From the NCBI GenBank assembly GCA_963971305.1, contig OZ020306.1:6130842-6194841 (forward strand): a DNA stretch of 64,000 nt, written 5' to 3'. Source of the DNA: Arcuatula senhousia. Taxonomy: Eukaryota; Mollusca; Bivalvia; Mytilida; Mytilidae. Numbering within the stretch: the stretch's first letter is position 1; the number at the start of each line of letters is the position of its first letter. Under the pieces are notes generated by a model, which made no database searches, was not told the origin of the DNA, and was given only the letters and a program-made list of their open reading frames with translations. This document shows, piece after piece, positions 1 to 64,000 of the stretch. The translations under genes and the position numbers were made by a program.

Positions 1-3000
1 AGATATTTGACCTTCAGTTTTGTTCAAGAAATCTAAGTTTAATCTATGTTTTTTTACAAATGTATTAAACTTCAAGTAGCAACACATAGTTGTGGTTTTC
101 CAGAAACACTAAATGAAACATATTTACTTCCTTACATGATTGTGTATAAGTACATTTATACCTAATATATATTGCAATCGGAATGTGAATATAGTGACAC
201 CTAATGCTGATATTCTGCATTTAACATATGCTGTTAATAAGCATAATTTTTTTTGTGAGATTTAGAATCAGGCATTTATTTCTACTAAATTTTGGTTTGC
301 AAAGGCAGGAAAACAAAATGATCAACTATGGAACAGAATCCCATTCTATACCATGTTTACTGCCTTATATAATTTTATAATAACTGACTATTTTAAGACA
401 AAGATCCAGTACATAAGCAGAGTACCAATATATCTAGGAAGGCAACTACAGCCAATGAAAGCAATCCTGATAGATCCAGTACATAAGCAGAGTACCAGTA
501 AATCAGTACATCAGCAGAGAACCAGTAAATTTAGGAAGTCAACTGCAGCCAATGAAAGAAATCCTGATAAATTCAGGAAGCATTAGAATCCACAAGATCT
601 AAAACCTAAAAGTGATCAACTTTCCAATGTCATGAAATGACTAAGTAAATAGGACACAAATGTAAATCATAACATGAAATCAAATTTCTACTTATACAAA
701 TTGTATATTTAAAGATAGCAAATGTAATAAATTGTCAATGTCAATATGGGACCAATGGCCTTGTATAGGTATCACCCATAAAGCACATGGATAAATTTTA
801 CTTTGTTGTTCAACTTCTATTACATGGAATGGGACCAACAAAAAAATTAATTGAAAAATGTTGTTCAAACAGAACTTAGTAAGCTCTGCATATCTGTATT
901 GTCTTGGTGACAATATATAAGGCTTAGGCTTGACAGATGGCTGGTCGAAAGAGTTCTAGAGATTTATAATGGATATCAATAGTCTGTCTTCCCTGTTCTA
1001 TAAAGCCTTGGAATTTATGATATAACTGATCAATAGTGTTTATCTAATAACACAGTGTACTGATGTGACCGTTACTGACTTATATCCCTGAGGCATTTTA
1101 CCAAGGATTATTGTGCATTTTATGAAATTTTTCTTGTGTGTTTAATGCCATTCATTGACAAATTATTTTAATACAGATTATACAGTCATCACTAAGTTAA
1201 TTAAAGCCAACTAAAAGTAACTTCAACAAGAACAGAATTCCTGAGTCCCCTGCTGAGCGTAAAAAATTCTAAGTCGGCTTGCTAAACAGGAAGTAGATAA
1301 GTGACTATCCCACCATATGAGACCCCTACCTGAAGCTGTATACCAAATGTCAAAAGCTAAGGATTAATGATAAACTTGTAGCTGAGAAATCTGTTACAAA
1401 AAAGTGTGACAGACAGACGACTGGCATTTCGCATTGCGGCAGGGGACAAATATATCTAATAGGTTCATGCTTGTGTACATGCATGCCTAACACTTTGAAA
1501 TTACACATGTATAAGTAACAAATAAACAATTAGAGGATCTTTATGAATGGTTTTATAATTAAATGAAAACAAACAGAAAATGGATAGAATATATGAATAA
1601 AAAAAACATCATTTAAATGATCCATAAAATTAGCAATAACTGTATAAGTAATCAACACACCAAGATTGCATGTTTTTTCAGGTGGTTTCTATGATTTAAG
1701 CTCTTCACAAGATTTTTACTGTTCTAAGGAATGAAATATTATGAAACCAAGGAGAAAGTATCATAGCAAAACTAAAAACAAACAGTCCTGAATGCCATTA
1801 AAATGCCTGTCAGCAAATGACACTACCACCCTTCATGATGGATACAGATATGCTTGCTGCAATCATGTTCCTAGAATTCACATTCAGTTTTGATTATGTC
1901 TTCATTTTTTATTTTCTATGTTTATTTTTTTCCCCCACACATTCATTGTATTTCATAAAAGCCTTATCTGTTAGATTGTTAAATTCCACTGCACCGTGCC
2001 AGTCTTCAACACCGATGAAGGAGGCAATTATTTTGGCCCCACCTAATTTATAATTTTAAAAAGTTTAATTTCCTTACTGACCCTGTAAGAATTTGCAGCT
2101 TTTAAAGATCAAATTTTAACAAAAAAATATATTGTTCAGCACTCTTAGCGTGCTAAGTGTGATTTGTGCCATCCTTTCTTATAAACATGTACATGTACAT
2201 TGTAACTTTATAATTAAAGTTTTCAGGGTTTCAAAGTCTTGGTGTTCTTTGAACATCTGAGTGTATTCAAATTGTGACAGTATATAACTGTAATGTTTGT
2301 TAGGCCTTAAGAAAACTGAGATACATGTACAAGTCAATATGTGAGTGAGTGTTGGGGCTGAGGCATATGAGCCATACAGAGCAGTCAGTTTAAGACTTGA
2401 ATACATGTTCTGTACTTAACAAATGTTCCTTAATGTAAAACCCATCAATGTACAATCATGTACATGATGTACATGCTACTTACACAAGACGTACATTGGA
2501 TATGAGTGATAATCATAAAAATTGAAAACATTTGCAAAGCTTTCTACATATTCTGAATTTTCAATAAATTTACACTAAGCACAGCATGACAGACAGCAAA
2601 ATGTTGGACCCTGAATGTTGGATGCCCAATTGACTAGTCAATTGTTTTGAACACATGTAGCCCATGGAAGACTTAAAAGGCTTTTGACACATGCACTCTG
2701 GTGGACTTTCAATGCATATTCAGTGCTTGCCTTTAATTGGTAGCCAGAAGACCGGGGCTACTAAAAATTAATTTGGGCTAGTGGATTCTTTATACATGTT
2801 ATAGCTTTCCATTGTTCGGGCTAGTCCACTGTTGTACAGAGTTCAATAATTAGGGCTACTTATGGATATTTTTCAAGGAAAGGACTGTATAATTGTAAAA
2901 GAAAATGTTCACTTCATTAGATAAGTTTATAATAAGAAGATTTGATTTAGATTAATTATATGTACTTTGATCAATATCACCTATCTGTAGGTATATTTAA

Positions 3001-3999
3001 ACTTAATTTGCTCATCGAGTATCCAAGAAGCTGACACGTACAAACATGACAAATGGGACATTACAATGTTAATAGTCCGAAAGAGCAAAGACAAAACAAG
3101 TCAACACAAACAAGATAAACGAAGAAACAGACAATATAAAAACACACAAAAAACAACTGAATAGTAATGAGCAATGCAAACTCAGGTGGTAACGAGAGAG
3201 AAAAGAACAATAAACAAAAATATAACAGGGACAAATAAAGGCTTTGATCAAGATTCATTGCTTAGGAAAGGCAAATTTAAATTGTGGCAAGGTTAAACTG
3301 GTGGTACATTCTGTTCATCTAAGGTATTGAAGCAGGCATTGACAACATCACCAGGCCACTACAACCTACATGTACATGTATTACACCAGAACTTTATATA
3401 TTCTGCTAATGTAGTAAAAAATTTGGTCACCAAAAACAAAAAACATCAATTGCAATACTGCATGGACATGGGAGTGTTAGCTGACTCACCAGCATTGACA
3501 ACACAGTTTTTACATGATTTAGAATCAGGGGTCATAAAACGTATAACTGAGGCAAAAGACACCGAATCTACACTATGGGGGCATCATTCTACTTCATACG
3601 ACAGGATAGAGGGTGTCATAGCCCTTTTGGTATGCAGTATTCCGTGCGTTTTAAAGGGTATACAGTACACCAAGGTGTGATACACGGTACACGATGTTCC
3701 GAACTTTAGAGTATTCAGTATTCCAGTCTTTTTATGGTATTCTGTCCTTTTTTAAACAGTATTTGGTATTCCGGGGGCGGGGGCTGTGACACCCCCAGTA
3801 TAAGCAGGGTTGGCAAATGATGTGTACAGTTAACATTTTTCAATAGATACCCATCTTTATATACAAATTTTGTAAAAGAATGTGTTTGAGTAAAATGCAG
3901 ACAATATTTAAAGTTTGTAAAAAGGTTCTGTTTTCGTCTGAAATATTTGAGACTTCATTTCTGCACACTGGTGGACTTGGAAAACTGTAAAATACTTAC
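1..3999. other. Non-coding stretch left of the PLC gamma exon
   Basis: Probably intron 1 of the PLC gamma gene, because the exon at 4000-4177 on the minus strand ends in a splice donor facing this side. I looked on the minus strand for the next PLC gamma exon and did not see one. The stretch holds dispersed repeats: one copy of the cttcctgttt family near 1250-1440, one copy of a family with a mate near 19,440-19,560 at about 2600-2720, and short imperfect repeats of ggtattc at about 3620-3780. One open frame at 3327-3680 is listed separately. Confidence 0.5.
3327..3680 (+). other. Unassigned open frame, possible gene fragment
   Basis: An open frame of 117 codons on the plus strand. From about residue 30 to residue 95 it has a balanced, protein-like composition, with segments such as QLQYCMDMGVLADSPALTTQ, followed by repeat-like residues. 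I do not recognise the family. No convincing splice acceptor precedes it, and the PLC gamma gene lies on the opposite strand. It could be an exon of an unrecognised gene, a retrocopy remnant or chance. Low confidence as a gene. Confidence 0.2.
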
Positions 4000-4177
4000 A
4001 ACTTCCTTCAGGTTTTCCTCCCTGTGCTCTTATCCATTCAAGTTCTCTCGTTTCTATTTTCACTTGCAAAGTTCTTTTTTCAGGGCGTTTCTTTCCACCA
4101 AAGAATATTGTAACAACCAGACCCCTTTCCAAAGTTCGGAACCGGGTCCAATCATCATTTTCAAGTTCAACTGCCAT
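4000..4177 (-). CDS. Phospholipase C gamma, first coding exon (partial)
   Basis: PLC gamma hydrolyses PIP2 to IP3 and diacylglycerol at the plasma membrane downstream of receptor tyrosine kinases. The exon encodes 59 residues plus one base, starting at the ATG at 4177 and ending at a GTAAGT donor (GT at 3999-3998). It reads MAVELENDDWTRFRTLERGL and continues through KKRPEKRTLQVKIETRELEW. That register matches the start of the N-terminal PH domain of PLC gamma: the LE-G-V-T-F pattern, a basic RPE-K-T loop, then QVKLETR and a Trp. Only the start of the PH domain is present; the EF hands, X/Y core, SH2 and SH3 domains must lie to the left of the window. The family call rests on this segment alone. 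PLCG1 and PLCG2 cannot be told apart, as invertebrates usually have one gene. Confidence 0.72.
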
Positions 4178-4672
4178 TTTCTGGAACCTGTTGCTTTGTT
4201 TACTTTGAACCAGACATCAGCATTTCCGTTTTATGTCATCTTAGGATTCTCTCCTTCAGTTGAACTATTTGATCTATTCGTTATTGCACTGTCATATCAT
4301 TTTCAACTGCTATTAAATTTATAATCATTGAACGATTTATTAAATTTCAATGTTTAGATTACCTTCCGGGAACTTTAAATTCAAGGGTGATAACTGTGGG
4401 GCACCTGCTGATAATGGGAGATAACTATTGATCAATTAGACAAACTAGAGGCTCATTTGTGTCTTCATATAATAAATATTTTGTTATAGAGTTTTGGTTT
4501 TAACTTATTTTGATCTTTTATCATGCCATTATTTTTATCTAAAAATTAGTTGAAACACTTGAAATATATACATACATTTTTTAATGACAAGAAGACAATA
4601 ATATGTCCAAAACATATCTTTGGCAATCACTGAACCAGAGCTATAATTTTAAATGTAGGAAAAAAGGTCACA

Positions 4673-5149
4673 ATATATATGTTGTGTACAAGTTGCAACT
4701 TTGTACAAGTTATAACATGTACAGAAATATTGTACAGGTTGAGAAAATTTTTGACATATGTTGCTTTCATCGAGGAATTTCATGAAATTTGATGGCTAAC
4801 AAATTTTCACAATTTCTTATAATAATTTGAAAGGCAACGTCAACTTCAATTCACCAAATTCTGTAGAAAATCACTTTGTTTAAGTTCCATATGACACCAT
4901 AAAAAACCTCTTTTGCAAACAGAAGAAAGCTAACTTTAATATCTGATTGTGTCATTATCATCAGGTGTAAATGGCTAAATTTTGTTGCATCTAGTAGCCA
5001 TTGATACACATTTCTTGAAACAGTTGTTTGATAATTTTATTCCATTGTATTTACTTTGTCATATCTAATAATGTTCAGGGTATGTAATTTTTTGTCATAA
5101 CTTGTACAATATTTCTGTACATGTTGTAACTTGTACACAACATATACAT
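4673..5149. mobile_element. MITE-like element with TIRs of about 55 bp
   Basis: The left end (about 4673-4740) carries tatgttgtgtacaagtt followed by acatgtacagaaatattgta. The right end (about 5095-5149) carries the reverse complement of the same series. The inner sequence of about 350 bp has no coding capacity. This is the signature of a non-autonomous DNA transposon. The exact ends and the target duplication are uncertain. Confidence 0.6.
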
Positions 5150-5402
5150 TTATGATTTTACTTTTAAAAAATATTTTCCATTATTCTATAATATAAATTA
5201 TTCTTTAACACATTTCATTATAATCAACTAGGTGAATAAAAAAGGATATTGACCTGGCAAAGTGATATTGACCTACAAAATGGCGGGAAATGTTATGATG
5301 TTGTTTTCTGCATTTTCTACTTATTGTATTTTCTGTTTGGACTGTGCTTATTTAACACTTCAAATGCATCTTTTTGTCAGATATTGGATAATAGAATAAA
5401 AC

Positions 5403-5550
5403 AATTACTGTCTTTTGTTTTGATAAATGTGCAGTGTTATTGACTTTTGAAAAACTAAAGATATTCACCTCGCCCTTCGGGCTCAGTGAATATCTGTTTT
5501 TGCAAAAGTCAATAACACTGCACATTTACCTCAACAAAAGACAGTAATTC
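5403..5550. repeat. Long foldback with a GCCC-TTC-GGGC tip
   Basis: Two arms of about 70 bp are nearly perfect reverse complements. The left arm begins at aattactgtcttttgtt and the right arm ends at aacaaaagacagtaatt. The tip at 5472-5482 is GCCC-TTC-GGGC. It would form a long cruciform or RNA hairpin. Probably a foldback transposon end or a collapsed MITE. Confidence 0.7.
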
Positions 5551-6653
5551 ATACATGTGACGGATCCGTCATGACAAAGCTGGAGATTTTGATTTTTCTA
5601 GCTGGAGATTAGACAAAAAAGCGGGAGATTTTCAAGCCTCTTTAAGATTTCATTTCAATGTTGATTGGGGGCACTACCGTGTGCCAAATAAGTTTGGCTT
5701 CACTGATTAATCCCAAGTGTTTATACAATTATTAGGTGAATTATGACAACAAACTTTTAATTAACACCTTTTACCTGTGAAATTAACATCTGAATAATTG
5801 ACAAACCCCTAAATTACCGGAAATGTTTTATGATTGAACAATAAAATGTCTTTAGAATATAAATTTTGTCAAGTCTTGAAAAAGCGGGAGATTCCACAAA
5901 AAGTCGGGAGAACGGGAGATGGGTAAAAAAGTCGGGAGATTTTGTCTCCCGGCGGGAGAATCACATGTATGGTAATTGTATAATCTTTAATTGATTTTTT
6001 TTTTTTTAAAAATGATTAAAATTATGCATTTTCATATTTTTTGATTGATTGACAAGTCATAGAAAATGATAATACAATTTGAAATAAATATTAAATAATA
6101 AAAATATAACAAGAATACAACTAGTCTGTGCAAACTATTTAGAGTCTTCTGTTAAAATTGCCTTCAAAATAAAATCGAAAACCAATATAATTTAAAGTTT
6201 TAAAAAGCAAAAGTAAGCAAGACTAAAAAAAGCAAACTTACCTAAAAAATTATTTAATAATATTTATAAAAATTAATTATTTGTAAATAAATAATAAATT
6301 TCATCATTGTCAACAAGATCAAAAGAGTTTAGTTCAATAGAAACTTTTTTTCATTATGGTTTTTCTAAATTACGGCTTGTTATGCGAGCTGTGTCACATA
6401 CACTTATTCCACATCTCATTATTATTTTCTGTTTAATATACATTGTAACAAATTATTTCCTGTGAATTTTTCTTATCAAACTGTGACCTTTTTTCCTGTG
6501 ACTTTCTTTCTTATTACCATAATTTCATTGCCATTTTTGTTTGTTCATAATCTGATGTATATGTAAAAAAAAGTTTCATGATGATACCATGCTTTATTGT
6601 TGGCAAAGTAACTTAAACTTAATTTGGGACGAATAGGCTTGAGCATGTACTAC

Positions 6654-6987
6654 AACCCGTCCGATTTAACTATGGACTTTCGATTGAAGCGTGCAAACAC
6701 AACAATGAAAATTTACGTTGTCAAGAACAAGCCAATCGGTAACAAAACCCGCAATACGTCACAGTAAGAAAAACCAACGTCAGCCGACTATTCACCAATA
6801 TCCAATCAGATTTAAAGTTTGCACGACCCATTCATTCAATCAATGTATATTTATGTAATCAAATGTAACGATTTGTGGTTTTTGTTAACGTTTTGCTTTG
6901 TTCATGACGACGTAAATTTTCATTGTTGTGTTTGCACACTTCACTTAACGCTACAATCGAAAGTCCATAGTTAAATCGGATGGGTTG
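6654..6987. mobile_element. TA-flanked MITE, copy 1
   Basis: A 334-bp element flanked by TA on both sides (6652-6653 and 6988-6989), with ends CAACCCGTCC and its reverse complement. The TIRs continue inward through ATTTAACTATGGACTTTCGA. Inner stretches such as acaatgaaaatttacg are also inverted between the two halves, so most of the element folds back. A second copy lies at 49,058-49,383. The TA duplication suggests Tc1/mariner-type mobilisation. Confidence 0.85.
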
Positions 6988-7099
6988 TATATATGCCTCT
7001 TAAATATTTTGATAGACATGGCTCAAAAAAAAGTTTTTTAAAATGTCTAATACCGTAGTTAAAATAAAGAAATAGAGCACCTGCACATGAGAGCTAATC

Positions 7100-7830
7100 C
7101 CCTGGCCTGTTAATGGTAAACAATCTGAAAAATAAGTTGGTTACTATCCAAGATTTATCCACTGACCAAATATCATACCTCTTCAACTTGCAGTTGCTGA
7201 TATATGGACCTTAACCAAAACAATAGCCTGAATTATTCATGCAAAAAATTTAGATCAAGTTGAACATATTTTGGTTGGGATGCTGGTGACTATCCAAGAT
7301 GTACCCACTGACCTTTCACCCCCTATGAAGTGCAGTTCCCAAGTTACTGTCAAACACATGAACCATTACATACATTTGAACACATGAACATGTGACCTAA
7401 TTTTGGAACTGATGTTGGTTACTATCAAAGATGAGCCTACTGAACTAATATCATCCCTCTGCCACTTGCAGTTGCAGAGATATGGACCTGAACTGAAAAC
7501 CTACCACTTTCAGTTGCTTAGATATGGACCTTAACCAAAACTTTAACCTGAGTCATTCATGCAGAAAATGTAGGTCAAGGTGACCTAAGTTTGGAACAGA
7601 TTTTGTTTACTATCCAAGATGTTCCCAATTACCTAATATCCTCCCTTAACCGCTTGCAGTTAGTGAGATATGAACCTTTACCAATACTTTAACCTGAATT
7701 ATTAATACCGAAAATAAAGGTCAAGGTGACCTTATTTTGGTTGGGATGCTGGTGACTATTCATGATGTACCAGTTGTCCAAATATTATCCCCTATGGTGT
7801 GTAGTTCCTGAGTTATTGTAAAAAACAAGA
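7100..7830. repeat. Diverged tandem repeat region
   Basis: The phrases gttactatccaagatg, ccacttgcagttgc and aaggtcaaggtgacc recur several times with substitutions, at irregular spacing of roughly 150-230 bp. No protein-coding capacity is seen. An old, degenerate tandem array. Confidence 0.55.
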
Positions 7831-8762
7831 ACCATTAAATACATATGACCACTGTATCCCCTTCCTCAACTCTAAAGTCTGTTGGGCTCTGGAATCAAAA
7901 ACATAGGTAATCGATCCATTACAAAGCTCAAGTCATTCTTCTGTACCTGGTCCTTCGTGCAGAATTTAGGTCTCACCTAGCATCGGAAACATGCATCCTG
8001 CTTACCATCACTAGATGCAACTACCAGTACCATACCAATATGGTTGATGTGGCACTTGTTAATTAATGGGTGTGGGCCAACTGCAGTTCCAAAGCACAGT
8101 TCCTTAGTGGCCATAAGTTTAAAGAAAACCTAAGCTTCTGTAGGTAGTTTTGATTAAAACTAAAACTGAAGCACTGTCCCGTTTGCCATAGCATGCATTT
8201 GACTATACATCTTGTATGTGTAAATCTGGTAATAATATTACTTATCATTGTGGCATAAGTTACTGTATGTTGTTTTTTTTTCACCAGTGTAAAAATTTTG
8301 TGTTTTGTGTGTAAATAGGGGTTCTTTACATTCAGTGTGATGTAATTTTTCTCAGTTTGATGTCCAGATTGTTTCTTTTTTAAGGTTGTATCCAGTTCAC
8401 ACCCTGTTGGATAGTCCAATGTTATTTGCAGTACAAAGACGTGATGTTATACATATACTGTAAAACATAACACTTTCAAGTTAGCAGCTGTACCCTACCA
8501 TATCCATTATCTATTTCATATGTTTATCCAGCTGCATGCCATTCTATTATCTAGAAAATTATTGTGAATAGAATTATGTATACAGTAAAACATTTCGTCA
8601 TGAGCAGACTCCAATCAAATATGCTGTGTGGCATCTTTATGACTATCCATCTTTTACTTTCTTCAACATTTTCCCTATTTTACAGTTATATGAACTTTTC
8701 TGTACATTTTTGTACAGTTTAAGAAAAAATCCATTTGAGTTATCTTTCTTTCATCAAAATAC

Positions 8763-9420
8763 TAAAGGGATATTGTCGACGAAAAAATATTTTTTTTCAC
8801 TAACAAAAAAAGGCCAACAGACAACTTGTTTTGTCTTATTTTAATCATATGAACAACAAAAATACGGCTATGGTACCTAATCTAAAAATCAAAAAACAAT
8901 AATCACTAAATAATATTTGTAAAGCTTTACAATAATTCATATTCATGAGCTTCATCCAACCTTAAGCATGCCCTCTGTTTTTAATTTTGTTTATAAACTT
9001 TGCTTGTTCAAAATCGTGGCCAGAACACTGTATCTCGAGGCTTTAGCCAAAAAAAAACCCCAAAGTCGCCAAACAAAGAAAATAATCTTTACGACTCATA
9101 TATAATAAATGAAGATGATTTAGATATTTAACATTGAATTTCTTTAATTTTTTCACCATATTAAAGTCTTCAGGAACAAAACATCTGAGATCCCGATCTA
9201 TGGCAGCATTAAATACACTAAAATTATATCTGTCGTGACGAATGTAAGCAAATTATCAATCAACATGTTCAAAAAATTTTGAACGAAATAAACCTGGTTA
9301 ATGGCAAATTTGGTAACAAATTGATATGCAAAGTTTTCTTTTACTATATTGTGGTCAAAATGACATTAGAAAATTGGGGATGAAAAAAATGTTATTTTGG
9401 TAGACAATATGCCTTTAAAG
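8763..9420. mobile_element. Possible non-autonomous element with short TIRs
   Basis: The left side reads aagggatattgtcgacgaaa. The right side, reverse-complemented, reads aaaggcatattgtctacc. The roughly 20-bp imperfect inverted match encloses about 650 bp without genes. The ends are not firmly placed and this may be coincidence. Confidence 0.3.
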
Positions 9421-12208
9421 AGTCAGAAAAACATTTTTTTTCACTCCTTTTCTGTTTTGATTTTGCGGGAAATTCTAATTGGTCATCATTTTGTTGTGCT
9501 AAACAGTTGTAAAAAATTTAATATGAATCCCCTTAAGCATTTTCAAGTTATCATGGAGTGTTTCAAAAATCCCTTGCCACTTCATGTAACAGGGTATAAT
9601 AATGTCCTAAAGCACTGCTTTACCTTCTTCAGCAACGCAACATGTAATTAAAAGCTGCACATTTCCTTCTTTATATCTAAACAATTTTAAAGGTGAACTT
9701 AAATAATTCAACCTCAAAATCTTGTTATCTCATCTTTTTTTATACCTAGTACCAAAATGACCTGAATAATGATATATATCTTTGAATACTAAACATACAA
9801 TATATTTCATTTCGACTTTCTAGAAATAAATGCTAAGTCAAAATGTTATCCTTTCTCATTTCAATGTATAGTTTTGAGCTAAAAGTACCAAAGTTCATCA
9901 ATAGAACTGTTACAAACAAATTATCACTTTTGGGGCTTCCTTGAAAAATAATAACATTTTCACAAAAACAAAACAGGTTTAAGTTATTGATATTTATTAT
10001 ATGGATAATAGCTTTTGATGTTCTTGCTAGTTAATATAAATAGCACACTAAAACTAAAAGAAACATAACCATATAAACATAAATGGTTGTTCCAACACAT
10101 AAAAAATTCTCGGTACAGATTGCACAAAGATGTTTAAATCTCTTAAAGAGTCAATGAAAAAAAGAACAAACAGTAATCTACACCAAAATATGAAATTAAA
10201 GTGTTACATATTTATTAACATTATAGAGATGTTATATTTAGTAAATACCTTTATTTATGGATTTTCAAGGGACAGCACTAGCAAGTCTGCTATATGTTGT
10301 CACTGCATGAATAAAGGGCAACAAACTTCTGACCTCAAAATCTAATTGTTAAAAAAATTGTTACCTAAAAAAAACCCAGTAAATCTGTGAGCATATGCTC
10401 AATAGCGATACCCCCTTCCTGAAATTATGCCTTGCATATACCTAAGTTTTAGCAAACAGGAAGTAGATGATCTAGGTAAATGAAACATCTATACACCATA
10501 TGGTACTATTGACTTCAGAAAATATCAGACCTCTGCCTTATGTTGTTGCTGAGGAGGAAACAATATACCCTTTGGAGCAGGGGTATAAGTCAGTCAAAAA
10601 CAAGAAATGGCCAGATAAACTGGAAGTGACCCACAGACTTCAAAACAATTCCCATGCTTTATTGCATACTAAATCTTATTTTGCTGTGATTAATAGTAGT
10701 TGCTACCAAAATTGTTACAAAATGACATTTATTATATTATAACCCATATAAATTTTCAATGTGTAATATCCGAAACAAAAATTAAGAAATTTTTACCTAG
10801 AACTATCATCTGTCTTGCAAAAAGGAAAAATATTTTTAAAAGTTGATTGCTTAAATTTCTTAAAAGTGAACTAACCATCATGTATTTTCATGTTACATGT
10901 ATATTTCTTTGCAATTATACATTTCCTCCCCCCCCCATCATCTGGGAACAAAAATCAGTGTCTGGTTTTATAAAATCTGGGTGTCGTTTCAGAAAGCAAT
11001 GGCTAATTAATGTTCTCGTTATCCCATAAAAATTAAATGGCTTACATGCACGTCAGGCTAAAGATAACTTAATGAAATGGCATCCTGAACTTTGAGGATT
11101 TCCTCATCTTCAAATCTATTGAGTAATTCCTGTACTGAGATAGTGATTAATTTAAGGAGATACTCAAGGAAAAATATTTTATGAAACCCAGGCCTGAACT
11201 ATGACCTTAACTGATATCTGACTGGTACTGACTATCAATAAAATTTTGTAATAGGAAAAGTAGACAAACCAAACCAGTCTTAGATATATTCTGACAAACA
11301 AAACAAAATGATAACAAATCAGTGCCCAATTAAAAACATATTATTACACATTTACGTACTTATAAAAAAAGAAAATAATGAATAAAAATTATAAATGGTT
11401 GGACACTGATTTAACTTATATGTTCTATTAATGTACAATGAAACCATTACAAATAGTTAAACATAGTATAATCACACATTGTATATAAACATATGTCAGG
11501 TAAAAATTCAGCAAACAATAATGAAATGTTTGATTCCTATATCATGTAACAGTTTGATGATAAGAAGACAACACAAGCATTGATATATGTTTGCTCCTGT
11601 TTTAATAAATTATGATGTTACATAATATACTTTATGATAATATCTCCATGGTGCTGATACATACCAAATTTGAAGTGGCTATGATAAGTTGTTGAGATTT
11701 TTTTTTTTTTTTAAATTGCCTAAAGCCTGCTGTCTGACATTGTTTATAACCAGGAATTACCTGTTGCCACAACAATGTTCTATTCAAAAAACATCAAAGG
11801 CATATACATGTACTAAAAACTTATAATTTTAACAAAAGGAATACATGTGTTGTTCTGATCAAAACAAAATAATGTGTATTTAATCTTAATGACATGTTTT
11901 GGTTAATGCATTTCTGGTCTTGGGGTTTTTAATTCATTTGCATTATATTACTTACATGAATCAAACTTTTTTTTAAATTCATATGAATACTGATGCAAGA
12001 AAAAAAAAATTGGTTATTTTCTGATAATTTGGTTCTTCAGATTTTTTCAATCTATATCTTTAACTACACATATCAGATTTTCTGTGATAAAATTAACACA
12101 TACTGTATATAAAATGTGTGAACAATTGCACAAGTGGTACTAAAAAAAAATTATAATAATAAAAACATTTTACATATACTTTAAACAAAACAAAATATTA
12201 CACAAGAT

Positions 12209-12334
12209 TCAATCCTCAAATTCTTTTGATTTTTCAATGATAGTAGACAGCGTACTTAAAACCTCCCGCACTTTCACTCGGTCTGATCTACCAAATTGTT
12301 CTAAAAGTTCATCTTCCTTTGCCTTTAACATCAT
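12209..12334 (-). CDS. CDCA8: Borealin terminal exon
   Basis: Follows a strong acceptor (ttttcatttacag) and begins ATGATGTTAAAG, read through in phase 0. It encodes 41 residues, MMLKAKEDELLEQF through STIIEKSKEFED, then TGA at 12211-12209. It resembles the helical end of the borealin C-terminal dimerisation domain. The preceding intron holds the 48-bp minisatellite. Confidence 0.8.
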   Translation of the reverse strand: MMLKAKEDELLEQFGRSDRVKVREVLSTLSTIIEKSKEFED

Positions 12335-15300
12335 CTGTAAATGAAAATAAGTTATATATATATTTTTTTAATTTATAAGTGTTTTAATAATTATTCAAGG
12401 ATTTTCAAACTACAATTCAATTCAATTCAATTCTTTATTAGCCAATTTGGTCCCACAGGGGGCATTTACAATAAACAAGTATGATTTTGCTAACAAGTGA
12501 CAGATCTACAATTATATAGTGGCCATTTTACATTAAAAGCCATTGTCTATATAAAGAAAATACACAAAAAAACAATAAGACTCAACACAGACTACAAGGC
12601 ACTACATTTCTTTTTATGAAAGTTTCAAAATTTCAAAGTCTCAACTGTTATAATGTTAGGCATTGTCAAATGATGGGAATGTATGGTTCTGCTGGTTTGA
12701 CATATAGGTTAAGTATTGTTGTCCTATACCAGATGTCTGCTGGTTTGACATATAGGTTAAATATTGTTGTCCTATACCAGATGTAACTCAAATTGATTGT
12801 CAGCAACATGACGGATATGCTTCAGCAAGCAGGAACTCTTCTGGAGCAATTGAGTTCATTTATTTTTGGAGATTTACTTCACATTGATTATTCCAGTTTG
12901 GTTGTAATACAGTACATGGTTTTATGTGTGTGTTTTTTGGAGGGATGATGATATAATGTTTAAAGATGTCTAAGTCTAATAAAAGTTACCTAATTTGATT
13001 GTCCCATTGGTACACATTGCTTCTTTCAAGGACATGTGCATACAAATTTTCATCAGGTTAGAACTTATAGCTCATATGGAGTTATGTACTAACAAACTTA
13101 GACCTTATGCACACAATACAAAATTGGCTCTAACTATTGGAATCTTTAGTGCACAGTATATTTTACACATATATATAGTGCATACATAAAAAGGGGGCCA
13201 CTCAATCGGACAGTGCCTGTCTGATGATAATGTACATCAAGGGGGGCCATTCAATCGGACGGTGCCTGTCTGATGATAGTGTACATCAAGGGGGCCATTC
13301 AATCGGACAGTGCCTGTCTGATGATAGTGTACATCAAGGGGGGCCATTCAATCGGACAGTGCCTGTCTGATGATAATGTACATCAAGGGGGCCATTCAAT
13401 CGGACGGTGCCTGTCTGATGATAGTGTACATCAAGGGGGCCATTCAATCGGACGGTGCCTGTCTGATGATAGTGTACATCAAGGGGGCCATTCAATCGGA
13501 CAGTGCCTGTCTGATGATAGTGTACATCAAGGGGGCCATTCAATCGGACGGTGCCTGTCTGATGATAGTGTACATCAAGGGGGCCATTCAATCGGACGGT
13601 GCCTGTCTGATGATAGTGTACATCAAGGGGGCCATTCAATCAGACGGTGCCTGTCTGATGATAGTGTACATCAAGGGGGGCCATTCAATCGGACAGTGCC
13701 TGTCTGATGATAGTGTACATCAAGGGGGCCATTCAATCGGACGGTGCCTGTCTGATGATAGTGTACATCAAGGGGGCCATTCAATCGGATGGTGCCTGTC
13801 TGATGATAGTGTACACATACCTGTACTGTTGTAATGGTCCCTCTGTTATTTCTGACCTGTCTGATGATAGTGTACACATACCTGTACCGTAGTTATGGTC
13901 CCTCTGTTATTTCTGATAGGACTGCCACCCAGTGACATGTATATCTCTCCAGGTTTAGCATCCCTATAGTGTACACATACCTGTACTGTTGTTATGGTCC
14001 CTCTGTTATTTCTGATAGGACTGCCACCCAGTGACATGTATATCTCTCCAGGTTTAGCATCCCTATAGTGTACACATACATGTACTGTTGTTATGGTCCC
14101 TCTGTTATTTCTGATAGGACTCCCACCCAGTGACATGTATATCTCTCCAGGTTTAGCATCCCTATAGTGTACACATACCTGTACTGTTGTTATGGTCCCT
14201 CTGTTATTTCTGATAGGACTCCCACCCAGTGACATGTATATCTCTCCAGGTTTAGCATCCCTATAGTGTACACATACCTGTACTGTTGTTATGGTCCCTC
14301 TGTTATTTCTGATAGGACTGCCACCCAGTGACATGTATATCTCTCCAGGTTTAGCATCCCTATAGTGTACACATACCTGTACTGTTGTTATGGTCCCTCT
14401 GTTATTTCTGATAGGACTCCCACCCAGTGACATGTATATCTCTCCAGGTTTAGCATCCCTATAGTGTACACATACCTGTACTGTTGTTATGGTCCCTCTG
14501 TTATTTCTGATAGGACTCCCACCCAGTGACATGTATATCTCTCCAGGTTTAGCATCCCTATAGTGTACACATACCTGTACTGTTGTTATGGTCCCTCTGT
14601 TATTTCTGATAGGACTGCCACCCAGTGACATGTATATCTCTCCAGGTTTAGCATCCCTATAGTGTACACATACCTGTACTGTTGTTATGGTCCCTCTGTT
14701 ATTTCTGATAGGACTGCCACCCAGTGACATGTATATCTCTCCAGGTTTAGCATCCCTATAGTGTACACATACCTGTACTGTTGTTATGGTCCCTCTGTTA
14801 TTTCTGATAGGACTGCCACCCAGTGACATGTATATCTCTCCAGGTTTAGCATCCCTATAGTGTACACATACCTGTACTGTTGTTATGGTTCCTCTGTTAT
14901 TTCTGATAGGACTGCCACCCAGTGACATGTATATCTCTCCAGGTTTAGCATCCCTCATTTGAGCTGGAGTGACAGGCAATCTATCATTTAAAAAATAAAT
15001 AGTAAATAATCTCTCTAATGCCTAATGGTAATTGCAGGTCATTCATACAGACTAGAATGGTGATCTTCGATGGAAGACATATGTCATTTGCATCTTAAAT
15101 ATTCAGTAAACATAAAGTAGATGAGTTATGACCATAAAATTGCTTTATGCCATGGAGTACATGTACTAAAGGAGGATCCTACTCGCCAAATATTAAGAGG
15201 TTGTGACACCTTTCTGTGATGTTGCAAGACAACGGATAGTGCCAAAGTGACTCCTATATGTCAATTTGCAACACGTTGCAGGTAACATAAAATGGAAATG

Positions 15301-18300
15301 ACCAGGAAATGGCATTGATTTTACCTTCCAAGAGGTACTTGATAGTTAAATATTCCAATGAGACCTATGATATTGCCAACAGTGTGACATAACTGTGTTT
15401 TTTCTTACTGGAATTTATGCTAGCATACAAATGAAAAGTCAAAGTAAATCAAGAACAGCTTACCTAGGATCAAATTTGGGTGTTATCAGTGGTGTATCCC
15501 AGCCTGCAGCAGACATACTACTATGTACTGGTGTGAAATATCTAAATCAAGAGTAAAATAATATAAGATTGAGGCCATGGGCATTTGGTTTGAATTCATT
15601 CATATCATTCAGGCATACATAGAATTGTATCATCCATTACCAAAACAGCATAGTGTTCTCATTTGGATTTTCTGTACAATATCATTATTTAATTAATATA
15701 AGTCTATCAGAGGTGTGTATTATATATAACTCTATTTAAATAAATCTAACTGCATGTATCATATTATTTCAATACATACATGAACATAACTTATAGCCAA
15801 AACTAATTGTATTATTCATCTTTCTAAAGGACAATGTACCAGTTATGTAAACATTTGCTTTCTAGGAATAAAAGATTATTTTTTAAATAACTGTCATGTT
15901 GATTAATATGCAAAGTATTATAAATTTATAGTACAGTATTTGATGTGCAAGTACATCATAGTACAACAAAATTCTACATAAAATGCATAATAAGATAGAC
16001 CTACCCATTTCTATATGCCGATGGAGGACAACTTGGAGGGGGCATTGTATTTGATATGTTGGCTAATATGCTACTGTTTTTTGTTCCTCTAGCCTTTTTC
16101 TTTACTGTAGTTTTTTTCTGAAATAATGACAAATACATATATAATAAATACACTCATGTAAAACAAATGTATCTATTTGAGATGGATATACCAATACAGG
16201 AACAATATGTTATAATTTCAAAAAAAATTGTCATATATTTTATTTCTCAAGTCTAAGAATATGCTTGAATGTCATGATAACAGCCAATTGAACATATAGT
16301 GAGTAACAGTCAAGAAAATTCTCAGGATTAAGCTTTTTTTTGAATTTTCAAAAATATGAAAATAGCATTCTACTTTAAAAAGTCAACTATTAATGTATAG
16401 CACTGCCTGGGATTATAAATATTAAGGCATTGAATATATTAAAAAATAAAAATATGGGACACTTCCCTGTGCTTAATATCATATCTTAACCTGAGTTTTT
16501 TTTAAACAATGTCATGAGTTTGGATGATATAAAGCCTACACATACCTTAGTTGATCTTAAAACACTGTTTTCAATCCCTCCGTCTTCTGATATTGTCTCA
16601 TACATTCTTCTTGACCTATCAGGCAAACAGTATAAGTTAAAATGCCACTATAAGAGACATACATTTAAAAGACCTTCACCTTAGTTGTTTTAAAGGAACT
16701 TACTGGTGTGTTAGTCTGAAAACCCATTCACAAACTGCATATTGTACAAAAGACTTTTGGAAAGTTTCTGAGAGGCTCTGAAGGTTTACACAACTATAAA
16801 TTCCTTCAAAATTATCTTTATTGCTATATAATTAAAGATATATTTCACCAAAAGTTGATTTATATGCATAAAAATAATTATAAAAGTTCTGTACTAATAT
16901 ATAGAAAAATGTACTAATATATGCCTCTGAGTCAACTACATTAATTTAAAAAATATTTCCACTTTCAAAAATGGTGTTGAAATTTGATATAACATGCAAC
17001 AATGGATTTATTATCATTTATAATACAGACAGTTGATTAAACTTGTCCTCTTATTACCGGAACATAATTTTATTACAACTGTTGGTCTTTGGTACATAAT
17101 TTACAGTTTCATATTCTATCAGCATGAAGACAGTAAGATCAATTAAGTGATTTTGAAATTTCTATGCTTATTTGATTTTTTTCAAGTATTGTAAAATTAA
17201 TAGTATAGTAACTATAAAGTTAGCCATATGATTCTAAAATTATCAATTTTCTTTTTTTAAGAAATCCTACCTTGACGTCTTTTTAATGTCATCAACTTCA
17301 TATAAATCTGGGTTGTTAAGTACCTCGTCCACAACACCACCTCTTGCTAAAATAATTATAAGTAAATAAACAGCAATGTTTTGTGTTTTTGTTGGGTTTT
17401 AACTTTTATACTCAGTCCATGTAATAAATATACAGGATTTCAATCAAAAAGATGGATGGAGATATTTAAGATCACAAAATCAGTGTGTGTACTTTTGCAC
17501 GAAATGTTGAATTTGACAAGGTTTTTTTATGTAAATGATTGCTAGCAACCAGACAGGTGTGTTGCAACAAGCATGCATTGCTTACACTTCATAATCACCT
17601 ATATTGCAGTTTTGTTTTGAATTGTGTACTGCAGTCTTTGATGAATACTGATAGTGCATCTTTTATGTATATCCAATATTTGCCCCTTTAACATGGTTAA
17701 TGGCACTTAATTGCTTCTCAAAAGAGTATGCAACTTTTTTTTTTATTTACCACTTAAAAATAGAATGCAGCTACTGTTGATTCATTTATTTTCGTGGGTA
17801 CTTATTTTCGTGATTTGATGAAAAAGGATCAGTTCGTGGATTCTTGAATTCGTGGTTTCGAAGACTGCAGCAAAGAGATCAATGTATATTTCCATTTCAT
17901 GGGGCATCAATTTTCGTGGGTAAAGGTCACCCACGAAAACCACGAAAATTGATACCCCACGAATAATAATGAAACCAAAGTATATGAATTATATGTATGC
18001 CAGCATCTAACAGGTGGTGTGTGTACTTCCTCAGTAATTTTATTCAGTTGAATCTAGGTAAACTGACTGTGACTGTGTTTAAGTACCATTACATTTAGGC
18101 TGATGTTTTTATACTTACAAATAAATTCACATAACTTCATCTGTCTTATTTTCTAAAAACAAAAAAATAATGAAAACAGTTCTTTTCCAAGTGGTTTTTC
18201 ACAACTACATCCTTGTCAGGGTTTTAAATTGGTTGCTTTAAGGGTGGTTTTCAGTTCACTGCCAACAACAAATAATTAACATCTACACACAAAATCTTTT

Positions 18301-19175
18301 GCTTTTAATAAATCAATACAGATGTATTTATTTTATAATGTCACATGTCCCGATTTTTCAGCTCCCTCAAAAAATTTTATTTAGATTTTTTTGGAAATTT
18401 TGTTAAATTTTGGCTATTTTTTTTATGATTGGCAGAATATTTCATCAAAATGGGTGAAAAATCAAAAATTAAATTTGTCCACCAGAATCAAATTTTCAAG
18501 AAATTTGGATGAGAATCTAGGAAATATGCACATATATTATCATCTTAAGAGAATTGTTTGTTAGATTACGTACATGTGTTAACATATTTATCTGTTCCTT
18601 AGATAATAACTTTGTTTTATATATTTCTCTTAACATATATTTTGTTGGTTTCAACTTTTACCTAACCTTTATTAAACTTACACTGGGTAATGATCTGATT
18701 TCTTGTGAATAACATGCCTCTATGTGGTTTAACTGTCTCTGTAAAATTAACTCTAACTTCTTCTTTTTCTCAATAACTGAAATAAATCACATTTAAAACT
18801 AGATTCACACATTAATTGATGACATTTACTTTTATTGTTTCTGGATAAGCAATTACATATAACTTGTTACTGCTTTTTAAGCCAATTCAAGGGTTCTCTC
18901 ATTGTATTAATCCAGTTTACACTAAAAATTTCAAAAAAGATAATAAAAGACAAATTTAATTTGAAATAGAACACTTATTTGAAATCTCTAAATAATTCCT
19001 GCACACAGAGAAAGTCAGTGTAATATATTCATTTATGGTTACCTTGACTATCAAAATCTTGAAGGAAAACATTTAACTTGTGGAGTTTCTCTTCCTTTGA
19101 TTGTGGATCTCCTTCATCACTTTCTGGTAACACTGGTTTAGGACGTGTTGATCCCTTCACTTTTCTTCTTGGCAT
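12209..19175 (-). CDS. CDCA8: Borealin, chromosomal passenger complex subunit (nine exons)
   Basis: Borealin joins survivin and INCENP to place Aurora B on centromeres and the central spindle. Exons: 19043-19175, 18682-18776, 18119-18152, 17271-17346, 16546-16615, 16005-16117, 15464-15541, 14872-14980 (to the first donor) and 12209-12334. All join with GT-AG junctions and matching phases, giving 277 residues; human borealin has 280. The N-terminus (KLHKLNVFLQDFDSQ, then KKKKLELILQRQLNHIEACY) matches the borealin coiled coil that binds survivin and INCENP. A basic linker with TP and SP sites follows. Then come PKFDPRLPVTP and PGEIYMSLGGSPI, matching the start of the C-terminal dimerisation domain, and the last exon gives a helical tail. 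A tag acceptor 10 bases before the ATG implies an upstream non-coding exon. Exon 8 is amplified (see the repeat entry). Divergent from AIRIM. Confidence 0.88.
12412..12437. repeat. Short aattc microsatellite
   Basis: About five head-to-tail copies of aattc, followed by tttattagccaatttgg and a diverged repeat tail. Such short pentamer tails often mark the 3' end of a non-LTR retrotransposon copy, but no reverse transcriptase is visible nearby. Confidence 0.5.
12688..12783. repeat. Two tandem 48-bp copies in borealin intron 8
   Basis: Two head-to-tail 48-bp copies beginning tctgctggtttgacatatag and ending ataccagatg, differing at about one position. A recent local duplication in the intron before the last borealin exon. 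Confidence 0.85.
13190..13815. repeat. 48-bp minisatellite, 13 units, borealin intron 8
   Basis: Thirteen head-to-tail units, marked by gtgcctgtctgatgat at 13213, 13262, 13310, 13359, 13407, 13455, 13503, 13551, 13599, 13647, 13696, 13744 and 13792. Nine of the twelve steps are 48 bp; three are 49 because of an extra g in the ggggg run. Units differ mainly at cggac(a/g)gtg. A 48-bp unit leaves several frames open, which explains the long open frames seen here on both strands; these are not genes. The segment tgatgatagtgtaca is shared with the end of the adjoining 99-bp array, so the two arrays abut and probably arose together. Confidence 0.95.
13818..13866 (-). repeat. Partial copy of the borealin donor unit
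   Basis: On the minus strand this repeats the last part of the 99-bp unit (agaaataacagagggacc through ACAGTACAG) and the donor GTATGT (GT at 13820-13819), then passes into tatcatcagacagg, the start of the 48-bp minisatellite. It lacks the first half of the unit and joins the full copies through a TGA, so it is not open with them. A truncated twelfth copy that links the exon array to the intron array. Confidence 0.85.
13867..14955 (-). repeat. CDCA8: Amplified borealin exon 8 donor region, 11 x 99 bp
   Basis: Eleven head-to-tail 99-bp units, each exactly 33 codons. On the minus strand each unit holds 84 bases of borealin exon (RDAKPGEIYM, then SLGGSPIRNNRGTITTVQ), the donor CAG|GTATGT, and 15 bases of former intron that stay open as VCVHY and lead into the next copy. 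The whole array is one open frame, continuous with the exon that starts at 14980. Any of the eleven donors could join the last exon in phase, so the product could carry from zero to ten extra modules of 33 residues (277 to about 607 residues). Copy 9 has CAT in place of CAG before its donor. Which donor is used cannot be told from the sequence. Confidence 0.93.
14872..14980 (-). CDS. CDCA8: Borealin exon 8, ancestral extent
   Basis: Starts after the acceptor atgatag (exon base 14980) and runs LPVTPAQM, then RDAKPGEIYM, then SLGGSPIRNNRGTITTVQ to the first CAG|GTATGT donor (GT at 14871-14870). Its upstream join, atgAGGGATGC, differs from the array joins, tatAGGGATGC. This marks where the duplicated segment was cut: at AGGGATGC and 15 bases into the intron. 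Confidence 0.85.
15542..18118. other. Borealin introns 3-6 and flanking sequence
   Basis: AT-rich intron sequence between the borealin exons listed in the gene entry. Apart from those exons, the only structured piece is a foldback at 17,786-17,975. Nothing else is supported. Confidence 0.6.
17786..17975. repeat. Foldback repeat with ttcgtgg motifs
   Basis: The segments catcaattttcgtgggta and cccacgaaaattgataccc lie as inverted copies about 40 bases apart, after several spaced ttcgtg(g/a) words. It sits in borealin intron 3, between the exons at 18119-18152 and 17271-17346. Probably a small foldback element or the end of a MITE. Confidence 0.6.
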
Positions 19176-19345
19176 TGTTGTTTTCCTACAAACAATAAAG
19201 AAGAGACATCATTTAAAACAGTCTTATAGTGAGCACGAAGAGCTTTACTGCAAGTTTCCGCGAGAAATCTGCCAAATGCTGATATTGAAATTTTTTTATG
19301 CGGATATGCTTTTCAAAATTACAGTTCCGTCGTGAATAATAATAA
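19176..19345 (-). promoter_or_regulatory. Borealin 5' leader and likely promoter
   Basis: Ten leader bases precede the ATG and follow an acceptor (attgtttgtag), so the first exon must lie further right. On the minus strand, 19255-19265 reads TCTCGCGGAAA inside a CpG-bearing patch (19,225-19,340) that stands out from the AT-rich surroundings. TCTCGCGAGA is a known promoter element of cell-cycle genes; here only the first seven bases match. The placement is an inference. Confidence 0.3.
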
Positions 19346-19889
19346 TTTTGCTTTTAAAATATAATTTGTGTTTTAATACATAGAAGAAAGTTTGAATAAA
19401 AAGCTTCACCGAGCGCAGCATGATATGACTGCAACATGTCGAATGCTGTACGTTTTAGGCCCAATATGGATAGTCAATTGCTCTGGACACATGCAGCCCA
19501 TGGGGGACTGACAAAGTTTTTTGACACGTGCAGCCTTTGGTGGACTATCCATCAACATTCTGAAGAAATTTTTTTTTTTCCAAAAGCAAACTTAAATAAA
19601 TTACAGCAGAGTTCACAAAATGCATCAGACCTGTCGGACCTGACTGGTAAAATTTAAGCAGGTCCAGCCTTTTAACATACATTGTACTTCCTGGACCCAT
19701 GTCCGGTAGAATTTAGAAATTTTCTACAAGTTGTAGTAGACAGGACCAGTACAAAAAAATTAAGTCCAATCAAATATTCCATTTTGGCAGACCTATGTCC
19801 GGCAAAGAAATTTTAAAGTTTTGCGAACTCTGTGACAGTTACAAAAACATTACCCATTATGGCCCAAAATTAATGGTATCTTCTACCTT

Positions 19890-20545
19890 TCACTTTTGCT
19901 CCTTTTGGCCCTTAGCAGCAATAGGGGGAGGGAAGTGTTGCAAAATTAACATTCAATTTTGTTAATTCACTACAAAAATTTATTAGTAAAAAAAAAAAAA
20001 ATGAAATTGGATAATAAATAAAAAAAAGTTTCAATTTTGGCCCCTTTTGGCCCCTATTTCCAAAATGGGGTGGGGGATAAAGCAATAATTAATCCTACAA
20101 CTTCAAAAAAAAAAATCAAAATTGGACCAGAAATAAAAAAGTATAGATTTTTTTGCCCCTTTTGGACTCTTTTAATTCTAAATGAAAAAAAGAGGACCCC
20201 CCCCCCCAAAATCAATCCCATTTATGGTATAATGGTAATGCATATCATTGTCAAATTTCATAACAATTTATCAACAAGAACCTATTGTGAGAACAAATAA
20301 AATATTTGAATTTTTTGCCCCGTTTGGGCCCCTAATTTATAAATGAATAAAGGGTAGACCCCAAAATCAATCCCATTCCTCCTTTAATGGTATCAAACAT
20401 TGCTGTAAAATTTCACATCATTTGGTTAACCAGAACAATAGTTATTGTGGGAACAAACAAAAAAGTTACATTTTTTACCCCTTTTTGGTCCCTGATTTAT
20501 AAACGAAAAAAGGGGGGACCCCCAAAATCAATCCCATCCATCCTT
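19890..20545. repeat. Diverged tandem repeats with ccccttttggcccc
   Basis: About four imperfect units spaced roughly 150-180 bp. Each contains ccccttttgg(c/a)cc, a run of adenines, ggggaccccc, caaaatcaatcccat and a stretch like tcaaatttcataac. No coding capacity. A degenerate dispersed tandem repeat. Confidence 0.65.
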
Positions 20546-22077
20546 TTATCGTAAGGAACAACAGCATCATACCATTATATGTCACAATTTTTTTGTGCCG
20601 TCGTATAAAAATAAATGGGGCAAATATTTACTAGCCATAAATGTAATCTAATTGCACTTTCTTTTCATTAATTTTTGTACATTGCATATCAATGAAGTAA
20701 ATATTGCCAACATCATTATTCAAAATTTGGAGCGAAATGTCAGGTGCTCACAGGTGCCTTTTCAGAATTAACCACAGAATTCACAGAGTTGTTTTCTAAA
20801 AATAAATTTGGAGTATTTCAAAGAATTTTTTAGAATCTTAAAGTTCAATAAAAATTTCTTCCTCTTTTCTTTCCTTTGAAATGAAGAAAATTGAATAATT
20901 ATGCTGTGCTCGCAACTAGGCAATGCCTAAATCATATTATTAGAAGCCATCAAGTTACATTATAAATAAAAACATGCTTCAAGATCCACAAAGACATGCA
21001 GCCAATGGAGGAGACAATAAAGTAACACTTTAACTACAGTTGAAAATTATATACAAAATTTACAAGAACATGGTCTGTAGTAATTAACAAGTGGCGAAAA
21101 CAATGTGACAAAATACCACACAAACAAAGATATTGATGACATACTGGAGAAAAATCACAATGGTCCTGACTTGGTACAGGCATTTGGAGGGTTAAACCAG
21201 GTTTAATGGTACACCAAACCTCCCTCTTCTCTTGCAATCTTATGGTCCAGCAGTAACACAAAACACAATATGGTTGTGAATACATAATAGGGATATTGAG
21301 TGATATAAAATAAAGAAGGAATGTGTTCATGAGACACGGATACCCCACTGGCCCTAAACAGGTAGTAATACTCTGACAGGTCTGAAAGTCCCTTGGGATA
21401 GAATATAATGAGATGTGGAATATGTGTACATGACACAACCTATTAAAAATATAAACGACAATTTTAAAAAAGAAATGGACATATAATGAACCCAGCTCCA
21501 ATTCCAAATCCTTCTCATGTAACTTACATGATGTAAGGCTTCTGAGAAAAGTTTGACAGAAATTTTCACATTAATTTTCATCTTGACCAAGTCCTAAACA
21601 GGAAATTATAAGTCAAACAGGTCTGAAATCCCATGATTAAAACTTACTGCCTACCGACCTGACGTCAAGGGGACATAAAAATGAAGGATTTATTCTTAGA
21701 AAAAACCATTTGATATTTTGAAATATCAAATACTAGTAATAAAGTACCCAAAAATAAGATATTTTCAAAATGGAATATTATGAGTAAGATAAAAAAAGGT
21801 TACCCCCTTCATATTCAAAAGATCTGATCCAATTATCTGACAAGTTGATACCGTCATGCACTTGTGTTTTAATGAATATGGTATTATTAAAATCTTTTGA
21901 TTAAAATCCTCCCTCTTGCCTCATTCATTTACTGTTCATTTAATATTAGTTAATTGGCTATGCCAACATTTCTTCTGATGTGCAGTTTATATAAATATAA
22001 TTGAATTCCCTCGCTCATTTTGGTCACAGTAGGAGTGTGAGTTGCTCCAATTGACTTGAGACAAGTAATCATTGATA

Positions 22078-22370
22078 CGCTCCCGAAGGGAGCGATAATG
22101 GTAGAAATGTCAATATTCTAGTTGTACTATGGGCTCAATTTTCCTTCAACGTCCGGTAAATCACGCGCGGTTTCCCAGACTTTCCGCGTCTTTTTAACGC
22201 TTTTTTCTTTGAAAATTCCTGCGTCATTAAGCGCACAAAGGACCCACAAGAAAAGCTACTTTGTTTTTATTTTCGAATAAGAATTTGTTTCAATTAATTG
22301 CCCAATAAACATTTGAAAACTTATTTTAGCTTGTAAAATATTTAAGGATACGTTCAAACTTCGGGAGCGT
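22078..22370. mobile_element. Small element with 12-bp TIRs and a hairpin tip
   Basis: The left end has ACGCTCCCGAAG (22,077-22,088) and the right end CTTCGGGAGCGT (22,359-22,370). The left end also forms a perfect hairpin, CGCTCCC-GAA-GGGAGCG (22,078-22,094). The interior is more CpG-rich than its surroundings and non-coding. Probably a short non-autonomous element. Confidence 0.55.
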
Positions 22371-22609
22371 CACAGGTTTAACCTGCATCATATTAATTAA
22401 TGCTAACTAATGAGTAATAATTGAGAACTTAATGTCAAGGCATTGACATGTAATCTAATTGATTTTATCAATGGGTCATAAATGGCTCTTAAAAATCTGA
22501 ACAGCTGGGAGACAGATCAGACAGCAATAAAGCAAGGCTCATCGTATTATATGGCTGGGTAATCTTGTGTAACCTGAGAGCATGAATTACTTCACAAAAT
22601 CGACATGTC

Positions 22610-22662
22610 CTGTCCGGGAAGCTCAGTCAGACGCTCTACCACTGAGCTAAAGAAGTCCTTCC
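22610..22662 (-). pseudogene. tRNA-derived fragment (A box and D arm only)
   Basis: The minus strand reads TAGCTCAGTGGTAGAGC (A box at 22,649-22,639), with a D stem GCTC/GAGC that pairs perfectly. The anticodon arm does not fold with a seven-base loop, and no B box follows. A B-box-like GGTTCGCTCCC lies 5' of it, in the wrong order. Best read as a tRNA pseudogene or the head of a tRNA-derived SINE. Confidence 0.5.
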
Positions 22663-24359
22663 CTAGCTCAACAGTATAAACTGCTGGCTTTTAAACCTAC
22701 TAATTAATGTACGAAGGGGAGCGAACCCCGTTTTACTTGTCACATGTAAGAGGTAACCCATAGACTACATTTAAACAAGGAATAATATTTTCTGGGATAT
22801 TGATAAAAGGGCCATAATTCCTAGAAAAACAGGAATTTATGGGAATATCCTTATTCAATAAGTTATTGTCATTATCAGTCAGGGAGATCATCAAAATAAG
22901 TTATAATTTTTATAACTGATTTAGGTTATCTGAATTTAAAAAGATAACCATTTTCAGTTACTTTTGTTAAATTGGTCACTTTCAAACCTACAAATTTTCA
23001 TAGTTAGTGTATTTTCCCCCACTAGGCTAAATTTTTTCTGCATTTATTGAACTTTAAACTGTGTAGTTCAGCTTTGAGTTTGAAATTGCAAGCTTATCTT
23101 ATTGGTACGCAAGCTTCTCAAAGATGATGCCCATGGGAAATTAAAATGTCATTATCACACAACCAGTGCTTAAATAATGATTTCCAATAAATAAACCTTG
23201 TAAAGTCATTGATAATCTATCAATTAAGATCAAAACTTTAGATTTAAGATTAGAATTAAAAGAAAATTTGACACTTTTGTAAAATTAGTCATTTTAAGCA
23301 AGAAAATAGAAAAATAACTGAAACTGGTTACATTATTTAAAAAATCAAGGGAAGTAACTCAAATTGGACTAGAAAAGTACAAATAAGTAACCTAGAACTG
23401 TTTTTGATGATCTCCCTGACTGATTATTGTCACATTGACATTACAATACCAATATTTTTATTCCAATTAAAGGTCACTCAAGAGGCAATGACCAAAAATG
23501 ACATATATGATTTGGAACAATACATTTTTTACAGTGTAAACAGAATATATGGAACAGTAACATAAATATAGATAGATTAATAGATTAGTGGTGGGTGCAC
23601 CAGTGTGACAAGGTTCAAGTTGGTTGTATTATTACAAGAGTCTAGCTGATTATGGGCTTACTCATTACCATATCGTAAATTGTACACGTTATAGCTATTC
23701 ATTAAATATCGAAAATTGTTTCATTCTTGTGAAAGGGTTTTGCATTATTTTGTCTTTTTGTGTTTACCTTCGAATTGAATTTAGCGCTGATTTGAACAGG
23801 AAACTTCTTTGTAAACAATGATAAAATGTAGTAAGTTGAAACGCATTGATGAGCCAGATCAAAAATGTAAAATGGTAGATGTTTTTTTTTCAAATGTAAG
23901 GGAAATTGCATTTTTGATGTATTTACAATTAGAATATGATCAGATTAAGATATTAGTTTTATTTGTAATCATCAAACATTTAATTCCGGGCCTTATTTAT
24001 GGTAATTTAATTATACTATTCCCCTTAAATTGTCAAAATTTTAATAAATGAATCATTCACTCATGATTCAGAATGATTTAATGGATGAGTGTCAATAAGA
24101 CCAAAATTTGGGCCAATAAACTGAAGTTGCTCAAAACAGTATGATATTTATGGGAGATAATAACTGTTATGTAGCCACAAAGAAAATATATCAAATAAGA
24201 CAAATTGCTTTCATAATGACTTAAAACATGTTTACATTACAATGCACTAGCTGTCTTTTTGAAAAAAAAAAAGATAAAATCTGAAATTTTGAATGTTTTC
24301 AGTACTGAGTCTAAATTTTAATTAAAATTTAAGATCCATATTTCAGATCCATAAGAGAG

Positions 24360-24545
24360 GGTCGGGAAGACCTTTTCCGGGACGCCGGGATTGGCCATAT
24401 TATTTAACGGGAATTCGGGAAAAGCGAATAGCGGGACACGGGAACCGGCATTTTGTTTTTCGAGATACGGGATCGGTAGTTTTTATTATCCGGGAAAATG
24501 GGATTATAAAATTATTTTGACGGGAATTCGGGACGGGACCCCCTC
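24360..24545. repeat. cgggaa-rich patch
   Basis: Repeats of cgggaa, gggaattcggga and cgggac recur about a dozen times without a fixed period in an otherwise AT-rich region. A similar but distinct gggagat-rich stretch lies at 5590-5965. No coding frame. Probably a degenerate simple repeat. Confidence 0.6.
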
Positions 24546-25657
24546 CTCCCCACCCCCATAAGACATAATTGGTAAAATATTAAAGTGTGTTATAAAGTTT
24601 TATCCATTTTTCTTCTGAAATGAAGTTAGAGTATGGTATTACATCTTACATCTTCTCTGTAAATTCCACCTTTGTCAGGCGCACCACTGAATTTCTTCAG
24701 TGTAAATCCCTTATTTTATCATGAATATAGCACAGTATACAATTTTAGACTGCAATGGTAAATGTAGAAACATCATTCTTCACTTTAATTTTATCAAATA
24801 TGAAGTTGTTATTCAGATGCAGCCATATTTTCCAAACCAAAAGGTGTGTGGAAAACAACAAAAATCAATGAAATTAGGACAATTTTCTTAAAATATAGCT
24901 ATTTGCACTAACTGATTGGCATGATAACTAATCTGGTATAGAAAAGGCCTTACATTTTCTTCAAGCTAAATGACCCAGGAAATTTTCATAGAAAAAAGTG
25001 TTTTAAAGACACTGAAAGTTTAGGAAAACAGGAGTACAAGTCTGGATGTAGAAGGAAAATTTAGCTCCTATATGTACAATGATGTACAATTATTGACATC
25101 TATACCAATTTTACCCCCTTCAAGAGCGTATAATTTAGCTTCAACAGGTTTATGTTTAATTTCAAATAAAAATAAATAGTTATCTTTATAATAAGGATAA
25201 ATTTGAAGTTACCATGGTAACAGCTTCTGTTTCCTGGACTTATGTTAAAAACTTTTTTTCATTAGTTTAATTTATGACTGCATATGTTATTATTCTTTTT
25301 ATTATCTGAATGTTTTACACAATATATTATAACAATGATTTAACTAACATAGGGGCAGAAAGACTTGCTAATCAGGCGGAAAATGACTAGCTAGGGTAGA
25401 CAGGAATTGTAGCAAATGACCTGGATTAATTTTCTTGTTTTGACTTTCAAATTACCATTTTGAGAAAAATACATCACAGGTATTTTAATGAATACAATAA
25501 AAATGTTTGAATGTCTCCCATATTGAATTTATTCCATTCAATTTTATATGGAATTAGGTTGTCATATTCTAAAGCAAGACCAATGTTATTCTAAGCTATC
25601 TGTATGTCTGAAAATAACTCAATGTATCATTTCTCATTGCAGGACTACAAGGATGGA

Positions 25658-28600
25658 ATGGACAATATAGAATTGAAAAAAGCTTATCAACAACTACAAA
25701 CATCCTATAGAATTCTTCAACAATGTAGCATTAAATGGAAAGAGACTTTAGAACAATGTCAAGGAGAAATAGACTCTTTACAAAACTTATCAGAACAATA
25801 CAACTGCTGTCAATCAGCTAATGTTGATGTCATTGTACAAAAACTTCCAGATATAAAGCAAAACCTGTTGTATAAAATATCATTGGAGGTCAACAAGAAA
25901 CTGACAAAACTACATAACTTATTGTAAGTATATATGTTTAGCATTGCATTTTGTCAGATTTAAGTATAGATCAAGGTTATAAGAAAATATTTTAATATTA
26001 AATACATTTTCTTATAGCGAATAAAATGTTTAATTACCCCAAGCTGAACAGGGACTCATCAAGGTACTTTGGAGTACCTGTACTTATTCTTCCTATTGAA
26101 TGTGTTGCTATGGAAGTTTATCTCTCTGATCAGTTTAAACTCACATCTATAGACATGATAGAGAGGAGATTATCTTGTTGTATGAAGGAAAGATTTTCCT
26201 AGTTTAAAAGATTTACCTGTTGAAAATTTCACATCGGCAAAATAGCTCAAAAATATTATTTATACAAAAGAAAATGTGCAAAAAAATGCCATAGAGTTGT
26301 TTTAATCATTAAATTCATTAAAAAAAAATTATTTAGTTCATCATAGATATAAGCAATTTTTCTCAGAGATAGTTTTTTTCCTTCAGGTAAAAATTATCTA
26401 CCTATGAGTAGTTTTTATTTTCAATGAAGGTGTGAGTTAACTGATCAGAAAGATTAGCTTCTATTATTACAAAATTCTATAGATAGATTAAGCACCAGTA
26501 CTCCAAAGTACCTTGATGAGTTCCTGTTTAGCTTTGGGGAATGAAACATTTAATTCGCTATAAAAGGGTTTGTAAAGATGGCATCTGATAAGACAGTAGT
26601 TAACTTATAATGCAAGTTTTGAAATGACATAAAGGTTTGTAATTTTTGTCTCGCCTGCGAAGCAGAGCAGGACAGAGGTGTTACTTTACCGCAGGCGGCA
26701 GCAGCGGCGTTAACTTTTTGGAAAAGTTTTATGAGCACCTCCATATCTCAAGAACTATAGGTCCTAGGTTGATGAAACTTGGTATGCATATGCCCCAGTA
26801 GTAGCTTAGCACCATTGCATCCCCATCTTTTGACCTTGACCTTGATTTTTTGGTTGAGTGACTTTGATTATTTTTATTGCATATATTTGCAATGTTTAAG
26901 TTCTATAAACATCTTTTGATCTCAGAAACTGAAAATCCATGTAAATTCAAAATATAGTGGAAGTAAGAAAGAATAATTGTTTCTGATGGTGCCGTCAGGC
27001 GAGACATACTTTAGTGTTAACTCTTGTTTTTATATAGTTTTGTGTGTGAAATGATATATTTCTGCTCATTTTGTTACGTATTGACTGATATATCAATGAT
27101 TTGATTTATCACCAATATATATCACAGGTATATGAATAATAATTATAATGTGTGCTCACCCCTAATAAAACTTGATAAGATTTACAATGTATTAATGCAT
27201 TATATTAACTAAAAAAAATCAAATCTTTAAGCAAGTTTTTTCACCTTGTCAAGTAAGTGTTCAGTATGATAAGAAATGAGTTAATTGTCTATCTATTACA
27301 GAAACAATTTAAGAGAATGTTGTGAAAGAATGTCTAAACAGCATGGATACAGTATTGGGGTTGTAAAAGACCTACCTATAGATGTTGTTTCCAAGGCAAC
27401 AGAAACAATCCCAGCGTTCTCTGATTTGGTAGAATGGTTAAATGACATCGATATATTGTTAAATCATCAGTATCCTTTTGAAGATAATTACAACAAATCG
27501 TTTGATGTTCTATAGTAGATGTTTTTTGTCTAAAAGTTGTATGTTTATAAATTTCAATATCTAAAAACTTAAAGACAAAACCATGAAACACTTAGGACAG
27601 AACAATGATGACACATGTAATGAAACAAAGGTAGATGGGGTGTTGAAAAATCCATTCAAAGAACTATCTTTAATTTTGGCCGCCACAAGTCCTATTAAAA
27701 TCTGGATAATATAATCAAAGCTGACCATAAGAATTTTTGTAGAAATGACTTTACAAAATGCATGATTTTAGTACTGTAAATGTAGGATCAGTAGGCAATT
27801 ATACTCAAATTCAGAATAGTGGTACCTTTTTCAATTGAATTTAAATGACACCAACAGGTTTGCCAATTAGGTGTCTTAAGAGAAGAAAGAGGTTAAAAAT
27901 TAGGTCAGTGAAGTTGGTGAGCCATAAAGCACCTTCAATTGATAAAGGTACCACTATTCCTTCATCTAAGAAAATCTACACCATAGATTTTTCTAAAAAT
28001 TTTTGAATCTTTGTTTTTTTATGTATTTTTAAATACAACAAATAAAAATTAAGTTCACCCTCATTTTTTTTGTAAAAGTGAAGAATTATTTCTATATAAA
28101 TTATCTCCCCTTAAAAAAGTACAGGAAAATATTGAAACTTGCATAGAAGAATGTTTTTTTCTCCATTTTTTTTTAAATTGTTGTTTAAATGATATTTTTC
28201 TTAGCCCAATAGAAATCAATCAGTATATAACTAGAATTATGAAAATTAAAGTTATGATAGATGAAAAAAAAGATGCTCAGTGAAAGACATCGCATCTACA
28301 TTAACTTAGGGTAGTACTGTGCTCCATCTATAGAGTTTCCTGTTTGTTGCAATTGATTCATTACGTTTCCATTAATTAGTGTAGAATGGGGGTCCTGATG
28401 GGGGATGCTTAGTTTTTTGCTCTAGTCAGAATATATTTTTTATTATTTAAATCTAAAATATTTTCAGGAAAAAAACAAGTTGAAGTTAACTCTTCAAGTA
28501 AATGGTTGGTCCCTAAATAATTTCTGGGAAAATTTCATGTTGCAAAACCCAAAACTTTGAAGAATTTTCGTTTGTTTGAATAATAAAAATGTTTGCAAAA

Positions 28601-29427
28601 AAATGTAAATTAAGGATAGTTATCACAAAGAACATGGGCAATATTCTAATAACAATTAATTCATGACAAATTAAACAAATGGAAAATGGATCATTGGAAA
28701 TTAAAAATGCCTATCACATAAAAAGAAATCAACCCAGTGGCACCCTATAGAATAAATAAAAAAAGGCCTGGTTAAGGAAGACAATTAAAATATGAAACTA
28801 AAACTTGTCAAATATCACATGGTGTTCAAATAAAAATACTGAAGTGAAGACAACAACATGAACAATTTAAGAGAAACAATGATGCACATTTAGGGCCAAT
28901 TGTGTGCTTGAACAAACACAAAATAAGTCATAAAATGAAATTTAATTCTACAAGTAATCAAACTACATGTATGCTGCTATTTAAACAAGTGATGTTTTTC
29001 TTTGACATCTGACCAGATATTGTGGTAAAAAGTATTTACTTGAATCATTTGATATATGTCAGTTTGACAGTAAGGAATTTGAAAGACAATGGAGTAAGGG
29101 AAAGAAAGACTTAGAAAGAAAAATGGAAGGTAATAGTAACATGTTGTGTATATTTAGTGATAAAATGTTAATATACACATTTCAATGAGTTACTGGTACT
29201 CATTATTTTTAGATATGAGTGGAGAAAAAGTGTTTCAAGAAAAGGAAAAGTTATAACGTCCTTTTATTTTCAGACTGGTTTTTTTTGCCCTTTCTGTACA
29301 TAATTAGATATCACATGGGAGAAAAAGTAGAATATGTAGATATAAAGGTTCTTGTGCATAACTTGTATTTGTTTTGTCTTTTACAGACATGTTATGCTAT
29401 GCTCAGTTTTTACTGGTGGATACTTGA
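25658..29427 (+). CDS. AIRIM: AIRIM (C1orf109), ribosome maturation factor (four exons)
   Basis: AIRIM works with the AFG2-type AAA ATPases (SPATA5, SPATA5L1) and CINP in the 55LCC complex, in late pre-60S maturation. Coding exons: 25658-25923, 27302-27469, 29017-29129 and 29387-29427. Phases match across every GT-AG junction and give about 195 residues; the human protein has 203. MDNIELKKAYQQLQ places the first Trp at residue 27, as in human. CQGEIDSLQNLSEQYNCCQS matches the family's CQ-L-SL-NL-EQ helix, SDLVEWLNDID matches MLEWLQDIE, and KKYLLESFD matches the KYLLSSI segment before the C-terminal helix. The start was chosen because the exon opens after ctcattgcag and this is its first in-frame ATG of the right spacing. 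AATAAA lies at 29,621. The donor of exon 2 (CA|GTATCC) is weak; reading through it would end in FDVL and stop. Confidence 0.82.
26013..26562. mobile_element. Non-autonomous element with TIRs of about 75 bp
   Basis: The left end reads TATAGCGAATAAAATGTTTA, then accccaagctgaacagg, then ctcatcaaggtactttggag. The right end is the reverse complement with few differences, ending ttcgctata. Further inside, ctgatcagtttaaactcac and its inverted partner extend the symmetry. The TATA at both ends may include a TA duplication. It lies in AIRIM intron 1. Confidence 0.8.
26648..27005. mobile_element. Element with GTCTCGCCTG termini
   Basis: Begins GTCTCGCCTG (26,648-26,657) and ends CAGGCGAGAC (26,996-27,005). 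The left end carries the hairpin CTGC-GAA-GCAG and a gcggcagcagcggcg run, then a unit related to the satellite at 55,950-57,000, whose right flank also ends in gcaggcgagacac. A member of a dispersed family, in AIRIM intron 1. Confidence 0.75.
27470..29016. other. AIRIM intron 2
   Basis: AT-rich intron between AIRIM exons 2 and 3. I see no conserved element, exon or clear repeat structure in it. Confidence 0.6.
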
Positions 29428-30284
29428 GAGTTGGTGCTAGTATAAAGAATCAACAATAGCACAAACAATAACACAAGTGTTCATTTAAAGATATGAAAGA
29501 CTTGCAACAGTTTACAGCTTCACAAAACATGAAGATTTGGTTGGTGAAGACTGTTTTGATATATGATGGTTTGGATAGGGAATGAACAATGCAGTAGATG
29601 ATCTTTATACATTGAAAATGAATAAATGAATAACAGCCGAATTTTTTTTTATGCATTCAAAATGACACACAATTTGTATAAATGTAACTTTTTACAAAAC
29701 TTGCTCCAAAAGTCTTTCAATACATTACAAAGTTGTATATTTTAATGTCCTGTAATGTCCAAATTGTCCATAAGCTTTAGATAAAATGGGAAAAAATAGA
29801 GGAAAAGAACCATTGTTTCTCAGAATAGAGTATATCTAGAAAAAAATACCTTCTCCATCCATTACCGTTATTTAAAAGAAATATGACTTGGAAATTTTCA
29901 TTGAAGAGATGAAAATAAATAAGACAAATTTTATTTGTCTAAGGGGGCATAACTCTAATATTTTTGGGCCTATTGACATAAGGTTTGAAATTTAATTTCA
30001 GCAAACTTACACGTATTTGAATCAACTGGGACAGCAGCAAAACCTTAAAATAGCAATGATATTTATATTTTCATTGGTTTTATTTGTGTAATGTTTTCAT
30101 TAAGTTTTGTTTGATCCTTAGACCTAGAAAGTAATGAGATGTGGAATATAAAGTGTAAGGGAAACAACCTACATATTTAAATGGTAAATAATAATGGAAA
30201 ATGGCCAGCAGCCTTCAATGTGACTAATGTCTCTTCTCATTGTTTTACCCAAGATTATATCTCATTATTATTGTCCTCTGCTGC

Positions 30285-30930
30285 AACACGGAGTGGAGAC
30301 ATAGAAATGCCGATGTTTGTCTGTTCATCACACTTTTGTTTGTAACAGATTTCTCAGCTACTATTAATCTGTCGCTAACCTACTTCCTGTTAAACAAGCA
30401 GACTTAAAAAAATTTTAAGTGTCAAAAATGGTAAAAATTTTGTAACAGATTTCTCAGATATTTCTATTTGTAGGCTTTTGATATTTGATATGCAGCATAA
30501 AATTAGGTAGGGGCCCCATTTGGTTGGATGTGTTTCCTGGTATGACGCTTTCCTACTTCCTGTTAAACAAGCTGACTTAGAATTTTTTAAGGGTCAAAAA
30601 TGGAAAAAAATTTCATAACCGATTTCTCAGCTTTTACTATTCATACAGACTGTCCCAAATTGTTATTGGTTTTGGCAGACCGAAACTCAAATTTGGCTAT
30701 TTTTTGCTATATGTTTAACTAAATTATCTGAAAATTTTTGTCAAACCGAAAGAAATTTTGCCAGAAAGGTCTGTCGGTCTGACAGTGTCTGGGAAACGCT
30801 GTTCATAGACTTTTGATATTTAGTATGCAGCTCAAGGTAGGGTTTCATAATTGGTGGGATGTGTTTTCAAGTCTGTCCCTTATCTACTTCTTGTTTAGTG
30901 AGCTGACTTTGAATTTTACGGCACGGCAGG
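30285..30930. repeat. Dispersed cttcctgtta repeat, about three tandem copies
   Basis: The words taacagatttctcag, tacttcctgttaaacaag and gacttag/aattttt recur at about 200-300 bp spacing. Related single copies occur near 1,250-1,440, 10,445-10,560, 40,780-41,060 and 53,010-53,235. A widespread non-coding repeat family. Confidence 0.65.
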
Positions 30931-31080
30931 GGACCCAGGATTTTGGTTCTTGTCTTAGAACTGCTTGTCACTTTACTCATGTTTTACTGATGAATTTATC
31001 CAATTTTAATATTGAATATATTTGTTCTTTTCTAAATATCCAGTTATAAGACCATCAAGATGTATATTTAAAAGAAACTT

Positions 31081-32516
31081 TTACAGTAAATTGTCTGTTA
31101 CCTTACAGGTATTCAAATTGGTATTACCTATTTAAATTGTCAAATAGGTATTTCAATAGGTCCATTTAAATTGATGAATTGCTTTTCCAGAAAGTAGCTC
31201 TATAGATGACCAGTCATGTATTCAGATTTTACACCTGGCCAGGTAAACCTGATTTACCTGTTTTGTACTCTTATTCTATTCTATTGAAATGGATTATATC
31301 ATTCCAATTTTATAAAAGGTTAGCAAGGATATCTATGCTTATCTTGTTTTAATGATCTTTCACTTTTATAGTTGTGCTAATTATCTTATAACAGCAAGAT
31401 TTAGTTAAAAGAAGTGACAGAATTACAACATAATTATGAACTTGTTATGAATAAAACGTTTTAATTCACAATTGTTTCTCTATATAAACTATCCTGACCT
31501 CACCTAATTAGAATAATAGAATGGCTCAGTTAAAGTAGTATTAAGGACCAGTTTCTCTATGCTTTTTATATAAGAATAGGTATTAGCTTTAAACTTGTTT
31601 CTTTATGTGTATAGATTTTTTTTTATCTTTAATCTAAGCTGCACAACATTATTGGATCATTGTTTTCTTTACAAATATGATTTGGAATACATGTGTTACT
31701 TAAAAGCAATACATACATATTTTCATTGGTCTATATTTGATTTGGGATATATGTGTTACTTCATTATAATTCATACATACTTTCTTGGGTCTATATTTGA
31801 TTTGGGATATATGTGTAATACTTCATCATAATTCATACATGTGTTCTTACATTTTTTCTTGGATCTATATTTGATTTGGAATATATTTGGTTCTTTACAA
31901 AAGTTCCTCGAAAATTATTGTTACTTCGAATTCTCATGATCAGTGAATTTTTCACAATTATTTTGGATACATGTGTAATGCATTTTTTGTTTGGGATATA
32001 TGTGTTTATACTGTGTTATTCACATTTTCTTTGGGATTTACTCTTACGTTTTGTGCATTTTCACATTATGTTGGGAATTTAAGAGTCTTTTCAACTTTTT
32101 TCATATGATTTATGTTCCAGCACAACCAATATATAGAAATGGCAACAAAATACATGAATATATACCAAATTTCTGTGTGATTATAAACTGGACAGGTGTT
32201 AACTCTATGAAGCTACTTTTCTGGTTCTATAGCAATTGTTCAATTAAATGGACCTATTAAAATACTTATTTGATTATTTGAATAGCTAACCCAGAAGGTA
32301 TTGATAAGAGTACAATGTTTATACAACAGGTAAATCTGGCCATCTGTAATTTACCTGGCCAGGTGTTAAATCTGAATGCATGAGTGGTCATCTATAGAGC
32401 TACCTTTTTGTAAAGCAATTCCTCAATTTAAATGGACCTATTGAAATACCTATTTGACAATTTAAATAGGCAATTCCAATTGGAATACCTGTAAGGTAAC
32501 AGACAACTCACTGTAA
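31081..32516. mobile_element. 1.4-kb foldback element with TIRs of about 200 bp
   Basis: The left arm (31,081-31,290) runs ttgtctgttaccttacaggt, then tttaaattgtcaaatagg, then cacctggccaggtaaa. The right arm (about 32,315-32,516) is its reverse complement with scattered changes. A third, partial copy of the arm lies inside at about 32,185-32,290. The centre has a tandem repeat with gatttgggatatatgtgt at about 62-bp spacing. No transposase is encoded, so the element is non-autonomous. Confidence 0.8.
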
Positions 32517-32549
32517 ATAATTGAAAAATTAGAAATTGTTATCTAGCAA

Positions 32550-32960
32550 GCTACATACCATGTTTCATAATATTGATTGAGTAGTTTCATAGGAGTTGAG
32601 CAATAAACAATGGTTTATGGGCTTTTCTGGAAAACTCTTAGTTCAAAGGATATAACATCCCACAAAATTTTGAGGATAAAAATTACCTGGTAGTATGCAC
32701 AGGTGATTATGGTTTATGAATATAACAAGTTTCATAAAATTTGGTTGAGTAGTTTTAGGAGGTTTTAGCAGAAACCATAAATCAAGAGCATTTTCTGGAA
32801 AGTTCAAAAGGCCATAACTCCCTCAAAATTTCCAGAACAATTTTACACCACTTCATAGAGTGTACTTGCTATATACCAAGTTTCAATAAAATATTGTTCA
32901 GTAGTTTTCAAGAAGTCAAGTGGCATACAAACAGACAGGACAAAAACAATATGTCTCCAC
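32550..32960. repeat. Diverged tandem repeat of about 130 bp
   Basis: The words aagtttcataaaattt, gagtagttt and aggag recur three times at about 130-bp spacing with substitutions. Non-coding; adjoins the foldback element. Confidence 0.5.
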
Positions 32961-34179
32961 AACAAAGGTGGACATGATTTGTACAAGTTAACCATAGTGT
33001 TTTCTCTAATGTCTGCCATTGAAATACCCTCATCCCAAGTTCTACTTTGAAATCCTAACTTAATAAAATGAATCTTGGCATTTGTATGCATAATAATTAA
33101 TAATGATAATTAACTTGGCATGCAGACTCCAGATGCAATAACTTGGTAATTGAAAAACATGTCTTTCATTAATTCAGCCATCCTCATACACTATACATGT
33201 CAGTCTTTATAATTTTTGTGTAAGAAAAAGAAGACGACAAAACATTTATAATTGAAATTCTTAAAAATTCAATCGAGTTGAAGCAAATGGGACAACACAA
33301 GCACAAACAAAATAGAATTAAAACTTGAAGACTAATTTATTATTTAATAATTTATTTTTTTTAAATATCATATTAACAATTGTAAACTAGCATAATGTAT
33401 ACCAGTCATGCTAGAATAGCTCTAATACACAAAAATATCACATTTAGTAGCTTAAACAATGTCATGATAAAATTCTAAACTATAAAAACATATATTAAAT
33501 AAAAGACACAATTTTTTAAACATGCACTTCAGTTTTATGTTTAACTACTGCAGCATTTACTTTTTAGTTAAACCATAATGCTAAATATATTTTAAAAAAT
33601 ATAAAACATGGAGACTGGCATAAATAATATCCCTTAATTCACAAAATTATTGTAACTCAACAATTTTTTAGAATAACAAGCTAAATGCACTTTGAGGAAA
33701 TCTTTCAGGTATAAAATAATGTGTCATATTCTTAAATTTCTTACATATATAAGACTTAAAAAAATCTTCATTTAGCACAGCTAAAATAAGAACATATATA
33801 TGATAAATGGACAAATAAATAATTTTTATCAAGAAAATAATTGTATACAAAATTAATTTTCACCAATCTGTCTTTTGAACATCTTTCATAAACAAATAAA
33901 ATTTCATGTATAAATGTTGAGGTACATGTATATACACATACATTCAGGGCAAGTTTAAGGAGACACGTGGCTCAATAGGAATCTATACACAAAATATAGT
34001 TATGTAATAAACCACAACATGCTATACCTTAATCAACTGTTTAATGATGGGAGACATATAAAAAAGAACAGTAGATTGATTTTTACAGAAGTTAGTCGAC
34101 TTAGGGAAAATAGCACCCTGTGTGGATAATTATATTGATGATTAGACCTAGCATTTCATTCTTTAATAATCTCTAAGCA

Positions 34180-37100
34180 TTAATCTTCATCACTGTCATC
34201 TAAATAACTAACATTTCCCCGCCTTTTTGATATAGCTAACCCTTCTTCGTAAGCTCTCTGTAACTTCCTGAGTGTCACTGCCATGCGATCAGCATTTTCA
34301 TTGTTACCAAACTGCATTTTTAATTTTCTAAGTTCTATTTTTTCTTGATCTGCTTCATTTAACATTTCACGACGTCTCCTTTCTCTTTCCTTCTGTTTTT
34401 CTAAGTCCTGTAAAAGACGATATCATATCACAACTTTTCTTAAGACTTCTCAAAAAGACGTAACAGATATTATAATATTATAACTATGAAAATATATAGT
34501 TTAATGATTTCTTCTGTTGTCTGGCATTGTTAAGTTGAGATGACAAGTTTGAGATGCATTCATGTGAGTTACATGTTTATAAGGACCTCACTAGTAAAAC
34601 AGTTCAAAGGGCAACACATTTTTGACGTTACAATAAAATGTTTCTGAAAAAAAAGCAACATCACAAGGTAATATTTCCAGAGAAACATAATCGTCAAAAC
34701 TTAACTAGCAATGCCAATATGATTATCAAATCTCTAGGAGAAAGCAACATGGACAATGCTTGTTACAGAAGAAATAGGTCCTTATATGTGTTCTTGGAAG
34801 AGATCTTCTACTCATGGCTGTCTCATGATAGATTTTTTTTGTAAGTTATGGTTTGTTCTGCTGGGCTGCACTCCCAAAAAGACTTAAAATTTCTATAACT
34901 CATGAAAGATCAGCCTTTTCCAAGAACTTATGTAAGAACATATAATTCCTTTAAAACATTTAAATATGTAGATAAGAAGCTAAACTTAAACTCAAAGTGT
35001 ATACAGAGATGATACAATTAGAAAAAGTATTAAAGAAATAAATATTGTCATGCCTCAATATTAGCTAAAGTTTCTAGAATGCTTTATCATAAGACCTGTA
35101 GAGACTAAAGAAATAAAGTCTGTGTGATGATAGGCTCACACATATAACAATAAGAAAACCTGGGTTTTTTTCCCCTTTCCATCTATACTGACCTTTATAA
35201 CAATATCATTGGGGTCTCCCACGTGTATGAGTGGCTCTGTTTTGGGCCTGGGTATTGTTGGCATAAGGTCACTAGGAGGAGGTACACCAGCTTTAGCATA
35301 TAGCTCTACTAATCTGAAAAGGAAATAACATCAGTATTAACTATTTCTTTATAACAAACTTTACAGAGTTTCACACTGTATTCAGTTAAACATTGCTAGG
35401 AATACAAAAACAAACTTAATCTGTGTTATTTGCATTGATAATTGGTATAACTCTTACATTTCAAGATCACTCCCCTTAAAATTGATGAATCAGTTACAAT
35501 AAGAACAAATCTATGTGTACAATAAAGAAAGACAATAACATACTGGGAACTAGATACAAATGATACATTTATTATAATAACTAGAGGCATTGGTTATATA
35601 TCAATACCAAAAAGTTTTAAAATGATTGTATGCAGACCATCAGGGCAACAATTTGTTTTTACCTTTGTTTTTTTGCACTATTTCACACTGAAATGTTTTT
35701 TTTTTTAAACCCAACTGACACATCATCTGGCTATTGAAAGGGACAAAAAGTTACTGATTGACTAACAGACAGACTGAGAGACATTTTATACTTGGTCAAC
35801 ACATTTCAGGAATAGAGCATATTTTGCTAATTAAATAATTTTTGTGTATCATTGCATAGTGATACTGTGGATCATTTTTTTTCTCACTTATCATGGTTCC
35901 TCTAAAAATAAATTAGTTGAATTCTTAAGTGTGGGGTTTAAATACATGTTGGCTACAAGGAATCCATACAAAATCAACATTTCATTGAAAGCTTATTTTC
36001 AGGTTTTACTTCCTACCACAAAAAATTGGTACCCAAGAAATAATAATTAATGAGAATGCAGCATTCATGCTCATACAATAAAAGCAACATCATCAACAAC
36101 AGGATTTTTTTTTAAATCTTGCTTTCAACACCACTTTAAGCTATATACTAGTAGTCTAAAGGTATTTAATATTGTCCAACATGCCACACTTGTCTTCAGA
36201 ATTTATAAGATTTGTGAGTTAGTTGTAGGATTTCTATGGTAAATAGGATAAGGTGAATTAGTTATGGCACCTAGGGATGTGCTAAGCCTAAATATCTGTC
36301 AGGGAAAAAACGTAGCAGTCATTAAGGAAACCAATATTACTAAACTTACACTTTGTTCTCTTAATCTTACAATTAATCCTGACCAAGTTTAACTATTATT
36401 TCTTTTTAAATTATTTTTATTTCATTAAAGCTATTTTTTATGACAAATATAACAATAAAGGAAAGGAATGATAAGTTTAATCCCTGTCTTTCAACACGAC
36501 TCTAAGCTTAGCAAATCCATAATTACCTTATACATCTGTCAATATATATCAATAAATGTTAATTATTGTAATTAATATGTCATCAATGAAGAAAATGTGG
36601 GGCAGGTGGGCTATTTTTTTTTATTCTTTTTCTTAAAAATTGACCAATAAGGACAAAATTTGTCAAAACCTCAAAATAATTTGTTTTCAGATGGCTGAAA
36701 AAATAAGAACGGTAGCTAGCTAGAGGATGAGAATCTAGGATATTTTCTATACCGTAATACTAAGCCTTGCATACACTTTTTATCTATGTTTGTATATGAT
36801 TTATATGCCTGCTTTTTGGCCCTTTTGATTAGGAAATTAACAAAAATTTGAATTTGAACTTAAATTTTGTTTTGCAATATAATCTTATATGCTTAAAATG
36901 AGGCTCAAACAGGCAAGCCTTGGATATCAATTTCTTTTTTTTAAGATTTGGAATAATGTCTGGCTGAAAGCCACAATTATTAACTTTCAGATCTTTAGGC
37001 CATAATAAAACAATTCCTATATTCTCATCCAAATTTCTTGAAAATATGGGGCAGGTGGGCGAATTTTATTTTTTATTTTCTATCATTTTGATAGAATATG

Positions 37101-40100
37101 CTGCCATTTTAAATGAAAAAAGTATAAAAACAGACATAATTTGCAAAAAAAATAAAAAATAAATTTTTTTGAGGTGCTGAGAGAATCAGGGCGGGAGGGG
37201 ATGAGAATCTAATAAATTTTTTTTATATTGGCCTTAATGCACAAAATCGTTATTCTTTCATACATTTAGGAGCTCATAAAAAAGGTCTTGACCAAAAACT
37301 TAAGAATTGTAAGACTTGGGGGTAATTTTATTTGTGTAGACCAAGCTTATCAAAATAATTTCATACTTTTGATTTCGCTCTTTTCTTCTCTTCTTGACTT
37401 CATCAAAGCTTGGAAACATGAAATTCCCTGAGAGTGGTGGTCGTCTTTCCACCTGTCTCATTTTCTGGACTTCAGGGTATGTCACCATCGCACCATGACC
37501 TCTCTCACAATAAAAATATCTTTTTCCTTTGAAAACTCCATTGTGTGTTGAATTTACTTTAAAATATAGAAATCCCAATGTTCGTTATCTTGTCAGATTA
37601 AAAAAAAAGCATATTTTCATTTTAATCAATGGGATGAATGAACTGTACACATTGTATTGTAGATGTGTGCATATGAGATTGAGTATTGTAAATATGTCCT
37701 TGGGTATTTTGGGTTTTGATATTTTAATGTCCATATCCATTATTTTTTAAAGTCTCTTATTTTTACAGATGATTAAAAGTGGGTATTTGGCTCATTTTGT
37801 ATATTTTAAATGGGTGTTTATATACATTGATTCTGCACTTCTTGATTAATAATTTACTTCCATTTCTCTATGTTGTGGCCTTATCATTATCATCTAATTA
37901 TTTACTTCCATTTCTCTATGTCTTAACCTTACTATTATCATCTAATGATTTACTTCCATTTCTCTATGTTGTAACCTTACCATTATCATCTAATTTAACT
38001 CCCACATACAGTCTAGGTGCTATGGCATTATCATCTATGACTCCAACAAACTTAACAGTTCCTTAAATCAGAAACAAAAAATAATAAGATACAAAAGAGA
38101 TAGGTTTGGTCCCTAAAGCATGCTTAAATCCACTAGTTTGTACTTCTTTTGATAAGAAGTTACTAAATCAGGACCATTGTGATTTTCACTGATGAAATAT
38201 TGAACCACTATACAGTAGTATAATAATAAAAATTACTTTTTGTCTATGAGTGTTTTTTTTTTATTTAATAGACATAAATGACACATGAAATAAGTGTAAC
38301 CTACATAAAGTGCACGGTGTAGGATCATATCGACTCCTTTCGGCGATTTTAGGCGTTGCTCGGCTCCTTTCGGAAATTACAACGACTCCTATACTAAATA
38401 TAACCAAAAAGTTCTGAAGCGGGATCGGTGTAAGGTCTTTCAAAACTCTATAATCAGAAAAAGGTAAGATGTATCGATCAGACAATGACTTTACGGAATT
38501 TCCAAACAAATGTATTTTATGCTAAAGCAAGATTAAAAGTGTCAAAAACAAACAATTAATCAGTTATAAGAAAAATAAAGGGCTGAACATGTAATCGCGA
38601 GTTAAAATTGTGTATAATTGGAACTAATCCAACATTTCTGTAAAGAAAAATATATTTTTAAGTCAAAAAATGTGATACGAGTCCAGGCGAAAATGATAAT
38701 ATTACGTAAAATTATCATTTCTAAGATAATTTGAGGTTTAATTAATAATATCTAGAAACGCCTCCTTTGGGTCAAAGGCACCGACTCCTTTTTGTCAATA
38801 CGTCGGGATACGATTTGTTATGATGTGTTGGAAATTGGTAAGCTGAACCCGACCACTTCACGCGGGATATTACCGGCTAAGGTAACAACTGGAAACGAAA
38901 CGACACTCCAAACGATTTAACGGTGTCTGATTTAAAAAAAAAATAAAAGAATGATAGAAGGCTATGGTAGACAACAGTCTTGTTGGTCCGCTTGTCAAGG
39001 ACAATTGAACTTGAAAGGGGGCTTTTTTTTTTAAGCAAATATATTAGTTTTTTTTTTTTTGGACGGAAAAAAATTTAAGACCCAAGAGTAAGAAATTTGA
39101 AATTATTTCTGCCCTATAAAATAATGCTATAACTATAATAATAAACTGCTGGCTTTTGTTGCCTTCTATCGTTTTTTATTATCTTTTTTTTTAATTATAC
39201 ACTCGTTAAATCGCTAAGACGGTCGGGGTTTTTTTGCCTTTTTTTTGCCTTAGCTGGTTGTTATTATTCTAACATTTTTTCCAACTTTTCATCACACTCT
39301 TTACATTGTATTCATAACTCGGGTACTATATATATTTGGTAACAAGCTTTGTGTAGAAATGGTGCATTGCACGTGTGATGCTGTTGTTGCGAAATTTGAC
39401 ATTTTCCGTTTACGACATATTCAATTCAAAACCTTTATTTTTTGCGTAAACTGACCTTACTAGCGGCGGTCTTTGGTATTAATTCCCATTGAAGTCGACT
39501 TTTCTCTTATATTGTTGGTCAAGGACAATTGAACTTGAAAAGGGTTTTTTACTGTATTGTTTGACGGAAAAAATTTAAGGCCCCAGAGTAGGAAATTTGA
39601 TATTATTTCTGCCCAATTAAATAATGCAATTGGTTGTGGCCCGACCACATTATTGTACCATTTAATATAAATGTAATAATGCTTGCTTTAACATTATAAG
39701 CTAAAATACAAATGTGTTGTTTATGTTTTTGTAGATGGACGTAAACGTTTCATTATTAGATTTGTTTGGCATGGAAGTGGTGGAAAACGAGGAAGATAAT
39801 ACTAAAACAAATACCACAGCAGATGATAATAACAATAATAGTATTCAAGAAACTGAAAGTAACAATATAAACGATAACGATACCACAGAAAGCCAAAGTG
39901 TTGAGCTGGATACGAGTACGATGAGTGTTGGTGAAAACATTGAAATTACCACAGTGACTAAAATATGTTGTGACCATTGTGGAAAATCTTTTGCCACAAA
40001 GTATACTTTAAAAAAACACTTAAAGTGTCATTCTGATAATATGGAAACCTGCAAAATATGTGATAAACGCTTTTTCACACTGTGGGATGTTAAGCAACAC

Positions 40101-43100
40101 ACTGACACGGTACATAAGAAAGTAACTATGGAATGCAAAACTTGTGGAAAAAGCTACAAGACTAAAGTTGGTCTAAAAAACCACAAGAAAGAGCATGATA
40201 ACAAATTCAAATTTCTTTGCCCATTCTGTGGAAAAGGTTACAATTATAAAACTGACTTTGAAGGACATAAGCACATGCACGAAAAACAAAAACCATTTAA
40301 TTGTGACAAATGTGGAAAAAAGTTCCAATACAAGAATTCTCTGACATTACATTATACGACTTGCGGAAAAAAAGACAAACGATTTAAATGTGATACATGT
40401 GGGAAAAAATTCAAAAAACAGAAATATCTTAATAAGCATACAAAAATTCACGACTTTCCAGAAAAATACCAATGTAATGGCTGTGGTGATTTTTTTAATC
40501 ACCGCGCAAGTCTTTATAAACATACCAAAAAACATTAATCATAGAAATGTCATAAAACTGTTATGATTGCACTTTGCTTATATTGTTCATTCAGTAGGGA
40601 AACTATTAAGTTTTCTGCATTAGTTCGGTACTGTAAATAATTATGCCACGTGTACATTCAATTGCATTGAGTTTTTATGCCCCCGCGACGACTTTTCTGG
40701 GGGGGGGCATTAAGTTTTACTCATGTCCGTCCGTACGTACTTACGTCCGTAGGTACGTCCGTCCGTACGAATTTCCGTCAAGCTTTTCTAAGAAACTGTA
40801 AATGAGAATGACTTGAAACTTGGTAGGATGGTTCAGTAAGACAAACTATATGTCCTAAGCGTATTTTAGACATGTCCAACATCTACTTCCTGTTTGGCGC
40901 TGCCCATATAAACATGAAAATTTCCGTCAAGCTTTTCTCAGAAACGTATCTTGGAATGATTTGAAACTTAATAGAATAGTCAGTATGATAAACAATGCGT
41001 CCTAATCGACTTTCAGGCATGTTGAACTTGTACTTCCTGTATCATGATGGCCCTATCTGAAAATCCTAATCATGTCGAACTTCAACTTTTTTATTTGGGA
41101 CCAGCGGGGGCATCCGTGTCACATGGACACATTCTTTCTTTATTTTTTATTTACTTCTCGTTTTTTCATAATTGTACTTTTGGTTATCAGTATTGATAAA
41201 TATCCTTTGTCCTATTTTGTTTAGAATTGTAAACAGAAGAACTGTGAAAATAGAAATAAACAGAGAATATCACTATTACTACATTTTGGCTTATATGTTT
41301 GGTATTACTAGTTTTAAACATCACACACGCTTTTCAAGTCAATACCCAAACGTGTTGTGGGTAAAATCTTGGACTCGTCGGTCTTATGTTGTTGCCTAAT
41401 AGGTAAGCATCCTCTGGAAACCTCATGAGGTTTTGAAATGTCTGACTTTTTTGATACTCTCTGTTTTCTTCTTTTTCGCAGTTGGGTATCAAAAAAGTGG
41501 TCTCTGAAATGAAAATGTTGAATATGAAAATGATGCGCATAGCAAAATGAAACAAGTCTGATACATGACTGTAAAGCCTAGGTTTAAGCCCCTTCATTAT
41601 GATATGACTAAAGGCTTGTGTAAACTCCTCTTTTGAGATCATTATTTGGCTCCATACTGGAATCCTCCTGAGGGTCTGAACATTGAAGACGATGAACGGG
41701 ATAGACAGATTTCCTCGTTGTTGACATAGAGAAAGTTCTGTTAATAATAAATGAACTAATGTTTATAACAAAGAATGGGATTTCTCCCTTACCGTTCAAC
41801 TATAAAGTGGTGGTTGCATTATGTGGTAATAGTCTTTAATTTATTCTGAAACACTTCAAAAAAAATTTCAAAACTGTAAAATAGTTTGATTTTTTTTTTT
41901 GATAGCTCTTCATGTAAATATGGTATTTGTCAAAACTACGATACCTTGGATTTTATTTTTCACGGAGAAGATAAAGATAATAACAAAACTACCGAAGGAG
42001 ATAATGGTAATAACAAAACTACCGAAGGAGATAATGGTAATAACAAAACTACCGAACTTGCAGAATGAATCTCAAATGTTCAAAGGTCAAGACAAAACAA
42101 GACAGCACCGGGAAATTGGTGAATCGCAATGGTTCTGGCTTGGCACAAGCGGTGGGGGGTTGAACCAGGTTTTAAAGCGCCTAAACTTTTTCCATTGCAA
42201 TATTAGGATCCGGTAGTGACACAAAAAACACGTGCAACTGGATTGTGAGATACAATATACTTTTAATATACCTTTCTGATGGTTCACATCGATAGTGAAG
42301 TATTTCTGTAACTGTCGAGATAAGACGAGGAATGCTGATAGCTTTTGGACAACCCAGTTTGGTAGCTTCCATCTCGCTTAGCTCCCCAAAGAACGTTTCA
42401 TTGGCTAAGCTTGACACTGAACGTTGATTGTAAGTTCCAGAAAGTGCATAAAGCTGAATGTTCGTATCTATTTTCTGCAAAAAACCTTCAAAGGAAGCTC
42501 TTGTAAATCCATTGATGTACATACCACACGGTGGGAAAATTCCAAAATCTATGTTTCGTAAAAGAAATGCCTTCATTCTCAAACGTCGACATATTCTGTC
42601 TTCTGCAGAAATTCCAGGAAAGTCATCTGCTTCATACCACTCTCTAACAATATTGCAGAACTCTGCTTCATCTTTGTATCCAAGTTCTTCCATTCTATCT
42701 TCTACCTGTTTCGAAAATGTTCTTAAAGCAAACCCATTGTTCTGTTTGTCGATTAGGTCAACCACAAGAGCTTTGCTAATAATGTTACGATCTTCAGCAA
42801 CTTTATGCCACGCTTCTTTTTTCATTCCAGTAAGACCGTCCTTACACACTTTGACACGTAGGTTGACTAAAAGATGATGTGCGTCTACACACATGGGTTC
42901 ATACTTCTGTCTTTTATCACTGAATCCTGGATGAGAGAAGAGTGTCGTTGAAGCAACACCATCTATTTGCAAATCATCGGAAAACGGCGATTGGGAAACC
43001 CAGCGATCATACAACTCTGGGTAAGTAAGTGTAGCATACAGAACATTAAGTTTGTTTTTAGGCAAGTTATGACTGTTGATTTTAGTAGAAGATCTTATCT

Positions 43101-46100
43101 TGGATGCAGCAATGTCCTTTAATGTCATCATGTGCTTCACAAATCTCTCTTCTTCTATTTGTTCACCGCTTCCAATCAGTAGACTCAGCGCATTAGATTT
43201 GTCTTGAGCTCTCCATGTCTTTTTCACAACGATTCCTTTTCTCTTCTGTAAATCGATCGTTAAAGAAATTATAACATTCATTTCATCATGAGTTATAAGT
43301 GCTTTCAAAGTTTTGATTTCAGAAGTAGCTGTCTTTAAATCATCGTGTGACTTTGTTGCCCATTTTTTTCGTACTGATGGATTTTTGTGGTCTTTCAGTT
43401 CTCCTAGAATTGCTTTATACAATTCATCTGACATTTCTACTCTTTCATGATCTCTGTTAATTGTTTCGTCATTGTTTTCGACTGGAACTTCTATTTCTTT
43501 GTTGGGAATATCAGGAGAGGATACATGAACTATTCCAGGTATCAAATCAGTTGCAATGTCCTGTTCGTCGATAAGAGCATCAAGCGCTTCGTCGGGTAAA
43601 CATGATAAAGTATCATCAGCTGAAGTGTTCTCTGTTTCAACTACATGAACTTGATTGGCATCCTTTTGTTGTACACCTTTACTTATGCAGGATGTCAGTT
43701 TATAATACAGAGGACATGACACAGATATACACCCTTCTTTTTCTCTAACCAATAGATCTTTTTCTACATCTCTTACTATTGGCGTCTTTGTAAAACCTGA
43801 AATGATCGAATCTCGATTTTGCTTTCCCGCCTCATCCCAGACATCTTTTTGAAGCTGCAACAACGTTAAAGGTCTATCTTTATCATCCCTATTTGCCAAC
43901 GTCATCCATTGCCCGTCAAAACAGCTGCATGTTACTTGTATTTGATTGTCATGACAGTGCTGTAATATGTCATCATGCATGGCCCGCATAGTTTTTGTTG
44001 ACAAGCTATAACCCTTCATTGCGTATGAAATTGGCAGCGAGTGTGGTATTTCAGGGTGCCAGAGTCTATCGGTGTCACTTAGTAACCACACCAATACTTC
44101 ACTAGCCTTCTTGCGACAAAGTTGATACGTCTCTTTAATGGCTGATATTGTGTCACCAAAAACTGCGTTTACGTCAACTTTTGTGGAAACGCATAATCTT
44201 GACACTGGGAATATGAAGGAGATGAATCCTGTGATTGAGACATATTAAGCGACGTACCCTTTACCGATCTTACTTCGCATAGAAATCTAGTAGAATCTGT
44301 TCTATATTGAGCCATCTTTATCTTAATATCTTTAGATCCTTGGGAAAGTCGTGTGGGTCTTTTAGGTGTCTCCTCGCCATAGAGACTCATGGATTCTTGA
44401 AATATCTTGTTCCAGAGCTCATTGTCAAAGTTTGCTTCTATTACAACTGAAGACTCTTCTGACCATGATAAATAAAGTAGCCTGTCGACTTTCATGCATG
44501 CCATCTCTGATAAAATTTGAGGAATATACCTACAAATAAACATAAAAAAGTACAAGTGGATGCCCCACTGCGTGGCCCCACACAGGCAGGAAAAGTCAAA
44601 CATAGACGATGTTAAGATGTGGAATACAACAAACATAAACAAACAGCAATTCAAAAAATCACGACGGAAAGCAACAAGCTGTTTTCAAAATGACAAGAGG
44701 TCACTGCTTGCCCTCTTGCATTGGCCCAAGACTTACAGGCACATATAAAGTGTAGCGGAGTTAAACTAGTTTTTTGGATCCAACCTTCCCCCTATTGATA
44801 AGCTTGCACAAAGCATACATATAAAACACAGTCTTTTAGGACGTGTAGTTTGTCATACAAAACTATCCTACATTGTACCAAACTTCAAATTTTGCTCGTG
44901 TACTGTTTCAGAGAACCGGTCTGAAAGTTGCTCAGGAGGTACATATATATCATACTAAACTACCCTATCAATTTTCAAATTATTTTGATAATGGTGTCCA
45001 AGAAAAATTTGGCTAATTCGTATGGACGGAAGGGCAAACGTACGTACGTACGGACATGAATAAAACTTGAATCCCCCAACATTTTGCGGGATACAGAAAT
45101 AGTCTGACGTTGTTCTACTGGAAATGAATGACCGGCCTAAATTCATTTTGGTTAGTACCTTCTTTACTGCTATAGTATATGTAAGAAAAGTACTCTTAAG
45201 GTGTCTGTATTTTAATTACTGTAATTTCGTATGCAAATTGTGGGTAGTACAATATACAAAGAACTACTAGTATTTGTGCACTTTATATTACTAGCAATTT
45301 AGAGTAAGCTAAGCTACAAAGAACTTATCAAGAGGCTTAGACAACGGTGTGGTGTTGATTCCGAAAATGTGCATTTTTGTAATGTCAACGGACACGGGAC
45401 AACGAAGAATTATTACTAGTAAATTCATATTTTGCTTCGAATCGCTTGTTAGGCATATTATTATTATACTTTACCTTAAGGGTATTTCGTAATGAACTGG
45501 TGGTTTATAGTCCGTCTCAATGGGGCACCTGAATTCACACGCTAATTGTGGGATGGGTAGTACTTCGGGATTATTGAGGTCAATTTGTCCGAGACTTCCA
45601 TCTGGCGAAATAAGCATGCATTGCTTGACTCCATTATTGATTGGCAGACAACCCTCTTCGATATATTGCAAATCTGGGAAGAAAAATGGCAATACTTTAC
45701 TTGTCAAAGTTGCAATGGCATGGATTTCCGAAGTGGTTCCGTGTTCCAAATGCTTTTTTACTTCCTCTGAAAATTCCTCTTGATCGTCTCTACCTTTAAC
45801 CACTTTATCATAATGCTTGAGCTGGTTTTTTAGTGTGTCTAATCCAATACCCTCAAATATAGTACTCCCAGTAAGTCTCACGGTTTTTCGCAGTTGAAAT
45901 CAATCCTCAGATCTCTGTTTGATAAGGCGAGTCTCACGTGTTAAATTCTCGGGAAGGTCAGTTGGTTCTTTAAGAGAAATCCAATTAGGCTGTGAAAACG
46001 AGTCCACTGATGACCCACCAGCAAACGAATTCGTTGTTCCTGAGAGTGATGCACCTTCCATCAGCAAAGCATCATTGGTCGACAAAAGACGGGTAACTAA

Positions 46101-49100
46101 AGCCTTAATTTGAAAAATCATGGACTGGATACTGCTTATGGCAAAGACATATTTAGACTTTCTCCAGTCGTCACCAGCTTCCTTGTAAAACTTTTTTAGT
46201 GACAGTTTTTGCCGTTGATAGAGTATTCACAGGTCTTTGATTCTGACAGAGACTATTTGAACAATATGCGTAATACAAGATCTTCGTTCGTTCATTGAAA
46301 GATTTTCCCATTGATCCTTTGCAGCATCCACCTCAGCTATTTCTTTATCTAATCTTTCTTTTAAACTTTGCAAGGTGTCTGAATCCTCATGACCAAACAG
46401 GTCTTGGTCACCATACTCCGAGGTAAGTCCTGTGGCTATTTTCTTGCCATCTACAGACAGGACATACTTTCTTTTCTTATCAATAAAGTTGGAAACTTCT
46501 TTAATTATTCCTGGTGGGATTTCTCTCGGAAATTTAGATTCAATTATTTCAAAGTAATTGTTAACTGTTTTTACGTCTGGGACTGCAAAGTTCATCTCTG
46601 TTAGCTTTGGATCATACAACCCTTTATGTGTTGCACCTTCAACAACTTGCCCAGTAGATCTTGCCCCGGACATGAAACGTAAACACTTTCCGTGGAAAAG
46701 CCGATAGAGAATTTTCCAGAATTTGACCGACTCAGCAGGATATGACATCATTGTGGTACTTTCAAGAGAATACCATCGAGCTACATCTGAAACCAACCTT
46801 AGAGCAATGTTTGTTAGCGGAAATTTACCAGAGTTTATGGTTTTCAACAGGACACAAAAGTCGGTGAACAATCCTGCACTTTTTAACTTATTTAAGACTG
46901 CTGGTATTATGTCTGAAATTGAATCGATGTCCTGCTCTATCTTAGAGGAATCAAATAGCTTTTTAGATGCGGTAGTATGTTTTTGTTTTGATTTTTCTAC
47001 AAGTGCCCTCCTCAAGCATGATGACGTGACTCTGAAGTGTTGGTGAGTGCTGGTTTTATTGATGGGTGTGTCAGTCTCTATTTGTACACCGTTGTCTTCT
47101 TCATGTAGCTTTCTCCGTTTTGGCTTGTGGAGCCATAGTAAGGATTTTTTCCGTTTAATAGGTTTTCTGAAAAACAAAAATTACTCTATATTGATAATTT
47201 TAGTTTCTTTTTAGTATTATGATGTGTGTGTGTGTGCGTTTTTGTTGTTTAAATTATAATTACAGTCGTTTCATATACTTTCCTACACCCGTAATATATA
47301 ATATTGAAAATTAAAAGGAGTCGTTGCTCAAACTAAAAGGAGTCGTTGCTCAATTAATAGGAGTCGTTGCGCAAATTCTAAAGCATATTTGTCAAGCTTA
47401 CAGGAGGCGTTGCTCGTACTTCAAGATATACTCAGTTTACGTGCATTTTATGGAATATATCTAACAGGTTTTATGTTTTCGGCATAGGAAAATCAATATT
47501 CGTCAAACTCTTTGTAATAAAATTTAAATGTTTTGCTGAATATTACTTCTATTAATAAAAAATCTACATGATGATTATGCAGGTATGCTTTGTTTTGCTT
47601 TCTAGAATAAAACAGATATTTGTTTTAGAGTGTTGGTTACGTTAACATGTAATTCAAGTTAAAGGGTGTTCCGTGAAATATTGACTTTATACAAATTCAC
47701 CTTTTTAGGTCTTCATTTTCCATGTTTTTGTAGACTCATACCCTGTATTTATACGATAGGAGTCGTTGCAATAACCGAAAGGAGCCGCGCAACGCAAAAA
47801 TCGCCGAAAGGAGTCGATATGATCCTACACCGTGAAGTGGCAATTTATAAATATCCACAATGGATAACAGCCAGCAGCCTTCAATGTGACCAGTGGTCCT
47901 TGCATGCCGTCTTGCATAGGCCCAAGTTAAGTTAGCAATATTAAGATTTAAGTGTAATCTACATTTTCTACATTTCTATTACCAGGTACAGAAATGTCAA
48001 TTTACAGGTATAACAACTGTACAAAAATTATAAGAAGATCTTTATCCACTGTTACCAAACAAAAAACAACAGTGAATAAAAAATACACAAAGTTTATGAA
48101 AAACATTTATTATAATTTTAAAAAAGACAAATGAATAGAATTTTTATGGTGATTTTATTCTCTCTATCAATCTTTAATGTAAATTTCTATATTGACCCAA
48201 ACAAAACGTTTTAGATAAAACTACTCCATATCACCAACTTTTAACCAATAACTATAATTTAACTACGACATCTATAGGCTTAACTTTATCCTAAATGCTA
48301 CATAAATATGATATTTTTGTTTGGTCAAAGCTAATGGAATATATTGAGTTCATTTGGTTATGTGGTGAAACATAAAATTAGTAAATGTAAAAAAAAATGT
48401 TCAAAATATGTACCTCTCCTAAAAATTGATCCTAAATGAAAGTAAAAAAGAAGAGGATGTTTTTTTGGAGATCTTAATATAAGTATTGTATGACAACTGT
48501 TTTGCTCATAAATATTGCTTCAAATGAAGGCATTTATGAGATCCCTTAAAACAACTATTTTTTTTTACTTCATTCATACCTTATCAAAAAAAATTCTTTA
48601 TATGTAATAATAATGTACAAAACATGATATATAAGTCATTGACTCAATATTTTAATAAAATATTTTGAGATTTTAAAAAAAAATTGTTTTTTAAATATTC
48701 GTTTTTGTTAGGTAACAAAAAATGCCTCAAACATTACTATTTTTTGTTAATTATGTAATGGTATACCAGGATGCTGTCCCCTAACAAGAACTCTATCTCC
48801 AATCTTTATGTTCCTCTGCTCCTGGGGAATAGTTGTCGAGTCCTCTGCTCTGCTCAGTGAAGATTCCCTTAGGATTTCTGAAGCGTCACCAAAATTGTCT
48901 TTCCAAAATTTCTTACATGGTCCACATGTGCACATAAATGGATCAACATCACTCTATGAAAAAAGAATAGGTAAAAGCAGAGCCATACACATGTAATTCC
49001 TTATGCTTATTATGATTAAATTACATGTGTGGTAGCTGCTATATATAGGAACTGATACAACCCGTCCAATTTAACTATGGACTTTCGATTGCAGCGTTAA

Positions 49101-51129
49101 GGGAAGTGTGCAAACACAACAATGAAAATTTACGTCGTCGTGAACAAAACCAATCGTTAACAAAAACCACAAATCGTTACATTTGATGACATAAAAATAC
49201 ATTGATCAAATGAATGGGTCGTGCAAACATTAAATCTGATTGGATATTGATGAATAGTCTGGCTGACGTTGGTGTTTCTTACTGTGACGATTTGCGGTTT
49301 TTGTTACCGATTGGCTTGTGCATGACGACGTAAATTTTCATTGTTGTGTCAATCGAAAGTCCATAGTTAAATTGGACGGGTTGTATAATGAAATGCATTT
49401 GTTCTTTAAAACTGCACTATGGACAGTTGACTTATTGAGGTGTGGAAGTCCATTTTTTTGTAATTGCAAAGCAGGATTTAATCTCTTAAAAACCGCATAT
49501 GTAATTGACTAGTGATCGAAAGTGTGGTACTTGACCACTTGGCCACACAATGCCCCACCTGATCTTATAAAATATAAATTTTATACAAAAAAAACACAAT
49601 TTTATAACATATTGACATAATAAATTGTAAAAAAATATGTCATGTTGATTACTTTAGTTCATTATCTTATTAAACATAATACTAAGGAGTTGTGTCAATC
49701 ACATGGGTTAGTGTTGCCTGTTTCTTTGTCTTGATTTCGTTTGTACTGACTGATTTTGTATTAGCCAATTCAGACTTTTGACATTTGAATACCCCATCTG
49801 TACACCTCTGCTTCTATCATGATTGAACCTTTAAACAACCATCAATTTCTAATTAATTTTAATGCTATTTTATAGCCAACTTGCTTATACCAACATATAC
49901 AGATTTTCAAATGTAAGATAAAATACTAACATAAATTATAAATGATCTAAATAAAAATAGACCAGATTTTGCATAAATTGTGTTGAATAATTTTGAAAGT
50001 ATTTAAGTTTTAGTTAATGTCCAATTCTTTAGTTGGCATTTTTTAACTTACCAATCTGTATCTTGGTGAAATCATTTTTGAAAGTAAAATAAACTTTGTT
50101 GCTATAGCCTATAACTTTTTAGAGTAGTTTGTGTATTACATGATACAAAAATATTTAGGAAAAACAATGATGCTTATTGTTAATTTAAGAGACGTGTTCG
50201 TGCTTGATATCAAATTATCAAAAGCTGACTGAATTGAAACTTTAATAAATTCTTTATATTTTCTTATAAGGACCTGCTGTTTGTGACTACTCAGGCATAA
50301 AACAATTAATTATTCTAGTTAAATGTCTAACAAGATTGAAAACAATATGAATTGAGGGCATATATGTGTTTAAAAGTAATATATAATGTACTAGAGTATA
50401 CATCTGAATAAATTATAAGGTTCTAACATAAAAAAAATAATTCCAGTTGTAATATCGGACGAAGTCCGACTAAGTGTAGAATATAGGTCACATGACAAGT
50501 GTATTAATGCTGCAAACCGGATGTAGCATTTTGTAAATCAATCCCATAATTCCCAGAAGGCCAGCTTTAGCTGTGTTTTCGCATAAGAAACTTAAAAGAA
50601 ATTATGTTTTGGCGAAGCCAAAAATATAATCTCTAAACCAATTAAATTTTCAAACGATTTTTTCAAGTTTTTGTGCGAAATTGAAACTTTATTCGAAACG
50701 TTGTCATTGACCTACAAAAAACACCATAACAACGGATTCCAATATGGCGACGTGTTTACATGACGACAGACTAAAACATTACTAAATGACGACACCTATA
50801 ACAACATGACGTCAACGTAATCAATATGGGAATGTTTACATACGAATAATAATGCACCATTATAATAAATAAGCCTTGCACTGATTTAGCTGATCTCAGC
50901 CTATGACAAAACAAAATTTAAGAATGGAAAGAAAGGGTCCTACCTCAGAGTCAGATGCTGAGATGTATCCTTGGAAGTTTTCAATCCTGTGTGATATCTT
51001 CACATGTCAAACCTTCATGCCGTTATTTTCCGCCAGGTTTCTAAATCGATCTCCTGATGTCAATACGACCGAGGTGATTAAATACTGACACCGAAAATCT
51101 TCAAAACCTGGCTGAATGAATGTTGACAT
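34180..51129 (-). CDS. CAP-Gly domain protein (six exons, one in-frame TGA)
   Basis: CAP-Gly domains bind microtubule plus ends and EEY/F tails. Exons: 50944-51129, 48767-48953, 37981-38061, 37367-37556, 35193-35313 and 34180-34407, with GT-AG junctions and consistent phases, about 330 codons. The domain is split over exons 2-4: IKIGDRVLVRGQHPG, then GTVKFVGVIDDNAIAPRLYV, GVKLDDN, NGVFKGKRYFYCERGHGAMV. It keeps the core Gly and aromatic residues, but the usual GKNDG reads THNGV. A Cys cluster (CTCGPCKKFW) precedes it. The C-terminus is a charged helix ending YLDDSDED. I do not recognise an orthologue among the vertebrate CAP-Gly proteins (CLIP, DCTN1, TBCB, TBCE, CYLD, KIF13B, CEP350). Codon 41 is TGA. 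Intron 2 carries the 9.5-kb transposon. Confidence 0.7.
35314..37366. other. CAP-Gly gene intron 4
   Basis: AT-rich intron. The phrase tggggcaggtgggc occurs twice as a direct repeat, near 36,600 and 37,047, each followed later by gatgagaatcta. No exon or other structure is supported. Confidence 0.55.
37849..37996 (-). repeat. 48-bp triplication across a CAP-Gly splice donor
   Basis: Three 48-bp units (tttacttcc at 37,853, 37,901 and 37,949). On the minus strand each contains the end of exon 3, TTAGATGATAAT, with the bases around its donor. The exon-proximal copy has the working donor AATG|GTAAGG (GT at 37,980-37,979). The other two read AATAGTAAGG and AATGATAAGG, so one keeps a GT and one has lost it. 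A local duplication of an exon-intron junction. Confidence 0.85.
38308..38312 (+). repeat. Target-site duplication, left (AAGTG)
   Basis: AAGTG directly abuts the left TIR of the 9.5-kb element and is repeated at 47,835-47,839 directly after the right TIR. Confidence 0.85.
38313..38392 (+). repeat. Left TIR of the 9.5-kb element
   Basis: Starts CACGGTGTAGG. Contains ACTCC(T/A)-type words three times (38,333, 38,363, 38,385), which match, inverted, the GGAGT words of the right end. Confidence 0.88.
39735..40538 (+). CDS. C2H2 zinc-finger protein carried by the transposon
   Basis: An uninterrupted 267-residue frame. The ATG directly follows a good acceptor (atgtttttgtag), which implies an upstream non-coding exon. 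Residues 1-75 are acidic and Asn/Thr-rich (NTTADDNNNNSIQETESN), like an activation or spacer region. Seven C2H2-type fingers follow to the end: CCDHCGKSF, CKICDKRF, CKTCGKSY, CPFCGKGY, CDKCGKKF, CDTCGKKF and CNGCGDFF. Finger 5 ends HYTTC, so it is a C2HC variant, and the linkers are not TGEKP-type. It lies inside the TIRs and converges with the transposase gene. It may bind the subterminal repeats or regulate the element, or it may be captured host DNA. The frame is intact, unlike the transposase. Confidence 0.8.
   Translation: MDVNVSLLDLFGMEVVENEEDNTKTNTTADDNNNNSIQETESNNINDNDTTESQSVELDTSTMSVGENIEITTVTKICCDHCGKSFATKYTLKKHLKCHSDNMETCKICDKRFFTLWDVKQHTDTVHKKVTMECKTCGKSYKTKVGLKNHKKEHDNKFKFLCPFCGKGYNYKTDFEGHKHMHEKQKPFNCDKCGKKFQYKNSLTLHYTTCGKKDKRFKCDTCGKKFKKQKYLNKHTKIHDFPEKYQCNGCGDFFNHRASLYKHTKKH
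40677..41113. mobile_element. Nested element with ATGCCCCCGC termini
   Basis: Starts ATGCCCCCGC (40,677) and ends GCGGGGGCAT (41,113). The interior has internal tandem similarity (aatttccgtcaagcttttct occurs twice) and the cttcctgttt word of the dispersed repeat. Non-coding. It sits between the zinc-finger gene and the transposase 3' end, so it inserted into the larger element or was carried with it. Confidence 0.65.
41985..42056 (+). repeat. 30-bp tandem repeat, about 2.5 units
   Basis: The unit gataatggtaataacaaaac plus taccgaagga repeats at 30-bp spacing within the last intron of the transposase gene. Its open plus-strand frames are a by-product of the 30-bp unit. Confidence 0.85.
44545..44760. 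repeat. Dispersed repeat in the transposase intron
   Basis: Contains gatgttaagatgtggaatac and cattggcccaagacttac. Related words occur near 21,400, 30,130-30,230, 42,100-42,190 and 47,860-47,935. It lies in the intron at 44,530-45,474 of the element's gene. A SINE-like or other short interspersed family; ends not defined. Confidence 0.5.
47314..47420 (+). repeat. Subterminal GGAGTCGTTGC array
   Basis: Four spaced copies, aggagtcgttgctc (twice), aggagtcgttgcgc and aggaggcgttgctc, at about 47,317, 47,338, 47,361 and 47,402. More lie in the right TIR (47,759 and 47,779). Inverted mates lie at the left end (38,351-38,390) and near 38,759-38,793. They are probably transposase-binding sites. Confidence 0.75.
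47756..47834 (-). repeat. Right TIR of the 9.5-kb element
   Basis: The reverse complement of the left TIR: 38 outer bases identical, then about five differences and one single-base indel further in. Ends CTACACCGTG at 47,834. Confidence 0.88.
47835..47839 (+). repeat. Target-site duplication, right (AAGTG)
   Basis: A second copy of the 5-bp duplication next to the right TIR, identical to 38,308-38,312. Confidence 0.85.
48767..48953 (-). CDS. CAP-Gly gene exon 2
   Basis: Begins after ttttttcatag with SDVDPFMCTCGPCKKFWKDN and ends with IKIGDRVLVRGQHP plus one base before CCTG|GTATAC. The last 14 residues are the first strand of the CAP-Gly fold, and the single leftover G completes the Gly codon that opens exon 3 at 38,061, across the transposon-bearing intron. 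That phase match is the main evidence joining the two halves of the gene. Confidence 0.75.
48954..50943. other. CAP-Gly gene intron 1
   Basis: AT-rich intron holding copy 2 of the TA-flanked MITE (49,058-49,383). From about 50,450 the sequence becomes more CpG-rich towards exon 1. No other exon is supported. Confidence 0.6.
49058..49383. mobile_element. TA-flanked MITE, copy 2
   Basis: A 326-bp element in the opposite orientation to the copy at 6,654-6,987, with ends CAACCCGTCC and GGACGGGTTG, flanked by TA (49,056-49,057 and 49,384-49,385). The internal landmark atgggtcgtgcaaac is the reverse complement of gtttgcacgacccat in copy 1. Non-coding. Confidence 0.87.
50944..51129 (-). CDS. CAP-Gly gene exon 1, interrupted by TGA
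   Basis: From the ATG at 51129 the frame reads MSTFIQPGFEDFRCQYLITS and continues to NNGMKV, then TGA (51,009-51,007), then HVKISHRIENFQGYISASDS and E, up to the donor GAG|GTAGGA. The phase matches exon 2 exactly (phase 0), and both sides of the TGA look like protein. This suggests one coding exon with a nonsense change, a sequence error, or an upstream short frame with initiation later, perhaps at the Met of DPFMCTCG in exon 2. The surrounding 50.5-51.2 kb is CpG-richer, as expected near a promoter. Confidence 0.5.
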
Positions 51130-53009
51130 TTTGTTTGTTGTCTACTGAAGCGCGAAATTCCCTGACAGGGAAATGACGTCATGAAGAAGTTAATTCGTCC
51201 CCGCTTAGTGTTGTCCACAAATATTTGGATGGTATTCATGTGGTGGTGTGGTATTTGCAATTTTAAGTTTGCATAATTACTGATCCAATGTATATTTTAA
51301 CAAGAATGCAAATGATTGTAATGATTGTCCGGGGTGATTAAAATCTAAGACTTAAATAAAAGAAGGGGTTTTTATTCATTGACATATAATATGATTGTTC
51401 AAATATTTATTTTTATTATTTTTGACTTCGTCCGATTTTAGGCTAAAGCCTACGCCATATTATTTTATTTTTAATTTATGTTGCCAGGTTGTTGGGTATT
51501 ATTTGATGCTGATTTTCGCCTTTCCTACAAATGCGTTTTACCTCTTTAAGTGTTTTCTTGTTTCTATTTGAACAAGCACTCATTTTCAGAAGTATTATGT
51601 GAAGGTATAGTTAAAAAGGGGTCACATTCTGATAAAAGTTATCATAGCGTTCTGTTGTTATGGAGCAAATTCTTCACTTCCGGTTGCAGGTGCTTTGCAT
51701 CATTGAAAAAAGAGGAGGATTTATACCTTAAATCTTGTGAATAATTGTTTAGAAATAATCTTAAAATTAATATTGAGTCCACTATCTAGTTATGATTCTG
51801 TTAAGAAGAAAATAACAAAAATTTGGAACAAAATATTTTACTTCCGGCTTGTTTTGTAGTGGTGTAAGCGGCATCATCTGAATCAATATTTTGTGATGCT
51901 GATCAATGAATAGAAGCGGTTCGTACGGGTCTACAAGACGATCGAATCGCTCTAAACAATACATAAGGTAACTCACCCATGACACAGTTAAAATACATGT
52001 TATATCATAGATGCCATGGATTAGATTTTGTAATAAACACAAAAACATGTCATGATCATTGTGACTGTGAGTCATTTATAAATTTTGTAATTAACAGAGA
52101 TTTTTAAACTGACACTTTTCATAGATAAAGTCCTGACACTTTTCATAGATAAAGTCCTTTTTGCATAATAGAAAATGTATCTCACCCCACTGTAACTAAT
52201 ATGAGAAAGACATTGCCTTAAAAGCTCGCGTAGATACAAAAATAATCTATTCCATGCCTGGGACGAGATAATTTGGGACGAAGTATTACTATTTCCCGCA
52301 ATTTTTCAGCACGCGCAGACATTTTCGAAAACTTCCGAAAATCGAATGTTTCCGGTGACAGAATTTATTTTCAACCATCGTATTTTGAGTCTCGTGCAAT
52401 TTGGCAGACTCTCTACAATAGTGAGCTCGCTACGCTCGCATATCAGAGCTATGACAAAGAGACCTTATAGTCCAGGTTGGAAGAAATATGAAAATATTCA
52501 TTTGTTTTGCATATTGACAATAAGGCACAGGATACTATTATGAAAAAAAAAAACAATAAGAAACTGTTATTATTATGGCAAAGACCAACAGGTATTATTA
52601 CGGAAACATCAACAACAACAATAAATTATTTATTTGCCAATTTAAATTATGGCACCTACATGGGTCAGTGAGATCAGATTTTCACAACAACCACAAAAAA
52701 AGAGTGATCCTGTTCCTGAAACAACAACCCAGGGAAAATGAAGGGGTCATCTTTTTATAGGCAAAGTTTAATAAGTATTAAAATTTGTTTGCTACAATGA
52801 AACCTTAAAAAAAAATAAAAATCAATTAATCAATCAAGTATGCTAATTCTTTATACTTTTTTGAAATGGATGTATACTTAAAAGAGACTTCTACTCTTGA
52901 TGAACAGCTTAATCTGGCTGGTGATCATAAAATTGTTACCAAAAAACATAAGTGAGGCAACTGACTATGGGACCAAAAAACTGTTGTAAACATTACTATT
53001 TGTCACAAT

Positions 53010-53235
53010 AAGCTATTTTTGGCTGGCTTTCACAGAGTGAAAAATCCTGATCATAAAATGGTGAATGTCGGGCGGCGGGCAGGCGGGCGGGAAAGAAACT
53101 TTCGTAACAGTTCTCTCAGCAACTACTTATCGCAGCCATTTGAAATTTGGTATACAGCTTCAGGGTGGGGTCCCATAACGGGAGATTCGATTTCAGGCCT
53201 GTTGCTCGTCTACTTCCTGTTCAACAAAATCCGGC
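53010..53235 (+). repeat. Dispersed repeat copy of the cttcctgttt family
   Basis: Contains ggcgggcaggcgggcggg, gtaacagttctctcagcaac and gtctacttcctgttcaac, the same order of words as the copies at 30,285-30,930 and, inverted, near 1,250-1,440. Confidence 0.6.
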
Positions 53236-55098
53236 CATTTCTGTCTTTGACCCATTTTTTCCCATGAAGAATGGGAGTAACTTAAATTAAAAGGATTTCA
53301 GAATGGAAGTCCAAAGACAGGGATCGCGCTGGGCTTCGCCAATGTCGCAAATTGCGATTTTTTTTTCTTGCTGGCTACAAAAAACGGCTGCTGGCGATAT
53401 TTCTGGCGCCTAAGTAAGTTTTATCATTTTCGACCGGAAATTGAATACACATTGCTAGTATTGATCAATTGGTCAACAGGTAAGTTATCGTGTGTGACCA
53501 CGCGTCGTCACGGATGAGCAGGTAGATAATTGAATAGGTAACGGTAAATCACAGCAGGTGGAAGAAAACCCAAGCTCACATCTTTTGATAAATACAATAA
53601 AGGTGTCAAAACAGTGACCAAGAACAAATTTCTAATGAACACCTGAATGGCTTTAATTGTCCAAGCCAATTTGACAAAATACGAGTGTTGATTGCACACA
53701 TGGCCTCATGTCAGCCAAGGTGTCAAAACAAATAATTGTCGGTTAATCAGAATTATCTCCAGCTTGGGATGAGTTTTTATTCACAAAATAATGAGACATT
53801 AGTAATCTGTACCTTATTAAGTTCCTCAAATAATCACAAGAAAGAAAATACACATGTAAACAAACCATTCTATTTTTAGAACTATTTAGATGAGGTTACT
53901 GAGGGATATAATAATTGTTATAATGATTTCAGAAAGCAAACCAAGAAAGGGAAGATTTAATAAATCAAAATAAAACTAATTTATTATTCAAATTAAGAAA
54001 CTGAAGAGAAGTTGTTTTAGGAAGTTGTTTTATTATTTTACCAAATTAATCATCAGCTGTTTTGTTCCAAATGGCGGTCGATAAAAAAATGAAATTATTA
54101 AACAAACACATAAAGACACTGGAATTAGAAGTTTTTATTTGAGTAAATCATGATTAAAACATACTAATAATGTACAGGATTCAATAGAACCCACGTGAGT
54201 TATGATTGATGAATCTTTATAATGTGTTTAAAGTCTGTCAACCATCGATCTTTTGCAATCTAGATCTGTTGGTCATGAAAATGTGATGGATTCTACAAAA
54301 TTTTATTTTTTTCCTAAATAATACTTTTTTCATAGTGCACATTAAGTGCTTTCAGTGATCTTTTTCTCTAGGTTGAGTATTCTTTCATATGGTGCAGATT
54401 TTTGTGTATTGCTATTTTTATTGTATTGTTATTAAGCCAAACAAAAAAGTATGTGTGTTAACTGTCACATGCTGAAAAAAATTAGGGTTGGTAGGTAGGA
54501 AATTATTTTTTTAAAATATTTTTTTTACTTTGAGTCTATGGGGGCAGCTTTGTGACTGCTTAATGGAAAATACTCATAGAAACTTTAGGGTAAGGGTAAA
54601 AAAATAGGTACATAGTATGGGTGACAGTAAACTCACCTACTTTTTTTTCTTATTAAAACTTGTATGGCAATATAAAATAATAAAATAAATCATGGTTTGT
54701 TTTATTTCAAAAAGATATCAAACAAGAAAGTCTCAACCTTTGTCATTTATTATCAAAAAAGTCTCTCAATGCAGTATAAACCGAATCCTTCAACATGCAC
54801 CTGAAAAAAAGACTGAAAACAATATTTTTAGCATATACATCTAAACAGACATACACAAACATGACCCCCCCCCCCCTCAATGGAAATGGTACTGGCTACA
54901 CTTTATAAAAACTGGCGACTTAAGTTCAAATCTTGTGATTTTTCTGGCGACAAAAATTTTTAGGCCAGAGCAGCCCCTGCAAAGATTGTCCCGATGATAT
55001 TCACACTGGGCAGCATCCATCATCAATTTGTATAACTTGGATGCATTGAATGGGTTCACCAGAAATGTGCAGGATTGAAACAAAACTCTTTAAACCAC

Positions 55099-55437
55099 AT
55101 TCCCTCTTTTCGTTTATAGTGGGTTATCTCCCATTTGCAGAATTATCATCTTCTCTTTCCAGAAGTTATTTTATACTAGTTACTGTCGGGGAAATATAAG
55201 CTTTTCTGCGTTTATTTTTTATTTTGTCAAAAAATTTCTGAAAGTTAAATATAATGATTTTCAAAAAGGTATTTAACATGTTTTCCTTGACAAACAGGGA
55301 CCGCTAGGCCCTTTGAATAATTTAGAAAAAAATAAAAACTTTATTTTCCCCATTCATTCCAATGTAATATACCTACTGTAATGGAGGACAACTCTTGCAA
55401 ATGGGAGATAACTCACTATATACGAAAATAGGGAATT
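55099..55437. mobile_element. MITE-like element with TIRs of about 40 bp
   Basis: The left end carries attccctcttttcgtttata then gtgggttatctcccatttgc. The right end is the reverse complement with a few changes, ending aaaatagggaattg. The 260-bp interior is non-coding. Confidence 0.75.
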
Positions 55438-55949
55438 GGTTGTGTGGAATGTGCCATAAAGAATTCAAAATAACTTTATTAGTTGAATTTAGACAGGAAA
55501 GTATAAAAGGGATAATTTTTTAAGTTTTACCTTCTTGTATTTTATACATTAATAAAATGTTATGCCACTCTTTATTTCTCACAACATCGATTTGCCATAC
55601 TAAGTAAATTCTTATTGTTATGGTTGTCAATGATTCGGTATCCATTCTGGATTTTCATGTTTGCCTAATACCCCCTTCACATATACGATATTCTCTTACG
55701 AGTTGTTACGATTTTCAAAATTTATAGTTTTACGAGTTCATGCGAGATTTTCTTCCAACCTTTTACGATCTATTTCCGAGTTGTCACGATTTCGTCAGTT
55801 GTGCGGAAATTGTTCGCACTCCCGTCCAGACACGATACTAATTTTATTTTCGGACTGTTTACGAGCATGTTACGGTGCCTTTACGACGTCTTTACGAGTA
55901 AATTGCGATATTGGAAATCATATCGTAACGGCGGCGGCGGCGGCGGCGT

Positions 55950-57000
55950 AAACTTTTTTGTAAGACTTTTGTGGACAATGAATTGCTTGAAAAGTATATA
56001 ATAGCTAGGCATCTGATATTTGGTAGACAGACAGTTCAGGATATGGTCTACGCAACTGTCACCATGCCGTGTGACCCTGACCCGATTTTCACGCTCCAGT
56101 GACTCTTTGAACTTAGGTCTTTTTTCAGACCATAAACTTTTTTGTAAGACTTTTGTGGACGATGAATTGCTGGAAAAGTATATTAGCTAGGCATCTGATA
56201 TTTGGTATACAGACAGTTCAGGTTATTGTCTACGCAACTGTCACCATGCCGTGTGACCCTGACCCCATTTTCACGCTCCAGTGACTCATTGAACTTCGGT
56301 CTTTTTTCAGACCATAAACTTTTTTGTAAGACTTTTGTGGACGATGAATTGCTGGAAAAGTATATTAGCTAGGCATCTGATATTTGGTATACAGACAGTT
56401 CAGGTTATGGTCTACGCAACTGTCACCATGCCATGTGACCCTGACCCCATTTTCACGCTCCAGTGACTCTGTCTTAGGTCTTTATTCAGGCCGTAAACTT
56501 TTTTGTAAGACTTTTGTGGACGATGAATTGCTGGAAAGTTATAATAGCTAGGCATCTGATATTGGGTAAACAGAGAGTTGTCGTTATGGACAATGTACAT
56601 TGTAACTGTCACCATGCTGTGTGACCCTGACCCCATTTTCACGCTCTAGTGACTCTGTGAACTTAGGTCTTTTTCAGGCCAAAAAACTTTTTTGTAAGAC
56701 TTTTGTGGACGATACATTGCTGGAAAGTTATAATAGCTAGGCATCTGATATTGGGTAAACAGACAGTTGCCATTATGGACAACGCAACTGTCACCATGCT
56801 GTGTGACCCTGACCCCATTTTTACGCTCCAGTGACTCTGTGAACTTAGGTCTTTTTTCAGACAGAAAACTTTTTGAAATACTTGTGTGGACAATGAATTG
56901 CTTGAATAGTATAATAACTAGGCATCTGTTATTAGGTATACAGACACTTTTTGTGTTTATATCAAGAAATGAAAGCTTAGGTAGTTGATTTTAGTGATGG
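55950..57000 (+). repeat. Satellite-like array of about 185 bp, six units
   Basis: Units start with aaactttttt at 55,950, 56,134, 56,326, 56,495, 56,684 and 56,866 (steps 184, 192, 169, 189 and 182). Each includes ttgtaagacttttgtggac, gctaggcatctgatat, caactgtcaccatg and gtgaccctgacccc. A (ggc)n run precedes the array and gccggcaggcgagacac follows it, the same right flank as the single-unit element at 26,648-27,005. Short minus-strand frames in it are by-products. Confidence 0.85.
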
Positions 57001-58441
57001 TGCCGGCAGGCGAGACACATTTTAGTGGCCACACTTGTATATTATAGACATTTTAAAAAAAATAGTGATTGAACCAGATTTTTTAGCTTTCATTACAATC
57101 TTTGGGTCCAGAGGTACAATGTAACACAAAACATAATAAAGTTATGAAACACCATTTGGGAAATGAGATGATCAATATACAATTACAATATGAAATTATC
57201 ATTTAAACATATGAATTATTGTTTTCAAAATTGTCATAAACATATTCTTGAATTTAAGTTTAGAACAGAAGGATGGCTAACAAGGCTCTCTTCAACATAT
57301 TTAAGCTTCATAAAAATATTATCTTCGGAAGGTATTATCTCCCCTCCTCTAGATCCTTTGATCCTAGTCAGCAATTCCAGTGAACAATCCTATCATCATT
57401 TACACATCAATCAATTCCCATTGCACAAAAAGAAAAATGTACAGCAAAGGTTATATACTTACCAAGATACCTCATTACCCAGTTTCATCAAAGATACTTA
57501 TAAATCTTACACGATAAACATGTGCACTTTTTAATCAATGTTGACGAAAAGGTTGAATAGCCTGCCTTTCTTAGATTTCATATTAAATGAATAATGAATC
57601 TGCTTTATTTTTTTATATATATTTTTTTAAATTCGATCAAACATGTACATGTATTTAGTGTTTTTACATAGTTAAGTCTTTTACATAGATAGAAGGTAAT
57701 GACATGAATGAGGTGTGGGATAAATAAAGAATATTTTGGTGATCACTATGACCACTTATTTTTAGATCTATGTATGAATGAAACACTTGTAATATTTGTG
57801 TTGTATGTCTTCAATAGAATATGAAATGAAATCTACCATTAAATCACTGAAAATATACTAGTACATACATCCATGTACCAGTATATTTATAAACAATTAG
57901 TCTGGCATGCTATTTGTCATTTTTATGACCAATTACTATATACAATAGCTATATTATGATAGGATGAAGTTATTTTATAATTGAAATTACATGTATCGGT
58001 AATTAGCTTGCTTAATTCCATATTACTTCCATCCAATTATTATAAATGTTTGTGGCCATGATACCATGCAGAAATGTACATGTATATATAAAAGATTTAG
58101 ATAAACAAATAAAGTTTCTCATTGAAATATTTCTTTTTGACATGATTTTAAAGTCATACATGCATATTCATCAGTTGAGAAATGCTTAATATTTTATGTT
58201 ATACTTTACGAAATCATTTAAAATTCCATGTTTATTCATTTTCAGTGAGTTTTTATCTTTTGATAAGAGAATATTATTGTAATTTACATCATATATTTAT
58301 TACATACCTGAAACAAGCAGTTTTATCCCATCATTAGCATGAAAGAGCTCAGATAAATGCTTCTTTTCCAAAATAGTCAATTTTCATGATAAAAATTTTG
58401 CATTCTCTTGTGTTTTACAAATTTGATTTTGATATGTGTAG

Positions 58442-61400
58442 GATAACAACAAATGACGATGAAGATTTAGACGAAGTTCCACTAATGGTTGGAGAAAGAT
58501 CTTACGATATGGATGATGAACATGATTCCCTTGTCAAACCCAAAAGATACAGACGACCAAACCAATCGAGACTGTCCTTTCTATTAGAGGGATGCTGTGA
58601 ATCGTGTGCAAGGTAATATCCATTTCAGACATTGTATCTACAATTCATTCATGTAATACATATTCAACTGCAAATTATTATCAAACCTAAATGTATGCTC
58701 AAAAGTGAATAAATGTAATATCAAGAAAACTAAATGATAAGTAGAAGCAGTTAAATATTTGTTCAAAGCTGATTACAACATGCAAATGTTAAACTACAAT
58801 AGATTAAAATATCCATTCTTATGTTCATTAAGAAGTTGCTATTGACAGTTTCAAATATGATGCAAATTGTTTAGCTGGCATATTTGCATAATGAAATACT
58901 ATCTAGTTGTTTTTAATTTAGATTGAGATAAAATGTTTGATGTGAACTTTTACTGTATTTGAACCATTAAATTCATTGTTTCTTTATTTCAGATGTTGTC
59001 AGAGATTCTGCTCTCGAGATAAGACATACAAATCCAGAAATGTACCAATAGGTTTAGAGCCAAATAAAGATGAAAAGTTCCCTAAGAATGTCATCAGAAA
59101 CCAGAAATATAGCATCATTTCATTTATTCCTAAGGTAAAATATATTTACAACATAGAAATTGGACATTTACAAGATTTTGACAATGCATGCATTAATGCT
59201 TCTTTGGCCTTTTAAGTTTAAAGCTTTTTACCCAACTGTGTAAAGGCATACCTTGCAGACTTGTGACCCGTTACTTGTTGCTGAATAGGTACTTCTAATA
59301 TCAATGCAAAAAGTTCTTAGCAAAACTACAGCAGATCATGGATATTTAATTGATTTGTTCAAGGAATATAGACAAAAACATATACTACTTAGTTAAACAT
59401 ATGTATATAGCTAAGAACTAGAAAAGTTTTCCTAAATTATTTGATTTTTTGCTAATTCAAATTATCTTTTCAGGTTTTATTTGAGCAGTTTAAGTTTTTC
59501 CTCAACTTGTACTTTCTTGTGATGGCCTCATCACAATTTATACCAGCAATTAGAATTGGATATCTCTACACATACTGGGGACCATTGGTAAGTACGGTAA
59601 TAGGATTTAAGTTATATGATTTAATGTAATACTATTTTAATCATCACATATATATGCCCTCTTTGTTGAATCACACACTAAGTGTTTTGTTAAACATTTA
59701 TGGAGACCAAAAAAAAAACATTTCAAAAGGAAAAATGTTGTAATGAAAGTACCTGCAACTAAAAAGTTTTGTGTTTTCACTTTAAAGACCCAGTAAAATA
59801 AATGAATAATCAGAAAATGAAAAGAAGGGAATAATAACATCATTTGATATCATTTAAACACAGGTTTGGATTGGTTTAACTTATTCTTTGGAATAGCACA
59901 CAAATTTATATACATTGTACTTTTTTATGGAAAGGGGAAGATTGTTGTATAATTTGCTTCAGACCCCTCTATGAGATTTTTTATTTTTGGGACAGTGTGT
60001 TGAATGACAATAGTTGGTACATAGAACAGTTGCCTAAATTTATTAATTGTGCTTTTTTATCTTTATTTATTTATTAATCATGTACTTTCTATTTATTGCT
60101 CCTTGTGGGCTCCTGGTTTGGAATAAAAAGATGTTGTGTTATGTTAAGATGACCATGTTATAAAGATTTATTACTTTTGACAACTTAAGGGAGTACAAGC
60201 CTCAGAAATTGAAGATTTTCGGGATTCTCGGCTTTTATCCATTCAAATGCATTAAAATTTTTCCAACATGGTTTCCTAATATTTGTTCATTACTAATTAG
60301 AGAAGGTCCTAATAAACTCCTTTTGAAATTTTCTACCAATTCTAATTATTATTTCTATGTTAAAACAGAAAAAGAATTTTCAATGTATTTCCTATGAAAA
60401 ACCCAGAGAAGATTTTTTTCCCGCCATATTTTTTGGTGCTTATATCTTTAAAACGGCTCCATGGTTTTGAAAACTTTTTTCATAAAGTCTAGCTATTTTG
60501 AGCTATTCTTTCCAAATTTTCTATTTTAAATAACTTTTAATTACAAAAAATCTCAGGCTCATACTCCCTTAAAAAAACTTGACTGTTAGGTTTTATGTTT
60601 TAGGGATTTGTGATATTTGTGACAATGTGTCGTGAAGCTTGTAGAGTTTTATGTTTTAGGGATTTGTGATATTTGTGACAATGTGTCGTGAAGCTTTGGA
60701 TGATTATAGGAGATACAGAAGAGACAAAGAAGCAAATTCACAGAAATATAAAAGGTTAACCAGGGATGGACTAGTCTCTTGTCCTAGTTCTGATATCAAA
60801 GTTGGAGATCTCATACAGGTAGAGAAGGTAAGATAATTAATAATAATTATAAAAAGTATTTTATTAAAGTGTCACATATGTGGATCTGACAACATAGATG
60901 TACATGTACAATTATACAAATTTTACATGTTCAAAAGCCCAACCTTAGAAAAGTCTTACAAGAATAAAGATTCATTAACTAAATGGTATTCATTCAATTT
61001 ACATTGAATAACAAGCTTTTTTCAGCAATTACCTAAGAAATGGCCCCCTCCCTGTTGTTTAAAGTTACATTTGGAAAGGAAACCCACCTGGGTTGTAGAT
61101 GGCTTATATTCACTTTCTGTGGTATTTGTGACTTGTGCACTATTAGAAATGTATTGTTATTTCATGATTGTTGTTTATCACTGTCTGAAGCAGATATAAC
61201 ACTAGCTGGTGTCCATGCAATAATCGTTAGGTTGTACAGCAAAGTTTGTCATTCTGGTAACAATTCTTCAGCAATATTTTTCTAAAGTGAAATAAAGAAA
61301 TTTCTATCATGTTTACTCTGGGCTTCCTTTTGTACTTGTTTCCATACAAGTTGCATTTTTATCATTAGGACCAAAGAGTTCCAGCTGACATGGTCTTCCT

Positions 61401-63399
61401 GAGGACCACAGAGAAACAGGGTGCATGCTTTATACGTACTGACCAACTAGATGGAGAGACAGACTGGAAACTTAGACTGGCAGTTCAAAATACACAAAGA
61501 CTGTATTCTAATGTGGTAAAGATATTTAAACTAGTTGGTATAAAAAGTTTAACTGAAGTTTATGAATCCTTACATAGGCATGAGATATGTCTGATCCTTT
61601 GTACATACTGTTGATATCCAAGTTCATATCAAAGCAACAAGATAGTACATGTATATATATTAACTATGTTTACATACTAATGCACCAGGGATTTGCCTCT
61701 GATTGAAAAAAAGGTCACTATGACCTTCATTTTTTTAACACATTAAACCATTTTATTGCACTAAAGCTGTTATAACTGATACATAGTGTACAGCTTTCCG
61801 CTTTTTACCCCTAGCTGTGATATTGATCATTAGACTTCCAGGGTTAGTCTAATAAAATGTTAATTAATATCTTATAAATAAATTACATATTATTGTTTTC
61901 TCAAATCATATTTCATATCTAATATAGTAGATATATACCAGATAACTTAAAATGATACTCCAATAATTGGATACTGACCCCTGATACTGACTCTGGGTAT
62001 TTTTGTTATAAAATATCAAGGGTCAATAATAACTTGAGGAACATGTTCTTAACAGTTTAATTACCCATTGATTTATTTTGAGGTATTATGAATAATAGGG
62101 CTTTTTATTTTCATATTTTGCTTTTTTGTTGCAATAAAAAAAAACTGTACATTCATATTAGATGATGTTACATGTGTATTTTATTTTCAGGATATACTAG
62201 ATATAAAAGCTCAGGTGTATGCTGAAGCACCACAGAAAGACATCCATAACTTTGTTGGAACATTTCGTAGGGTAAGTATAGAAAAACTGTCTTGGTGCAA
62301 ATACATTAAATTTATTACTGCTTATGATGTTTATCTTCCATTCTGGTACTTTTAAATGAAAGTTTATGACATTTACAGAATAAAGAATACCCCCCTCCCC
62401 CAAAAGATTGATTACTACTTGTACTGTCTCAGAGCATTATTGCTCATCTCCTCATCAAATATCTTAATACTTGAAAAAAGGAAAATTATCCAGATTCTTT
62501 CTCAAAAAACAAACAACCACTGAGAATGTGTATATTTTACAGACTGATGATGAAGTGTGCGAGGATTCCTTGACGGTAGATAATACACTGTGGTCCAATA
62601 CAGTAGTGGCTTCAGGCACAGCACTAGGTGTAGTCATATATACAGGGTCAGAAACCAGAAGTGTTATGAACACTTCACAACCAAAGAGTAAGGTATGACA
62701 TAATGAAATAAAGTATATATAGAATTTTATGTTCATGAACTTTTAAAGGGTTTAATACAACAGGATCTTTTAAGAGATTTTTCAATGAAATATTACTGTA
62801 AACTCAAGTTGACATTGCTAGCTCAAAAATAAAACAAATATATTTTTCTGCCATTGTAGTCTATGGAAAAAATAACATAAAAGCTCGAATTTAAATCTGC
62901 ATGAGGTAAAATTAAGTTTTCCTATGGCAAAAAAATGATGGTGCAAAATTTCTGGGTTTATAGTACAAAATGTATTTATAATTGAACTAACAAATGTTTT
63001 AAAAATCTTTGATAATTTTTTTATTTGCTAGCAAAATAGGGCAGAGTATTATATCAAATTGTGTTTGTGAAACTAGGGGATATTATTCTTTCATTTCTAG
63101 ATATATTTTCATAAATTTTTTATCAAACTTTATGTCATGAGAGTCAGCGCTAGCCTAGACATTTTGCTATAAATAATATTAATTTTATTTCTGATAAAAT
63201 CTTTAGGCTGGTAAATTATACTTTTTGTGACTATAGCAATTTAATATCTGTCAGATTATTCGTTAAGCATACTTTCTGTTTCTGTTTATGAAGAAAAATG
63301 TATTTTCAGGTTGGATTGATAGATGAAGAAATCAACACTTTAACTAAGATTCTGTTCTTTGCTGTATTAGTCTTGTCGGTTGTCATGATGTGTCTTAAG
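58442..63399 (+). CDS. ATP9B: ATP9-type P4-ATPase, 5' part (eight exons, runs off the window)
   Basis: ATP9A/B are trans-Golgi/endosomal P4-ATPases related to yeast Neo1 that act without CDC50. Exons: 58442-58612, 58993-59134, 59474-59587, 60660-60827, 61369-61515, 62191-62271, 62543-62692 and 63310-63399, all GT-AG with consistent phases. About 370 residues are present. The acidic DEVPLM segment matches ATP9[23 protein letters not shown], then [20 protein letters not shown] (TM1) and [20 protein letters not shown] (TM2 end) follow. [27 protein letters not shown] (actuator domain with DGET) and [20 protein letters not shown] come next, and [18 protein letters not shown] opens TM3. The first coding exon was not found, and the phosphorylation motif DKTGT lies beyond the right edge. 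ATP9A and ATP9B are not separable; invertebrates usually have one gene. Confidence 0.92.
58613..63309 (+). other. ATP9 introns
   Basis: Seven AT-rich introns between the exons listed for ATP9. Apart from the duplicated acceptor in intron 3 (60,590-60,696) nothing structured is supported; short open frames at 60,209-60,397 and 61,040-61,285 carry no recognisable protein. Confidence 0.6.
60590..60696 (+). repeat. Tandem duplication of an ATP9 splice acceptor
   Basis: Fifty-one bases repeat exactly at an offset of 56 (60,590-60,640 and 60,646-60,696). Each copy has gttttatgttttag followed by the first bases of exon 4, GGATTTGTGATATTTGTGAC, to gaagctt. Only the downstream acceptor gives an open exon. 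Using the upstream one would read [15 protein letters not shown] and reach TGA after about 21 codons. Confidence 0.93.
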
Positions 63400-64000
63400 G
63401 TAGGTATCATAGAGATAATTCAGAATATATGAGTTTATTAAAAAAAAAGAATAAGTTATCTCCACAAAAAGAATATTAGCCTTGGACACAAGATATCTTC
63501 TCGGCCTGTTGTACACAAGAAAACAGTTTACAATATAACAGATACAATACAATCCAAGCAGTAAATATTTATTTCATTGTTTGCAAATTTGAATGATCAC
63601 AATTTCATCTCAATATCAATGATCTCTTTTATCAATTTCTTTTTGTGTGCTGACCATGTATATTTAATTTTACATGTACAACATGAAAGTCCTATGAAAT
63701 TATTTTAATCTGGGATGTTAGAATTATTAAAGCATATACAAGACAGCCACTAACCTGATAGTATATATGGGGTCAACTAATGAGGTTGAGTAGCTGATCA
63801 GTGTTGTTTTTCGTTCTCAGAAGAGGTAAGAAGATTTTTTATACGACCGCAAAATTTTTGCGATCGTATTATGTTATGGCGATGTCGTCGTTGTCGTCGT
63901 CGTCGTCGTTGTCGTCGTCGTCTGTAGACACTTTGGTTTCCGTGCGATAACTTGAGTTGTGGTTGACCAATTGTTATAAAATTTTGATATGATGTTAATA
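63400..64000. other. ATP9 intron, right edge of the window
   Basis: Intron after the exon ending at 63,399. It is AT-rich until about 63,838, where a dispersed repeat begins: ATACGACCGCAAAA and TTTTGCGATCGTAT form a hairpin, followed by a gtcgtc microsatellite (about 63,880-63,931) and sequence that continues past the edge. Confidence 0.65.

Follow-up and report, generated by a model that had tools for sequence, protein, structure and literature searches.

The window analysed here, a stretch of 64,000 nt from the genome of Arcuatula senhousia, is located in a 74-Mb contig (C4) of the 1.036-Gb assembly. On its minus strand nine exons of a Borealin gene were chained from splice signals and phase:

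19043..19175, minus strand: exon 1, 133 nt, from the ATG; donor gtaacc
18682..18776, minus strand: exon 2, 95 nt
18119..18152, minus strand: exon 3, 34 nt
17271..17346, minus strand: exon 4, 76 nt
16546..16615, minus strand: exon 5, 70 nt
16005..16117, minus strand: exon 6, 113 nt
15464..15541, minus strand: exon 7, 78 nt
14872..14980, minus strand: one-unit form of exon 8, 109 nt; G of donor 1 at 14871; aligns with protein P0001
12209..12334, minus strand: exon 9, the last exon; acceptor before 12334, phase 0, stop codon TGA

With exon 8 ending at donor 1 the chain encodes a product of 277 residues. In this product Pfam detected the domains Nbl1_Borealin_N (PF10444; E 1.7e-11, 44 bits, cut-off 24.4) and Borealin (PF10512; E 1.8e-10, 41.4 bits, cut-off 19.5), and residues 30-235 matched the Borealin chain 9si3_L of the PDB (E 2e-7). 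The closest relatives are Mytilus Borealins and the mytilid-like Borealin P0001, with 56-67% identity. Across the exon 8/9 junction formed from donor 1 the product is 61% identical to P0001 over 77 residues, and the C-terminus of the one-unit form aligns with it with two gaps of 3 and 2 residues. The identification of the gene as Borealin, together with exon 8 and its frame, is therefore confirmed by both Pfam domains scoring above their cut-offs and by the alignment of the junction.

The window contains several further features. An open frame similar to C1orf109 (PF15011, E 2.4e-11) lies at 25595-25927 on the plus strand, divergent from Borealin; CDCA8 and C1orf109 presumably form a neighbourhood in human. 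At 39735-40538 (plus strand) an open frame encodes 267 aa with C2H2 zinc fingers, and a 182-bp tandem repeat of 5.5 copies was identified by TRF at 55949-56946. Long open frames of 687, 171, 142, and 317 aa at 42181-47180 (minus strand) gave no Pfam match at E 0.001 and possibly belong to a mobile element or an undescribed gene. Rfam gave no match within the window at gathering thresholds.

The end of exon 8 and the adjoining part of intron 8 are repetitive:

13867..14955, minus strand: eleven 99-bp units in tandem, each consisting of 84 nt of exon tail and 15 nt of intron head (TRF)
14065..14163, minus strand: unit 9 of the array; donor CAT|GTATGT, variant base at 14080
13795..13866, minus strand: partial duplicate with a period of 61; holds a twelfth donor CAG|GTATGT behind an in-frame TAA (TRF)
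13191..13815, minus strand: another minisatellite, a 48-bp unit in 13 copies, adjoining the partial duplicate (TRF)

TRF reported 11.0 copies of 99 bp with 99% matches. Read on the sense strand, each unit consists of 84 nt of coding sequence followed by GTATGTGTACACTAT, after which the next copy begins. The unit is translated to RDAKPGEIYMSLGGSPIRNNRGTITTVQVCVHY, with H in place of Q in unit 9, and the frame of 33 codons per unit is open across all 11 units without a stop, as had been described in the initial annotation. Minisatellites, or VNTRs, are made of head-to-tail copies of a unit of about 10-100 bp, and the head-to-tail arrangement of highly similar 99-bp units corresponds to this definition. 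In the whole assembly the unit has 12 matches, every one at the Borealin locus. The copy number of a VNTR varies between individuals, and that of the array may be polymorphic, as had been proposed. By our reading the 48-bp repeat derives from about +6 to +53 of the intron, and the intron stretch TGTACACTAT is common to the 99-bp, 61-bp, and 48-bp repeats.

The donors of the array lie at steps of 99 nt, at 14871, 14772, ..., 13881, and the donor sequence CAG|GTATGT is present in ten of the 11 units. In unit 9 the computed pairing with U1 is reduced to -2.7 kcal/mol, compared with -9.3 kcal/mol for the CAG|GTATGT donors. Since the donors of exons 1-7 range from -5.1 to -10.2 kcal/mol, the ten array donors are about as strong in computed pairing as the gene's own donors. 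When joined to the acceptor at 12334, donors 1-11 all give in-frame products, with predicted lengths of 277, 310, ... 607 aa and with 1 to 11 modules according to the donor used. Exon 8 would measure 109 nt with donor 1 and 208-1099 nt with donors 2-11; exons 1-7 measure 34-133 nt. The twelfth donor, with its G at 13820, is situated behind the in-frame TAA, and the form made from it stops after residue 577, without exon 9. Several donors thus precede a single acceptor, the arrangement that defines alternative 5' splice sites at the sequence level. It had been proposed that every unit carries a complete donor, that the gene has eleven equivalent donors, and that every choice among them keeps the frame. 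The first holds for ten units, unit 9 being the exception; the second has to be abandoned, as one of the eleven is weakened and a twelfth exists at 13820; and the third applies to donors 1-11 but fails for donor 12.

We considered whether the units could be tandem alternative exons or new introns. As a rough criterion for an acceptor the pyrimidine share of the 20 nt preceding an AG was used. It is at most 0.55 for the nine AGs of the unit, compared with 0.65-0.85 for the eight acceptors of Borealin. With no acceptor-like AG in the unit, the copies lack the appearance of exons in their own right, and this possibility was rejected. A retrocopy that would preserve a record of past donor use was likewise discarded, as the unit matches the Borealin locus alone and no near-identical retrocopy bearing exon 8 was found.

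The PGE..GSP module encoded by the unit occurs exactly once in 27 of 28 homologues, the remaining one (P0024) having no match to the motif used, so that the one-unit form made from donor 1 corresponds to the conserved protein. A protein with two modules was not found among these 28, which are all other than the species' own Borealin. Searches with a six-unit query (7 matches; 7991 candidates sharing most words were scored) and with a two-unit query (2 matches) returned only members of the same 28. In the three protein searches no near-identical protein, that is, the Borealin of the species itself, was among the matches; the lack of two-module proteins consequently carries no weight concerning expression in this species.

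Residues 221-235 of the query align with residues 217-231 of the 280-residue chain 9si3_L, which places the unit at approximately residues 205-232 of the human protein, if 9si3_L is taken as human numbering. In the available part of the source, the stretch 222-280 is described as serving as the dimerization domain of Borealin (PMC6891087). By these boundaries the unit holds the PGE..GSP motif and the very start of 222-280, and the bulk of that domain is encoded by exon 9. The earlier placement of the unit in the C-terminal dimerisation region is therefore correct for its last residues, but most of the unit lies just before the domain. An AlphaFold2 model of the read-through array was beta-rich and fairly confident. 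Confident AlphaFold2 models of perfect repeats are a reported artefact (PMC11795689, available part), and the predicted fold was for this reason rejected as evidence; no solved structure resembling the model was found at E 0.001. The model of P0001, based on a 27-sequence alignment, has low confidence over the unit region, with blocks of 55-69.

The 11 units differ in columns 42, 66, 75, 78, and 84, all five at third codon positions; the variant bases that tell units apart are those at 14890, 14518, 14419, 14221, 14122, 14080, 13891, and 13888. A sixth variant, in column 72, distinguishes the unit consensus from the partial copy 12 and was read by eye; it is also at a third position. Five of the six variants are synonymous, whereas 69 of the 297 single changes (23%) would be expected to be so (P about 0.003 for five or more of six). 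Comparing third with other codon positions, Fisher's test gave 0.003 for units 1-11 and 0.011 for units 2-11, in tests that treat sites as independent and deal with tiny numbers. The sole replacement change, Q to H in unit 9, weakens a donor too. No significant contrast was obtained between nonsynonymous-type and intronic sites (1/76 versus 4/48, P 0.07). The mean pairwise divergence is 1.25% for the 99-bp units and 2.05% for the 48-bp array, the latter from 12 of 13 copies with the indel column dropped. The bias towards third positions hints, without proving it, that the units may be or may have been translated. It was taken as a hint only, since copy 12, whose sequence beyond the TAA is translated in none of the 12 donor forms, has the same pattern.

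How much weight can be given to the open frame? We simulated duplications over the other seven donors of Borealin, with exon tails from 20 nt up to a maximum of 100 nt and intron heads of 10-59 nt. The frame stayed open in 1452 of 21,000 simulated duplications (6.9%); counted among the 7000 with a length that is a multiple of three, these are 21%. Presumably the eleven copies descend from one event, and the open frame then counts once and not eleven times. The in-frame outcome of every array donor would thus be a single ancestral coincidence. The repetition itself goes far beyond what chance would give. The same cannot be said of the open frame, which is at best mild evidence for a role of the later units.

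Tandem repeats of this kind were searched for elsewhere in the genome. In a sample of 200 kb taken along contig C4 in 20 stretches, 15 tandem arrays, together 21,529 bp, had a period of at least 30 bp, at least 3 copies, and a length of at least 200 bp. A donor-like motif was absent from all 21 TRF rows of this sample, which argues against donor-bearing arrays being frequent. Genome-wide, three CAGGTAAGT at gaps of 70-100 gave 426 + 357 matches, compared with 17 + 4 for the reversed pattern; these are overlapping matches and not arrays, and because CAGGTAAGT is in addition a real splice motif the ratio overstates the enrichment. The figures cover CAGGTAAGT at one gap range, and arrays of CAGGTATGT lie outside the count. 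Among the matches listed there were six loci, all on contig C1, and four of them were read. Three carry donor-bearing tandem units as in the Borealin array:

C1:62154000-62155800 (L043): dynein-like exon with six donors; its tail and donor recur, along with the intron head, at intervals of 101 bp
C1:80620500-80631500 (L040-L042): ankyrin-like 90-bp array of dozens of units
C1:4987200-4988500 (L045): exon end of receptor type, ..NLVIADLS|GTAAGA; behind it, units of 44 bp and 88 bp that carry many donor motifs

L043 is the clearest likeness, as its repeats of exon tail, donor, and intron head follow an exon that has an acceptor. One frame of this 146-nt exon is free of stops up to the exon's donor, and all five longer forms contain stops; its match to AAA_7 (E 8.6e-5, 22.6 bits) is below the cut-off of 25.8. 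In L040-L042 nearly all units read have the donor CAG|GTAAGT, and in the stretches translated the ankyrin frame stops right after it; similarity to PF00023 is below the cut-off (E 0.016), and neither the array start nor a parent exon was seen in the stretches read. In L045, which resembles 7tm_1 below the cut-off (E 0.029), the 88-bp units include a copy-like stretch of the exon end, and the exon frame stops just after the first of the donors in the 44-bp and 88-bp units. The fourth array, L044, has irregular units of 77-92 bp with one gap of 183 and stops in all three frames, and no exon was established there. A 45-bp unit at C1:4091607, read from the listing, also has stops in all three frames; the last of the six listed loci is at C1:37539702. 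Compared by eye, a 17-nt GT..AG junction in L040-L042, GTAAGTGTGTACTGTAG, and its Borealin counterpart, GTATGTGTACACTATAG, share 13 of 17 positions, for which we have no explanation beyond chance.

Of the five donor-bearing arrays read, Borealin is the open case; the units of L043, L045, and L040-L042 contain stops, unlike those of Borealin. Since all four other arrays contain stops, the amplification of donors does not need an open frame. Exon tails or other donor-bearing segments are thus amplified in this genome regardless of frame.

We consider it likely that the Borealin array is not a built device but a minisatellite of recent origin that has taken in the boundary between exon 8 and intron 8. 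A 99-bp segment, made of 84 nt of exon 8 and the first 15 nt of intron 8, would have been duplicated in tandem and expanded to 11 copies, probably via unequal exchange; the repeats of 61 bp and 48 bp beside it would draw on the same intron stretch. Most likely the spliceosome takes donor 1 as the end of an exon of 109 nt, and the other ten units would leave as part of the intron. We infer that donor 1 is the one mainly in use and that no selected function attaches to the additional units. Several observations count in favour of this reading: 27 of 28 homologues have one module, the one-unit C-terminus aligns with P0001, the exon ending at donor 1 is within the size range of exons 1-7, the unit has no acceptor-like AG, tandem arrays are common in the C4 sample, and donor-bearing arrays with stops recur in the genome. 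Against it, the third-position bias, a weak signal, makes the copies look as if they were read as protein, and the ten donors strong in U1 pairing argue against the use of donor 1 only. According to the available part of PMC5585400, SRSF1 favours the intron-proximal of competing donors, a further point against this reading, and hnRNP A1 the intron-distal one. Given such factors and the strength of the later donors, some leaky use of the latter is to be expected and seems likely, each unit adding 33 residues with the frame kept. An appreciable production of multi-module Borealin would nevertheless be unlikely in our judgement, and a regulated role for such forms would be more unlikely still.

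Alternatively, the array could encode length. A draw among the ten identical donors would then produce in each individual a ladder of Borealins with 1 to 11 copies of the motif, the length of the array, shifting by unequal exchange, would set this ladder, and arrays of exon tails would form a recurrent class of which the open ones may be exapted. We regard this as doubtful. A related proposal is that several donors are used purposefully and that the 1 to 11 modules tune the function of Borealin under regulation. That all 11 units are open through to a shared acceptor, that ten donors are strong, and that the variants are biased to third codon positions would fit such a device. However, an open frame arises by coincidence with a chance of 7-21%, stops interrupt the other donor-bearing arrays that were read, the peptide VCVHY gained by read-through derives from the intron, and the exons would reach 1099 nt; the absence of two-module proteins among the matches points in the same direction but is uninformative for this species. 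We therefore give little credence to the proposal.

The long form might also be the main product, if intron-proximal donors were chosen and the open frame allowed a many-module Borealin to be tolerated. The equal strength of ten of the 11 donors and the preference ascribed to SRSF1 in the available text would favour this, but hnRNP A1 is ascribed the opposite preference there (PMC5585400), use of the most proximal donor, at 13820, would give a protein of 577 residues that lacks exon 9, and an internal exon of 1099 nt is unlike the rest of the gene; we consider this improbable. Least probable of all, the copy number could be an assembly error, by expansion or collapse, with far fewer or more units in the true allele: near-identical units are hard to assemble, and the unit matches the Borealin locus alone, but units 1, 5, 6, 8, 9, and 11 bear variants in distinct combinations, unlike a simple one-unit stutter, the window is in a 74-Mb contig, and similar arrays exist elsewhere in the genome.

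Returning to the minisatellite reading, partial parallels have been described. The available part of PMC4974935 deals with tandem genomic duplication at splice boundaries, citing the Rogers model of intron gain and a potato RdRp case, and with a 24-bp AGGT segment of fission yeast that was duplicated several times so that an intron spans four duplicates (SPOG_01682). As in the Borealin array, internal duplication across an exon-intron boundary multiplies splice signals in these cases. In contrast to what that text describes, the duplicated piece of Borealin comes from the donor side of an intron that was already there, is present in 11 copies, and has no acceptor-like site, so that apparently no new intron was gained. 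The TERT repeat VNTR6-1, about 3.5 kb upstream of exon 7 and proposed to act by way of G-quadruplexes, is likewise an intronic tandem repeat in a conserved gene with a potential shift of isoforms; as far as the available text of PMC11830802 goes, it differs from the Borealin units, which themselves carry coding sequence and donors. In intron 4 of DOK7 two donors 11 nt apart are both used (PMC5585400, available part). There too several donors compete for one acceptor, but Borealin has ten identical donors and one weakened donor at exact steps of 99 nt, and their use is a prediction. By title, the papers listed from the open-access literature included neither one on molluscan Borealin nor a close precedent for a donor-bearing minisatellite or VNTR. 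In the same literature no paper other than PMC4974935, itself available in part, was found to name SPOG_01682.

The ten identical donors, the point-mutated one, and the dynein-like counterpart with its closed frame constitute a natural experiment on donor choice, which addresses the question of exon definition versus intron proximity among equal donors. The array further shows that a splice site of a conserved gene can be taken up into a tandem repeat in this genome, and it points to a kind of array that recurs there. Their copy number could thereby change the length of an exon and, now and then, the length of a protein.
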